Assembly (NCBI RefSeq): GCF_006351005.1
Contig: NZ_VENP01000023.1
Location: 1-48,414, forward strand
Reading direction: 5' to 3'
From: Miniimonas arenae
GTDB lineage: Bacteria; Actinomycetota; Actinomycetes; Actinomycetales; Beutenbergiaceae
DNA length: 48,414 bases
Of the stretch, positions 1 to 48,414 are shown one piece after another. Under the pieces are notes generated by a model. The model saw nothing but the letters and a program-made list of their open reading frames with translations. It ran no database searches and was not told the origin of the DNA. The first letter of the stretch is position 1. Every line of letters starts with the position of its first letter. The translations under genes were made by a program, and so were the position numbers.

Positions 1-85
1 TCGCTACCGATCATCGAGGACCTCGACCCCTACCCAGCCCCGATCACACCCCGACCCCCACTCCCCACCAGATGTCCGAAGAGCC
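1..85. mobile_element. Right end of an ISL3-family insertion sequence (partial, runs off the window)
   Basis: The segment ends in GAAGAGCC (78-85), the inverse of the GGCTCTTC that opens ISL3-family terminal repeats and that is also seen at 48334. The stretch before it is C-rich and free of a recognisable gene, as expected between transposase stop and right terminal repeat. It contains TCGACCCCTACCCAG (24-38), which resembles the inverse of the subterminal sequence at the other window edge. The rest of the element lies outside the window, so this is an end-only call. Confidence 0.55.
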
Positions 86-314
86 CCATTGAGGTGTGGC
101 CAGCGGCCAGGCGGCGCGAGGAGCGGGCGGCGCGTCGGTGGCCGGGTAGCGGTCGAGGTCTACCCAGGATGGAAGTTCTCTCGCCGCCATCCAGGAAGAC
201 CTCGACGTGCTTGACGCCACCCCCGCGACCCCTGATGTGACGACGTTCTGCCGTCTCGACGAGCTGGGCCTTGTCGTGGTCGGCCAGCTCCTGGAGCCGG
301 ACCGGGCAGTGTGA
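86..314 (+). mobile_element. Truncated left part of a second ISL3-family element
   Basis: From 86 the sequence aligns base by base, with small gaps, to the ISL3 left end at 48342-48414: CCATTGAGG..TGTGGCC, then GGCGCGTCGGTG, then GGGTAG..GTCGA. The first eight bases of the terminal repeat (GGCTCTTC) are missing because the right end of the neighbouring element takes their place. Similarity continues into a transposase N-terminus at 228-311 and stops there. It looks like an old copy into which another element landed, or a tandem IS junction. No complete transposase remains. Confidence 0.6.
228..314 (+). pseudogene. ISL3 transposase N-terminal stub
   Basis: The frame reads TPDVTTFCRLDELGLVVV and then GQLLEPDRAV before a TGA at 312-314. 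The run FCRLDELGLVVVG is what I know from the N-terminus of actinobacterial ISL3 transposases, just before their zinc-ribbon domain. No start codon lies in a sensible place and everything downstream (zinc ribbon, helix-turn-helix, DDE domain) is absent. It cannot encode an active transposase. Family assignment rests on recall of the motif, not on a search. Confidence 0.6.
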
Positions 315-330
315 GCGCCCTGGGTCTGTT

Positions 331-371
331 GGAGGCCTCCTGACCTCGGAAACGAGGCGCTTCAGACCTCC
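331..371 (-). terminator. Hairpin downstream of the two-component operon
   Basis: Nested inverted repeats lie 14 bases past the stop of the leftward response-regulator gene: an outer GGAGG (331-335) with CCTCC (367-371), and an inner CCTCG with CGAGG around a GAAA loop (344-357). No clear T-run follows. It is placed where a terminator for the leftward operon is expected. It may also mark the boundary with the IS remnant. Confidence 0.4.
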
Positions 372-384
372 GGTGGGTCCATAG

Positions 385-1011
385 TCAGCGCAGGATGCCC
401 GTGCGGCGGGCGGCGGCCACGGCTGCTGTGCGCGATGCGACTCCGAGTTTTGAGTAGATGTGGGCGAGATGCGACTTCACGGTGGTCTCGCTGACGAAGA
501 GGCTGGTGGCGACGTCGGTGTTGGATTGCCCAGCGGCGACGCGCTCGAGCACCTCGATCTCGCGGCTGCTGAGGCTGACCCGCGGTGCCCGCATTCTGCT
601 CATCAGCCGTGAGGCGATGACGGGTGCGAGGGCGCTCTCGCCTACTGCGGCGGCTCGAACGGCAGCGATGAGCTCGTGGGGCGGCGCGTCCTTGAGGAGG
701 TAGCCGCTCGCGCCTGCCTCGACAGCTCCGAGGATGTCGGCGTCAGAGTCGTAGTTGGTGAGCACGAGGACGTATGGGGGCGCGTCCAGCGCTCGGATGC
801 GACGCGTGGCATCGGCGCCAGTTGACGTTGCGGCAGCTCCGAACTGGAGGTCCATCAGCACCATGTCGGGGTTCTCCCGTTCGGCCGCCTCTGCTGCTTC
901 GTCGGGCGTTGCCGCTTCGGCGACGACCTCGATGTCCTCCTCCAGGCTGAAGACTGCGCGCAGTCCTGCTCGCACGACGGGGTGGTCGTCGGCGATGACG
1001 ATGCGGATCAT
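385..1011 (-). CDS. NarL/LuxR-family response regulator
   Basis: 208 aa DNA-binding response regulator of a two-component system. The receiver domain (about 1-120) has the acidic pair D8-D9, phospho-acceptor D54 in VLMDLQFG, T85 and K107 in YLLKDAPP. The output domain (about 143-206) is a LuxR-type helix-turn-helix with SSREIEVLERVAAGQSN and SETTVKSHLAHIYSKLGV. Length and layout are typical of the family. The start codon overlaps the stop of the upstream kinase gene by four bases (ATGA), so the two are translationally coupled. The divergent FtsX/ATPase transporter is the likely target, as is common for such pairs; this is inference from position. The signal sensed is unknown. Confidence 0.93.
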   Translation of the reverse strand: MIRIVIADDHPVVRAGLRAVFSLEEDIEVVAEAATPDEAAEAAERENPDMVLMDLQFGAAATSTGADATRRIRALDAPPYVLVLTNYDSDADILGAVEAGASGYLLKDAPPHELIAAVRAAAVGESALAPVIASRLMSRMRAPRVSLSSREIEVLERVAAGQSNTDVATSLFVSETTVKSHLAHIYSKLGVASRTAAVAAARRTGILR

Positions 1012-2189
1012 GAGGCGGGTTCGCGCGCGAGGTCGACCATGAGCGTGGTGCCCCTTCCCGGTGCAGAGTCGATGGTGACGGTTCCGCCGAGCTGTTCCAC
1101 GCGCTCTCTGGTCGCGCGGATGCCGAAGGAGTCAGAGCGACCAGGTGGTGTGGCGGCCTCCGACGGGTCTTCGAACCCGCGACCGTCGTCGGTGATCTCG
1201 AATGACAGCCGATCGTGATGCACGGTGAGGGTGATTGTCGCCCTGCTGGCATCGGCATGCTGGATCACGTTGGCGATCGCGCCTTGTGCGATCCGGAGCA
1301 GTGCGGTTTGCAGGTGCATGGGCAGCTCGACGGTGTCTGAGACGCGGACGTCGACCTTCAGGCCTTGCGATGGCCACTGGGAGGCTGCGAGCCGGCGCAG
1401 CGCCCCGCCGAGACCTTCGTCATCGAGGTTGGGCGGGGTGAGCTCTCGGATGAACCGGCGTGCCTCGGCGAGGTTGGCCGCGGCCGTCTCGCGCGCCAAG
1501 CGGATGTGCTCGACGCCTGGCCGCTCGGGGTCCGCTCGCTCGGCGGCGTGCAGCAGCATCTGGATGCTGGACAGCCCTTGCGCGAGGGTGTCGTGGATCT
1601 CGCGAGCGAGTCGGGACCGCTCTGCGACGACACCGGCTTCGCGCTCCGTCGCCGCGAGCTGTCCCTGGGTGGCGAGAAGCTCCTGCATGAGCTTCTCTCG
1701 TTGCGCGGCTTCGCGTGCGAGCGCTTGATAGCCGAGTCCGATGAGCAGGGCGACACCCGCGCCCACGATCGGCCCCACGACACCCGCCAAGCTCCACCCG
1801 TCATGGATGCCGAGCGCTGCCACGGCTACCGCCGTCGCCCCAGCGATCGCGACCGATCCCCACGCCCGGCCAAGCAGATGCAAGAACAGGAAGAAGAGTG
1901 GGAAGACCAGGTAGGCCGCCTCGGACGCCAGCCACAGCAGCAACACCCACTCCGTCGTGAGCGTGCCGAGCCAGAGCATCCGCAGCGTCGGCGTACCACG
2001 CGTCACGACGATGAGACCACCGAGCGCGTACGTGCCGAGCAGAAGGGCCGCCAACGCGATGATCGCGACGCTGGAGGCTGTGGGTTCGAACACGGCACGC
2101 GCCATGACCAGGACCGTCAGAGCGACGAGCAGGACGTGCAACCCCGTGCGCAGCCCGGCGAACACAGGGGTCAGCGCGGAATGGGCCAC
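1008..2189 (-). CDS. NarL-type sensor histidine kinase
   Basis: 393 aa membrane kinase that should phosphorylate the response regulator encoded next to it. Residues 1-155 form about five to six hydrophobic segments with almost no extracytoplasmic loop, suggesting sensing within or at the membrane. A short coiled stretch (about 160-190) leads to the HisKA_3 dimerisation domain with phospho-acceptor H199 in REIHDTLAQGL. The HATPase domain follows: N-box near N307, DDGRGFED at 334-341, and a G-box around 356-380. The GTG start at 2189 is chosen because TAGGGT (2197-2202) lies seven bases upstream, matching the leaderless promoters seen through the window. The substrate or stress it responds to cannot be read from the sequence. 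Confidence 0.92.
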   Translation of the reverse strand: MAHSALTPVFAGLRTGLHVLLVALTVLVMARAVFEPTASSVAIIALAALLLGTYALGGLIVVTRGTPTLRMLWLGTLTTEWVLLLWLASEAAYLVFPLFFLFLHLLGRAWGSVAIAGATAVAVAALGIHDGWSLAGVVGPIVGAGVALLIGLGYQALAREAAQREKLMQELLATQGQLAATEREAGVVAERSRLAREIHDTLAQGLSSIQMLLHAAERADPERPGVEHIRLARETAAANLAEARRFIRELTPPNLDDEGLGGALRRLAASQWPSQGLKVDVRVSDTVELPMHLQTALLRIAQGAIANVIQHADASRATITLTVHHDRLSFEITDDGRGFEDPSEAATPPGRSDSFGIRATRERVEQLGGTVTIDSAPGRGTTLMVDLAREPAS

Positions 2190-2196
2190 CCATCGG

Positions 2197-2202
2197 ACCC
2201 TA
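2197..2202 (-). promoter_or_regulatory. Putative -10 box for the two-component operon (leaderless)
   Basis: TAGGGT on the minus strand is followed by seven bases and the GTG start of the kinase gene. No Shine-Dalgarno sequence is present. It supports the GTG at 2189 as start. The intergenic stretch 2203-2352 should also hold the divergent transporter promoter; I see no convincing operator repeat there. Confidence 0.5.
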
Positions 2203-2352
2203 CGCGTCAGTAGCTAGCGGTCATCGTCCGAAAGTACGACTCCTCGACCCACCATTCCGCCGTCCAGCGCCGTTCGACCGGCCGATGACCGGGTCGCCCC
2301 TGCGCACGAGAGTGGACACGTCACCGCTCCGGAGACACGGAAGGACTTCTCC

Positions 2353-3423
2353 ATGTTCGTCGCGCTGCGCGATCTTCGATTCGCTCGAGGCCGCTTCATC
2401 CTGATCGGCTCCGTCGTCGCCCTCATCACGATCCTCGTCGGGTTCCTCAGCGGACTCACCGGCGGGCTCGCCACCCAGAACATCTCCGGGGTCCTCGCGA
2501 TCCCCGGGGACCGCATCGTCTTTTCAGCCCCCACCGACGGCACCTCGGCCGCCAGCTATACCGACTCCACCGTCACCCACCAGCAGAGCGAGACATGGTC
2601 AGCTGCGGACGGGGTCACGTCGGTCGAGCCGATCGGCATCAGCCAGACCCGCGCGGAAGCAGCCGGCAACCGGATCGCCGTCGCCGTGTTCGGCGTGCAG
2701 CCCAGCTTCGCCGCCACCGCTCCCACCCAGGACGGGTCCGTCACCCTCTCCAACCCTGCAGCGGCGGACCTGGACGTCGCGGTCGGTGAGCAGATCCAGA
2801 TCGCCGGCACCACCTACACCGTCGAGAACATCGCCGGAGACGGCTGGTACAGCCACACGCCTGTCATCCAGATGACGCTGGCTGACTGGCAGAGGTACTC
2901 TGCCGCGACCGGGGCGCCCGACGCCTACGCCACCGTCCTCGCAGTCACCGGCACACCCGACTGGGACACCGCCGACGCCGAGGCGGCCACGGTGTCAGAG
3001 ACCATTCTCGGGTCTCTCACCGCACTCAGCGCCTTTCGGTCCGAGATCGGCTCGCTGCTGCTGATGGTGGGCATGCTGTTCGGCATCTCCGGCCTCGTCA
3101 TCGGCGCCTTCTTCACCGTCTGGACGATGCAGCGCAAGAGCGACATCGCCGTCCTCAAGGCCCTCGGCGCAAGCACCCCCTCGCTCGTGCGCGACGCACT
3201 CGGACAAGCGCTCATCGTGCTGCTGGTCGGCATCGGAGGAGGGCTGGCCATCGTCACAGGCCTCGGCGCCCTCGTCGGCAACGCCCTGCCGTTCATGCTC
3301 AGCCCCATCACGACCCTCCTGCCCGGCGCGATCATGATCGCGCTCGGGCTCGCGGGAGCCGCCTTCGCGCTCCGCTCAGTCACCTCCGCAGACCCCCTCA
3401 CCGCCCTTGGGAGCAACCGATGA
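2353..3423 (+). CDS. FtsX-like ABC transporter permease
   Basis: 356 aa integral membrane protein of the MacB/FtsX permease superfamily. One transmembrane helix lies at about 16-38, then an extracytoplasmic domain of about 185 residues, then three helices (about 232-258, 280-310, 320-340). LMVGMLFGISGLVIGAFFTVWTMQR and the following DIAVLKALGAS are typical of the family. ATG at 2353 follows AAGGA (2341-2345) at a good distance. The gene overlaps the ATPase gene by four bases. Such pairs export lipids, peptides or drugs, or work mechanically; the divergent two-component system suggests an inducible envelope or antimicrobial response. The substrate is unknown. Confidence 0.9.
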   Translation: MFVALRDLRFARGRFILIGSVVALITILVGFLSGLTGGLATQNISGVLAIPGDRIVFSAPTDGTSAASYTDSTVTHQQSETWSAADGVTSVEPIGISQTRAEAAGNRIAVAVFGVQPSFAATAPTQDGSVTLSNPAAADLDVAVGEQIQIAGTTYTVENIAGDGWYSHTPVIQMTLADWQRYSAATGAPDAYATVLAVTGTPDWDTADAEAATVSETILGSLTALSAFRSEIGSLLLMVGMLFGISGLVIGAFFTVWTMQRKSDIAVLKALGASTPSLVRDALGQALIVLLVGIGGGLAIVTGLGALVGNALPFMLSPITTLLPGAIMIALGLAGAAFALRSVTSADPLTALGSNR

Positions 3424-4115
3424 TCCGCCTCGACGACATCACCCTCACGTTCCCTGATGGGGACAGCCGCCTCACCGCGGTCGACCACGTCGCCCTCACC
3501 GCACGACCCGGAACCGTCACCGGCATCACCGGCCCCAGCGGATCCGGCAAGTCCAGCCTGCTGGCCGTCGCAGCCACCCTCATCCACCCCGACTCGGGCC
3601 GTGTCCTTATCGACGACATCGACGCCACCCAGCTCGACCCCACCGAAGCGACCAGCCTTCGGCGGGAGAAGATCGGCATCGTCTTCCAACAGCCCAACCT
3701 CATCCCCTCCCTGACCGCCACCGAACAGCTGGCCCTCATGAACGAGCTCGGCGGCAGCCACTCCCGCCGAAACCGCCGCACCGCCACCGCACGAGCCGAA
3801 GCGCTACTCGAATCCGTCGGCCTTGCCGACAGCAAAGACAAGCGACCTCACCAGCTCTCCGGCGGACAACGCCAACGCATCAACATCGCACGAGCGCTCA
3901 TGAACGACCCCAGCGTCCTGCTCGTCGACGAACCCACCAGCGCACTCGATCAGGCACGAGGCGCGAGCATCATCGACCTCATCCTCCGCCTCACCGACGA
4001 ACTGAACACGTCTACGCTCCTCGTCACGCACGACCTCGTCCACCTTCCCCGTATGCACGCAGTGGTGAGAATCGTCGATGGACGCCTAGTACCGGCAGTG
4101 GCTGATGCAGCATGA
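3420..4115 (+). CDS. ABC transporter ATP-binding protein (LolD/MacB type)
   Basis: 231 aa ATPase that powers the FtsX-like permease encoded just before it. Walker A GPSGSGKSS is at 38-46, the Q-loop at Q90, the signature LSGGQ at 146-150, Walker B VLLVDE at 166-171 and the switch histidine at H204 in LVTHDL. All catalytic elements are intact. Start ATG overlaps the permease stop (ATGA at 3420-3423), implying coupled translation and a 1:1 complex. The gene ends at the edge of the degraded IS3/glycosyltransferase zone, and the last codons are normal, so the decay did not reach it. Confidence 0.93.
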   Translation: MIRLDDITLTFPDGDSRLTAVDHVALTARPGTVTGITGPSGSGKSSLLAVAATLIHPDSGRVLIDDIDATQLDPTEATSLRREKIGIVFQQPNLIPSLTATEQLALMNELGGSHSRRNRRTATARAEALLESVGLADSKDKRPHQLSGGQRQRINIARALMNDPSVLLVDEPTSALDQARGASIIDLILRLTDELNTSTLLVTHDLVHLPRMHAVVRIVDGRLVPAVADAA

Positions 4116-4167
4116 ATCTCAGGTGGCCATAGCCGGTCGTCTCGCGGGCCCCTTTCATGGACTCATG

Positions 4168-4359
4168 GGTGGCCTGGGCGGGGTGGGTGGTGCGGACCGT
4201 CTTCTCCCGCGACGTCCCCCGCAGCCCGGCGGCCCGCATGAGGCGTTGCACGCTGCAGCGCGCCACTGGCCCACCACCGCTCTTGACCCGTTCCCGGTTC
4301 ACCTGCGCGTGGACCTTCCTAGCGCCGTAGACACCGAGGTTGAGGATGTGGACCGTCTC
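4168..4359 (-). pseudogene. IS3-family orfB transposase remnant
   Basis: One minus-strand frame reads LGVYGARKVHAQVNRE, then VARCSVQRLMRAAGLRG and TSREKTVRTTHP. This is the N-terminal HTH_21-like region of IS3-family OrfB, where YGVRKMHAEL and the CTVHRLMRAAGL-type helix are conserved. The DDE (rve) catalytic domain that should follow is absent, and no OrfA or terminal repeats are visible. It is a decayed fragment. The rest of the gene-free stretch (4116-4167 and 4360-4638) shows nothing I recognise. Confidence 0.65.
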
Positions 4360-4638
4360 GATCTCTCCAGGACGAGCAGGGTGTGAGCCTCCTCGGCGTC
4401 GATAGCGTTGCCGGCGAGCAGTGCCGCCGTCGGCGTGATCCAAGACACGAGGTCGAGGCGCAGGCCTCACGCACGCGCTGGCTCTCGGCGTCCATCTCGA
4501 GTGTGACCACGGAGACGGGGCAGTCCAAGCGGAAGCCGCTCTCACCGACGAGGGTGACGAGGGTCTAGATCGCGATGCGGGCGGCGCCCGCCGTTCGACA
4601 GATCTTGCCAGGATATCCAAACCCTAGTGTGCCTCACC

Positions 4639-4644
4639 TACAGT
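4639..4644 (+). promoter_or_regulatory. Putative -10 box of the broken membrane-protein gene
   Basis: TACAGT is followed by six bases and GTG at 4651, the same geometry as the leaderless promoters of intact genes in this window. It marks GTG 4651 as the original start of the frameshifted gene, whose N-terminus is in a different frame from its C-terminus. Confidence 0.45.
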
Positions 4645-4650
4645 GTGGCA

Positions 4651-5837
4651 GTGACTACGGCGGTGTCCCGATCCTCGTTGCGCAGCTCCCTGAAAAGCCG
4701 TCCACGTCGCCGCGAAGGGGAGAACCGGGCACGTCCCGAAGTTCCCCGCGTCCTCCTGGCAACGGTGGCTGCTTCGGGGAGCCCTCGCGCTGCCCTTCAT
4801 CCTGCTCGTTCTGCTTCGCCGCCGGCGGCGGCTACCTCCAGAACTCCACGGCGAACGCCGTCCTGGTGACGACCGCCCATGAGGTCCTCACCCGACCTGT
4901 CTCGATCGAGACGGTCGGGATGCTCTACCCACCGATCGCAACGCTTCTGGCGGTCATCGTGCCGGGGGGCGCGGTCGGACTGGGGATCGTCGGCGCGCTG
5001 ACGGCGGGCTTTCTGCTGCAGCGGCTCGCCGAGTGGTCGCTGCGTCAGGGTCGCTCCGGTGCCGACCCGGTCCTGCTCGCCATCGTGGTAGGAGGCACTC
5101 CTCTGTTCGCGTTCCTCGCGACGACGAACGTCGAGGTCTTCCTGGGCCTGACCCTGTTTACGATGGGGTTGATCGATCTCGTCCGGTTCGTCGTGTTCGC
5201 GAACACCCAGGCCGGGTTCCGCGCGGGTCTGCTGTTCGCCGCGGCCGCTCTGACGGCGCCTACATTCGCGTTCTCCATCCTGATCGCCGCGTGCGTCGGC
5301 CCGTTCCTGCCGCACTCGCGGCACGGCTCACGTGTCGGCACGGCGCTGACGATGGCCTTTCCGACCGTCGCCGCGTTCGCCTCGGTCGCGCTGCTCGGTG
5401 AGATCTTCCTGGCCGATCCCCTCCTCGCCGTCGATGGTCTCCACGTCGGCTTCGCGCCGGAGAGGGTCGAGCGCACACGGACGTTCTTCGCGCAGCCCTG
5501 GGCCTGGCTCTACTACGTTCCTGCGGTGGTCGGTGTGGCGCTCGCTCTCGTGCGCCGCCACCCCGTGGCCGCTGTCGCGCCGGTTCTGCTGATGGGATCG
5601 ATCGTCCTCATGTTCGTCGTCGGCGTCCTGCCCGCCGAGTCGTCGGGTGCCGCGTTCCTGCTTGTGCTTCTGTGCATTGTCGTCATCGCGTCGGTGCGAG
5701 GCCGCGGCTTCCGCACCCGATGGACCCTGCGGCTTGGTGCCGTGGTCCTGCTCGTGACAGGATGGACGTCGGCGCTACTCATCTACCGGCCGGTGGATGA
5801 GTGGATGCAGGCGCTGCTGACGGGATGGCCGTTCTGA
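4651..5837 (+). pseudogene. Polytopic membrane protein gene paired with a GT2 glycosyltransferase, broken by two frameshifts
   Basis: The C-terminal 340 residues read in one frame (about 4815-5837): a short extracytoplasmic stretch GYLQNSTANAVLVTT, then about ten hydrophobic helices. The matching N-terminal helix RWLLRGALALPFILLVLL is in a second frame (about 4745-4814), and the start region after GTG 4651 is in a third. Two shifts, near 4745 and 4815, are needed to join them. The stop overlaps the ATG of the next gene (TGATG at 5835-5839), so the two were a coupled pair, probably for an exopolysaccharide. I do not recognise a named family. Sequencing error is the alternative to real decay, but the next gene and the stubs beyond are also broken, while genes outside the zone are not. 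Confidence 0.7.
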
Positions 5838-7311
5838 TGCCGGTCCGCTCCATCGAGGTCCCGGAGCACATCGCGCATGAGGCCTCTATGGGCCTGTGGG
5901 AGCGTGACCCGCTGCTGTCTGCCCGCACCGTGCTGACCCGTCCCCAGGGGATCGGTCTCGTCGTCGCGGCGGTGCTGTACGTGATCGCGCTGGTGGCGGC
6001 GTGGCGCCCGACCGTCATCGTGACGCTGCTGGTGGTGAGTGTGCTGTTCCTCATCGCGACGGCGTTCAAGTTCCATGTGTCCCTCGCGGGAGCGCGATAC
6101 GACCTGGCTGATCGCATCGATCCGGCAGAGCTCGCGGCGCTGACCGACGAGGAACTGCCCACCTACACGGTGCTGGTGCCCGTGTTCCGCGAGGCGAACA
6201 TCGTCCATCAGCTCGTCACCAATCTCGGCGCCCTCGACTACCGGCCCACAAGCTCGAGATCCTGATCCTGGTGGAAGAGGAGGACGACGAGACGCGCGCC
6301 GCGATCGAGGCCTCGCCGACCCCGGACAACTTCACCGTGGTGGTGGTCCCGAAGGGGCACCCGCAGACCAAGCCGCGCGCCTGCAACGTGGGCCTAGCGA
6401 TCGCGACGGGCGAGTATCTCGTGATCTACGACGCGGAGGACGCCCCGGATCCGCTGCAGCTCAAGAAGGTGATCGTCGCGTTCCGCAACGCCTCCGAGGA
6501 CACCGTGGTCATGCAGGCCTCGCTCAACTACTTCAACGTGCGTGAGAACCTGCTGACCCGCATGTTCACGCTCGAGTACTCGTACTGGTTCGACTACATG
6601 CTCACGGGGCTCGACGTAAACTCGCTGCCGATCCCGCTCGGCGGCACCTCGAACCACTTCCGCACGGATGCGCTGCGCACCCTCGGCGGATGGGACCCGT
6701 TCAACGTCACCGAGGACGCCGACCTCGGCATCCGCGCAAGCGCCCAGGGCTATCAGGTGGGCATCGTCGACTCGGTCACGATGGAGGAGGCGAACACCTC
6801 GATCCCGAACTTCGTGCGTCAGCGCAGCCGCTGGATCAAGGGCTACATGCAGACGACGCTCGTTCACGCGCGCTCGCCGCTGCAGCTGATCCGGCGCATC
6901 GGGGTCAAGCGGTTCCTGGGCTTCCTGATGCTGATCGCCGGAACACCGCTGACGTTCCTCGGCGTGCTGCCCCTGGTTCTGCTGACGGTGTTCACCTGGG
7001 CGCTGCCGACGGACATCGTCGAGCCGCTGTTCCCGACACCCGTGTTGGCGCTTGTTCTGCTGAACTTCCTCGTCGGCAGCGGTCTGATTGTTTACCTGAA
7101 CATGCTCGGCCCCTGGAAGCGCGGGGACTTCTCGCTCATCTGGTGGGCGATGCTGAACCCGCTCTACTGGGTGCTGCACTCGGTGGCGTCGTACAAGGCG
7201 CTGGGGCAGCTCATCGTGCGGCCGCACTACTGGGAGAAGACCGCACACGGCCTCACCACGCACGAGACGCCGGATCCGGCCGTGACCGCGACCATCACCA
7301 TCATCCGGTGA
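5837..7311 (+). pseudogene. Processive family 2 glycosyltransferase (BcsA-like) with a single frameshift
   Basis: From ATG 5837 the N-terminal part (RDPLLSARTVLTRPQGIGL, two transmembrane helices, then TYTVLVPVFREANI) runs to about 6250. The catalytic core then continues in another frame: KPRACNVGLAIATGEYLVIYDAEDAP carries the DxD-type motif, TEDADLGIR the TED motif and QRSRWIKG the QxxRW motif of processive glycosyltransferases, followed by four C-terminal helices. Restoring one C in the CCC at 6247-6250 joins the halves to give DYRPHKLEILILVEEED, so this looks like a one-base deletion. An intact protein would have about 490 residues and make an extracellular polysaccharide together with the preceding membrane protein. 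In the present sequence neither half is functional on its own. Confidence 0.8.
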
Positions 7312-7318
7312 CGTCGTC

Positions 7319-7344
7319 GGCCCCGGGCGATCGCGCCCGGGGCC
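7319..7344 (+). terminator. Strong GC hairpin after the glycosyltransferase gene
   Basis: An 11-bp perfect inverted repeat, GGCCCCGGGCG (7319-7329) and CGCCCGGGGCC (7334-7344), encloses a four-base loop. It starts eight bases past the glycosyltransferase stop. No T-run follows, which is usual for actinobacterial terminators. It is also 15 bases beyond the end of the leftward stub at 7360, so it may serve both directions. Confidence 0.6.
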
Positions 7345-7359
7345 GGCGATGTGGCGGCC

Positions 7360-7530
7360 TCAGACCCACAGCCGGTTGTCGGCGGCGGCGAGGTGGTCGG
7401 GCGTGCGCAGCATCTCGAGGGGGTGTCGCCGGCGGACGCCCATATTGCCGCCGACGTGAACCGGGAAGCGGAGCACCTCGCGAAGGAGCGCCCGACCTCG
7501 ATGCGCGTCTTGATGTCGGACAGCATGTAT
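7360..7530 (-). pseudogene. C-terminal stub of an unrecognised gene, frameshifted
   Basis: Reading leftward, one frame gives YMLSDIKTRIEVGRSF and a second frame continues with EVLRFPVHVGGNMGVRRR, then HPLEMLRTPDHLAAADNRLWV and a stop at 7360-7362. The join near 7480 needs a one-base shift. The sequence looks like the end of a real protein, with sensible residue mix and codon positions, but I cannot name the family. Its 5' part is missing: the similarity ends near 7530, where the oppositely directed MgtE stub starts. Confidence 0.4.
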
Positions 7531-7550
7531 CCCGACTGCGGCGGTGACGG

Positions 7551-7861
7551 TCGTTCCTCGGGGCGCTGATCAGCGGCCTCGCCGTCGCGTTCGTCGCCGC
7601 CACGGTGATCATGGTGCTCGGCGCGCTCACCCACATCGAGGCGCCGCTCTGGCTCGCGCTGACGGCGGCGCTCGCCCTCGTCGTCATCATCGTGCAGGCG
7701 CCGTTGTGGGCGTCGTCGTCCCGCTCGTGCCCACCCGGATGAGACTCGACCCTGCCGCGGGCTCGGGCGTCTTCATCACGACCATCAACGACTTCGCGGG
7801 AATCACGGTGGTGTTCCTGTTCGCGACGGTGCTCTACCTCCCGCACCTCCCGCACGTCTGA
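7551..7861 (+). pseudogene. MgtE-type magnesium transporter, C-terminal stub with a frameshift
   Basis: The frame from 7551 reads FLGALISGLAVAFVAATV and further helices to about 7710. The next frame continues VVGVVVPLVPTRMRLDP, then GSGVFITTINDFAGITVVF to the stop at 7859-7861. The GALISG..., LDPA.(G)SG.F.TTINDF.G pattern is the signature of the last two or three helices of the MgtE membrane domain. The cytoplasmic N and CBS domains and the first helices are missing, and a frameshift near 7715 splits what is left. The 3' end abuts the UvrA-like gene by four bases (convergent). Confidence 0.7.
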
Positions 7862-7865
7862 TCGC

Positions 7866-10271
7866 TCACCCCCCGACGTAGGCCGCCAGGTGCACCCCGG
7901 TGAGCGTCGACCGCGCGGCCACGAGCTCGGCCGGCGGTCCCTCGAAAACGACGCGTCCGCCGTCGTGCCCCGCCCCGGGGCCCAGGTCGATGATCCAGTC
8001 CGCGTGCGCCATCACGGCCTGGTGGTGCTCGATCACGATCACGGAGCGCCCGCCGTCGACGAGGCGGTCCAGCAGCGCGAGCAGCTGCTCGACGTCGGCG
8101 AGGTGCAGGCCGGTCGTGGGCTCGTCGAGGACGAGCACGCCGCCCGTCTCACCCATGTGCGTCGCGAGCTTGAGGCGCTGACGCTCGCCGCCCGAGAGCG
8201 TGGTGAGCGGCTGACCGAGCGTGAGGTATCCCAGGCCGACGTCGGCCAGCCGGGTGAGGATCGCGTGCGCGCTCGGAACACGGGCCTCACCAGCCGCGAA
8301 GTACTGCGCTGCCCCCGTCACCGACATCTCGAAGACGTCGCCGATCGAGCGCCCGCCGAGCTGATAAGACAGGACTGCCGCCTGGAAGCGTCGGCCCTCG
8401 CAGTCCTCGCACGGGCTGGAGACGGTGCCCATCGTGGGCAGGTCGGTGAAGGTGACCCCGGCGCCGTTGCACGTGGGGCACGCACCCTCCGAGTTCGGGC
8501 TGAACAGCGCCGGCTTCACCCCGTTCGACTTCGCGAACGCCTTCCGGACCGGCTCGAGCAGGCCCGTGTAGGTCGCGGGGTTGGAGCGCCGGGAGCCGCG
8601 GATCGCGCCCTGGTCCACCACCACGACGCCCTCGCGCCGCGCGAGCGACCCGTGCACGAGCGAGCTCTTGCCCGACCCCGCGACGCCGGTCACCACGACC
8701 AGCGCGCCGAGCGGGACGTCGACGTCGACGTCGCGCAGGTTGTGCGTGCGCGCACCGCGGATCTCCAGCCGGCCCGACGGCGAGCGCACCTGCGCCTTCA
8801 GCCTCGCCCGGTCGTCGAGGTGCCGCCCGGTCAGCGTGCCGCTGACGCGCAGACCGTCGAGCGTTCCCTGGAACACGACCTCGCCCCCGGCGGACCCCGC
8901 GAGCGGGCCGAGGTCGATCACGTGGTCGGCGATTGCGATCGTCTCCGGCTTGTGCTCGACGACGAGCACCGTGTTGCCCTTGTCGCGCAGCTGGAGCAGC
9001 AGGTCGTTCATGCGCTGCACGTCGTGCGGGTGCAGCCCGATCGAGGGCTCGTCGAAGACGTAGGTCACGTCGGTGAGCGAGGAGCCCAGGTGCCGGATCA
9101 TCTTGGTGCGCTGCGCCTCGCCGCCGGACAGCGTGCCCGCGGCCCGGTCCAGCGAGAGGTAGCCGAGGCCGATCGACACGAACGCGTCGAGCGTGTCCCG
9201 CAGCGACTCCAGCAGGGGCGCGACGTTCGGCGCCTCGAGCGTGCGCACCCAGGCCGCGAGGTCGCTGATCTGCATCGCGCACACGTCGGCGATGCTGCGG
9301 CCGTCGATGAGCGAGGACCGCGCAGTCTCGTTGAGTCGGGTGCCGTGGCAGGCGGGACAGGCCGTGAACGTGACGGCCCGCTCCACGAAGGCGCGGACGT
9401 GCGGCTGCATCGCGTCCACGTCCTTGCTGAGGAACGACTTGCGGATCTGCGGGATGAGGCCGACGTAGGTGAGGTTGATCCCGTCGACCTTGATCTTGGT
9501 GGCCTCGCGGTGGAGGAGGTCGTGCAGCTCGCGCTCGCCGTAGTCGCGCAGCTTCTTGTCGGGGTCGAAGTAGCCGACGCCGCGGTAGATGCGCCCGTAC
9601 CAGCCCTCCATCGAGTAGCCCGGGATCGTGAGCGCGCCCTCGTTGAGCGACCTGTCGGCGTCGAACAGCGCGGTGAGGTCGATGTCGCTCACGCTGCCGC
9701 GACCCTCGCACGGCGCGCACATGCCGCCCTGGATACTGAAGCGGCGCACCTCCTTCACGGTCGTCTCGCCCTTCTCGACCGTGACGGCCCCCTGGCCGGA
9801 GATGCTGGCGACGTTGAAGGAGAACGCGTTCGGGGCCCCGATGTGCGGCTGACCGAGCCGGGAGTACAGGATCCGCAGCAGCGCGTTGACGTCGGTCGCG
9901 GTGCCGAGCGTGGAGCGCGGGTTCGCGCCCATCCGCTCCTGGTCGACGATGATCGCGGTGGTGAGGCCGTCGAGCACGTCGACGTCCGGCCGCGACTGGG
10001 AGGACATGAAGCCCTGCAGGAACGCGGGGTAGGTCTCGTTGATGAGGCGCTGCGACTCCGCGGCGATCGTGTCGAACACGAGCGAGCTCTTGCCCGAGCC
10101 CGAGACCCCGGTGAACACCGTGAGGCGGCGCTTCGGGATCTCGACGTCGACGTTCTTGAGGTTGTTCTCGCGCGCGCCGAGCACGCGGATGGTGTGGTGG
10201 CCGTCGGCGGGGTGCATCGGTGCGGCGGGACGGGTCGGGTTGGCCGCGTCGATCGGGCTCGTGGGGGACAT
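7866..10271 (-). CDS. UvrA-like excinuclease ABC-ATPase paralogue
   Basis: 801 aa twin-ATPase of the UvrA family, shorter than housekeeping UvrA (about 950). Each half has Walker A (GVSGSGKSS near 56 and GVAGSGKSS in the second half) and the signature LSGGE (LSGGEAQR and LSGGERQR). Zinc-finger cysteine pairs are present: CAPC and CPAC in the first half, CPTC...CEDC in the second. The UvrB-binding region seems reduced. Paralogues of this size (UvrA2/DrrC type) are linked to DNA-damaging drug tolerance; the role here is inferred. ATG 10271 is preferred to upstream starts because AGGAG lies eight bases before it. It is a single gene; its 3' end converges on the broken MgtE stub. Confidence 0.9.
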   Translation of the reverse strand: MSPTSPIDAANPTRPAAPMHPADGHHTIRVLGARENNLKNVDVEIPKRRLTVFTGVSGSGKSSLVFDTIAAESQRLINETYPAFLQGFMSSQSRPDVDVLDGLTTAIIVDQERMGANPRSTLGTATDVNALLRILYSRLGQPHIGAPNAFSFNVASISGQGAVTVEKGETTVKEVRRFSIQGGMCAPCEGRGSVSDIDLTALFDADRSLNEGALTIPGYSMEGWYGRIYRGVGYFDPDKKLRDYGERELHDLLHREATKIKVDGINLTYVGLIPQIRKSFLSKDVDAMQPHVRAFVERAVTFTACPACHGTRLNETARSSLIDGRSIADVCAMQISDLAAWVRTLEAPNVAPLLESLRDTLDAFVSIGLGYLSLDRAAGTLSGGEAQRTKMIRHLGSSLTDVTYVFDEPSIGLHPHDVQRMNDLLLQLRDKGNTVLVVEHKPETIAIADHVIDLGPLAGSAGGEVVFQGTLDGLRVSGTLTGRHLDDRARLKAQVRSPSGRLEIRGARTHNLRDVDVDVPLGALVVVTGVAGSGKSSLVHGSLARREGVVVVDQGAIRGSRRSNPATYTGLLEPVRKAFAKSNGVKPALFSPNSEGACPTCNGAGVTFTDLPTMGTVSSPCEDCEGRRFQAAVLSYQLGGRSIGDVFEMSVTGAAQYFAAGEARVPSAHAILTRLADVGLGYLTLGQPLTTLSGGERQRLKLATHMGETGGVLVLDEPTTGLHLADVEQLLALLDRLVDGGRSVIVIEHHQAVMAHADWIIDLGPGAGHDGGRVVFEGPPAELVAARSTLTGVHLAAYVGG

Positions 10272-10360
10272 CGCGCTCTCCTGGTGTCGATCTGGCGCCC
10301 TCGCCGACCGCGCCGGGTGCGGTCCGGCCGAGCGTACGGCGTCGGTGCGACACTGACGCC

Positions 10361-11155
10361 ATGGTGATGCCACCGTTCTCGATCGACGACGGCCGCGCCG
10401 TCGGACCGTCCTACGGCCTGGTCCTGACGCGGGGCGCCCGCGACGCCGTGCTGGAGTCCCTCTCGGTCGCGCGGTTCAGCGGCTGGGTGTCCCCGGCGCC
10501 CACCGGCGAGGAGCCCTGGACCGTCGCGGTCGCCGAGGACCCGCTCGGGCACGTCGCCTCCGAGCGACGGACGCTGTCCGAGCTCGCGCGCGACCTCGCC
10601 CGGGACCTCGCGCCGGGGTCCGGCTCGCCGGACGACGCCTCGCCCGAGCACGTGCCCGACGGCGAGCGCGAGTCCGCCGAGACCCTCGCCCCGGAGGGGG
10701 CGAGCGGTCGGCCCGAGGTGATCTGCGCCGTCGTGCGCGCCGAGACCCTGCTCACGATCGCGGCCTTCGACGGCGAGCAGCAGCTGGTCGACTACCTCTC
10801 CGACGCGCACGCGGCGCGGCCGGGCGACGAGTTCGCGTGGGGGCCGGAGGGCGCGCACGGCGGGCGGGCGCTCGCGCGGCTCAGCGGGCGACCCGACGCC
10901 GGCGAGGACGCGGTCGAGCTGCTGGGGGAGGAGCTCGGAGAGAGCGAGAACGAGTCCGAGCGGATCATGGCGCTCGCGCGGCTGCTCGGCTGGCCGGAGT
11001 GGCTGGTGGCGGTCGTCGGGCTGCCGAAGCGGGTCGCCGGCGGCCCGCCGGTCGAGGACTGGCAGCGCCTGCGGGCGGGTCGGAGCGGCCTGACCGGGCG
11101 GCTCGCGGCGCGGGCGGCGCGCACCGTGCGCCGGCGGGACCTCACGGAGAGCTGA
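10361..11155 (+). CDS. Hypothetical protein
   Basis: 264 aa soluble protein with no motif I recognise. Residues 1-80 (IDDGRAVGPSYGLVLTRGAR...) and 125-265 look folded; the middle (about 85-120) is a low-complexity acidic linker with SPEHVPDGERESAETLAPEG, one instance of the DGE micro-repeat discussed in the findings. The C-terminus is arginine-rich. ATG 10361 is preceded by GACACT at a six-base distance, the usual leaderless spacing. It is divergent from the UvrA-like gene across 89 bases and 128 bases upstream of thymidine kinase, with no evidence of a shared operon. Confidence 0.6.
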   Translation: MVMPPFSIDDGRAVGPSYGLVLTRGARDAVLESLSVARFSGWVSPAPTGEEPWTVAVAEDPLGHVASERRTLSELARDLARDLAPGSGSPDDASPEHVPDGERESAETLAPEGASGRPEVICAVVRAETLLTIAAFDGEQQLVDYLSDAHAARPGDEFAWGPEGAHGGRALARLSGRPDAGEDAVELLGEELGESENESERIMALARLLGWPEWLVAVVGLPKRVAGGPPVEDWQRLRAGRSGLTGRLAARAARTVRRRDLTES

Positions 11156-11163
11156 GGCTCGCC

Positions 11164-11190
11164 GTCGGGCGTCGGGCGTCGGGCGTCGGC
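11164..11190. repeat. Seven-base tandem repeat between genes
   Basis: GTCGGGC is repeated three times (11164-11184) plus a partial copy. It lies eight bases past the stop of the hypothetical gene and about 80 bases before the tdk promoter. It is a short microsatellite of a type prone to slippage; no function is implied. Confidence 0.7.
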
Positions 11191-11271
11191 GATCTCCCTC
11201 GGTGGCTCCCGCACGGACCTCCTCGGCGTCCGGCCACGGCCCGGCGCCGCCGAGGCGGGGCCCGGTCTTCG

Positions 11272-11277
11272 TACACT
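11272..11277 (+). promoter_or_regulatory. Putative -10 box of tdk (leaderless)
   Basis: TACACT is followed by six bases and the GTG start at 11284. There is no Shine-Dalgarno sequence, so the mRNA probably begins at or next to the start codon. This decides the start of tdk. Confidence 0.5.
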
Positions 11278-11283
11278 CGCCCG

Positions 11284-11907
11284 GTGGCGAAGCTCTACTT
11301 CCGGTACGGGGCGATGAACTCCGGCAAGTCCACGGCCCTGCTCCAGGCCGCGTACAACTACGAGGAGCGCGGTCAGCGCGTGCTGCTCGCCAAGCCGGGC
11401 GTGGACACGAAGGGCGCCGACCACATCGAGAGCCGCCTCGGCGTCAGCCGACGGGTCGACCTCGTGGTCCCCGAGGACGCGTCGCTCCGGGCGGAGTTCC
11501 AGCGGGCCGCCGGTCCGCACCCGGTGGCCTGCTTCCTCGTCGACGAGGCCCAGTTCCTCACCGCCGAGCAGGTCGAGGACCTCCTGCGGATCGCGGTGCT
11601 CGATGGCATCCCCGTGATCGCCTACGGCATTCGGACGGACTTCCGCACCGAGGCCTTCCCCGGCTCGCGCCGGCTCCTGGAGATCGCGCACAGCCTCGAG
11701 GAGCTCAAGACCATCTGCCGCTGCGGGCGCAAGGCGCTGTTCAACGGGCGTCTCGTGGACGGACGCTTCGTCTTCGCGGGCAGCCAGGTGGCGATCGACG
11801 CCGGACCCGCGGCCCACGGGGGCGAGGTGACGTACGAGTCGCTGTGCGCCGAGTGCTACCTGCGCGAGTCCGACGGCGTGCTCGCCGCCGCCCCGGCGAA
11901 GGGTTAG
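11284..11907 (+). CDS. tdk: Thymidine kinase
   Basis: 207 aa type II thymidine kinase; phosphorylates thymidine to dTMP with ATP in pyrimidine salvage. The P-loop GAMNSGKST is at 9-17, the Walker B-like VDEAQF near 87-92, and the structural zinc site is formed by CRCGRK and CAEC in the C-terminal half. The nucleoside-binding lasso (FNGRLVDGRFVFAGSQVAI) sits between the cysteine pairs. Length is normal for the family. GTG at 11284 fits both the -10 spacing and the conserved N-terminus VAKLYFRYGAMNSGKS. The next gene starts five bases after the stop and may be co-transcribed. Confidence 0.96.
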   Translation: MAKLYFRYGAMNSGKSTALLQAAYNYEERGQRVLLAKPGVDTKGADHIESRLGVSRRVDLVVPEDASLRAEFQRAAGPHPVACFLVDEAQFLTAEQVEDLLRIAVLDGIPVIAYGIRTDFRTEAFPGSRRLLEIAHSLEELKTICRCGRKALFNGRLVDGRFVFAGSQVAIDAGPAAHGGEVTYESLCAECYLRESDGVLAAAPAKG

Positions 11908-11911
11908 CCCG

Positions 11912-12619
11912 GTGCTGCTGAGCGCGACGATCTACGGCGTCGTGGGGATGAACCTCCTCGCACTGGCGCTGGTGCTGGGCCGCGCGCGCTACTTCCACAC
12001 CGAGCTGTACCGGCCGATGCTGCTCAACATCGGGCTGTCGATCGCACCGGTGCTGGTGCTCGGCCTCGGGCTCCTGCCGGTGCTCGTGATGGTGAGCACG
12101 GGCGCGCCGACCGTGCTCATCGTCTCCCTCGTCGCGCTCGTCCTGCTCGCGTGGCTCCTGCTGCTGCCGAACGCGGGCTACCTCATCACCGAGCTCAACC
12201 TGTCCCACCGTCGCCCGGGCGACGGCGTGCCCGAGTGGTACGACGTCCTCCTCGTCCTCACGCTCGCGATGTCGGGCGTGCTCAACACCGTGGTCAACGT
12301 GTTCCTCGTGGTGCTCGCGTGGGTCGTGTTCCGGTACGACGCGCTCGAGCCGCTGCAGTACGCCGAGGCCCGGCTGGCGATCGCCGGGGTGCTCCTGCTC
12401 GTGGCGTTCGGCATCTACCTCGGGCGCAACCTGCGCCTCAACAGCTGGGACGTGCGCAAGCCGTGGCGCCTCGTGGCGAAGGTGTGGCGGCACCTGCGGG
12501 TGCGCGCGAACCTCGGCAACGCGATCGGGTTCACGCTGATCGCGGCGCTCTTCCTCGGGCTGATGTTCCTCGTGGTGATCGGGCCGATCGTCAGCGCCGT
12601 CATCGCGCTCTCGGGCTGA
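11912..12619 (+). CDS. DUF1361 membrane protein
   Basis: 235 aa protein with about seven hydrophobic helices. LLLPNAGYLITELNLSHR and EWYDVLLVL match the conserved centre of DUF1361 membrane proteins (LPN.PYLITDL ... W.D...). Function of the family is unknown. GTG 11912 lies five bases after the tdk stop, suggesting co-transcription, though the pairing has no obvious metabolic sense. It is convergent with hemA; the hairpin repeat at 12631-12660 separates them. Confidence 0.8.
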   Translation: MLLSATIYGVVGMNLLALALVLGRARYFHTELYRPMLLNIGLSIAPVLVLGLGLLPVLVMVSTGAPTVLIVSLVALVLLAWLLLLPNAGYLITELNLSHRRPGDGVPEWYDVLLVLTLAMSGVLNTVVNVFLVVLAWVVFRYDALEPLQYAEARLAIAGVLLLVAFGIYLGRNLRLNSWDVRKPWRLVAKVWRHLRVRANLGNAIGFTLIAALFLGLMFLVVIGPIVSAVIALSG

Positions 12620-12630
12620 GTCCGTGCGGG

Positions 12631-12660
12631 GTGGACGTGGCGGTCGCGGCGTCCACGTGG
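12631..12660. repeat. Dispersed hairpin repeat, single copy between convergent genes
   Basis: GTGGACG and CGTCCAC flank a short centre (GTGGACGTGG ... GTCCACGTGG). The core is nearly identical to the core of the 62-bp repeats at 38198-38360. Here it sits between the stops of the DUF1361 gene and hemA, where it could end transcription from both sides. Together with the array it defines a REP-like family in this genome. Confidence 0.65.
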
Positions 12661-12688
12661 TGAGCGGCCGGCTGGGCGCACGACGGCC

Positions 12689-14002
12689 TCAGCCGCGCGC
12701 CTGCTCCTCGCCCTCGGACGTGCCCCCGTGCTCGCCGTCGCCCTCGGCAGGCCTCGCGCCGTCGCCGTCGCGCACCGCACCCAGCCCGAACACCGCCTCG
12801 ACGCCCGCCGCGAACGCCCCCAGCTCGCCGTCCGCCGCGAGCTCGCGCGCGCGGATCGACGGCGTGTGCAGCAGCACGCCGACGAGGTGGCGCAGCGCCG
12901 CCTCGGTGCGTGCGGCCTCGTGCTCGTCGTGCGCCCGACGCCGCGCGCGCACGAGCTCGGACTCCAGCAGCTCCTCCACGTGCCGTCGCAGCGCGACGAC
13001 GGCCGGCGCCGCGTCCACGTCCGCGACGTAGCGCACGACGGCGTCGCGCACGTTGGCGAGCTCCTCGCCGTCGCGCTCCACGCCGCCGCCGAGGCCGGGC
13101 ACATCCGCGTGCCGCGCGATGGTGGCCAGGTCCAGCAGCTCGACGCCGGGCAGCTCGCCCACCGCGGGGTCGACGTTGCGCGGCAGGCCCAGGTCGATCA
13201 CGAGCAGCCGGTGAGCCGTGACGTCGCACAGGCCGAGCGCTGTGCGCGACGTGCAGGTGAGGACGAGGTCGGCCTCGGCCACGGCGTCGGCCAGCGCACC
13301 CGCAGCGGGGGTCAGCCCGTGGCGCAGCGCGAACGCCTCGGCCCGGCCGGTGCCCGACCACACCGCGACCCGTCGCGCGCCGCGCTCGCCGAGCGCGCGC
13401 ACGGCGGTGCGGGCGTGCGCCCCCGTCCCGACGAGCAGGACGCGGGTGGCGCGCCAGTCGGCGATCCGGCTCGCCGCGAGGTCAAGCGCGAGGTGGACCA
13501 CGGACGCGTCCGGTTGCGCGGGGGCGTGGCTGCGGCCCTCGCGCGAGGTCCGGATCGCGCGTTGGAACACCTGGTCCAGCGCCGGGGTGGTGGCGCCGAG
13601 TCGGCGCGCCTCGTCGTACGCGCGGGAGACCTGGCCGGTGATCTCGCTCTCGCCCAGGACGAGCGAGTCGAGCCCGGAGGCGACGGCGAAGAGGTGGTGC
13701 ACGGCGTCGCCGTCGGTGCGGGCGCGCACGCCGTGGCCGAGGTCGGGCAGGCCCGAGCGCTGGGCGAGGGCGCGCACGATGTGGGTCGCGGCCTCGTCGG
13801 CGTGCTCCGCGGGGACGTCGAGGTAGGCCTCGAGCCGATTGCACGTGGAGACGACGACGGCGCCGCTCACCTCGTCGCGCGCCAGCGTGCTCTCCACGAG
13901 CTCGCGGCGGGACAGACCCGCGACGGCCGCCGTCGCCCGCTCGAGGACGTCGAACCCCGCCGAGGCATGGGTGAGCGACAGAGCCAGGAGCACGGGCGTC
14001 AT
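12689..14002 (-). CDS. hemA: Glutamyl-tRNA reductase
   Basis: 437 aa enzyme that reduces glutamyl-tRNA(Glu) to glutamate-1-semialdehyde with NADPH, the first committed step of the C5 route to heme. The catalytic cysteine is C54 in VVSTCNRLEAYLDV; HHLFAVASGLDSLVLGE and the Rossmann motif VLLVGTGAHAR are present, followed by the helical dimerisation domain. The C-terminal 25 residues are an acidic, glycine-rich tail containing EGDGEHGGTSEGEE. ATG 14002 gives the standard N-terminus. It is the only heme gene on this strand, divergent from hemE across 211 bases, so both halves of the pathway can be controlled from one intergenic region. Confidence 0.97.
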   Translation of the reverse strand: MTPVLLALSLTHASAGFDVLERATAAVAGLSRRELVESTLARDEVSGAVVVSTCNRLEAYLDVPAEHADEAATHIVRALAQRSGLPDLGHGVRARTDGDAVHHLFAVASGLDSLVLGESEITGQVSRAYDEARRLGATTPALDQVFQRAIRTSREGRSHAPAQPDASVVHLALDLAASRIADWRATRVLLVGTGAHARTAVRALGERGARRVAVWSGTGRAEAFALRHGLTPAAGALADAVAEADLVLTCTSRTALGLCDVTAHRLLVIDLGLPRNVDPAVGELPGVELLDLATIARHADVPGLGGGVERDGEELANVRDAVVRYVADVDAAPAVVALRRHVEELLESELVRARRRAHDEHEAARTEAALRHLVGVLLHTPSIRARELAADGELGAFAAGVEAVFGLGAVRDGDGARPAEGDGEHGGTSEGEEQARG

Positions 14003-14098
14003 GCTACGACCGCTTCGACGGCCGCCCCACCGAGGGTGACCTCACCTGGCGGCGACGTGACGGGGAGCGAACGTGCAGGTCACGGCGATATGACGAGG

Positions 14099-14177
14099 CG
14101 TCAGCACGCCGCCCGCGCCCCCCCGGGTCGCGTGCACGCGGCACCGGCACCCCACGTCACGACAGCCCGTCAGCACG
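14099..14177. repeat. Paired CGTCAGCACG direct repeats in the hemA-hemE intergenic region
   Basis: CGTCAGCACG occurs at 14099-14108 and again at 14168-14177, 69 bases apart, between the divergent starts of hemA and hemE. The spacing is close to an integer number of helical turns, which would suit looping or paired binding of one regulator. No known regulator consensus is matched. Confidence 0.5.
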
Positions 14178-14206
14178 TCCTGACACGCGTCCGGGGAGTG
14201 TCAGGA
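14178..14206. promoter_or_regulatory. Palindrome over the hemE promoter/start region
   Basis: A perfect 9-bp inverted repeat, TCCTGACAC (14178-14186) and GTGTCAGGA (14198-14206), encloses 11 bases and ends seven bases before the GTG of hemE. The right arm covers both the only possible Shine-Dalgarno sequence (AGGA, 14203-14206) and a -10-like CAGGAT (14202-14207) at leaderless spacing. It is either an operator for a repressor or an RNA hairpin hiding the ribosome site. The bound factor is unknown. Confidence 0.55.
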
Positions 14207-14213
14207 TGATCAG

Positions 14214-15302
14214 GTGACCCTGCCTCCCACGCACCCGCTGGTCGACGGCCGCACCAGCGACGCGGCCCTGGTCCGCGCGTACCGAGGCAGCCTGACGCCG
14301 CACGTCCCGGTCTGGTTCATGCGGCAGGCCGGCCGCTCCTTGCCGGAGTACCGCGAGCTGCGCGCTGGCGGGGACATGCTCGCCGCATGCCTCGACCCGG
14401 CAACGGCGAGCGAGATCACGCTGCAGCCGGTGCGTCGCCACGGCGTGGACGCCGCCATCTTCTTCTCCGACATCGTCGTGCCGGTACTGCTCGCCGGCGT
14501 CGACGTGCGCATCGTGCCCGGCCGCGGCCCGGTCCTGGGCACGCCCGTCCGGACGGCGCGTGACATCGCCGACCTGCCCGAGCTGGACCCAGCCGACCTC
14601 GCCCCGGTGCGCGACGCCGTCGAGCGCACCGTCGACGCGCTGGGTGCCACGCCGCTCGTCGCGTTCGCGGGCGCGCCGTTCACGCTCGCGTCCTACCTCG
14701 TGGAGGGCGGGCCGTCCAAGGACCAGCTGCGCGCCCGCGCGCTCGCCGTCGCCGACCCCGACGCGTTCGCGGCGCTGCTCGCCTGGTGCGCCCGCACCTC
14801 CGGCGCGTTCCTGCGCGCCCAGGTCGAGGCCGGTGCCTCGGCGGCGCAGGTCTTCGACTCGTGGGCCGGGTCGCTCTCACGCGAGTCCTGGCGCACCCAG
14901 GTCGCCCGGCACACCGCCCGCACGTTCGCCGCGCTCGACGGCCTGGACGTGCCCACCGTCCACTTCGGCACCGGGACCGGCCCGATCCTCGACCTCCTGC
15001 CGCACTTCGGAGCCGGTGTGGTGGGCGTGGACTGGCGGACCCCGCTGGACGAGGCCGCGCGGGCCGTCCCCGGCTGGCCGCTGCAGGGCAACGTCGACCC
15101 CGCGGTGCTCGGCGCCCCCTGGCCGGTGATCGAGGCTCACGTCCTCGACGTGCTGGAGCGCGGCCGCGCCGCGTCTGCCCACGTGCTCAACCTCGGCCAC
15201 GGCGTGCCGCCCGAGACCGACCCGGAGGTCCTGACCCGGATCGTCCGCCTCGTCCACGAGGTCACGGCCACGGGGGCGAGCACCGGCGAGGACGCGCGAT
15301 GA
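14214..15302 (+). CDS. hemE: Uroporphyrinogen III decarboxylase
   Basis: 362 aa enzyme converting uroporphyrinogen III to coproporphyrinogen III by removing four carboxyl groups, without cofactor. The signature VWFMRQAGRSLPEYRELRA with its substrate-binding arginines lies at about 33-51, and the catalytic aspartate is in IFFSDIVVP. GAPFTLASYLVEGG and HVLNLGHGVPPETDPE near the C-terminus are also typical. GTG 14214 follows the palindrome described above. It is the first gene of the eight-gene rightward heme operon; its stop overlaps the ATG of hemY by four bases. Confidence 0.97.
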   Translation: MTLPPTHPLVDGRTSDAALVRAYRGSLTPHVPVWFMRQAGRSLPEYRELRAGGDMLAACLDPATASEITLQPVRRHGVDAAIFFSDIVVPVLLAGVDVRIVPGRGPVLGTPVRTARDIADLPELDPADLAPVRDAVERTVDALGATPLVAFAGAPFTLASYLVEGGPSKDQLRARALAVADPDAFAALLAWCARTSGAFLRAQVEAGASAAQVFDSWAGSLSRESWRTQVARHTARTFAALDGLDVPTVHFGTGTGPILDLLPHFGAGVVGVDWRTPLDEAARAVPGWPLQGNVDPAVLGAPWPVIEAHVLDVLERGRAASAHVLNLGHGVPPETDPEVLTRIVRLVHEVTATGASTGEDAR

Positions 15303-16642
15303 CCGCAGAGGTCGTCACGGTCGTCGGCGGGGGGATCGCCGGCCTCGTCGTGGCGCGCGACCTCGCCGTGGCCGGTGTGCCGGTCATCCTGCGCGAGGCC
15401 TCGCCGCGCCTGGGCGGGCAGATCGAGCAGGTCGAGCTCGCGGGCCGCCTGCTCGACATTGGTGCCGAGTCGTTCGCCACCCGCGGCGGCACGGTCGCGG
15501 CGCTCCTGGCCGACCTCGGGCTCGACGGCGAGGTCACCCCGCCGCTGGACTCCCCGGCGTGGGTGCACCGCGCCGACGGCACGGCGTGCGCCCTGCCCGC
15601 CACGGCCGTCCTCGGCATCCCGAGTCGGCCGCTCGCGCGCGACGTCGTGCGCGCCATCGGCCCGGTCGCCGCGGTCCGCGCGGCGTGCGACGCCGTCCTC
15701 CCGCGCAGGAGCCGCCGCCTGCCCGACCCCACGCTCGGCGAGGTGGTCCGCGCCCGGATGGGCGACGCCGTCGTGCGCGGTCTGGTCGACCCGGTGGTCC
15801 GCGGGGTGTACTCCACCGGCGCCGACGACCTCGCGCTGGCGACCGCCTCGCCGCCGCTCGCGTCCGCCCTCACCCGCACCCGGCGGCTCGCCGTGGCCGC
15901 TCGTCAGGTGCGCGCGGCCGCCCCAGCCGGCTCGCAGGTCGCCTGCGTGCGGGGTGGCCTGGGCGCGGTCGTGGCCGCGCTCGCCGCCGACGCGCGCGCC
16001 CACGGCGCCGCGCTGCGCACCGACGACCCGGTCACCGCCGGTGAGCTCGCCGAGATCCGCGTGGCCGGTCCCGTGGTCGTGGCCGCCGTGGGCCTCGCCT
16101 CGACCGCGACGACGAGCCGCACGCTCACCGTCGTCGCGGCGGCCGTCGAGGGCCTCACGGGCGCCCCCCGCGGCACCGGCGTGCTCGTCGCGCCGGACGC
16201 GCCCGGGGTCACCGCCCGCGCGCTCACGCACTCCAGCGTCAAGTGGCCCTGGCTCGCGGGCGACGCCGCGCTGGTCCGGCTGTCCTACGACGCCCCGCCC
16301 ACGGACGGCGACGTCGAGCGTGACGTCCGGCTGCTCTCCGGCGCGCCCGAGGCGCGCGTGCTCGCCGTCGTGCGTCGCACGTGGACACGCACGATCGCCG
16401 TGGAGGCGCCACCCGAGCAGGCGCACGACGGCGCCGCTCACCTCGTCGGGGAGGCCTCGGGCCGCACGGGTCTCGCCGCGATCGTGGCTCACGCGCGCAG
16501 CGTCGCCGCGAGCCTCGCCGGCACCACGACGGACACGGCGAGCGGCCCGACGACCGCCACCACGAGCGGCACCACGAGCGGCACCACGTGCGGCACCACA
16601 CCCAGCCTTGTCACCAGTCCCCACCAGGAAGGACGGTCATGA
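15299..16642 (+). CDS. hemY: Coproporphyrinogen III oxidase, HemY/CgoX type
   Basis: 447 aa FAD enzyme. In Gram-positive bacteria with hemQ it oxidises coproporphyrinogen III to coproporphyrin III with oxygen, rather than making protoporphyrin. The FAD-binding motif VVGGGIAGLVVARDL is at 7-21 and LGGQIEQVELAGRLLDIGAESF follows. PVVRGVYSTGADDLAL and KWPWLAGD are family signatures. The last 35 or so residues are a threonine/glycine tail with a 12-bp tandem repeat encoding TTSG, TTSG, TTCG, not needed for the fold. ATG 15299 overlaps the hemE stop, and the stop overlaps the hemQ start. The presence of hemQ and a ferrochelatase with cysteine ligands supports the coproporphyrin-dependent role. Confidence 0.93.
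   Translation: MTAEVVTVVGGGIAGLVVARDLAVAGVPVILREASPRLGGQIEQVELAGRLLDIGAESFATRGGTVAALLADLGLDGEVTPPLDSPAWVHRADGTACALPATAVLGIPSRPLARDVVRAIGPVAAVRAACDAVLPRRSRRLPDPTLGEVVRARMGDAVVRGLVDPVVRGVYSTGADDLALATASPPLASALTRTRRLAVAARQVRAAAPAGSQVACVRGGLGAVVAALAADARAHGAALRTDDPVTAGELAEIRVAGPVVVAAVGLASTATTSRTLTVVAAAVEGLTGAPRGTGVLVAPDAPGVTARALTHSSVKWPWLAGDAALVRLSYDAPPTDGDVERDVRLLSGAPEARVLAVVRRTWTRTIAVEAPPEQAHDGAAHLVGEASGRTGLAAIVAHARSVAASLAGTTTDTASGPTTATTSGTTSGTTCGTTPSLVTSPHQEGRS
16559..16594 (+). repeat. 12-bp tandem repeat in the hemY 3' end
   Basis: ACCACGAGCGGC occurs at 16559-16570 and 16571-16582, then once with a single mismatch at 16583-16594. It encodes TTSG, TTSG, TTCG in the disordered tail of CgoX. 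Copy number may vary between strains without breaking the frame, because the unit is a multiple of three. Confidence 0.85.
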
Positions 16643-17400
16643 CGGAGTCGACCCTCCCCGAACCGACCACCCCCGGCAGCTCGGCCCGCGACACCGCCGC
16701 GCCCGCCGACCCGATGCCGACGTACGGCGACGGCCCCGGCACCGCCGTCGAGTCCGGCGCCCCGGACCGCCTCGGCTACGCGCTGTGGGCCGTGTTCGGC
16801 CGACGCGGCAGCCACGGCGTGCACGCTGCGCTCGCCGACGTCGCCCTGCCCGACGGCGTCACGCTGCGCGGCACCTACGACGTCTCGGGCCTGCGCGCCG
16901 ACGCCGACCTGCTCGTGTGGCTGACCGGAGCGGACGCCGCGGACCTGCAGGCCGCGCTGCGCGTGCTGCGCCGGCTCGAGCCGTTCGCGTCCATGGCCCC
17001 GGTCTGGAACGCCCTCGGCGTGCACCGCGACGCCGAGTTCATGCGCAACCACTCCCCGGCCTACATGCGCGGCCTGCCGCCCAAGGAGTGGCTCACCGTC
17101 TACCCGTTCGTGCGCAGCTACGAGTGGTACGTGCTGCCCGAGGAGGAGCGCCGCGGCATGCTCGCGCAGCACGGCCGCAAGGGCTCGGAGTACCCGCAGG
17201 TGCAGACCAACACGGTCGCGAGCTTCGCGCTCGGCGACTACGAGTGGCTCCTCGCCCTCGAGGCCGAGGACCCCGTGCACCTCGTGGACCTCATGCGCCA
17301 CCTGCGCGCCACCGAGGCGCGGCGCCACGTGCGCGAGGAGGTCCCGTTCTTCACCGGTCGGCTCCTGCGGGTCGACGAGATCGAGGAGGTCGTCTCATGA
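16639..17400 (+). CDS. hemQ: Coproheme decarboxylase HemQ/ChdC
   Basis: 253 aa member of the chlorite dismutase-like fold. It oxidatively removes two propionates of coproheme to give heme b, the last step of the Gram-positive route, using hydrogen peroxide. Residues 1-42 are a proline-rich, likely disordered extension. The core has the family runs MAPVWNALGVHRDAEFMRNHSPAYMRG, YPFVRSYEWYVLPEEERRGML (Y164 of WYVLP corresponds to the radical-forming tyrosine) and HGRKGSEYPQVQTNTVASF. The gene overlaps hemY and hemH by four bases on each side, so decarboxylase, oxidase and ferrochelatase are made in step. Confidence 0.96.
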   Translation: MTESTLPEPTTPGSSARDTAAPADPMPTYGDGPGTAVESGAPDRLGYALWAVFGRRGSHGVHAALADVALPDGVTLRGTYDVSGLRADADLLVWLTGADAADLQAALRVLRRLEPFASMAPVWNALGVHRDAEFMRNHSPAYMRGLPPKEWLTVYPFVRSYEWYVLPEEERRGMLAQHGRKGSEYPQVQTNTVASFALGDYEWLLALEAEDPVHLVDLMRHLRATEARRHVREEVPFFTGRLLRVDEIEEVVS

Positions 17401-18641
17401 CCACGGTCACCCACGCCGACGGCGCCGGCCCGGCCGGAGGCCGGGACGACGCGGCCCGGCCCGCCGTCGTGCCGTACGCCTCGCCCGCGGCCGCCGCCGG
17501 TCCGGAGCACGTCGAGGAGCCCGTCGCCTACGACGCGATCCTGCTCGCCGGGTTCGGCGGGCCCGAGGGTCAGGACGACGTCATCCCCTTCCTGCGCAAC
17601 GTCACGCGCGGGCGCGGGATCCCGGACGAGCGCCTCGAGGAGGTGGCCCACCACTACCGCCACTTCGGCGGGGTGAGCCCGATCAACGAGCACAACCGCC
17701 AGCTGCGTGCCGCGCTGCAGGCCGAGCTCGACGCCCGCGGCCTGGACCTGCCCGTCTACTGGGGCAACCGGAACTGGGCGCCCTACCTCGAGGAGGCCGT
17801 GCGCGAGGCCGCCGACGCGGGGGACACCCGCCTCATCGCGATCGCGACGAGCGCGTACTCGAGCTTCTCCTCCTGCCGCCAGTACCGCGAGGACTTCGCG
17901 CGCGTGCTCGAGGCGACCGGCCTGGGCGAGAGCGTCACCATCGACAAGGTGCGCCCGTTCTTCGACCACCCCGGCTTCGTGCATGCGTTCGTCGCCGGCG
18001 TGCGTGACGCGGTGCTCGACCTCACCACGGGCGAGGACGCCGTGCCGGTCGACGCGGTGCGGGTGCTGTTCGCGACCCACTCGATCCCGACGGCGGACGC
18101 CCGCCGGTCCGGACCCGCCGACCTCAACGAGCGGCTCGGCCACGGCGACGGCGGCTCCTACGCCGCGCAGCACCGCGCGGTCGCGGCGTACGTGGTGGAG
18201 CAGGTCACCGCGGCGACCGGGCTGGAGCCGGGGTGGGACCTCGTCTACCAGTCCCGCTCCGGGCCCCCGAGCCAGCCGTGGCTCGAGCCCGACGTCAACG
18301 ACCGGATCGCCGAGCTGCCCGGCGAGGGCGTGCGCGCCGTCGTCATCGTGCCGCTCGGGTTCGTCTCGGACCACATGGAGGTCATGTGGGACCTGGACGA
18401 GGAGGCCATGGAGACGGCCGCCGAGCACGGCCTGCGGGCCGTGCGCACGCCGACCCCGGGCGTCGACCCGGTCTACGTGAGCGGCCTGGTCGACCTCGTC
18501 CTCGAGCGCGTGCACGGCACGCCGACGGCCGAGCGGCCCGCGGTGACCGAGCTCGGGCCGTGGTTCGACGTGTGCCGGCCGGGGTGCTGCGAGAACGTGC
18601 GGGCGGGGTTCAAGCCGGCCGCCGCCGGGCTGGCCCCGTGA
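17397..18641 (+). CDS. hemH: Coproporphyrin ferrochelatase
   Basis: 414 aa ferrochelatase (CpfC) that inserts Fe(II) into coproporphyrin III. The core (about 45-385) has LLAGFGGPEG, HFGGVSPIN, the substrate-site YWGNRNWAPYL, the metal-binding histidine in FATHSIP and VVIVPLGFVSDHMEV with the second acidic site. Cysteines C160 (SSCRQY) and C393/C397/C398 (CRPGCC) near the C-terminus are placed like the ligands of the [2Fe-2S] cluster in actinobacterial ferrochelatases. The first 43 residues are a variable extension. ATG overlaps the hemQ stop; the stop overlaps the GTG of hemC. The cluster makes iron status a possible control on the enzyme itself. Confidence 0.96.
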   Translation: MTTVTHADGAGPAGGRDDAARPAVVPYASPAAAAGPEHVEEPVAYDAILLAGFGGPEGQDDVIPFLRNVTRGRGIPDERLEEVAHHYRHFGGVSPINEHNRQLRAALQAELDARGLDLPVYWGNRNWAPYLEEAVREAADAGDTRLIAIATSAYSSFSSCRQYREDFARVLEATGLGESVTIDKVRPFFDHPGFVHAFVAGVRDAVLDLTTGEDAVPVDAVRVLFATHSIPTADARRSGPADLNERLGHGDGGSYAAQHRAVAAYVVEQVTAATGLEPGWDLVYQSRSGPPSQPWLEPDVNDRIAELPGEGVRAVVIVPLGFVSDHMEVMWDLDEEAMETAAEHGLRAVRTPTPGVDPVYVSGLVDLVLERVHGTPTAERPAVTELGPWFDVCRPGCCENVRAGFKPAAAGLAP

Positions 18642-19576
18642 CGCTGCGCGTCGGCACCCGGGGGAGCGCGCTCGCGCTCGCCCAGACCCGAGCGCTCCTG
18701 GCGGACGTGCCCGACGTCGAGCTCGTCACCGTGACCAGTCACGGCGACCGCTCGACGGCGAGCCTCGCCTCCCTCGGCGGCACCGGCGTGTTCGTCACCG
18801 CGCTGCGCGACGCGCTGCTCGCGGGCGACGTCGACGCCGTCGTGCACTCCTGCAAGGACCTGCCGACGGCGCCGCACGAGGAGGTCGAGCTCCTCGCGCT
18901 GCCCGCGCGGGCGGACGCCCGCGACGTCCTCGTCGGCGCGGGTGGCGCCCGGCTGGCGGACCTGCCGGTCGGCGCGCGCGTGGGCACCGGCTCCCCGCGG
19001 CGTCGGGCCCAGCTGCTGCGCGCGCGGCCGGACCTGGACGTCGCCGACATCCGCGGCAACGTCGACACCCGGTTGCGCCGCGTGCAGGACCCGGGCACCC
19101 CGGAGGAGCGCCTGGACGCCGTCGTGCTCGCGGCAGCCGGGCTGGACCGCCTCGGCCGCCTCGGCGAGGCGAGCGAGCTGCTCGACCTCGTGGCGTGGCC
19201 GACGGCGCCCGCCCAGGGCGCGCTCGCCGTCGAGGTCCGCCGCGACGCGCCGCCCGCGGTGCGCGACGCCGTCGCGGCCCTCGACGACCCGGCGACCCGG
19301 CGCGCGGCCACGGCCGAGCGCATCGTGCTGCGGCTCCTCGAGGCCGGGTGCGCCGCACCCCTCGGCGTCTCGGTCACGGGCGGCGAGCTCGTCGCCGAGG
19401 CGTACGCGCTCGACGGAGCACGCGCGGTCCGCGCGACGGCGCCACTGGGCGCGGCGGGCGCGGGGAATGCGCCGGCGGCTGACGGCGTCGCCGTCGGGGA
19501 GGCCGACCCCGAGTCCGTGGCGCGCGACGTCGTCGCGGCGCTCCTGCGCGACGGTGCGGCGGGGCTGCTCTCGTGA
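18638..19576 (+). CDS. hemC: Porphobilinogen deaminase (hydroxymethylbilane synthase)
   Basis: 312 aa cytoplasmic enzyme that joins four porphobilinogens into hydroxymethylbilane. The N-terminus LRVGTRGSALALAQT, the catalytic aspartate region AVVHSCKDLPT, the arginines of GTGSPRRRAQLLRARPDL and IRGNVDTRLRR, and the dipyrromethane-cofactor cysteine C238 in LEAGCAAPLG are all in place. Start GTG 18638 overlaps the hemH stop by four bases; a GTG-TGA overlap also leads into hemD. In biochemical order it acts before hemE, so operon order does not follow pathway order. Confidence 0.97.
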   Translation: MTLRVGTRGSALALAQTRALLADVPDVELVTVTSHGDRSTASLASLGGTGVFVTALRDALLAGDVDAVVHSCKDLPTAPHEEVELLALPARADARDVLVGAGGARLADLPVGARVGTGSPRRRAQLLRARPDLDVADIRGNVDTRLRRVQDPGTPEERLDAVVLAAAGLDRLGRLGEASELLDLVAWPTAPAQGALAVEVRRDAPPAVRDAVAALDDPATRRAATAERIVLRLLEAGCAAPLGVSVTGGELVAEAYALDGARAVRATAPLGAAGAGNAPAADGVAVGEADPESVARDVVAALLRDGAAGLLS

Positions 19577-20487
19577 CCGGCGCCACGCCCGGCGGCGAGC
19601 TCGCGGACGAGCCCGACGGCCGGCCCGACGACGAGCCGACGGGCGACGGCGTGTGGGGCCGGACCGTGCTGCTCACGCGCGACGCCGAGCGTGGTCGCGC
19701 GTTCGCGACCCAGGTGCGGGCGCGCGGGGGCTACCCGCTGCTCGACCCGCTGCAGACCTACGGACCACCGGCGAGCCCGCAGGCGCTCGCCGTCGCCGTC
19801 GCCCGCCTCGCCGCGGGCGAGCTGGACTGGCTCGTGCTCACCAGCGCCCGCGCGGTCGACGCCCTCGTCGAGGCCGCCGGCTCGGCCAGTGTGGACGTGG
19901 GCGGGGCGCGCGTTGCCGCGGTGGGGGCGGCAACGGCGGCCCGGGCGACGGCGGCGGGGATGGCGGTCGAGCTCGTGCCCGAGCGCGCCTCCGCCGCCGG
20001 CCTGCTCGCCGCGTGGCCCGTGGGCGGGGAGGGTGAGCGCGTGCTCCTGCCGCTGTCGGCACTCGCACCCGACACGCTCGTGGCCGGCCTGTCGGCGTTC
20101 GGGCTCGTGCCCGAGCGCGTCGAGGCCTACTCCGTGCAGCCGCAGGAGCCGTGCGTCGCGCTCGAGGCCGCACTCGCGAGCGGCCCGCTCCTGGGCGCCG
20201 TCGTGACGTCCGGGTCGACCGCGCGTCGCCTCGCCGACATCACCCTCGGCCGCGACCGCGCGCCCGTCCCGGTCGTCGTCGCGATCGGCGACACGACGGC
20301 GCAGCACGCGCGCGACGCGGGGCTGACCGTCGCCGCGGTCGCCCCGCAGCCCGACGCGTTCACGCTCGTGATGACGCTCGCCGACGCGCTCGACGAAGTG
20401 CTCGAGGGCATCCCCGCGCCGGCGCACCCCGACACCGCGCACCCCGACACCGCGCACCCCGACACCCCCTCACCGGAGGCCTCGTGA
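19573..20487 (+). CDS. hemD: Uroporphyrinogen III synthase
   Basis: 304 aa enzyme closing hydroxymethylbilane to uroporphyrinogen III with inversion of ring D. Sequence conservation in the family is low; the best markers are [47 protein letters not shown] and [14 protein letters not shown], giving the two-lobed HemD layout. Position between hemC and hemB is decisive. Residues 1-30 are an acidic extension and the last 20 are disordered, with a 15-bp unit repeated three times that encodes AHPDT. GTG 19573 overlaps the hemC stop. Confidence 0.92.
20422..20466 (+). repeat. 15-bp perfect tandem repeat in the hemD tail
   Basis: GCGCACCCCGACACC is present three times without mismatch (20422-20436, 20437-20451, 20452-20466), encoding AHPDT each time. 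It lies in the C-terminal tail just before the overlap with hemB. Unit length keeps the frame, so copy number can drift harmlessly. Confidence 0.95.
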
Positions 20488-21452
20488 CCACCGTCCGACC
20501 CCGGCGCCTGCGCGCCACCCCCGCGCTGCGCGCGCTCGTCGCCGAGACCCGGCTGCACCCCGAGCGGCTCGTGCTCCCGCTGTTCGTGCGCGAGGGTCTC
20601 ACCCAGCCGCACCCCATCGCGTCCATGCCCGGCGTGCAGCAGCACACCCTCGACTCGCTCCGGGCGGCGGCGGCCGAGGCCGCGGAAGCGGGCGTCGGCG
20701 GCGTCATGCTCTTCGGCGTGCCCGCGCACCGCGACGCCGTCGGCTCCGCGGCCGACGCCGCGGACGGAATCCTCAACGTCGCCACGGCCGCGGTGGCCGC
20801 CGAGGTCGGGGACGCGCTCGTCGTGCAGACCGACCTGTGCCTGGACGAGTTCACCGACCACGGGCACTGCGGCGTGCTCGACGGCGCGGGCCGGGTGGAC
20901 AACGACGCCACCCTGGAGCGCTACACCGCGATGGCGCTGGCTCAGGCCGAGGCGGGATCGGCCCTGCTCGGCCTGAGCGGCATGATGGACGGCCAGGTCG
21001 CGGCCGTGCGCGCCGCGCTCGACGACGCGGGCCGCTCCGACGTCGCGCTGCTGGCCTACTCCGCGAAGTACGCGTCCGCGTTCTACGGACCGTTCCGCGA
21101 CGCCGTCGACTCCGCCCTCACCGGCGACCGGCGCACCTACCAGCTCGACCCGGGCAACGGGCGAGAGGGGCTGCGCGAGGCCGCGCTCGACGTCGCCGAG
21201 GGTGCCGACGTCGTCATGGTGAAGCCCGCGTCGCACTACCTCGACGTGCTCGCGGCGGTCGCCGCCGCGAGCCCGGTGCCGGTCTGGGCGTACCAGGTGA
21301 GCGGCGAGTACGCGATGGTCGAGGCCGCGGCGGCGCACGGCTGGCTCGACCGCGAACGCGCGGTCACCGAGTCGCTCGTCGCGATCCACCGCGCGGGCGC
21401 CGACGTCGTGCTCACCTACTGGGCGACCGAGGTCGCCCGGTGGCTGCGATGA
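20484..21452 (+). CDS. hemB: Delta-aminolevulinic acid dehydratase (porphobilinogen synthase)
   Basis: 322 aa enzyme condensing two 5-aminolevulinates into porphobilinogen. Both Schiff-base lysines are visible, K195 in AYSAKYAS and K247 in [10 protein letters not shown]. The metal site reads [14 protein letters not shown], giving C119, D121 and C129; compared with the three-cysteine zinc site of the E. coli enzyme one position is aspartate, a mixed form. GTG 20484 overlaps the hemD stop by four bases, and the stop overlaps the ATG of hemL. Length is standard. Confidence 0.97.
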
Positions 21453-22765
21453 CGCGCGGGAGGAGCAACGAGGCCGAGTTCGCGCGGGCGCGCCACGCGA
21501 TCCCGGGCGGCGTGGACTCCCCGGTCCGGGCCTACGGCTCGGTCGGGGGCACGCCCCGGTTCCTCGTGCGTGCCCGCGGTGCCTCGGTCTGGGACGTCGA
21601 GGGCCGCGAGTACACCGACCTGGTCTGCTCCTGGGGACCGGCGCTGCTCGGCCACGCGCACCCCGAGGTGGTCGCCGCCGTCCAGCAGGCGGCCGCGGAC
21701 GGGCTCTCGTTCGGGGCGCCGACACCGGGGGAGACGCTGCTCGCGGAGGAGATCCGCGCCCGCGTCCCGGGCGCGGAGAAGGTGCGTCTCGTGTCCACCG
21801 GTACCGAGGCGACGATGACCGCGCTGCGGCTGGCCCGCGGTGCGACCGGGCGGCCGCTGGTCGTGAAGTTCGCCGGTCACTACCACGGGCACTCCGACGG
21901 CCTCCTCGCGCAGGCCGGCTCCGGCGTCGCGACCCAGGGCCTGCCGGGCTCGGCGGGCGTGCCGGAGCCGATCGCCGCGCAGACCCTCGTGCTGCCCTAC
22001 AACGACCTCGCCGCCCTGGCGACGGCGTTCGCGGCGCACCCGGGCCGGATCGCGGCCGTCATCACCGAGGCCGCCGGCGCGAACGCCGGCGTGCTGCGGC
22101 CCGATCCCGGCTTCAACGCCGCGCTGGCCCGGATCTGTCACGAGAACGGCACGCTGCTCGTGCTCGACGAGGTGCTCACCGGGTTCCGCGTCGGACCGGC
22201 CGGCTGGTGGGGCCTCGACGAGACGCCGTTCACGCCGGACCTCGTGACGTTCGGCAAGGTCGTCGGCGGCGGGATGCCGCTGGCCGCGCTCGGCGGCCGG
22301 CCCGAGCTCATGGACCTGCTCGCCCCGCTCGGGCCCGTCTACCAGGCGGGCACCCTGAGCGGGAACCCGCTCGCGGTGGCCGCCGGGCTCGCGACCCTGC
22401 GCCTGGCCGACGCCACGGTGTACGCCCACGTCGATCGCGCTGCCGGCGTCGTGGCCGACGCCGTGGAGCGCGAGCTCGCCGCGGCCGGCGTCGCCGCGGT
22501 GGTCCCGAGGGCGGGCAACCTGTTCTCGATCGCGTTCCGGACCGGCACGGTGCGGGACTACGACGACGCCCGCGACCAGGAGGACTGGCGCTACCCGCCG
22601 TTCTTCGCCGCGATGCTCGAGCAGGGCGTCAGCCTGCCGCCGAGCGTGTACGAGGCCTGGTTCCTCTCTTCAGCGCACGACGACGCGGCGCTGGACCGCA
22701 TCCTGCGCGCGCTGCCCGCAGCGGCAGGTGCGGCGGCCGCGGCCACGCCGCCGCCGCAGCACTGA
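21449..22765 (+). CDS. hemL: Glutamate-1-semialdehyde 2,1-aminomutase
   Basis: 438 aa PLP enzyme that moves the amino group of glutamate-1-semialdehyde to make 5-aminolevulinate, the step after HemA. The PLP lysine is K270 in [22 protein letters not shown] holds the pyridine-nitrogen aspartate; [13 protein letters not shown] and [15 protein letters not shown] are also typical. The C-terminal 20 residues are an alanine/proline tail. It closes the heme operon, so with hemA at the other end the two enzymes that must pass on an unstable aldehyde are encoded farthest apart. The gene converges on the siderophore-interacting protein gene. Confidence 0.97.
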
Positions 22766-22800
22766 GCGCGCACCGTCCTCGGTGCACGGTGGTGCCCGGC

Positions 22801-22818
22801 GGTGCACGCGGATGCACC
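22801..22818. terminator. Small inverted repeat between convergent hemL and the SIP gene
   Basis: GGTGCA (22801-22806) and TGCACC (22813-22818) form a 6-bp stem right against the stop of the leftward gene and 35 bases past the hemL stop. Further GGTGCAC copies nearby (22781) may give alternative pairings. It is a weak candidate for a shared terminator. Confidence 0.35.
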
Positions 22819-23628
22819 TCACCGCGAGGCGCGCGCCCCGAACTTCCAGTATCCGCAGAACGACACGTGCTCCTTCGGCACGCCCCGGGCCACCACGTCT
22901 CGTCGCGCGCCGGTCGCCAGCGCCTGCTCGCCGATCGCGAACACGTACGGCACGCCGTCGGGCAGGGTCGCCGCGCCGAGCGCCGCGAGCGCCGCGACGC
23001 CCGGCCGCGCGTGCGCGTCGGTGCGCACCACGAGCTGCACGGTGACGCCGTCGGGCGCCTCGAGGTCCTGGGCGTCCTCGGCGCTCGGCAGCTCGAGGAT
23101 CACCGTGCCGCGTACGTCCCGGGGCAGGTCGCGGCAGATCCCGGCGACGGCCGGCAGCCCGGACTCGTCGCTCACCACGAGGACGGAGTCGGTGTCCGCG
23201 GGCGGGTTCCAGATCCGGCCCTCGTCGAGCACGGCCGCGGGATCGCCGGGCTTGACGTGCACGGCCCACGAGGCGAACGAGGCCTCGGTGGGGGAGACCT
23301 CGCCGTGCACCACGACGTCGACGTCGAGCTCGTCGCCGCGCAGCTCGCGCACCGTGTAGTTGCGCAGGAGCGGCCGCACGGTCTCCGGGAGCGTCACGTA
23401 CCGGACGTAGGACACGAGGCCGACGTCCTTGAGCAGGTGCAGCTCGGTCTGGCCCGGGCGGCGCACGAGGGCCCGGAACCACTGGTCGAAGCCGAGCGGG
23501 GCGATCTCACCCGCCCCGCCGAGCGTCACGCGCTGCACGTGCGGGCTGATCCGTTCGCTGCCCGTCACGGTGAGGGGGACGACGCGCGCGGTGTCGGGCT
23601 TGACCGGGTCGATGCGAAGGCGAGTCAT
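22819..23628 (-). CDS. Siderophore-interacting protein (FAD-dependent ferric-siderophore reductase)
   Basis: 269 aa SIP-family flavoprotein. It releases iron from imported ferric siderophores by reducing it with NAD(P)H. The FAD-binding signature RNYTVREL near residue 89, the phosphate-binding HGEVSPTEASFASWAV region near 108-123, and the C-terminal FCGYWKFG are diagnostic. The ATG at 23628 is preceded at seven bases by TAGGCT, and this -10 lies inside a DtxR/IdeR-like box, so iron repression is expected. Divergent from the zinc-peptidase gene. Sited directly after the heme operon, it may supply ferrous iron for HemH; this link is positional inference. Confidence 0.93.
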   Translation of the reverse strand: MTRLRIDPVKPDTARVVPLTVTGSERISPHVQRVTLGGAGEIAPLGFDQWFRALVRRPGQTELHLLKDVGLVSYVRYVTLPETVRPLLRNYTVRELRGDELDVDVVVHGEVSPTEASFASWAVHVKPGDPAAVLDEGRIWNPPADTDSVLVVSDESGLPAVAGICRDLPRDVRGTVILELPSAEDAQDLEAPDGVTVQLVVRTDAHARPGVAALAALGAATLPDGVPYVFAIGEQALATGARRDVVARGVPKEHVSFCGYWKFGARASR

Positions 23629-23647
23629 GAAGGTGAGCCTAACCTCA
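23629..23647 (-). promoter_or_regulatory. DtxR/IdeR iron box overlapping the -10 of the SIP gene
   Basis: The 19-bp site (plus strand GAAGGTGAGCCTAACCTCA) matches the DtxR/IdeR consensus TTAGGTTAGCCTAACCTAA at 15 of 19 positions, with the central AGCCTAACCT intact. It contains the -10 hexamer TAGGCT (minus strand, 23636-23641) and touches the ATG of the SIP gene. Binding of the iron-loaded repressor would block the polymerase. Count made by eye. Confidence 0.75.
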
Positions 23648-23686
23648 TCCCTGGGCCGATGCGGCGGCTCCCGTCGTGAACGGACC

Positions 23687-23692
23687 TAGCAT
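23687..23692 (+). promoter_or_regulatory. Putative -10 box of the zinc-peptidase gene (leaderless)
   Basis: TAGCAT is followed by six bases and GTG 23699, with no Shine-Dalgarno sequence. It lies 40 bases from the iron box on the other strand, so iron control of this direction is possible but not indicated. Confidence 0.45.
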
Positions 23693-23698
23693 CTCCCC

Positions 23699-24808
23699 GT
23701 GCACCACTACCGCTGTCCGCAGTGCTCCGGTCTCCTCTACTCCGACTCGCTCGCCTGCCGGTCGTGCGGCACGGAGATCGGCGTCCACCCGCCCTCGCAG
23801 CGGTTCCTGTCCGTGCAGCCCGACGGCGTGGAGCGGGACGGGACGCGCTGGTTCGCGTGCGGCAACCGGGACCAGCGGTGCAACTGGCTCGTCGACGTCG
23901 CCTCCGGGGACGAGCGGTGCACCGCCTGCCGGATGACCCGACGCATCCCCGAGCCCGACGACACCCTCGCGATCGCCAAGCTCGCCAAGGTGGCCAAGGA
24001 CAAGCGCCGCCTGCTGCTCCACCTCGCCAGCCTCGGCCTGCCGATCACGCCGTGGTACGAGCAGCCCGGCGGCCTCGGCTTCGACCTCCTGTCCTCCCGG
24101 TCGGGGAACGGCCCGGTGCGCATCGGGCACGCGGGCGGGATCATCACGATCGACCTCGCCGAGTCTCTTGACGACCACCGCGAGCGGCTGCGGGTCTCCC
24201 TCGGCGAGCCGTACCGCACGATGCTGGGGCACTTCCGGCACGAGTCGGGGCACTACTACCAGCGCGTGCTCGTGGAGACGACCGACTGGATCGGGGAGTG
24301 CCGTGAGCTGTTCGGCGACGAGCGCGCCTCCTACGCCGACGCGATCTCGCGGCACTACAGCGAGGGAGCGCCGCAGGGCTGGATCCAGGGCTACATCTCC
24401 GAGTACGCGACGATGCACCCGTGGGAGGACTTCGCGGAGACGTGGGCCCACTACCTGCACATCACGGACACCCTCGGCGTGCTCGCAGAGGCGGGCGTCG
24501 AGCTGCTCGCCGACCGGCACCCCGACCTCCTGCCGCGGGACATCACGCCGCGCACGAGCTATCACGGCCGCGAGACGCGGGAGATGCTCCAGGACTGGTA
24601 CTGGTGCTCCAAGCTGCTCAACCGCGCGAACCAGGCGATGGGCAAGGGCGACCTCTACCCGTTCGGGATCGTCGCCGCCGTCGCACGCAAGCTCGACTTC
24701 GTCCACCGCGTCGTCCAGGACGCCTCCGCCGGTTCTGCTCCCGAGTCCGGGCCCGACGGCGAGCACGAGTCGTCCGTGACGCCCGCCCCCGCGGGGGGTG
24801 CGGCATGA
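23699..24808 (+). CDS. Putative zinc-ribbon metallopeptidase (Peptidase_Mx-like)
   Basis: 369 aa protein. The N-terminus holds two CxxC zinc-ribbon pairs (CPQC...CRSC at about 6-23) and more cysteines (CGNRDQRCNW, CTAC) up to residue 78. The central part has HFRHESGHYYQR, an HExxH zinc-peptidase motif, and EDFAETWAHYLHI, which supplies a likely third ligand. This is the layout of the putative zinc-binding peptidase family of unknown function. The last 30 residues are disordered and include GPDGEHESS. The methyltransferase gene overlaps its stop by four bases, so the two are coupled. Confidence 0.78.
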   Translation: MHHYRCPQCSGLLYSDSLACRSCGTEIGVHPPSQRFLSVQPDGVERDGTRWFACGNRDQRCNWLVDVASGDERCTACRMTRRIPEPDDTLAIAKLAKVAKDKRRLLLHLASLGLPITPWYEQPGGLGFDLLSSRSGNGPVRIGHAGGIITIDLAESLDDHRERLRVSLGEPYRTMLGHFRHESGHYYQRVLVETTDWIGECRELFGDERASYADAISRHYSEGAPQGWIQGYISEYATMHPWEDFAETWAHYLHITDTLGVLAEAGVELLADRHPDLLPRDITPRTSYHGRETREMLQDWYWCSKLLNRANQAMGKGDLYPFGIVAAVARKLDFVHRVVQDASAGSAPESGPDGEHESSVTPAPAGGAA

Positions 24809-25434
24809 CGCGGCAGCCGTCGAGGTGGGAGGCGATCATCGCCGCCAACCCGGCGCACTCGACGTGGTACGTCGAGCGGTTCCGCGCCATGCGGGAGCAG
24901 GGCGCGGATCTCGACGGCGAGGCGCGCCTCGTGGACGCGATGCTCGCCCGTGGCTCGCGGGTGCTCGACGCGGGTGCGGGCACCGGTCGGGTGGGCGGCG
25001 CGCTGCACGCCCGTGGGCACACCGTCGTCGGCGTCGACGTCGACCCGGTGCTCGTCGCCGAGGCCGAGGCGGTCTACCCCGGCCCGACGTGGCTGCAGGG
25101 CGACCTGACGACCCTCGACCTGCCGGCGCGGGGGATCGCGGAGCCGTTCGACGCCGTCGTGCTCGCCGGGAACGTCCTGACGTTCCTCGCCCCGGGCAGC
25201 CACGCCGAGACCCTGGCGACGCTTGCGCGTCACCTCGCGCCCGAGGGCCGGATCGTGCTGGGGTTCGGCACGGCACGCGACTACGACGTCGCCCAGCTCG
25301 CCGACGACGTCACGACCGCCGGGCTCGTGGAGGACCTCCGACTCGGGACCTGGGACCTGCGGCCGTGGACGCCAGACTCCTCGTTCGTCGTGGCCGTGCT
25401 GCGGGCGGCGCGGCGGACGGGCGCGACCGCCTAG
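24805..25434 (+). CDS. Class I SAM-dependent methyltransferase
   Basis: 209 aa protein with the SAM-binding motif VLDAGAGTGRVGGAL at about 53-67, the acidic GVDVDPVLVAEAEAVYPG, and motif IV-like FDAVVLAGNVLTFL. The substrate cannot be read from the sequence. ATG 24805 overlaps the stop of the zinc-peptidase gene (ATGA), implying a joint role, possibly in protein processing or small-molecule modification. Its final bases overlap the -10 box of the next gene. Confidence 0.85.
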   Translation: MTRQPSRWEAIIAANPAHSTWYVERFRAMREQGADLDGEARLVDAMLARGSRVLDAGAGTGRVGGALHARGHTVVGVDVDPVLVAEAEAVYPGPTWLQGDLTTLDLPARGIAEPFDAVVLAGNVLTFLAPGSHAETLATLARHLAPEGRIVLGFGTARDYDVAQLADDVTTAGLVEDLRLGTWDLRPWTPDSSFVVAVLRAARRTGATA

Positions 25435-25437
25435 CCT
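25432..25437 (+). promoter_or_regulatory. Putative -10 box of the PH-domain gene (leaderless)
   Basis: TAGCCT, which begins with the TAG stop of the methyltransferase gene, is followed by seven bases and ATG 25445. No Shine-Dalgarno sequence lies between. Confidence 0.4.
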
Positions 25438-25444
25438 GGGCGGC

Positions 25445-25963
25445 ATGGGCTACCCGCAGGACGTCTTGGCGCCGGACGAGAACGTCGTGGTCCACGAGCA
25501 CCCGCACTGGAAGGCGCTGCTGCTGCCGGCACTGGCCGCCGTGCTCGTCACCGTCGTCGGGGTCGGGTCGTGGTGGGCCGTGCTCCGCGCCGACCCGGGC
25601 GAGCCGTGGCCCACGGTGACGGGCGTCGCCGTCGGGGTGATCTGGACGAGCCTGTTCGTCTGGCTCTTCGTCGCGCCGCTCGTGCGCTGGGGCAGCACGC
25701 ACTTCGTGATCACCGATCGCCGCGTGATGTACCGCACCGGGGTGCTCACCCGCAGCGGAATCGACATCCCGCTCAGCAGGATCAACAGCGTGCAGTTCCG
25801 GCACGGGTTCGTCGACCGGATGCTGCGCACCGGCACGCTCGTCATCGAGTCCGCGTCCGACGACCCGCTGGAGTTCGACGACATCCCCCGCGTGGAGCGC
25901 GTGCACGCGCTGCTGTACCACGAGGTCTACGACACCCTCGGGGAGGAGGAGGCCGGGCGCTGA
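25445..25963 (+). CDS. PH domain-containing membrane protein (bPH_2/YdbS-like)
   Basis: 172 aa protein with two transmembrane helices (about 26-48 and 60-84) followed by a bacterial pleckstrin-homology domain: THFVITDRRVMYRTGVLTRSGIDIPLSRINSVQFRHGFVDRML and GTLVIESASDDPLEFDDIPRVE are the typical strands. Such proteins are widespread in Actinobacteria and of unknown function. The 3' end overlaps the 3' end of the leftward GT2-GtrA gene by 37 bases, an antisense overlap of two real coding sequences. Confidence 0.88.
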   Translation: MGYPQDVLAPDENVVVHEHPHWKALLLPALAAVLVTVVGVGSWWAVLRADPGEPWPTVTGVAVGVIWTSLFVWLFVAPLVRWGSTHFVITDRRVMYRTGVLTRSGIDIPLSRINSVQFRHGFVDRMLRTGTLVIESASDDPLEFDDIPRVERVHALLYHEVYDTLGEEEAGR

Positions 25964-27108
25964 GCCGCACCCGCCCCCACCACCCGCGCACGGTCTGTGC
26001 TTGCCTCAGCCCCCTCGTCGAGCCTCGGCTCGACCCCCGAGGGAGCCCGGCGCCCGGGCGCGAAGACCACGCGTCGCTGCACCACGAACGACGCCACCCA
26101 GAGCGCCAGGTCGGTCGCCGGCTTCGCCACCACGAGCGGCAGCCCGATGTGCTCGAGCGTCCGGATGCCCACGTAGCCCGCGGCCAGCAGCACGACGGCG
26201 AGGCCCACGTACCGCAGCACCTGACCGCCCAGCGCCGCTCGCCCGCGCGCGGCGCCGGGGAACACGGCCCGCCGGTTGAGCGCGAAGTTCACCGACGCGC
26301 TCGCGAGCCGCGCTCCCACGACGGCGAGCGCGAGGCTCCCGGTGAGCGCCTCGAGCAGCAGCACGCCCGCCAGGTCGACCGCCGCGGCCAGGAGCGAGGA
26401 CGCCGCGAACAGCAGCAGCGGCGCCAGGACGTGCGCCGAGTCGACGAGCGGGCGGAAGTGCGAGGAGGCGTTGTGGTCGAGGTACACCGTGGCGATCGGC
26501 ACCTCGACGACCGGGCCGCCCCGGTCCGCCGCCTCGAGCAGCACGCGCAGCTCGTAGGCGAACCGCTCGCCCGGCACCCGCAGCAGCCACGGCACCGAAC
26601 AGGCGCCGAACCCCCGCAGGCCGGTCTGCGTGTCGCCGATCCGTCGCCCGGTCGCGAGCGCGACGAGCCCGGTCATCGCGCGGTTGCCGATCCGGGAGCG
26701 CAGCGGCACCCGCCCGGTGAAGGCGCGCGAGCCGAGCACGAGCACGTCCCGCTCGCCCTCGGCCAGTCGGCGGGCGACCTCGTCGGCGACGGCGGCGACG
26801 TCGCCCGGGCGGTGCTGGCCGTCGCAGTCGGCGCACACCACGACGACGTCGTCCCGGCCACGGGTCAGCTCGGCAATCCACGCCATGCCGGTGCGCAGCG
26901 CCGCCGCCTTGCCGCGGTTGCGGGGGTGGTGCAGCACGCTCGCGCCGAGGCGCGCCGCGGCGTCGAAGACGCGCTGGTACCGCTCGCCCGAGCCGTCGTC
27001 GACCACCGCGAGTCCCGCGCTGGGCAGGTCCCGGCGCAGGGCACCGAGCAGCTCCACGAGCCGGTGGTCGGGCTGGTAGGCGGGGACGAGCACCCACGTC
27101 GTGGCCAT
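25927..27108 (-). CDS. Family 2 glycosyltransferase fused to a GtrA-like membrane domain
   Basis: 393 aa. The N-terminal half (1-220) is a GT-A glycosyltransferase with LVPAYQPDHRL, VDDGSGERY, NRGKAAALRTGM and the metal motif CADCDGQHRPGD. The C-terminal half (about 225-350) has four helices with FALNRRAVFPG and VVQRRVVF, as in GtrA. GT2-GtrA fusions resemble polyprenyl-phosphate sugar transferases with a built-in flippase-like part and decorate surface glycans or teichoic acids. The ATG follows the stop of the glycosidase gene by one base, so they form an operon. The C-terminal 40 residues are disordered and overlap the PH-domain gene on the other strand. Confidence 0.88.
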   Translation of the reverse strand: MATTWVLVPAYQPDHRLVELLGALRRDLPSAGLAVVDDGSGERYQRVFDAAARLGASVLHHPRNRGKAAALRTGMAWIAELTRGRDDVVVVCADCDGQHRPGDVAAVADEVARRLAEGERDVLVLGSRAFTGRVPLRSRIGNRAMTGLVALATGRRIGDTQTGLRGFGACSVPWLLRVPGERFAYELRVLLEAADRGGPVVEVPIATVYLDHNASSHFRPLVDSAHVLAPLLLFAASSLLAAAVDLAGVLLLEALTGSLALAVVGARLASASVNFALNRRAVFPGAARGRAALGGQVLRYVGLAVVLLAAGYVGIRTLEHIGLPLVVAKPATDLALWVASFVVQRRVVFAPGRRAPSGVEPRLDEGAEASTDRARVVGAGAAQRPASSSPRVS

Positions 27109-27109
27109 C

Positions 27110-28288
27110 TCACTCGTCCGATCCGGAGGTCGTGGCCGCGACGTAGAGGATGTCCGACGTCGCGCGCTCGCCGTCGTTCGACGGCGTGTTGACCACGTCG
27201 TAGTCGGAGTCCACGAGGGTGGAGGACCCGCCGCCGTCGAGGTTGTAGGCCACGGTGGCGCCCAGGCTCTGCATGATCTCGGCGAGCTCGGTGAGCGTCA
27301 CCCCGGCGCTGGTGTCCGAGCGCCCGTCGACCACCACGAGCACGTAGTGGTCGGCCGAGATCATGCCGATCGCCGTGCGCGGCTGGTCGCCCTGGATGGA
27401 GTGGTTGCCGACGTTCGTGTCGACCTCGACCTGGTCGATGCCCGAGACGATCTCGCCGTCGTCCACGAGCGCGGGACCGAAGGACAGCGTCTGCCACGCA
27501 CCGTCGGCGATCAGCTCCGCACCGCTCGTGGTCGTCTCGTCGTAGATCGCCATCGTGCCGTCGGAGTAGATGACGGCTCCGGTGCGGGCGGGGGAGTCGC
27601 GGTAGAGCACGCCGTTCCGGATGACGATCCCGGTGTCCCGGAAGCCGTAGTAGTCGCCGTTGATCGCGACGAGCGCACCGACGTCGCTCGCGATGTCGGA
27701 GGGGTCCTCGGTGATGTTCTCGCCGAACGCGTTCTGCGCGAACGCCGCCCGCAGCTGCGTGATGTCGGAGACGACCACGTCGGCCACGTAGTACGTGGCG
27801 GCGTCGTCGCCGGAGCCGTACGTGCCCTGGGTGATGGTGATCTGTGGCTCGCTCGCCGTGTCGGCGTCGCTCGCCGTCGTGCCGTCGTCCGCGGCGGTGC
27901 CCGACGTCGAGCTCGCCGTCGCGTCGGACGTCGCCTCCGTGGTGGCGTCCGCCGCCGCATCAGCGTCGCTGGTGGCGTCGCTGCTCGCGCGCTGCGCCTC
28001 CTCGTACGCGGCGACGTCGGAGATCTCGACGTGCTCGATGACGAACCGGTTGAGCGCCCACGCGGTCGCGCCGCCGAGGCTGAGCGCGACGGTGAGGCTC
28101 GCGGCGAGGACCGCGCGGCGCACCCGACGGCGTCGGGCGAGGCTGCGGCGCGGCGCGCGGGCCGGCGCCTGCTCGGCTGCGGTGGTCTCGGCCGGCTCGG
28201 CCGGCTCGGCGGGCTGGGCCGGCTCGGCCGGCTCGGGCTCGGAGCGGTCCGGCGGGACGTCGTCGGGGGAGCGGAGGTCGGGGTTCAT
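27110..28288 (-). CDS. Membrane-anchored phosphodiester glycosidase (NAGPA-like)
   Basis: 392 aa. Residues 1-50 are a proline/alanine/glutamate repeat (PAEP units), then an Arg-rich stop-transfer and one helix (about 58-80), so the enzyme is anchored with its domain outside the cytoplasm. A serine/threonine/aspartate linker spans 98-150. The catalytic domain follows: VAINGDYYGFRDTGIVIRNG, QPRTAIGMI and YNLDGGGSSTLV are the signatures of the phosphodiester glycosidase family (PF09992). It would cleave sugar phosphodiesters in wall polymers. GGAGG sits before ATG 28288. Paired with the GT2-GtrA gene, it suggests synthesis and trimming of one surface glycan. Confidence 0.88.
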   Translation of the reverse strand: MNPDLRSPDDVPPDRSEPEPAEPAQPAEPAEPAETTAAEQAPARAPRRSLARRRRVRRAVLAASLTVALSLGGATAWALNRFVIEHVEISDVAAYEEAQRASSDATSDADAAADATTEATSDATASSTSGTAADDGTTASDADTASEPQITITQGTYGSGDDAATYYVADVVVSDITQLRAAFAQNAFGENITEDPSDIASDVGALVAINGDYYGFRDTGIVIRNGVLYRDSPARTGAVIYSDGTMAIYDETTTSGAELIADGAWQTLSFGPALVDDGEIVSGIDQVEVDTNVGNHSIQGDQPRTAIGMISADHYVLVVVDGRSDTSAGVTLTELAEIMQSLGATVAYNLDGGGSSTLVDSDYDVVNTPSNDGERATSDILYVAATTSGSDE

Positions 28289-28324
28289 GCCTCCGAGTTC
28301 TACGGACCGCCTCCGTGCCCGCCG

Positions 28325-28822
28325 TCAGGTGGTGCTGTGGCTGCCCTGTGGGTCGAGCACCCCGCGGTTGGCGAGCGCGTCGGCGCGCGTGTTGCCGGGG
28401 TCGCCGGCGTGCCCCTTGACCCAGACCCAGCGCACGTCGTGCCGCGCGACCTCCACGTCGAGCGCCTGCCACAGGTCGGCGTTCTTCACCGGCTGCTTGG
28501 CCGCGGTGCGCCAGCCGTTGCGCTTCCAGCCGACGATCCAGCTGGACATCCCCTGCATGACGTAGGTCGAGTCCACGTGCAGCACCACGCGGCACGGTCG
28601 GCGCAGCGCCCGCAGCGCCTCGATGACCGCGGTGAGCTCCATGCGGTTGTTCGTGGTCGGGTTCTCCCCGCCCCACAGCTCCTTCTCGTGCGACCCCGCG
28701 CGCAGCAGCGCACCCCACCCGCCGGGGCCCGGGTTGCCCTTGCACGCCCCGTCGGTCCAGGCCTCGACGAGGTCGCCCTCGTCGGTCGCGTCGGCGCGGT
28801 CGGGAGGTGCGGCGTCGGTCAC
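28325..28822 (-). CDS. rnhA: Ribonuclease HI
   Basis: 165 aa enzyme that cuts the RNA strand of RNA-DNA hybrids. The four acidic metal ligands are visible: D24 in [17 protein letters not shown] in [14 protein letters not shown] in [12 protein letters not shown], and D in NTRADALAN, with the histidine loop KGHAGDPGN. The first 18 residues are an acidic extension. GTG 28822 is chosen because TAGAGT lies six bases upstream. It is divergent from the UDP-glucose pyrophosphorylase gene across 44 bases that hold two facing -10 boxes. Confidence 0.95.
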
Positions 28823-28828
28823 GTTCCC

Positions 28829-28834
28829 ACTCTA
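28829..28834 (-). promoter_or_regulatory. Putative -10 box of rnhA (leaderless)
   Basis: TAGAGT on the minus strand is followed by six bases and GTG 28822. It faces the -10 of the divergent gene (28854-28859); the two promoters lie in only 44 bases. Confidence 0.5.
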
Positions 28835-28853
28835 GGTGAGGGCCGGCGGCCCC

Positions 28854-28859
28854 TAGGCT
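28854..28859 (+). promoter_or_regulatory. Putative -10 box of the UDP-glucose pyrophosphorylase gene (leaderless)
   Basis: TAGGCT is followed by seven bases and ATG 28867, with no Shine-Dalgarno sequence. Confidence 0.5.
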
Positions 28860-28866
28860 TGCAGCC

Positions 28867-30258
28867 ATGAGCGACCACGGTCTCGGCCTTGCCACCGCCC
28901 GCATGCGTGACGCCGAGGTCCCCGACCTCGCCATCGCCACCTTCGCCCGCCTGTACCGCCAGCTCGAGTCGGGCGCCACGGGCCTCATCCGCGAGGCCGA
29001 CGTCGAGCCCCTGCGCGACATCGACCGCCAGGCCGACCTCGCGTCCGACCCCGAGGCGGAGGCCGCCGCTCTCGCCCAGACCGTCGTCATCAAGCTGAAC
29101 GGCGGGCTCGGCACGTCGATGGGCCTCGAGGCCGCGAAGTCCCTCCTGCCCGTGCGCGACGGCGCAACCTTCCTCGACCTCATCGCTCGCCAGGTCCTCG
29201 CGGCCCGCGAGCAGCACGGCGCGCGCCTGCCGCTCGTGCTCATGAACTCGTTCCGTACCCGCGAGGACTCCCTGGCGGCGCTCGCCGCCTACCCCGACCT
29301 CGCCGTCGACGGCGTGCCCGCCGACTTCCTGCAGAACCGCGAGCCGAAGCTCGTGGCCGACACGCTCGAGCCCGTCACGTGGGAGAAGGACCCGAGCCTG
29401 GAGTGGTGCCCGCCCGGGCACGGCGACATCTACACGGCGCTGCAGACCTCCGGCGTGCTGGACACGCTCCTGGAGCAGGGCCTCCGGTACGCGACCGTGT
29501 CGAACGCGGACAACCTCGGTGCCGTCCCGGACGCCGCGATCGCCGCGTGGTTCGCGGGCTCGGGTGCGCCGTACGCGGCCGAGCTGGTCGCGAAGTCGGA
29601 CGCCGACGTCAAGGGCGGCCAGCTCGTGGTGCGCAAGGCGGACGGCCAGATCATCCAGCGCGAGACCGCGCAGACCTACCCCGAGGAGCTGGAGGTGGCC
29701 AACGACCGGCACGTGCACCCGTACTTCCACGCCAACAACCTGTGGTTCGACCTCGTCCAGGTGAAGGCGCTGCTCGCCGAGCACGACGGCGTGATGCCCC
29801 TCCCGCTCATCCGCAACCTCAAGACGGTCGACCCGAGCGACAAGACCTCCACCAAGGTCGTGCAGCTCGAGACCGCGATGGGTGCGGCCGTGAACGTGTT
29901 CCCGGGCGCGAAGGTCATCGAGGTCGAGCGCGCGCGGTTCCTGCCGGTCAAGACCACGAACGACCTGCTGCTGCTGCGCTCGGACGCCTACGAGCTGACC
30001 GACGCCTCGCACCTCGTGGCGCGCCGGCCGGCTCCGCTCATCTCGCTGGACGACCACTACAAGCTCATCGCAGACTTCGAGGCGCGCCTGGGCGACGGCG
30101 TGCCCTCGATCCTCGAGGCCGACTCGCTCACGGTGCGGGGTGACTGGACGTTCGAGGCGGGCGTGCGCGCCGTCGGGGACGCCGTGCTGGCGGCCGACGA
30201 CGACGCGCCGCACACCGTGCCGAGCGGCTCGACGATCACCGCGGACGGGCTCGCCTGA
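28867..30258 (+). CDS. UTP-glucose-1-phosphate uridylyltransferase (eukaryote-like UDPGP family)
   Basis: 463 aa enzyme making UDP-glucose from UTP and glucose-1-phosphate. It belongs to the eukaryote-type UDPGP family, not to GalU: the nucleotide-binding loop KLNGGLGTSMGLEAAKSLLPV is at about 77-97, with LVLMNSFRTREDS, WCPPGHGDIYTAL, SNADNLGAVPD and HPYFHANNLWFDL following. TSTKVVQLETAMGAAVNVF is also typical. Many high-GC actinobacteria carry this form. The product feeds cell-wall and exopolysaccharide synthesis, consistent with surface-glycan genes upstream. It is probably monocistronic or extends to the Nudix gene 31 bases downstream. Confidence 0.93.
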   Translation: MSDHGLGLATARMRDAEVPDLAIATFARLYRQLESGATGLIREADVEPLRDIDRQADLASDPEAEAAALAQTVVIKLNGGLGTSMGLEAAKSLLPVRDGATFLDLIARQVLAAREQHGARLPLVLMNSFRTREDSLAALAAYPDLAVDGVPADFLQNREPKLVADTLEPVTWEKDPSLEWCPPGHGDIYTALQTSGVLDTLLEQGLRYATVSNADNLGAVPDAAIAAWFAGSGAPYAAELVAKSDADVKGGQLVVRKADGQIIQRETAQTYPEELEVANDRHVHPYFHANNLWFDLVQVKALLAEHDGVMPLPLIRNLKTVDPSDKTSTKVVQLETAMGAAVNVFPGAKVIEVERARFLPVKTTNDLLLLRSDAYELTDASHLVARRPAPLISLDDHYKLIADFEARLGDGVPSILEADSLTVRGDWTFEAGVRAVGDAVLAADDDAPHTVPSGSTITADGLA

Positions 30259-30289
30259 CGGGCGGGCGGTCCGGGACGACGGGGGCGCC

Positions 30290-30724
30290 GTGACGCACGC
30301 GCCGGACCATCCGCGCGTCTCGGGCTACGCCGTCGTGGTGCACGACGGCGCGGTGCTGCTCGCCGGGCTCACCGGCGAGCAGCGCTGGACGTTGCCCGGG
30401 GGCGGCGTCGACTTCGGCGAGCACCCCGCGCAGGCGGCCGTGCGTGAGGTGCGCGAGGAGACCGGGCTCGACATCGAGCTCGGCGAGCTCCTCGGGATCG
30501 ACTCGCTCGTGGTACGCGTGGCCGGCGGCGACGAGTCGGGCGTCGAGCTGCTGCACGGGCTCCGCATCGTGTACCGCGGCCGACTGCTCGGCGGGACGCT
30601 GCACGACGAGGTCCAGGGCTCGACCGACCGCGCCGCGTGGCACCCGCTCGAGACGGTGGGCTCGCTCCCGCTCGTCGAGCTCGTCCGGACGGCGCTCGGC
30701 TGGACGGGCGACCTGCGGCCCTGA
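30290..30724 (+). CDS. Nudix hydrolase
   Basis: 144 aa protein with a perfect Nudix box, GGVDFGEHPAQAAVREVREETGLDI, at about 39-63, which binds Mg and hydrolyses a nucleoside diphosphate linked to another group. The substrate is unknown. GTG 30290 is the likely start because it precedes the first strand RVSGYAVVVHDGAVLLAGL; upstream in-frame codons read as non-coding. It lies 31 bases after the UDP-glucose pyrophosphorylase gene, close enough for one transcript, and a role in UDP-sugar housekeeping is conceivable but only a guess. Confidence 0.85.
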   Translation: MTHAPDHPRVSGYAVVVHDGAVLLAGLTGEQRWTLPGGGVDFGEHPAQAAVREVREETGLDIELGELLGIDSLVVRVAGGDESGVELLHGLRIVYRGRLLGGTLHDEVQGSTDRAAWHPLETVGSLPLVELVRTALGWTGDLRP

Positions 30725-30741
30725 CTCGGCGCTCACCCGGC

Positions 30742-30765
30742 CCAGCACCTGCGCCCGGGTGCTGG
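30742..30765. terminator. Bidirectional hairpin between the Nudix and LLM genes
   Basis: CCAGCACC (30742-30749) and GGTGCTGG (30758-30765) form an 8-bp perfect stem with an 8-base loop. It lies between the stops of two convergent genes (30724 and 30774), the expected site for a shared terminator. No T-run on either side. Confidence 0.55.
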
Positions 30766-30773
30766 TGCGCTGC

Positions 30774-31868
30774 TCAGTGCGGGTCGGGGGCGCTCCGCAG
30801 CACGTCGGCGATGTCCTCCTCCGGCCGCGGCGGGATCGTCTCGTCGTCCTCGAGGACGTGCAGGTCCAGCTCCGGCACCTGCAGGTGCGGCAGCACCTCG
30901 TGCTCGAACAGCTCGATGCCCGACGTGTCGTACGCGGCCTCGGGGAAGTAGAAGATGCCGTAGGTCATGCCGCGCTGGACCATGCCCTGCAGGCGCTCGA
31001 CGATCTGCTCGGGCGTCCCGAACGCGAGCGAGCCGCGGTACCCGGCGATCTGGTCGGCGGTCCGCTCCGCGCCGAGGTGGGGCAGCAGCCGCTCCTCGAG
31101 CACGCGCAGCCGCTCCTCCGCCTCGTCCTGCGTGGCGCCGATCGCCACGTTGTAGTTGGCGCTGCGGGTGATCGCGCCGAAGTCGGTGCCGAGCTCGCGG
31201 CAGTGCTCGGCGAGCACCTCGGACTTGTGCGTGAACCCGTCGGGGGAGCCGTCGAAGTTGGTGTACTGCGCGTACTGGGCCGCGATCCGCAGCGTGACCT
31301 TCTCCCCGCCGCCGGCGATCCACAGCGGGATGCCGCCCTCCTGCAGGGGGAGGGGGCGGACGATCGCGCCGTCGACCTGGTAGTGCTCCCCGGCGAGCGT
31401 CGCCACCCCGGTGCGCCACGCCTGGGACATGATCTCCACGCCCTCGCGCAGCATGCCGAGCCGCACGCCAGCGCGCGGGAAGCCGTACCCGTAGGCGCGC
31501 CACTCGTGCTCGTACCAGCCGCCGCCGATGCCCATCTCGACCCGACCGCCGCTCACGGCGTCGACCGTCGCGGCGACCTTCGCGAGGTAGGCGGGGTTGC
31601 GGTAAGCCATGCACGTGCACATCTGGCCGAGCCGCACGCGGTCGGTCGCCGCGGCCAGGGCCGCCATGAGCGTCCACGCCTCGTGCGTGGCCTCCTCGCT
31701 CGGCACCGGGGTGGTGTGGAAGTGGTCGTAGACCCACACCGACTCCCACGCGCCGGCGTCGGCACGCCGGGCCAGGTCGCGGATGGTGCGCCAGTGCTCC
31801 GCCGGCGGGATCCCCACCAGGTCGAAGCGCCAGCCCTGGGGAACGAACAGTCCTGCCCTCATCGCCAT
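30774..31868 (-). CDS. LLM class F420-dependent oxidoreductase
   Basis: 364 aa luciferase-like monooxygenase-fold protein. LFVPQGWRFDLVGI at the N-terminus, ESVWVYDHFH, RLGQMCTCMAYRNPAYLAK, VSGGRVEMGIGGGWYEHEW and PLWIAGGGEKVTLRIAAQYAQYTNF are typical of the F420-binding subgroup. Substrate unknown. ATG 31868 is preferred: TAGGGT lies eight bases upstream; ATG 31862 is an alternative that removes two residues. Cofactor use is inferred from family resemblance; FMN cannot be excluded. Confidence 0.85.
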   Translation of the reverse strand: MAMRAGLFVPQGWRFDLVGIPPAEHWRTIRDLARRADAGAWESVWVYDHFHTTPVPSEEATHEAWTLMAALAAATDRVRLGQMCTCMAYRNPAYLAKVAATVDAVSGGRVEMGIGGGWYEHEWRAYGYGFPRAGVRLGMLREGVEIMSQAWRTGVATLAGEHYQVDGAIVRPLPLQEGGIPLWIAGGGEKVTLRIAAQYAQYTNFDGSPDGFTHKSEVLAEHCRELGTDFGAITRSANYNVAIGATQDEAEERLRVLEERLLPHLGAERTADQIAGYRGSLAFGTPEQIVERLQGMVQRGMTYGIFYFPEAAYDTSGIELFEHEVLPHLQVPELDLHVLEDDETIPPRPEEDIADVLRSAPDPH

Positions 31869-31949
31869 ACGCACGGACCCTACGCCTGACGTCCACGCGT
31901 TGCCGACCCCGTCTCGCGTCCCGCCGGCGGGGACGAGGTCAGCCCCGGG

Positions 31950-31955
31950 TAACCT
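31950..31955 (+). promoter_or_regulatory. Putative -10 box of the DUF881/Sbp operon (leaderless)
   Basis: TAACCT is followed by six bases and GTG 31962. No Shine-Dalgarno sequence lies between, so the first gene of this long operon is probably translated from a leaderless mRNA. Confidence 0.55.
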
Positions 31956-31961
31956 GCACGA

Positions 31962-32888
31962 GTGAGCGAGAGCGGGACGGTGTGGCAGCGCCCCGACGCC
32001 TCCATGACCCTCCTGCGCGAGGTGACCGACCACCCGCTGGACCCGGCCTACGAGGAGGCGGCTCGCCGTCGGGAGATCTCCGGGGCCCCGCACCGGACCT
32101 GGCTGACCCAGGCCGTGGTGTTCCTGCTCGCCGTCGCGCTCGGGCTCGGCCTCGTCGCCGCGACGCAGGTGCTGCGTGCGCCGCAGTCCGTCCGCAACCA
32201 GGCGCGCGACGTGCTGATCGAGCAGATCACCGACCGGCAGACCCGGCAGACCGAGCTGATGGCCGCCAACGCCGACCTCTCCCAGCAGGTGCGGGACCTC
32301 ACGGCGGAGCAGCTGACGGCGTCCGACCCCGCCATGACCGAGCAGCTCCAGCGGCTCGCGCTGGCCTCCGGCGTCGAGGCCGTCTCCGGTCCCGCCTACG
32401 TGGTCACCCTCTCCGACTCCGCGCAGGCGCAGGAGGACCCGACGACCTACCCCGAGGAGCTCGTGCAGGCGCTCGACCTCCAGGTGGTCGTGAACGCGTT
32501 GTGGCAGGCCGGGGCGGAGGCCGTCGGCGTGAACGGGGTCCGGGTGAGCGCGTCGGGGGCGATTCGCGGCGCGGGCTCGGCGCTGTTCGTCGACCTCGTC
32601 CCGGTGAGCTCGCCCTACGAGGTGGTCGCCATCGGCCCGGTCGACGCGATGCGCAGCGCGATGGCCCGCTCCTCGGCCTCGACGCACCTCGCGCTGCTGC
32701 GCGACCGGTACCACATCGGCGTCGGTACCGGCACGCGCCAGGAGGAGTGGCTGCCAGGCGTGCGCACCACGCAGCCCCGGTTCGCCACGGTCGTGCCCGA
32801 TCCGGCCGACGACACCGGCGACACGGGGCAGACTGGGCAGACTGGAACGTCGGGCGGCACGCCCACCACCGAAGGGGGAGCGCAGTGA
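31962..32888 (+). CDS. DUF881 membrane protein (first of two)
   Basis: 308 aa. One transmembrane helix at about 47-69, a coiled-coil of about 45 residues after it, then a DUF881 domain: GPAYVVTLSDS, VVNALWQAGAEAVGVNGVRV and FVDLVPVSSPYEVVAIG. The C-terminal 35 residues are a Gly/Thr/Asp tail (DTGQTGQTGTSGG). Domain and coiled-coil face outward. DUF881 proteins of unknown function flank the small basic protein gene in many Actinobacteria and Firmicutes, often near division genes. The stop overlaps the GTG of the next gene. Confidence 0.88.
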   Translation: MSESGTVWQRPDASMTLLREVTDHPLDPAYEEAARRREISGAPHRTWLTQAVVFLLAVALGLGLVAATQVLRAPQSVRNQARDVLIEQITDRQTRQTELMAANADLSQQVRDLTAEQLTASDPAMTEQLQRLALASGVEAVSGPAYVVTLSDSAQAQEDPTTYPEELVQALDLQVVVNALWQAGAEAVGVNGVRVSASGAIRGAGSALFVDLVPVSSPYEVVAIGPVDAMRSAMARSSASTHLALLRDRYHIGVGTGTRQEEWLPGVRTTQPRFATVVPDPADDTGDTGQTGQTGTSGGTPTTEGGAQ

Positions 32889-33217
32889 TTGCGGTCATCG
32901 GCCTGGCGCTCGGCATCGTCGTGGGCCTCGTGGTCTCCCCGGACGTGCCTCCCGCCCTGCAGCCCTACCTCCCGATCGCCGTCGTGGCCGCGCTCGACGC
33001 CCTCTTCGGCGGCGTGCGCGCCCAGCTCGAGGGGAAGTTCAACGACCGGGTGTTCATCACGTCGTTCCTGTCGAACGTCCTCGTCGCCGCGCTGCTCGTC
33101 TTCCTCGGTGACCAGCTCGGCGTCGGCTCGCAGCTGAGCACGGCGGTCATCGTGGTGCTCGGTATCCGCATCTTCTCCAACGCCGCCTCCATCCGGCGCC
33201 TCATCTTCAAGGCGTAG
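32885..33217 (+). CDS. sbp: Small basic protein (Sbp, DUF1290)
   Basis: 110 aa protein of three transmembrane helices with QPYLPIAVVAALDALFGGVRAQLEGKFNDRVFITSFLSNVLVAALLVFLGDQLG, the conserved block of the Sbp/DUF1290 family. Function is unknown; in many Gram-positives it lies between DUF881 genes. GTG 32885 overlaps the DUF881 stop by four bases. The next DUF881 gene begins four bases after its stop, so all three are one unit. Confidence 0.9.
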   Translation: MIAVIGLALGIVVGLVVSPDVPPALQPYLPIAVVAALDALFGGVRAQLEGKFNDRVFITSFLSNVLVAALLVFLGDQLGVGSQLSTAVIVVLGIRIFSNAASIRRLIFKA

Positions 33218-33221
33218 CGGC

Positions 33222-34148
33222 ATGACGGACGAGCGCCACGGGCGTCATCGCCAGAGCGCCGAGGGTGAGCCGGAGTCGGACGTCGCGCCCGACGGCGAAC
33301 CCACCCGCGCGGCCGCGTCGCCTGCCGCGTCGGCCGCCTCCGCCGGGGTGCCCGACGGCGAACCGGCCGAGGCGACGTCGCTCGCCGAGGCGAGCTCGCC
33401 GTCGTCCACCGCGCCCGACGGCGAACCCGCCACCGCGTCCACGTCGCCGTCCGCCCGCCCGCCGTGGGGTGCCCGGTCGCACCTCCTGGTCGCCGTGCTG
33501 TGCGCGGCGCTCGGTTTCGCGCTCGTGGTGCAGGTCCGTCAGACGCACTCGGACTCGCTCGCGCTGCTGCGCCAGGACGACCTGGTGCGCCTCCTGGACG
33601 AGATCACCGAGCGCAACGACCAGCTCGAGCAGGAGCAGGCGCAGCTGGTGCTCGACCGGAACGACCTGGAGTCCGGCGTCAGCGCCGCCGAGGTGGCCGC
33701 GCGCAACGCCGAGGTCCAGGCGATCCTCGCGGGCACGGTGCCGGTGCAGGGTCCCGGCGTCGAGATCACGGTGCGGGTGGACGAGGGGACCCGCGTGCCG
33801 GCGTCGTCGTGGGTCAACCTCATCGAGGAGCTGCGCAACGCGGGTGCCGAGGCGATCGAGATCGACGACGTGCGAGTGGGTGCCTCGACGTGGGTCGGCG
33901 ACACCGACGAGGGCACCGTGGTCGACGGGCAGCTCATCGACTCACCCGTGCTCGTGCGGGCGATCGGAGACCCGCAGACGCTCGAGGTCGCGCTGGAGAT
34001 TCCCGGCGGCGCCCTCCCGACGCTGCGGTCCAACGACGCTCGCACCGACGTCAGGCGCGAGGACGAGCTGGAGATCCTGTCGGTGCGGACCCTGCGAGAT
34101 CCCCAGGTGGCCACGCCGGCCCCTGACCCGTCGCCCAGTTCGGGATAG
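33222..34148 (+). CDS. DUF881 membrane protein (second, with PDGEP repeats)
   Basis: 308 aa. The first 80 residues are cytoplasmic and disordered and hold three PDGEP copies (APDGEPT, VPDGEPA, APDGEPA), each encoded by a near-identical 14-15 base run beginning near 33287, 33351 and 33415. A transmembrane helix at about 86-105 is followed by a coiled-coil (LDEITERNDQLEQEQAQLVL) and the DUF881 domain (GPGVEITVRVDEG, NLIEELRNAGAEAIEIDDVRV). It resembles the first DUF881 protein in fold but not in its N-terminus. The FHA gene follows after 40 bases. Confidence 0.88.
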   Translation: MTDERHGRHRQSAEGEPESDVAPDGEPTRAAASPAASAASAGVPDGEPAEATSLAEASSPSSTAPDGEPATASTSPSARPPWGARSHLLVAVLCAALGFALVVQVRQTHSDSLALLRQDDLVRLLDEITERNDQLEQEQAQLVLDRNDLESGVSAAEVAARNAEVQAILAGTVPVQGPGVEITVRVDEGTRVPASSWVNLIEELRNAGAEAIEIDDVRVGASTWVGDTDEGTVVDGQLIDSPVLVRAIGDPQTLEVALEIPGGALPTLRSNDARTDVRREDELEILSVRTLRDPQVATPAPDPSPSSG

Positions 34149-34188
34149 GGTTGACCCCCTCAGGACGTGCAGGAGAAGGGGACCGGGG

Positions 34189-34647
34189 ATGAGCGGCGAC
34201 GAGGGGCTGTACCCGCCCGCCGAGGACGGCAGCACGACGGCGCACCTTCCGCCGGTCTCCGACGGCACGGAGCCGCCGGTCGTCTCCTCCGCGCTGCCCA
34301 CGCCCCAGGCCGCGATCGACGCCCTCCCGCCCTCGAGCGCGCTGCTCGTCGTGCAGCACGGCCCCAACACCGGGGCGCGGTTCCTCCTCGACGCGGACGT
34401 GACGTCCGCCGGGCGGGACACGCGCTCGGAGATCTTCCTCGACGACGTCACGGTCTCCCGCCGGCACGCGGAGTTTCGTCGCACGCCCGACGGCTTCGAC
34501 GTGCGCGACGTGGGCTCGCTGAACGGCACGTACGTCAACCGGGTGCGGATCGAGTCGCTCGACCTGCGCGCGGGCGACGAGGTCCAGATCGGGAAGTACC
34601 GGCTCACCTTCCACCCGAGCCCCAACCGCGCGCCGGGCGCTTCGTGA
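34189..34647 (+). CDS. FHA-domain protein, GarA/OdhI-like
   Basis: 152 aa. The C-terminal FHA domain (about 58-145) has VTSAGRDTRSEIFLDDVTVSRRHAEF and DVGSLNGTYVNRVRI, the phosphothreonine-binding loops. The short N-terminal tail carries STTAHLPPV with adjacent threonines T16-T17, placed like the Thr-Thr pair that PknB/PknG phosphorylate in GarA and OdhI to switch intramolecular FHA binding. In those species the protein restrains 2-oxoglutarate dehydrogenase. Neighbours downstream match the garA region of mycobacteria and the odhI region of corynebacteria. The tail motif is not the canonical ETTS, so the switch is inferred. The stop overlaps the next start. Confidence 0.85.
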   Translation: MSGDEGLYPPAEDGSTTAHLPPVSDGTEPPVVSSALPTPQAAIDALPPSSALLVVQHGPNTGARFLLDADVTSAGRDTRSEIFLDDVTVSRRHAEFRRTPDGFDVRDVGSLNGTYVNRVRIESLDLRAGDEVQIGKYRLTFHPSPNRAPGAS

Positions 34648-35447
34648 CGCGCGCGGCACGCTCGCAGGCCGACCAGGTGCACGCCGAACCCGCCCGCCCG
34701 CAGCAGCGGTCGAGTGCCGAGGTCGAGGCGCCGCGCCACCTGGCCGCGCTCGCCACGGAGCCCTGGCCGCGCGGGGTGTCGCGTCGGGCCACGATGAGCA
34801 TCGGCGCGGTGCTGGGCATCCTGAAGAACGAGTTCCCGGCCGTCAGCCTCTCGAAGATCCGCTTCCTGGAGAACCAGGGCCTCGTCCAGCCCCAGCGCAC
34901 CCCGGCCGGCTACCGGATGTTCTCCGACGCCGACGTGGAGCGCCTGCGGTTCGCCCTCGCGGCCCAGCGTGACTCGTTCATGCCGCTGCGCGTGATCGGC
35001 GAGCGCCTCGCCGAGCTCGACGCCGGCCTCGAAGAGGCGTCCGTGACCGCCGCGCACGCGACCACGACGAGCGCACGCCTGCGCCCCGCGGAGCTCGCCG
35101 AGCTCGCGGGCGTCAGCACCGAGCACCTCGCCGAGCTCACCTCCGCCGGGCTCGTCGGCCTGGACGCCGGGGGGCGCTACCCGGCGCACAGCGTGGCCGT
35201 GGTCCAGCTCGCCGCCGAGCTCGGCCGCCAGGGCGTGGACCTGCGCCACCTGCGCCAGATGCGCAGCGCCGCGGACCGGCAGGTCGACGTCGTCGCCCAG
35301 CTCACCGCGCCGCTGCGCGGCCGGCCGAACAGCCCGCAGGACTCCCGGCAGCGCGAGCGTGCACTCGAGGCCGCCGACGAGCTCTCCGGCCTGCTGAGCC
35401 GCCTGCACAGCGCGCTCGTGTCCTCGGGCGTCGAGCGGCTCTTCTAG
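34644..35447 (+). CDS. ftsR: MerR-family regulator, FtsR-like
   Basis: 267 aa. A disordered 45-residue N-terminus precedes the MerR helix-turn-helix (MSIGAVLGILKNEFPAVSLSKIRFLENQGLVQPQRTPAGYRMFS), a long linking helix, and a second winged-helix-like part (LRPAELAELAGVSTEHLAELTSAGLVGLDAGGRY). This two-part layout and its place between the FHA and DUF151 genes match FtsR (C. glutamicum) and Rv1828, which activate ftsZ and other genes. GTG 34644 overlaps the FHA stop by four bases. Function by synteny and domain layout; strong but not tested. Confidence 0.85.
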   Translation: MTRAARSQADQVHAEPARPQQRSSAEVEAPRHLAALATEPWPRGVSRRATMSIGAVLGILKNEFPAVSLSKIRFLENQGLVQPQRTPAGYRMFSDADVERLRFALAAQRDSFMPLRVIGERLAELDAGLEEASVTAAHATTTSARLRPAELAELAGVSTEHLAELTSAGLVGLDAGGRYPAHSVAVVQLAAELGRQGVDLRHLRQMRSAADRQVDVVAQLTAPLRGRPNSPQDSRQRERALEAADELSGLLSRLHSALVSSGVERLF

Positions 35448-35455
35448 GCCCGCCG

Positions 35456-35974
35456 GTGGACGCCGAGCTGCGCCGGATGGCCGTCTTCGGGGTGCACGTG
35501 GACTCCGAGGTCGGCGAGGTCATGCTGCTGCTCGTGCTCGATGAGCCGAGCACGGGCGAGGAGGAGCTCGTCGTCCCCGTGTCGATCGGACCACGCGAGG
35601 GCGCGGCGATCGCCTCGGTCCAGGCCGGTATCGTGCCTCCGCGGCCGCAGACCCACGATCTCGCGCTAGACCTCCTGCACGCGGCGGGTGGCAGCCTGCT
35701 GCAGGTCGAGATCGTCAAGCTGCTCGGCGGCGTGTTCTTCGCCGAGCTCGTGCTCGGCAGCGGCAGACGGGTCGATGCGCGCACCTCGGACGCCGTCGCC
35801 CTGGCGCTGCGCGCGAGCGTGCCGATCCTGTGCCACCCGGGCGTGCTCGACGCGGCCGGCGTGCAGGGCGGACCGTGGATCGCTGCGCGCGTGGACAGCG
35901 AGGGCGAGCTGGCGGAGTTCCGCGAGTTCCTCGAGAGCGTCGAGCCCGAGGACTTCGACGACCAGGACTCCTGA
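35456..35974 (+). CDS. Bifunctional nuclease family protein (DUF151)
   Basis: 172 aa. VSIGPREGAAIASVQAGIVPPRPQTHDLALDLL and SGRRVDARTSDAVALALRASVPILCHPGVLD are the conserved blocks of DUF151/BFN proteins. Related plant proteins have DNase/RNase activity; the role in Actinobacteria is unknown. GTG 35456 is eight bases after the ftsR stop. The acidic tail EPEDFDDQDS is typical of short cytoplasmic proteins. It is probably the last gene of the DUF881-to-DUF151 unit, as a 217-base gap follows. Confidence 0.88.
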   Translation: MDAELRRMAVFGVHVDSEVGEVMLLLVLDEPSTGEEELVVPVSIGPREGAAIASVQAGIVPPRPQTHDLALDLLHAAGGSLLQVEIVKLLGGVFFAELVLGSGRRVDARTSDAVALALRASVPILCHPGVLDAAGVQGGPWIAARVDSEGELAEFREFLESVEPEDFDDQDS

Positions 35975-36024
35975 CGTGCGGGACCGGCTGGTTCGGCCGG
36001 GCCCGGCGGCGAGTGGTTCGACGA

Positions 36025-36055
36025 ATGTCTCACCCTGTGCTTGAGGGTGAGACAT
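36025..36055. promoter_or_regulatory. 31-bp perfect inverted repeat upstream of the MerR gene
   Basis: ATGTCTCACCCT (36025-36036) and AGGGTGAGACAT (36044-36055) form a perfect 12-bp inverted repeat around a 7-base centre. It lies 50 bases past the DUF151 stop and 137 bases before the MerR start. No T-run follows. It could be a terminator for the upstream operon, but the length, perfection and A/T-containing ends suit an operator for one of the two MerR regulators next to it. Confidence 0.55.
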
Positions 36056-36191
36056 GCCGTAGCGAAACCCGCTCCGGCGTGTCGGGGCGACGTGCGTTGA
36101 CCCGGCCCCGACCCGTCCCTAGGTTGACTACGATGGATCGACGGCCACCGGGCGAACGCCCGTGAGGTGGCACGACCGGGAGGAGCCTCGG

Positions 36192-36779
36192 GTGGCGAGC
36201 AGCAAGGCGGGTGCGGTCCCGTCGCACCAGATCTCGCAGGGCCTGCTGTTCGGCGAGGAGCTTCCTGACCTCGACGCCAACACCGGCTACCGCGGCCACA
36301 CGGCGTGCCGTGCCGCCGGCATCACTTACCGCCAGCTCGACTACTGGGCCCGCACCGGGCTCGTCGAGCCGAGCGTGCGCCCCGCCACCGGCTCGGGCAC
36401 GCAGCGGCTGTACTCCTTCCGCGACATCCTCGTGCTCAAGGTCGTCAAGCGGCTGCTCGACACGGGCGTCTCGCTCCAGCAGATCCGCCAGGCGGTCGAG
36501 CACCTGCGCGAGCGCGGGGTCGAGGACCTCGCCCGGATCACGCTGATGAGCGACGGCGCCTCGGTGTACGAGTGCACCTCCGCGGACGAGGTGTTCGACC
36601 TCGTCCAGGGCGGCCAGGGGGTCTTCGGCATCGCCGTCGGCCGCGTGTGGCGCGAGGTCGAGGCGACCATCGCCACCTTCCCCGTCGAGGCGGCGGAGGA
36701 GAACCAGGTGGCCGAGCCCGAGGTGCACCCCGGCGACGAGCTCGCGCACCGTCGCGCGGCGAAGCGCCAGGTCGGCTGA
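36192..36779 (+). CDS. MerR-family regulator (Rv1830-like)
   Basis: 195 aa. TACRAAGITYRQLDYWARTGLVEPSVRPATGSGTQRLYSFRDILVLKVVKRLLDTGVSL is a MerR helix-turn-helix (about 40-100), followed by a helix for dimerisation (IRQAVEHLRERGVEDLARI) and a C-terminal domain with VYECTSADEVFDLVQGGQGVFGIAVGRVW. It matches the second MerR protein downstream of DUF151 in mycobacteria (Rv1830) and corynebacteria. GTG 36192 is set by GGAGGAG about seven bases upstream. It has its own promoter region, with a possible -10 TACGAT at 36129-36134 and the 31-bp palindrome above. Confidence 0.87.
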   Translation: MASSKAGAVPSHQISQGLLFGEELPDLDANTGYRGHTACRAAGITYRQLDYWARTGLVEPSVRPATGSGTQRLYSFRDILVLKVVKRLLDTGVSLQQIRQAVEHLRERGVEDLARITLMSDGASVYECTSADEVFDLVQGGQGVFGIAVGRVWREVEATIATFPVEAAEENQVAEPEVHPGDELAHRRAAKRQVG

Positions 36780-36809
36780 GCCCGAGGCGTCTCTCGGCAC
36801 TCTCGTCTC

Positions 36810-37361
36810 TCAGTCCTCGCAGAGCTTGCGCATGGTGCGCACGTTGCGCGTGGTCGTGACCAGCCTCGTCTTCGCCGTCACCTTCGACACGGGCGTGACC
36901 AGCGACGACCCCTTCGGGCACCACCAGTAGACGAGCCGGGCGCCGAGCTCGACCGCCTCCTGCGCGGGGTCGTCCCCGACGACGGCGGCCATCGCCTCGT
37001 GCAGCGCCCGCGCCGCGGGTTCGTCCTCGGTGAGCACGAGGTAGGCGTGGTGCGTGGTCGCGTCCGCGAGGTACGGGCAGCGCTCGACGGCGTCGCGCAC
37101 CTCCTCCTGGGTCCGCACGAGGAGCGGCACGTCCCTCCCGAACCGCTCGCCGACCGCCGCCTCGGCACGGGTACGCACCGTCGATGCCGCGGACGCGGAC
37201 GCCCCGCCGGTCGTGGTGACGAGGGCGTTGCCGCTCGCGAGCACCGTGCGGACGTCGTCGAAGCCCGCGTCGGCCAGGCAGGCCTTGAGATCGGCTGACC
37301 GGATCGTCACGCCGCCGACATTGACACCGCGCAGCAGCAGTGCCCAGCGCGTGCTCGTCAT
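36810..37361 (-). CDS. DUF1697 family protein
   Basis: 183 aa cytoplasmic protein. MTSTRWALLLRGVNVGGVTIRSADLKACLADAGFDDVRTVLASGNALV is the family hallmark (ALLRGINVGG...MADLR..L...GF..V.TYIQSGNVVF), and the C-terminal KTRLVTTTRNVRTMRKL matches the TTRNWRTV.KL end. Function unknown. GGAGGAG precedes ATG 37361. It is convergent with the MerR gene across 30 bases and stands alone. Confidence 0.88.
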   Translation of the reverse strand: MTSTRWALLLRGVNVGGVTIRSADLKACLADAGFDDVRTVLASGNALVTTTGGASASAASTVRTRAEAAVGERFGRDVPLLVRTQEEVRDAVERCPYLADATTHHAYLVLTEDEPAARALHEAMAAVVGDDPAQEAVELGARLVYWWCPKGSSLVTPVSKVTAKTRLVTTTRNVRTMRKLCED

Positions 37362-37434
37362 CCTTGCTCCTCCCTCGTAACCCGCGCTCGACGGGCCGAA
37401 GCTCGTCCCGTCGAGCTCGTCGCGTCGACCCGCG

Positions 37435-38148
37435 TCAGGCCGGTCCGACCGCGTCCGCGAGGGCAGCGGCGAGATCGGCCGGCCGGGTCAGCTGGGGCCA
37501 GTGCCCGGTGGGCAGGTCGATCCAGGTCACATCGCGGACGAGGGAGACCTCGTGGACGTAGCCGTGCCACGGGTGGTCGTCGTCCTGCGCCATCGCCTGG
37601 AGGTCGGCCGAGGGGAACTCGCACGTGATCACCGTGATCGGGACGTCGTAGCGGCGTTCGTCGGTGAGGACCTGCTTGTCCTGGGCGACGTGCGCGGGCA
37701 CGTCGATCGCGATCCGTCGGAACGTGTCGCGGATCTGGGGCGTCATGCCCACGAGATCGGCGTCGTCGAACACCGACCAGTCCGGCAGCGGGATCACGCC
37801 GTCCACGACCGGGAGCTCGTCGTTGATGCACTTGCCCTCCGCCAGGGGAAGGCTGTCCACGTAGATCGCGCGAGTGACCGCCTCGGGCCGCGCATCCACC
37901 ACGGCATGAATGACCGCCCCGCCGCCGGAGTGCCCGACGAGTACGACCGGCTCGACGCTCGCGTCCACGCGGGCGACGACGTCGTCGACCTGGTCGGCTA
38001 GCGTCACCTCGGCGCGGTGGTCGTTCTCCCGCTCGACGCCGGGCAGCGTGACCGGCTCGACCGTGTGCCCCGCCTCGACGAGCGGGGGAGTGATGTCGTC
38101 CCAGGACGATCCGTCGAGCCAGAACCCCGGTACCAGGATGATGCGCAT
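37435..38148 (-). CDS. Alpha/beta hydrolase
   Basis: 237 aa. RIILVPGFWLDGSSWDD opens the fold; the nucleophile elbow is GHSGGGAVIHA (serine near 79), an acid lies in the C-terminal half, and the histidine is in LPTGHWPQLTRPADLAAAL. The family covers esterases and related enzymes; substrate unknown. ATG 38148 is preferred over upstream in-frame codons because TAGCGT (38156-38161) sits seven bases before it and the upstream extension would be translated from the hairpin repeats. Confidence 0.88.
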   Translation of the reverse strand: MRIILVPGFWLDGSSWDDITPPLVEAGHTVEPVTLPGVERENDHRAEVTLADQVDDVVARVDASVEPVVLVGHSGGGAVIHAVVDARPEAVTRAIYVDSLPLAEGKCINDELPVVDGVIPLPDWSVFDDADLVGMTPQIRDTFRRIAIDVPAHVAQDKQVLTDERRYDVPITVITCEFPSADLQAMAQDDDHPWHGYVHEVSLVRDVTWIDLPTGHWPQLTRPADLAAALADAVGPA

Positions 38149-38155
38149 GCCGGCC

Positions 38156-38161
38156 ACGCTA
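38156..38161 (-). promoter_or_regulatory. Putative -10 box of the hydrolase gene (leaderless)
   Basis: TAGCGT on the minus strand is followed by seven bases and ATG 38148. It lies 37 bases from the first unit of the 62-bp repeat array, which therefore sits just upstream of this promoter. Confidence 0.5.
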
Positions 38162-38197
38162 GACCGGCCCTCCGACAACACGGAACCTCGGGGTGCG

Positions 38198-38362
38198 CCG
38201 CGTCTGAGGTGGACGTGGCGATGGCAGCATCCACGTCGACCGCGCCGAGGACAGCGCAGCCGCGTCTGAGGTGGACGTGGCGACGGCAGCGTCCACGTGA
38301 GACGCGTCGGGAACAGCGCAGCCGCGTCTGAGGTGGACAAGGCGACCGCGGCGAGCCCAACG
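38198..38362. repeat. Array of 62-bp hairpin repeats (two full units and one partial)
   Basis: Units begin with CCGCGTCTGAGGTGGAC at 38198, 38260 and 38322, exactly 62 bases apart. The first two differ at few positions; the third diverges after about 17 bases. Each full unit holds an inverted repeat, GTGGACG ... CGTCCAC in the second unit, extended outward by GTCTGAG/GTGAGAC with two mismatches. The array lies between the stop of the phosphatase gene and the promoter of the hydrolase gene. The core also occurs at 12631-12660, so this is a dispersed, REP-like family with local amplification. Confidence 0.85.
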
Positions 38363-38364
38363 AC

Positions 38365-39075
38365 TCACCGAGCGGGTGGAGCTGCTTCCTCGGTGACAGC
38401 CTCACCTTGCGGCGGCTCGACCACCTCGGCGGCCGCGCCGTCGGACGTGGGATCGGCGAGCTCCGGACCGCCGAGCGCCGGCTCGTGCCAGCGCTCGAGG
38501 TGCCACTCACCCGGCTCGCCGACGAGGACGGCGGCACCGGTGTTCGACACCGGCGCGTAGGCGACGTCGCGGGCGTGGGCGTTGCGCGCGCGGGCCGCGA
38601 CCCACACGCGGATCATCGCGCCGTGCGTGACGAGCGCCGCGACCTCGGCGCCGGACTCGGCCGCCTCGGCGACCACCCCGTCGAACCGGGCGAGGGTCTG
38701 CGCGCCGTCCTCCTCGCCGTCGGGCATGCGCGTGCTGAGGTCCCCGTCGATCCAGCCGAGGGCGATGCGCAGGTACGTCTGGACGTCCTCGTGGTGGTTG
38801 GACATCTCCAGCGAGCCGGCGCCGATCTCGCGGATCTCTCGGCGCACCTGGACGGGCAGCTCGAGCGCCCGGGCGAGGGGCGCGGCGGTCTGCTGCGTCC
38901 GGACGAGGGTCGAGGCGTAGAGCGCGCCGATCCCGGCGTCGCCGAGCGTCTCGACGAGGGCATCGGCCTGGGCGCGCCCGAGGTCGGTGAGGTCGGCTCC
39001 GGGTTCGGCGGTGTCGAGGTGGTGGCCGACGTTGGAGTGGGTCTGGCCGTGCCGGACGAGGATCAGGCGCACCAC
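38365..39075 (-). CDS. Histidine phosphatase family protein
   Basis: 236 aa. LILVRHGQTHSN carries the phospho-histidine (RHG near residue 8), ASTLVRTQQTAAPLA the second arginine, EIREIGAGSLEM the acid, and LVTHGAMIRVW the second histidine, so all active-site residues are present. Substrate could be a sugar phosphate, nucleotide or cofactor. The C-terminal 35 residues are acidic and disordered. The first two codons are both GTG; with TAGGGT at 39079-39084, the second one (39072) is at the usual six-base leaderless distance, so the true start may be 39072. Confidence 0.87.
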   Translation of the reverse strand: MVRLILVRHGQTHSNVGHHLDTAEPGADLTDLGRAQADALVETLGDAGIGALYASTLVRTQQTAAPLARALELPVQVRREIREIGAGSLEMSNHHEDVQTYLRIALGWIDGDLSTRMPDGEEDGAQTLARFDGVVAEAAESGAEVAALVTHGAMIRVWVAARARNAHARDVAYAPVSNTGAAVLVGEPGEWHLERWHEPALGGPELADPTSDGAAAEVVEPPQGEAVTEEAAPPAR

Positions 39076-39143
39076 GCCACCCTACGTCGCGGCGCGTGAG
39101 GCAGGACCGGCTGACGGATGTGTGCGGCCCTGCACCGCGAGGG

Positions 39144-39641
39144 CTACGCGCCGGTGAGGATGCGCAGCGGACCCTCGTCCGCCGTCGGGACCTCGAACCC
39201 GTCGAGGTACCGCACGGCCAGGTCGGCCGGGACGATCACGTCGTGCGGCCCGTTGCCCTCGCGCCCGCGCAGCCGCTCGAGCACGACGGCGCGCGGCGTC
39301 GCGAGGTAGTAGACGACAGGCTCGACGGCGAGCGGCCGCAGCACCACGCGGTAGGACTCGCGCGAGGCTCGCGACCAGAACGAGGTGTCGACCGCGACTC
39401 GCGCGCCGTCGCGGACGAGCGCGACGAGGCGCCGCTGCAGCTCGGCGTGGATCGAGCGCGCGGCGTCGTCCGGCAGGGGGTGGACGCGGTGGCCGCGGGC
39501 CCACGCCTCCTCGTCGAAGGAGAGCACGACGGCGCCGCCGGCGGCGAGCCGGCCGGCGAGCGTCGACTTTCCGGAGCCCGCGGGCCCGCAGATGAGGACC
39601 ACCCGGTCCTCGGGTCCGGGCGCGGGCGCGGGTGACGTCAC
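39144..39641 (-). CDS. P-loop kinase-like ATP-binding protein (AAA_33)
   Basis: 165 aa. Walker A GPAGSGKSTLAGRL is near residue 18; RVAVDTSFWSRASRESYR holds the second acidic motif, and RLRGREGNGPHDVIVP a lid-like region. The family phosphorylates small substrates or acts on nucleic acid ends; the substrate here is unknown. GTG 39641 is chosen because TACCGT (39649-39654) lies seven bases upstream; GTG 39650 would add three residues. It is divergent from the DUF4304 gene. Confidence 0.82.
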   Translation of the reverse strand: MTSPAPAPGPEDRVVLICGPAGSGKSTLAGRLAAGGAVVLSFDEEAWARGHRVHPLPDDAARSIHAELQRRLVALVRDGARVAVDTSFWSRASRESYRVVLRPLAVEPVVYYLATPRAVVLERLRGREGNGPHDVIVPADLAVRYLDGFEVPTADEGPLRILTGA

Positions 39642-39680
39642 GACGGTCACGGTACTGGCGGGACGTGCGATGCTCGGCGG

Positions 39681-40196
39681 ATGGACGCGGCGACGCGGGT
39701 CGAGGGCGTGTGCGCGGAGGTGTTCGGGCAGCGCGGCTTCCGCAAACGCGCCCGGAGCTGGTATCGGACCACCTCCGCGGGCGAGTACCAGGTGGTCAAC
39801 CTGCAGCGCTCGCCGTGGGGGAGCGGGAGCTGCTACCTCAACCTCGGGTGGGACGTGGACGCGTCGTCGTTCCGGTCGGAGAACCGGTGTCTCCTCCGGC
39901 TCCGCGCGCAGGAGACGGGCGTGGTCGAGCCGACCCGCCTGGTGCGAGGCGACGGGGTGACCGAGGTCGAGGTCCCCGGGACCGCACTGCTGGACGAGGA
40001 GGTGAGCAGCACGATGCCCGAGGCCGCGTTCGCCGCGGAGGTGCGCCGCGCCGTCGTCCTTCCGGTGGCGGACCTGCTCGAACGCACGCCGTCGATCGTC
40101 GACCTCGTGCCGTTCCTCACCGCCAAGCCGTGGTTCGCGCTCCGTGACGCTCGCGCGGAGCTCGCCCGACGGGGCCACGAGCTCCCGGCGGGGTGA
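39681..40196 (+). CDS. DUF4304 family protein
   Basis: 171 aa. EVFGQRGFRKRARSWYRTTSAGEYQVVNLQRSPWGSGSCYLNLGW matches the DUF4304 start (L...GF.R.G..F.....V..VV.FQ.S.....F.INLG). Function unknown; members are often scattered single genes. ATG 39681 is preceded by GATGCT at six bases, a weak leaderless -10. The stretch after it (40197-40369) shows no further gene. Confidence 0.75.
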   Translation: MDAATRVEGVCAEVFGQRGFRKRARSWYRTTSAGEYQVVNLQRSPWGSGSCYLNLGWDVDASSFRSENRCLLRLRAQETGVVEPTRLVRGDGVTEVEVPGTALLDEEVSSTMPEAAFAAEVRRAVVLPVADLLERTPSIVDLVPFLTAKPWFALRDARAELARRGHELPAG

Positions 40197-40369
40197 CTCG
40201 GGCAGCTCGGGGTGACTTCGGCGTGATGTCGAGGAGACGCTGACACGCCGCGCCGACCCGGGAAGAACCTCTCGTACGCAGTGGCGCCGGAGATGTCGAG
40301 ATCCGCCGCGCTGCTTCGTCCCCCGGATGAGCGCGGCCAGAATGGCCGCATCGATCGAAGGAGCCGACG

Positions 40370-40777
40370 ATGGCCAAGTACCTCCTGCTCAAGCACTACC
40401 GCGGCGCCCCGGCCGCCGAGAACGACGTGCCGATGGACCGCTGGACGCCCGAGGAGGTCGCGGCGCACATCCAGTTCATGCAGGACTTCGCGTCGCGGCT
40501 GGAGGAGTCGGGGGAGTTCGTCGACGCGCAGGCGCTCGCGCCCGAAGGCACGTGGGTGCGGTTCGACGGCGAGGGTCGCCCGCCGGTCACCGACGGCCCC
40601 TTCGCCGAGACGAAGGACCTGATCGCGGGCTGGATGGCGATCGACGTCGACTCCCGCGAGCGCGCCCTCGAGCTCGCCGCGGAGCTGTCCTCCGCACCCG
40701 GGGCGGGCGGCCGGCCGATCCACGAGTGGCTCGAGCTGCGGCCCTTCCTCAGCGAGCCGCCGACCGTCACGGAGTGA
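40370..40777 (+). CDS. YCII-related DGPF-domain protein
   Basis: 135 aa. The YCII-like ferredoxin fold carries TDGPFAETKDLIAGWMAIDVDS, the DGPF motif that names the group. GAAGGAG stands before ATG 40370. The stop overlaps the GTG of the sigma-factor gene by four bases. DGPF proteins are regular partners of ECF42 sigma factors and are often their targets; the biochemical role is not known. Confidence 0.9.
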   Translation: MAKYLLLKHYRGAPAAENDVPMDRWTPEEVAAHIQFMQDFASRLEESGEFVDAQALAPEGTWVRFDGEGRPPVTDGPFAETKDLIAGWMAIDVDSRERALELAAELSSAPGAGGRPIHEWLELRPFLSEPPTVTE

Positions 40778-41940
40778 CTGCGGTGGACGAGGGCCTCGTC
40801 CGGTCGCTCACGCCGTCGGTGATCGGGGCCCTCGTCCGCCGCGGCGCGGACTTCGCCGCCGCCGAGGACGCGACGCAGGAGGCGCTCGTCGAGGCGCTGC
40901 GCCGCTGGCCGAGCGATCCGCCGCGGGACCCGACGGCGTGGCTCGTCACGGTCGCGTGGCGCAAGTTCCTCGACGCCACCAGGGCCCAGACGTCGCGGCG
41001 CGAGCGGGAGCTGCGCGTGGAGCGCGAGCCCGCGGCGCCCGTCGGGTCCGCCCACGACGACACGCTCACGCTGTACTTCCTGTGCACCCACCCGAGCCTC
41101 ACGTCCGCGTCGGCCGTCGCGCTGACGCTGCGCGCGGTCGCGGGACTCAGCACGCGGCAGATCGCCGAGGCGTACCTCGTCCCCGAGGCGACGATGGCGC
41201 AGCGCATCAGCCGCGCCAAGCGGACGGTCGCGGGCGTGCGACTCGACGAGCCCGGCGACGTCGGGACGGTCCTACGGGTGCTCTACCTCGTCTTCAACGA
41301 GGGGTTCTCGGGCGACGTCGACCTCGCGGCGGAGGCCATCCGCCTCACGCGGCAGCTCGCGGCGCTCGTCGACCACGAGGAGGTGCTCGGCCTGCTCGCC
41401 CTCATGCTGCTGCACCACGCGAGGCGAGAGGCTCGGCGAACGGCGGACGGCGCCGTCGTGCCGCTCGCCGAGCAGGACCGCACCCGCTGGGACACCGCCG
41501 CGATCGCGGAGGGCGTCGCACTGCTGCAGTCGGCGCTCGCCCGCGACCGCCTCGGGGAGTACCAGGCGCAGGCGGCGATCGCCGCCCTGCACGCGGACGC
41601 CCGCACGACGGCGGAGACCGACTGGGTGCAGATCGTCGAGTGGTACGACGAACTGGTAAGCCTCACGCCCAACCCCGTCGCCCGACTCAACCGCGCGGTC
41701 GCGGTCGGGGAGGCGGACGGGGCCCGCGCCGGGCTCGCCGCGCTCGACGAGCTGGACCCCGGGCTGCCGCGGTACGCCGCGGTGGCCGCGCACCTGCACG
41801 AGCGCGACGGCGACCTCGTCACCGCGGCCGCGCTGTACGCCGAGGCGGCGCGGGCGGCGACCAGTGCGGCGGAGCGCGACCACCTCGTGCTGCAGGCGGC
41901 ACGGCTCAACCAGCGCGCGGCGGCATCCCCGGCGCCGTAG
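40774..41940 (+). CDS. ECF42-type RNA polymerase sigma factor with C-terminal extension
   Basis: 388 aa. Region sigma2 is at about 1-75 (GADFAAAEDATQEALVEALRRWP) and sigma4 at about 105-155 (VALTLRAVAGLSTRQIAEAYLVPEATMAQRISRAKRTV). The remaining 230 residues form the helical DUF6596/TPR-like extension found in ECF42 proteins, with LVFNEGFSG and ALLPLNPVA-like ELVSLTPNPVARLNRAVAVGEADG. No anti-sigma gene is nearby, as expected: the extension is thought to control activity. GTG 40774 overlaps the DGPF stop. The 3' end overlaps the leftward phosphotransferase gene by 35 bases. Confidence 0.92.
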   Translation: MTAVDEGLVRSLTPSVIGALVRRGADFAAAEDATQEALVEALRRWPSDPPRDPTAWLVTVAWRKFLDATRAQTSRRERELRVEREPAAPVGSAHDDTLTLYFLCTHPSLTSASAVALTLRAVAGLSTRQIAEAYLVPEATMAQRISRAKRTVAGVRLDEPGDVGTVLRVLYLVFNEGFSGDVDLAAEAIRLTRQLAALVDHEEVLGLLALMLLHHARREARRTADGAVVPLAEQDRTRWDTAAIAEGVALLQSALARDRLGEYQAQAAIAALHADARTTAETDWVQIVEWYDELVSLTPNPVARLNRAVAVGEADGARAGLAALDELDPGLPRYAAVAAHLHERDGDLVTAAALYAEAARAATSAAERDHLVLQAARLNQRAAASPAP

Positions 41941-42739
41941 GCGCACCAGGCGCGGCAGGCGCACCAGACGAGCCGGGTTCGACGGCGAGCGCGTCCGCCC
42001 AGGCGGCCGAGTGCCGCTCGACGTACCCTGCGGCGCCCGCCCAGTGCGCGCCGTGACCGCTGGTGTACATCGAGCCCCACGGCTCGACGCCCGACTCGTG
42101 GGAGCGCCGCAGCAGGTCGTACATGGCCCGACAGCGCTGGGTCATCGCGTCGGGCAGGGCGCGGCGCAGCGCGGTGTCGGCCCCGTACCCGTCGACGAAC
42201 GCGGCAAGGCGGCGTGCGGCGTGGGCCGGGCGCTCGCCGTCGACCAGGTGCGCGAAGGACTGCGCGGCGTAGGCGAGGTCCCACAGGCGTGAGCTCGGTC
42301 CTGCGCCGTCCCAGTCGATGAAGACGAGGCGCTCGCCGTCGAGCACGAGGTTCCAGGGCGCGAGGTCCTGGTGGCACATGAGGTCCGGCTCCGCCGCGGG
42401 CAGCAGCACGGGGTGCTCGCGAGGCAGGGCGAAGCCCACGCTCGCGTCGTGGATCGACCGCACGAGGCCACCGACGCGTCGCAGGAGCGCGTCGTCCAGC
42501 GGCTGCCGTGCCATCGCGAGCTCGCCCGGCACGTACTCGAGCACGAGGCGTCCGCGCTCGTCCCGGCCGAGGGGGCGCGGCGCGTCGACGCCGCGTCCGC
42601 GCAGGTGGTGCAGGTAGGCCAGCACCGTCGGAGTGGCCTCGGTCCACGGCTTGCGGACCGTGTCACCCACGCGCACGACGGCGCCGCTCGCGTTCCCGCC
42701 GGCGAGCGGCTCCTCAGGGGGTTCGGGAGGCGGCGGCAT
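41906..42739 (-). CDS. Aminoglycoside phosphotransferase-family kinase
   Basis: 277 aa APH/choline-kinase-like protein. The catalytic loop is MCHQDLAPWNLVLDG (Brenner-type HxDxxxxN) and the metal-binding aspartate is in LVFIDWDGAGPSSRLWDLAYA. The C-terminal tail is a Gly/Ala/Pro repeat (SGAPAAPGAPTAPG). The substrate may be an antibiotic or a metabolite. ATG 42739 is selected because TACCGT (42746-42751) lies six bases upstream. It overlaps the 3' end of the MFS gene, on the same strand, by 26 bases, and the 3' end of the sigma-factor gene on the other strand. Confidence 0.87.
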   Translation of the reverse strand: MPPPPEPPEEPLAGGNASGAVVRVGDTVRKPWTEATPTVLAYLHHLRGRGVDAPRPLGRDERGRLVLEYVPGELAMARQPLDDALLRRVGGLVRSIHDASVGFALPREHPVLLPAAEPDLMCHQDLAPWNLVLDGERLVFIDWDGAGPSSRLWDLAYAAQSFAHLVDGERPAHAARRLAAFVDGYGADTALRRALPDAMTQRCRAMYDLLRRSHESGVEPWGSMYTSGHGAHWAGAAGYVERHSAAWADALAVEPGSSGAPAAPGAPTAPGMPPRAG

Positions 42740-44042
42740 CGCTCGACGGTACCGACGTCGAGGCACGACGAGCGACCAGCCCGCTGAGCCGCTCGGACAT
42801 GACCAGGCCGAGGACCGCGAGGACGCCGACGAACAGCGGGAAGATCCACAGGCCCACCCAGCCCGACAGGACGCCGAACAGCGGCGGCATGAAGGTCGAG
42901 CCGCTGTAGGCCGCGGCCATCTGGATACCGATGATGGCCTGGGAGCTGTTGCGGCCGAAGTTCACCGGGGTGGAGTGGATGATCGCGGGATAGATCGGCG
43001 CGCTGCCGAGGCCGGCGACGACGAGTCCCGCGAGTGCGAGGACCGGCGTCGGCAGCGGCAGGGCGATGAGCACGACGCCGAGCGCGACCGTGAGGAAACC
43101 GCCGCGGATGAGGGCGCGATCGCCGACGCGGTCGGCCACGAAGCCCGCGAGGAAGCGACCGCCGGTGATGCCGAGCAGGTACAGCGAGGCGAAGGCGGCC
43201 GCGGTCGCGGGCGTCACGCCGCGATCGGTGACGAGGTAGGTCGACGCCCACAGGATCGAGGTGCTCTCGAGTGCGCAGTACGCGAAGAAGGCGAGCAGCA
43301 CCAGGGGGACGCCGGGGATCCGCAGGGCGGTCGCCAGGGGGACGTGACCACCGCGCGTGGTGGGCTCGTGCGCGGGGGCGGGCTCGCCGTCGTGCGTGAA
43401 GGTGGGCTCGCCGTCGTGCGTGGAGGGCTCGGCGTCGTGCGCGGGAACGCGCGGATGCACCTTGCCCCACAGCGGGAGGCTCGCGAGGAGGAGGCCGGTG
43501 AGCACGACCTGCACCACGCCGATGATGCGGTAGGCGCCGGACCAGCCCAGGCCGGACGTGATCGCGTGGCTCATGACGAAGGGGCTGATCGAGGCGCCGA
43601 CGCCCCAGAAGCTGTGCAGCCAGTTCATGTGGCGTGCGGCGTAGTGCAGGGCGACGTAGTTGTTGAGCGCGGCGTCGACGGCACCGGCGCCGAGCCCGTA
43701 CGGGATCGCCCACAGGCAGAGCACCCAGAACGATCCGGTGACCGAGAAGCCGAGCAGCGCCGCGGCGGTCATGCCGACGCTGACCGCCGTGACGAGGCCG
43801 GCGCCGAACCGGCGGGTGAGCCGCTCCGACAGGAGGCTGGAGGCGATGGTGCCGCCCGCGATGAGCATCGTGATGATGCCTGCGTAGGCGAGCGGGACGG
43901 CGAGGTCCTCGTGCATTACGGGCCAGCCGGAGCCGACGAGGGAGTCCGGCAGCCCGAGGCTGACGAAGGCGACGTAGATGATCGCCAGGAGGAGGGAGTA
44001 CATCGAGCGGGGCCTCTCGAGGGCGTCGTGCGGTCGGTCCAT
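42714..44042 (-). CDS. MFS transporter with a repeat-bearing central loop
   Basis: 442 aa, 12 predicted helices. LGLPDSLVGSGWPVMHEDLAVPLAYAGII at the start and LHSFWGVGASISPF are typical of MFS members related to sugar/FucP-like or drug carriers. The cytoplasmic loop between helices 6 and 7 contains VPAHDAEPSTHDGEPTFTHDGEPAPAHEP, that is, three copies of an HD(G/A)EP unit. The divergent TetR gene suggests induced export. ATG 44042 is the likely start; a GTG at 44051 would add three residues but lies in the operator palindrome. A possible -10, AAACGT, is at 44050-44055. Confidence 0.87.
   Translation of the reverse strand: MDRPHDALERPRSMYSLLLAIIYVAFVSLGLPDSLVGSGWPVMHEDLAVPLAYAGIITMLIAGGTIASSLLSERLTRRFGAGLVTAVSVGMTAAALLGFSVTGSFWVLCLWAIPYGLGAGAVDAALNNYVALHYAARHMNWLHSFWGVGASISPFVMSHAITSGLGWSGAYRIIGVVQVVLTGLLLASLPLWGKVHPRVPAHDAEPSTHDGEPTFTHDGEPAPAHEPTTRGGHVPLATALRIPGVPLVLLAFFAYCALESTSILWASTYLVTDRGVTPATAAAFASLYLLGITGGRFLAGFVADRVGDRALIRGGFLTVALGVVLIALPLPTPVLALAGLVVAGLGSAPIYPAIIHSTPVNFGRNSSQAIIGIQMAAAYSGSTFMPPLFGVLSGWVGLWIFPLFVGVLAVLGLVMSERLSGLVARRASTSVPSSDAAASRTP
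42746..42751 (-). promoter_or_regulatory. Putative -10 box of the phosphotransferase gene (leaderless)
   Basis: TACCGT on the minus strand is followed by six bases and ATG 42739. It lies inside the last codons of the upstream MFS gene, giving the phosphotransferase its own promoter. Confidence 0.45.
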
Positions 44043-44043
44043 C

Positions 44044-44069
44044 GTACGCACGTTTATGGACGTACGTAC
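44044..44069. promoter_or_regulatory. Palindromic operator between the MFS and TetR genes
   Basis: The 26-bp site is symmetric at 20 of 26 positions, with outer arms GTACG...CGTAC and inner ACGT...ACGT around a central T/A. It covers the likely MFS -10 and lies 25 bases before the TetR start. Size and symmetry match sites of TetR-family dimers, so the divergent regulator probably binds here and controls both genes. Confidence 0.65.
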
Positions 44070-44093
44070 ACACTCCGGGTAGCGTCACGTCTT

Positions 44094-44771
44094 GTGACGA
44101 CCATGCACGACGGCGAGCCCGCCCTGGGAGAGGAGCGCTCGCCGTCGGCGTCGCGTGGGGGAGAGGAGCGCTCGCCGTCGGGGTCGGCTTCACGTGGTCC
44201 GGGCGAGACGTCACGCCGGGGTTCCCGCCAGGGCAGGCGCAACGACCCCGGCCGACGCGACCGCATCGTCGACGCGTGCCTCAAGGTCATCGCACGCGAC
44301 GGCGTCGCGGGGACGTCCCACCGCAGGGTCGCGGCGGAGGCCGACGTGCCGCTCGGCGCCATGACGTACTACTTCGACGGCATGGGGGAGCTGCTGCACG
44401 AGGCGTTCGCGCGGTTCGCGACCACGGTCAGCGATCGGTTCGAGGCGCGGATGGCGCAGGCGAGGTCGCGCGAGGAGGCGCGCGACGCCGTCGTGGCCCT
44501 CATCCTCGAGGACGTGTTCACCAGCCAGCGCGAGCTCGTGCTGTCCCACGAGCTCTACACGCTCGCGGCGCGCGACGCCGCGTACCGCGACCTCACGACG
44601 GCGTGGATGGCTCGCAGCCGGGCGGCGCTCGAGCGCCACTTCGATCCGGAGACCGCGCGCATGCTGGACGCGCTGATCGAGGGGCTCACGATCCATCGTG
44701 CGCTCGACGCGCAGGCGCGGGATGCGCGGGAGGTGGAGCTCGCCGTCGGGCGCCTCACCGCGTCGAAATAG
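44094..44771 (+). CDS. TetR-family regulator with a repetitive N-terminus
   Basis: 225 aa. The first 55 residues are disordered and contain HDGEPA and two copies of a GEERSPS(G/A) unit, encoded by a 21-bp run at 44128-44148 repeated at 44161-44181. The helix-turn-helix follows: RRDRIVDACLKVIARDGVAGTSHRRVAAEADVPLGAMTYYFDGMGELLHEAF. The ligand domain has VFTSQRELVLSHELYTLAARD. It should repress the divergent MFS gene and itself through the palindrome at 44044-44069. GTG 44094 sits eight bases after TAGCGT; ATG 44103 is an alternative. Confidence 0.9.
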   Translation: MTTMHDGEPALGEERSPSASRGGEERSPSGSASRGPGETSRRGSRQGRRNDPGRRDRIVDACLKVIARDGVAGTSHRRVAAEADVPLGAMTYYFDGMGELLHEAFARFATTVSDRFEARMAQARSREEARDAVVALILEDVFTSQRELVLSHELYTLAARDAAYRDLTTAWMARSRAALERHFDPETARMLDALIEGLTIHRALDAQARDAREVELAVGRLTASK

Positions 44772-44808
44772 ACACGGCGTCGGCGGGCGACTCCGCCAAC
44801 ATCGCGAG

Positions 44809-45744
44809 GTGAGCGCACCCACTGCTCGGCCGGCGGACGCCGTTCCGGACCCGAATCTCGTCTCCGCACTGCTGCGGGAGCAGGTCCCTGAGCTGGCCGA
44901 CCTGCCCGTGCGGGCGAGCGAGACCCAGGGGAGCAGCAACTGGGTGTTCCGGGTCGGGGACGCGCTGGCCGTGCGCCTGCCGCGGTCCGACCGCTACGTC
45001 TGGGACCTGGAGAACGAGCTGCACTGGCTGCCGCGCCTCGCGCCTCACCTGCCCGTGGCCGTGCCCGAGGTGGTCGCCGTGGGCGGGCCGAGCGTGCTCT
45101 TCGCCCGGCCGTGGACGGTGGTGACCTGGGTGCCGGGCGAGCTGCCGCTGCCGACTTCGCTGGACGGGCCGCGGTAGGCGCGCCTGGCCCGGTCGCTGGG
45201 CGCGTTCGTCCGGAGCCTGCACCTCGTCGACCCACCCGACGTGCCCGCCGGGTCCGAGCACTGGGGCTACCGCTGCGGAGAGCCGGTCACCGACGCGATC
45301 GACAGGTGGGCCGAGGACGCGGCCGACGCGCTGGCCGATCTGTTCGACCCGTCCGGGGTCCGCGAGGCGTGGCGTCGGGTGCGCGAGCTCCCGGGAGGGT
45401 CGGGGGCGGCGTGTGTCGTGCACACCGACCTCTCGGAGGAGAACCTTCTCGTCGGGCCCGACGGCGAGCTCGCCGGCGTCGTCGACTTCGGCGGCACTGG
45501 TGTGGGAGACAGGTCCGTGGACCTGCTCTACGCGTGGAGCATCTTCGACGACCCTGCTCGAGAGGTCTTCCGGGACGCCGCCGGGGCGGACGAGGCGACG
45601 TGGACCCGTGCCCGGGCGTGGGCGTTCGTCGGTCCCGGCCTGCTCACGATCGCGAGCTATCGCCACACCATGCCCGCTCGGGTCGAGCGACTCACCGTGA
45701 TGGTGGAGAGGATCGCAGCGGAGGTCGGCGTGCGGCTGCGGTGA
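44809..45744 (+). pseudogene. Aminoglycoside phosphotransferase-family gene interrupted by one amber codon
   Basis: From GTG 44809 the frame reads GSSNWVFRVGDALAVRLPRSDRYVWDLENELHWLP and reaches TAG at 45175-45177 (codon 123). The same frame then continues without gap: ARLARSLGAFVRSLHLVDPP, the catalytic loop CVVHTDLSEENLLVGPDG and VVDFGGTGVGDRSVDLLYAW, to a stop at 45744. A full protein would be about 311 aa of the APH family. The stop falls between the N-lobe and the catalytic C-lobe, so neither half can work unless the codon is read through. A CAG-to-TAG change is the simplest cause. CAACAT lies six bases before the start. Confidence 0.85.
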
Positions 45745-45830
45745 GGGCGCGCGGTCCTGCGCACCTCTGCCGCAAGATGGGGTCCAGGCCCGCGACGAGG
45801 CGGGGTGGAGCTCAGGAGAGGGTGTCGAGG

Positions 45831-46496
45831 ATGAGGCGGGGGTCGCTCCCACTGACCGTGGCGATGGTGGCGTGGGGGTTGTCGGCGTGCGCGGTCGCGA
45901 CGGGAGGGACGGCGGAGAGCGCTGAGTCGCCCTCGCCCGCGTCGGCACCGACGACATCGGCGGCTACCGTCACAAGCGTGCCTACGTTGAGCGCGGCGAG
46001 CATCGGCTGGCTCGAGGAGCTGAGGACCAACCTCCGCGAGGCCAGGGAGCAGTCGGCGCAGGAGCGCGCAGAAGCCGAGCCGATCCTCCCGATGCCTCCC
46101 GGCTCCACGTGGGGGCTGAACGAGGCGTTCCCGGAGCTGGAGTCACAGATCTCCGCGCTGGAGTCGGGCGACGATCTCCCCGACGGTGCGTCACAGCCGA
46201 CAAAGGTCTGGTACGAGGAGGGCTACTTCAAGGCGAAGATGGCGCTCGACTGGCAGTGTGCCTGGTTGTCGGAGGCGGTGAGCCAGTACGACCTGGGGAA
46301 CGTCGAGGACGCCGAGTACGCCGTCGCGCAGCTCCGGTCGTTCGAGGACAACCCGCTCGTCTCCCACTTCCCCGACTACGGGTTCTACCTGGCCACCTAC
46401 GTGGACCCGTTGGGTCCGGGGGACACGTCGGTCGCGGCGGACACGCTGCGGTACTGCTCCACCGCGTCACTGGTGCCCGCGTACCGCGAGCAGTGA
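45831..46496 (+). CDS. Putative lipoprotein, unknown function
   Basis: 221 aa. A type II signal peptide MRRGSLPLTVAMVAWGLSAC with lipobox LSAC marks it for lipidation. A Ser/Ala/Thr linker (SAESPSPASAPTTSAAT) leads to a domain with no recognised family: LEELRTNLREAREQSAQERAEAE is helical, and YEEGYFKAKMALDWQCAWLSEAV and VDPLGPGDTSVAADTLRYCSTASL hold two cysteines that could pair. AGGAGAGGG lies upstream; GTG 45822 in the same frame is an alternative start. Located outside the membrane if the signal is real. Confidence 0.75.
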   Translation: MRRGSLPLTVAMVAWGLSACAVATGGTAESAESPSPASAPTTSAATVTSVPTLSAASIGWLEELRTNLREAREQSAQERAEAEPILPMPPGSTWGLNEAFPELESQISALESGDDLPDGASQPTKVWYEEGYFKAKMALDWQCAWLSEAVSQYDLGNVEDAEYAVAQLRSFEDNPLVSHFPDYGFYLATYVDPLGPGDTSVAADTLRYCSTASLVPAYREQ

Positions 46497-46521
46497 CGGT
46501 CGACGTCCTCGGAGGACGTGT

Positions 46522-47031
46522 TCACTGAGGGTAAGGGCTGAGCCAGTTGTGCTGGTGGAGGACGACCACCGCGGTCCACAGCAACACGGAGAAGAGCGCA
46601 AGGGAGACGCCGAACCACGTCAGCGTGACGCGCTTGGCCGCAGCGAGGCATGCGAAGACCGGAGCCGCCAGAGCGACCGCGGCCCTGAGCCAGGGCCTCG
46701 CGTCCGGAATCTCCCCGACCAGCACCATCAGCAGGAGCAGAACTGCTGTCGCCGAGGCCGCGAAGCCCCAGAACGCGCACGTGCGTACGACTGACGAGGA
46801 GTCAGCGCGCGACGCTCCGGCACGCCACATCACCGCCGAGATGAATGACAGCGACACGCTGATGAGGAGCGCGACGATCGTGCTGGTGTCGGGGAAGGGG
46901 AGCATGTCCCAGAGACTCCAGGCTGCTCCCGCAGCCAAGATGCTCGCGACGCCAGCGAGCGCGGCCGCGACCTCCCGCGCGGCTCGAACTGGACTTCGGC
47001 TTCGGCCTTCTTCAGCGAGCTGCCGGGTCAT
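46522..47031 (-). CDS. Four-helix membrane protein, unknown
   Basis: 169 aa. After an arginine-rich N-terminus (MTRQLAEEGRSRSPVRAAREVAA) there are four hydrophobic helices (about 24-43, 52-72, 84-106, 118-165 as two). No motif is recognised. ATG 47031 overlaps the 3' end of the upstream deoxyribosyltransferase-like gene by 20 bases, implying coupled translation and possibly a joint function. Convergent with the lipoprotein gene at 45831. Confidence 0.65.
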   Translation of the reverse strand: MTRQLAEEGRSRSPVRAAREVAAALAGVASILAAGAAWSLWDMLPFPDTSTIVALLISVSLSFISAVMWRAGASRADSSSVVRTCAFWGFAASATAVLLLLMVLVGEIPDARPWLRAAVALAAPVFACLAAAKRVTLTWFGVSLALFSVLLWTAVVVLHQHNWLSPYPQ

Positions 47032-47362
47032 CGTGTAATCGAGTCGAGCCGGTGAAAGAGACGGGCTTACCGTTGGCGCGGGCGTAGGCGATCTCACGGC
47101 TGGTGGACTCGCCGATGTAGCCGCCCGGATTGACCACCAGGACACGGTCGGCGAGGTCGATCTTTCGCAGGTGCAGGGCGTCCAGAGCGGCCTTCTGCTC
47201 GGCTGTGATCGGCTCGCCCCCGCCGAGGCCGTCAGCTCGACTGAACACACCTGGCGCGACGACGATCGCGCCGGCGAACGTGAGATCGCGGTTCGCGGCG
47301 GCCATCTCCTCGACGAAACGCGTCGACCCGCAGAGGCACACGATCTCGGAACGGTCGGGCAC
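47012..47362 (-). CDS. Nucleoside 2-deoxyribosyltransferase-like protein
   Basis: 116 aa single-domain protein. IVCLCGSTRFVEEMAAANRDLTFAGAIVVAPGVF opens the fold and VLVVNPGGYIGESTSREIAYARANGKPVSF carries the conserved G.IG.ST..EI.YA segment of the nucleoside 2-deoxyribosyltransferase-like group, with a possible catalytic glutamate. Many such short proteins are of unknown function and some belong to nucleotide-related defence modules. GTG 47362 is used; no strong ribosome site is seen, consistent with coupling to the small gene 21 bases upstream. Confidence 0.8.
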   Translation of the reverse strand: MPDRSEIVCLCGSTRFVEEMAAANRDLTFAGAIVVAPGVFSRADGLGGGEPITAEQKAALDALHLRKIDLADRVLVVNPGGYIGESTSREIAYARANGKPVSFTGSTRLHDDPAAR

Positions 47363-47383
47363 GTCAGGCGCCCACGATGGTGT

Positions 47384-47506
47384 TCACCGACGACCCGAGT
47401 CGATGAGTGCGAACACGTCGTCGTCGGTCACCACGGTGGTGCTCGTCGCTACGAGTCGGCCGTCGGCGTCACGCTCGAGCCGGGCCAAATCGATCGGGGC
47501 CTTCAT
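47384..47506 (-). CDS. Small protein, 40 aa, leader gene of the operon
   Basis: The frame from ATG 47506 encodes MKAPIDLARLERDADGRL and VATSTTVVTDDDVFALIDSGRR, an acidic soluble peptide with no known family. TAGTTT at 47513-47518 lies six bases before the ATG, the window's usual leaderless promoter geometry, which is the main reason to call it real. The next gene starts 21 bases after its stop. It could be a small protein in its own right or an upstream frame that sets translation of the next gene. Confidence 0.5.
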   Translation of the reverse strand: MKAPIDLARLERDADGRLVATSTTVVTDDDVFALIDSGRR

Positions 47507-47512
47507 GAGATC

Positions 47513-47518
47513 AAACTA
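47513..47518 (-). promoter_or_regulatory. Putative -10 box of the small-gene operon (leaderless)
   Basis: TAGTTT on the minus strand is followed by six bases and ATG 47506. Confidence 0.45.
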
Positions 47519-47609
47519 CCCGTCGCACCCCATTTGCTGCTGTCGCGAGCGTGCAGACAGGCCTTGCGGTGGGCGACGGCGAGCTCGGGCATGCAGCACA
47601 CTGCTGGCC

Positions 47610-48167
47610 ATGCGAGTGCGCCCGTCACGCTGTGCGGCACTGACCGCCGGGGCCCTGGTGGCAGGGCTGGTCTCTTCATGCGGCACCTCGTCGACTTCTG
47701 CGTCTCGACACGAGCTGTTCGCGAGCCTCAACGAGATCTCGCAGGCGAGCGATCTGGTGATCGTGGGACGTACCGACCCGCAGGACGTCGACTCTCCAGC
47801 ACGGGACTGGCCGGACCTCACCGTCTCAACGGCGGAAGTTCTGGAGGTGTTGGCGCACGGCAGCACCGACGATGCCAACGTCACGACGTCCGGCTCGCTC
47901 GTCCGTGTGTGGCAGACGGGGAGGAACGACAACGCCGACGCGCCGATGCTTACCCTCGAGCCGGGCGGTGTCTATCTGCTGTACCTGACTCATATGGGGC
48001 TCGAGGGAGCCGACGACAGCGACTACTACATCACGGGCGCGACGGCCGGCGTCTATGTCCTGTCCGGCGGCATGGAGCTGAGCGAGACCGCCGTCTTCGT
48101 TCGTGCTGACCCGACGTCGGACGATACGTTGCCCAGAGAGGTCACGCTCGGGGAGGCCCGCGACTGA
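47610..48167 (+). CDS. Putative lipoprotein, unknown function
   Basis: 185 aa. The signal peptide MRVRPSRCAALTAGALVAG continues LVSSC with a lipobox-type cysteine, then GTSSTSAS. The mature part has SDLVIVGRTDPQDVDSP, VSTAEVLEVL, VWQTGRNDN and LTLEPGGVYLLYLTHM, a beta-rich pattern like small secreted proteins that measure or bind cell-surface ligands; no family is named with confidence. CACACT lies seven bases before ATG 47610. It is the last gene before the dif site. Confidence 0.72.
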   Translation: MRVRPSRCAALTAGALVAGLVSSCGTSSTSASRHELFASLNEISQASDLVIVGRTDPQDVDSPARDWPDLTVSTAEVLEVLAHGSTDDANVTTSGSLVRVWQTGRNDNADAPMLTLEPGGVYLLYLTHMGLEGADDSDYYITGATAGVYVLSGGMELSETAVFVRADPTSDDTLPREVTLGEARD

Positions 48168-48236
48168 GTTCGGGTGCGTCGCCGCGGTGGCTTCAGGGGA
48201 GACGCGGGGGGTGTCACCCCGGACGTCAGATCTTGG

Positions 48237-48264
48237 AACTGACATAATGCACATTATCGGCGTC
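48237..48264 (-). other. dif: dif-like XerC/XerD recombination site
   Basis: Read on the minus strand, the 28 bases are an 11-bp arm GACGCCGATAA, a 6-bp centre TGTGCA and an 11-bp arm TTATGTCAGTT. This is the layout of chromosomal dif (E. coli: GGTGCGCATAA, TGTATA, TTATGTTAAAT) and is very close to the actinobacterial consensus as I recall it (CCGATAAT...ACATTATGTCA). It is AT-rich in GC-rich surroundings and lies in a gene-free stretch. It is most likely the chromosomal dif and so the terminus; a dif-like site of a mobile element is the alternative. Confidence 0.8.
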
Positions 48265-48333
48265 TTGCACAGCAATGGGCTGAGCAGCGCCTTGGCCCAC
48301 ACTCGCCGAGGCCTTGCGGTTCGCCCCATATCC

Positions 48334-48414
48334 GGCTCTTCCCAGTTGAGGGTGTAGCCGGCTGCCGGGCAGGCGCGGGGTCGGTCGGCGCGTCGGTGCC
48401 TGGGTAGAGGTCGA
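48334..48414 (+). mobile_element. Left end of an ISL3-family element (continues beyond the window)
   Basis: GGCTCTTCCCAGTTGAGGGTG at 48334 is a classic ISL3 terminal repeat start, and the following 60 bases match, with small differences, the truncated left end at 86-160. The element would run to the right, out of the window, with its transposase in the plus direction. It begins 70 bases past the dif site. The 8-bp target duplication expected for ISL3 cannot be checked, as the right end is not here. Confidence 0.75.

Follow-up and report, generated by a model that had tools for sequence, protein, structure and literature searches.

Actinobacterial dif sites and AIMS were reportedly treated by Hendrickson and Lawrence in 2006 and 2007. 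On the scheme presumed here from established Xer biology, FtsK would load onto polar G-rich sequences (with a GGGGGAG core) that point at dif and would move the terminus to dif, activating XerD together with XerC, and the two recombinases would then recombine two copies of dif across its 6-bp centre, so that chromosome dimers are resolved. In four Corynebacterium genome papers, the AIMS G(A/T/C)GGGGGA and (T/C)GGGGGAG are given as leading-strand biased and are used for locating dif, and two of the papers term the AIMS octamers or the dif consensus actinobacterial (PMC2830990, PMC3164646, PMC3022926, PMC3219685). Since those papers already print actinobacterial AIMS containing GGGGGAG, we do not regard this heptamer as a new motif. 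The locus described here resembles its Corynebacterium counterparts in having a 28-bp dif that fits the actinobacterial consensus, a probable position opposite the origin, and, on the side assembled, polar guide sequences; it differs in belonging to another family, in coming from a draft genome with one side of dif assembled, and in that the heptamer GGGGGAG ranks first. The comparison with E. coli is of a similar kind: the 11-6-11 layout and 19 of 28 bases are the same, and the family's FtsK-gamma matches solved gamma domains, whereas the guide motif is presumably GGGGGAG here and KOPS (GGGNAGGG) there, and the recognition helix of FtsK gamma is also different.

The 28-bp site and the insertion sequence beside it

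The window, by which we mean the whole 48,414-nucleotide stretch of Miniimonas arenae that was analyzed, is the entire contig C65 of a 3.40-Mb draft genome (G000; 148 contigs, 99.7% complete); other genomes, contigs, and loci are designated by G, C, and L numbers. The initial annotation, made from the letters alone, had quoted a 28-bp site with two 11-bp arms and a 6-bp centre at its right edge, and the site is exactly as quoted except that it lies on the minus strand. Positions 48237-48264 read AACTGACATAA TGCACA TTATCGGCGTC on the plus strand, and the minus-strand reading, GACGCCGATAA-TGTGCA-TTATGTCAGTT, is a complete 11-6-11 dif (GACGCCGATAATGTGCATTATGTCAGTT), an assignment that draws on pattern matches, shuffles, and relatives. 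The presumed XerC arm GACGCCGATAA (48254-48264, minus strand), towards the contig end, shares 7 of 11 bases with dif of E. coli K-12, the centre TGTGCA (48248-48253, minus strand) shares 4 of 6, and the presumed XerD arm TTATGTCAGTT (48237-48247, minus strand), towards the window interior, shares 8 of 11, given the arm naming and the E. coli letters that we take to be the accepted ones. At up to three mismatches the dif pattern matches once in the window and in none of 100 dinucleotide shuffles. A search of the whole draft for other copies, suggested as a check in the annotation, returned this copy alone, with one match each for the 28-mer and its 22-bp core (each at ≤3 mismatches) and none for a reversed control pattern.

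The setting had been called gene-free, and by our reading dif is indeed intergenic, with an ORF ending 69 bp before it and an IS end beginning 69 bp after it. This upstream ORF encodes 185 aa (47610-48167, plus strand) if started at the ATG at 47610, which is our choice, and has an N-terminus that looks lipoprotein-like by eye; the mechanical call of the ORF starts upstream at 47130. A second mechanical ORF (47826-48329, minus strand) overlaps dif and is antisense to the 185-aa ORF, and neither of the two has a match in Pfam.

Contig C65 stops 150 bp past dif, within an ISL3-type IS end (48334-48414, plus strand) that consists of GGCTCTTCCCAGTTGAGGGTGTAG and subterminal sequence, begins with its inverted repeat at 48334 on the XerC side, and has its body cut by the contig end. 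The same 85 bp terminate contig C145 of the draft, so the break can be put down to a repeat. The 24-bp end is one base removed from the end of G016:C9:1-1415 and two from that of a copy in G040, and each of these two elements has an ISL3 transposase; no DDE_Tnp_ISL3 transposase match is found anywhere in the G000 assembly, where the body of the IS, as a repeat, may have been collapsed and so be absent. A plasmid search with the window tail gave two partial matches, both to the IS end, and a diverged (81%) related IS-end sequence lies near the left contig end (85-156, plus strand). Contig C145 also carries, at L035:1139-3888, a protein that matches the PADLOC Aga_REase models and, next to it, a short prokaryotic Argonaute matching the pAgo_I model, in that order.

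Insertions of the IS1202 family lie 5 bp from the XerC arm of dif in one orientation (PMC10132070). The likeness is that an IS adjoins chromosomal dif, and the difference is that the ISL3-type end here lies 69 bp away and that relatives show no fixed geometry. Targeting of dif by ISL3-type elements, as known for the IS1202 family in Acinetobacter, would explain the position of the IS, and ISL3-type ends do occur about 70-510 bp from dif in three genera of one family (G000; G010, at C1:2802292; and G006, at C1 near 2361150), to be set against 33 pattern matches across 24 family genomes (a count that excludes the G006 copy, found by similarity search). Such targeting is nonetheless unlikely, since the ends lie 69 bp away on the XerC side in G000 and about 125 bp (G010) and 470-500 bp (G006) away on the XerD side, and the latter two, which have flanking sequence in common, probably go back to one ancestral insertion. 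The ISL3 transposase matches listed are all more than 10 kb away from the best dif match of their own genome (one of them, G028:C15:81810, has an extra dif-like site at a distance of 9 kb), and the 119 named dif loci listed contain no ISL3 end at up to five substitutions. With sides and distances so variable, we set targeting of dif by ISL3-type elements aside as unsupported. It is plausible that, as the annotation had it, a position at the terminus accounts for both the IS insertion and the low-conservation genes nearby.

Conservation of dif and its neighbourhood in relatives

We scanned 59 genomes, including G000, which is left out of the figures for the 58 relatives. At up to three mismatches, the full 28-mer is present in 20 of the 58, with one copy in each, and the 22-bp core in 55, once in 42 and more than once in 13, and it is absent from G033, G037, and G053. 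All 23 same-family relatives have the core (19 of them once), the three-mismatch match in G001 being doubtful. The annotation's appeal to the general dif layout and the actinobacterial form is well founded, the 11-6-11 layout being kept and the form of the clade matched, and the dif described here is an ordinary, well-conserved site of an already-known kind. G028 has seven core matches and G046 four, which lie on a single strand within each genome and mostly have a changed right arm; the right arm also differs from the family form in the three extra dif-like sites that we inspected (L381, L383, and L020).

The position of the core in relatives points to the terminus. Nine genomes were checked for dnaA, and in the five where a single (near-)chromosomal contig carries both dnaA and dif the distance between them, as a fraction of the contig, is 0.50 (G010), 0.49 (G011), 0.47 (G002), 0.51 (G004), and 0.51 (G017); in the other four, which include G000, dif and dnaA are on separate contigs. 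Compared in 1-kb pieces, window positions 13000-38200 (plus strand) are colinear with about 16.5 kb of G004 on the same side of dif, without counterparts there for the window at about 23-28 kb and 31-32 kb, and in G004 the end of this colinear block abuts dif. For the remaining approximately 10 kb of the window before dif (38200-48236), the same comparison finds nothing corresponding in G004 up to 100 kb from dif, and 38.2-48.2 kb have weak matches only (≤39 bits, for the 44-kb piece) in G011. A stretch of 98 bp within them (47384-47481) matches G003 at 84%, about 0.4 kb from dif and on the same side. An ABC ATPase gene (7866-10370, minus strand), which its domains suggest to be UvrA-like, lies 38 kb from dif on the XerD side, but in 9 of 11 loci from relatives the UvrA-like gene is found on the XerC side, no more than about 10 kb from dif; because it sits on the opposite side of dif here, we consider the terminus neighbourhood to be locally rearranged.

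GC skew, which the annotation had put forward as a check, has little deciding value. The window is mixed, and among relatives a clear sign change of the mean skew across dif is seen in G004 and G019 and a marginal one in G011, with none in G010 and G006 and a higher mean past dif in G002; in the window and these six relatives the skew is too weak to serve as a deciding test.

GGGGGAG polarity, FtsK, and the nature of the site

In these high-GC genomes the AIMS core GGGGGAG is a far better test for the terminus than GC skew. The motif was discovered in relatives and afterwards tested elsewhere: when the 6-, 7-, and 8-mers that occur 40 times or more in the ±100 kb around dif of six family genomes were screened, GGGGGAG took the top polarity score, with 420 copies pointing toward dif and 12 away (hereafter toward:away), and permutations of its letters reached about 3:1 at most. 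The interval in which the polarity switches includes dif in all six genomes, the narrowest running from -811 to +540 bp. The window contains 14 copies (between 10924 and 44390), starting at 10924, 18660, 21727, 23290, 27590, 28265, 31242, 31346, 32874, 38084, 39817, 40510, 44157, and 44384; all are on the plus strand and point toward dif, with none on the minus strand. This 14:0 polarity is the strongest evidence within the window for a terminus at its right edge; the switch itself is not visible in the G000 assembly because only 150 bp of contig follow dif.

The bias is not a codon effect, since it persists in lagging-strand genes and between genes. By a crude ORF caller, leading-strand genes of the six genomes give 241:5, lagging-strand genes 79:3, and intergenic DNA 100:4, and in the window three copies lie in leading-strand genes, seven are antisense in lagging-strand genes, and four are between genes. 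The polarity also extends to other families (216:5 within ±20 kb of dif in ten genomes) and to the named dif loci, each of up to 8 kb (532:6 among the 119 listed, and 342:4 among the first 80 listed). Along the chromosome of G010, density and polarity rise toward dif, from 21:5 in 200 kb near the origin, through 21:2 and 16:1 in mid-arm segments of 100 kb each, to 60:2 in 200 kb at dif. The variant AGGGGAG is polar as well (70:11 in the six family genomes and 124:6 among 80 named loci listed).

The annotation had proposed the polarity of FtsK-guiding octamers around the site as a check, and on the one side of dif in the contig such polarity is seen for the actinobacterial core and not for KOPS of the E. 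coli type (GGGNAGGG), which score 5:5 in the window. In six relatives KOPS reach 155:110, of which 57:11 belong to GGGGAGGG, the polar part, which overlaps the GGGGGAG heptamer core. As not polar in the window, E. coli KOPS were rejected, and so was a B. subtilis-type octamer (1:1 in the window). The control behaves in the opposite way, with 10:0 for KOPS and 2:1 for GGGGGAG in 50 kb around dif of E. coli K-12. A matching change may exist in FtsK. The FtsK-gamma domain is found above cut-off on contig C1 of G000 (C1:107460-107636), and 15 relatives have a match to it. Its recognition helix, presumed to include the DNA-touching residues, is RVGFAKAGRLMD in G000 and likewise in the five of these relatives for which we read it (L248, L251, L252, L253, and L255), as against RIGYNRAARIIE in the solved chain 2j5p, which we take to be that of E. 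coli. The difference in the helix would fit a different guide motif, and GGGGGAG is presumably the sequence read by FtsK in Actinomycetota. As to the recombinases, XerD is above its curated cut-off on contig C61 of G000, an XerC-like candidate on C1 is below its own, as are the XerC-model matches in all 12 genomes searched, and the window itself has no match to the XerC or XerD models; XerC and XerD would be expected to bind and recombine at 48237-48264.

Taken together, the single copy, its conservation, the half-chromosome position of dif in five relatives, the synteny with G004, and the 14:0 polarity support a chromosomal dif, with the right edge of the window at the replication terminus, as had been proposed. 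We consider the 28-bp site almost certainly the chromosomal dif of an actinobacterium, and it is very probably the sole place where copies of the circular chromosome are separated before division. The dif anchors the right edge of the contig to the terminus, the reading from raw sequence was sound, and replication likely crosses the window from left to right, toward dif. The site could instead be a dif-like attachment site of a plasmid or of an integrated element that exploits Xer, rather than the chromosome's own dif. Core matches are multiple in some relatives (the seven of G028 and the four of G046), plasmids bear dif-like sites beside a recombinase element, and contig C65 ends at an IS end common to C145. 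We nevertheless regard this as highly improbable, given that the draft contains no second copy and that the site has both arms intact, that its left flank is syntenic with the chromosomal dif flank of G004, that the window has no match to dif-linked recombinases any more than to the Xer models, and that all 14 AIMS copies aim at it. The extra sites inspected (L381, L383, and L020) also differ from it in the right arm, yet intact dif sites too can adjoin elements. A phage search with window positions 46500-48414 gave no match. That the site is a functionless chance match is a negligible prospect, for which we found no support and against which stand 0 of 100 shuffles, the core in 55 of 58 relatives, and the polarity of GGGGGAG.

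A recombinase-HTH-recombinase-like element beside dif

The real lead from this analysis is not the ordinary dif of the window but an element that adjoins dif in other genomes. In some relatives, G000 not among them, dif or dif-like sites adjoin a tyrosine recombinase, an HTH protein, and a recombinase-like protein, and beside dif in some relatives a block with the core TGCANCNGATG(A/C)A begins 14 bp after the 28-mer. We searched for this core in the 45 bp next to dif, allowing one mismatch, on the XerD side and, reading outward, on the XerC side. Of the 24 family genomes, 6 have it on the XerD side (five at offset 14, G023 at 19), as do 4 of the 114 named loci listed (three at offset 14; L274, probably the same contig as G023, at 19). 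On the XerC side it is present in one (L273, offset 14) of the 119 named loci listed and in none of the 24 family genomes. Among control segments, 14 of 19512 contain it. These counts lean toward the core because it was derived from some of the same flanks; L353, L367, L273, and the plasmids were left out of its derivation.

All three proteins are encoded in Arthrobacter sp. ISL-30 (L316), where dif is followed by a tyrosine recombinase of 379 aa at +223, a Cro/C1-type HTH protein of 110 aa at +1368, and a 513-aa protein at +1690 that has no Pfam or NCBIfam match. Matches to the L316 proteins lie beside dif in 9 of the 119 named loci listed, L316 counted. In L316, L353, L355, L287, and L347 all three are matched on the XerD side, L273 has the recombinase and HTH protein on the XerC side, and L313, L367, and L264 have fragments. 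Where the first recombinase is matched, in seven loci (with a fragment in L313), the match starts 212-273 bp away from dif. The palindrome beside dif is a different one in L287 and L347, and none was seen in L264. Within the family, a recombinase match adjoins dif in G012 (L064) and a fragment in G009 (L042), and the window has no match to the proteins of the element.

The element also occurs on plasmids, where tblastn finds the recombinase in 194 records. In all five plasmids examined an HTH gene comes after the recombinase, and, except in L385, a third gene annotated as hypothetical or XerD-like comes next; L385 has an intact-looking second set. Two of the five (L381 and L383) have, about 280 bp upstream, a dif-like site whose right arm is altered, with a palindrome 14 bp beyond it, and the other three have no dif-like site that we could find, with a palindrome-type end kept about 250 bp upstream in L385 and, more weakly, in L382. 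One of the extra core matches of G028 (L020) shows the same 14-bp offset, without a recombinase match within its 3 kb. A search of viral contigs and phages with the end sequence of the element gave no match. Among the open-access papers listed by a literature search, a scope outside which most subscription journals fall, the dif-exploiting elements are those of Vibrio, Legionellales, and Acinetobacter, with none of the recombinase-HTH-recombinase-like kind.

One reading of these observations, to which we give an even chance, is that dif of Actinomycetota serves as the docking site of a recombinase/HTH/recombinase-like mobile family, whose copies mostly have a TGCATCNGATGCA-like end palindrome 14 bp beyond the 28-mer, usually on the XerD side, and which is found also on plasmids, some with their own dif-like site; the dif of the window would then be a vacant target. 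If true, the sites at which chromosome dimers are resolved would be among the habitats of a transposon family throughout a phylum. The window does have a 13-bp palindrome (GGGGTGACACCCC) on the XerD side of its dif, which we rejected as a remnant of the element since comparable palindromes occur in 55 of 2281 controls and 6 of 114 dif flanks, a difference that is not significant. A MatP-like, terminus-wide role of the palindrome was likewise rejected, scores above 20 being reached only beside dif (in G006 and G019) in six family stretches. In L316 the palindrome is found also 3.6 and 5.6 kb from dif, in accord with element ends.
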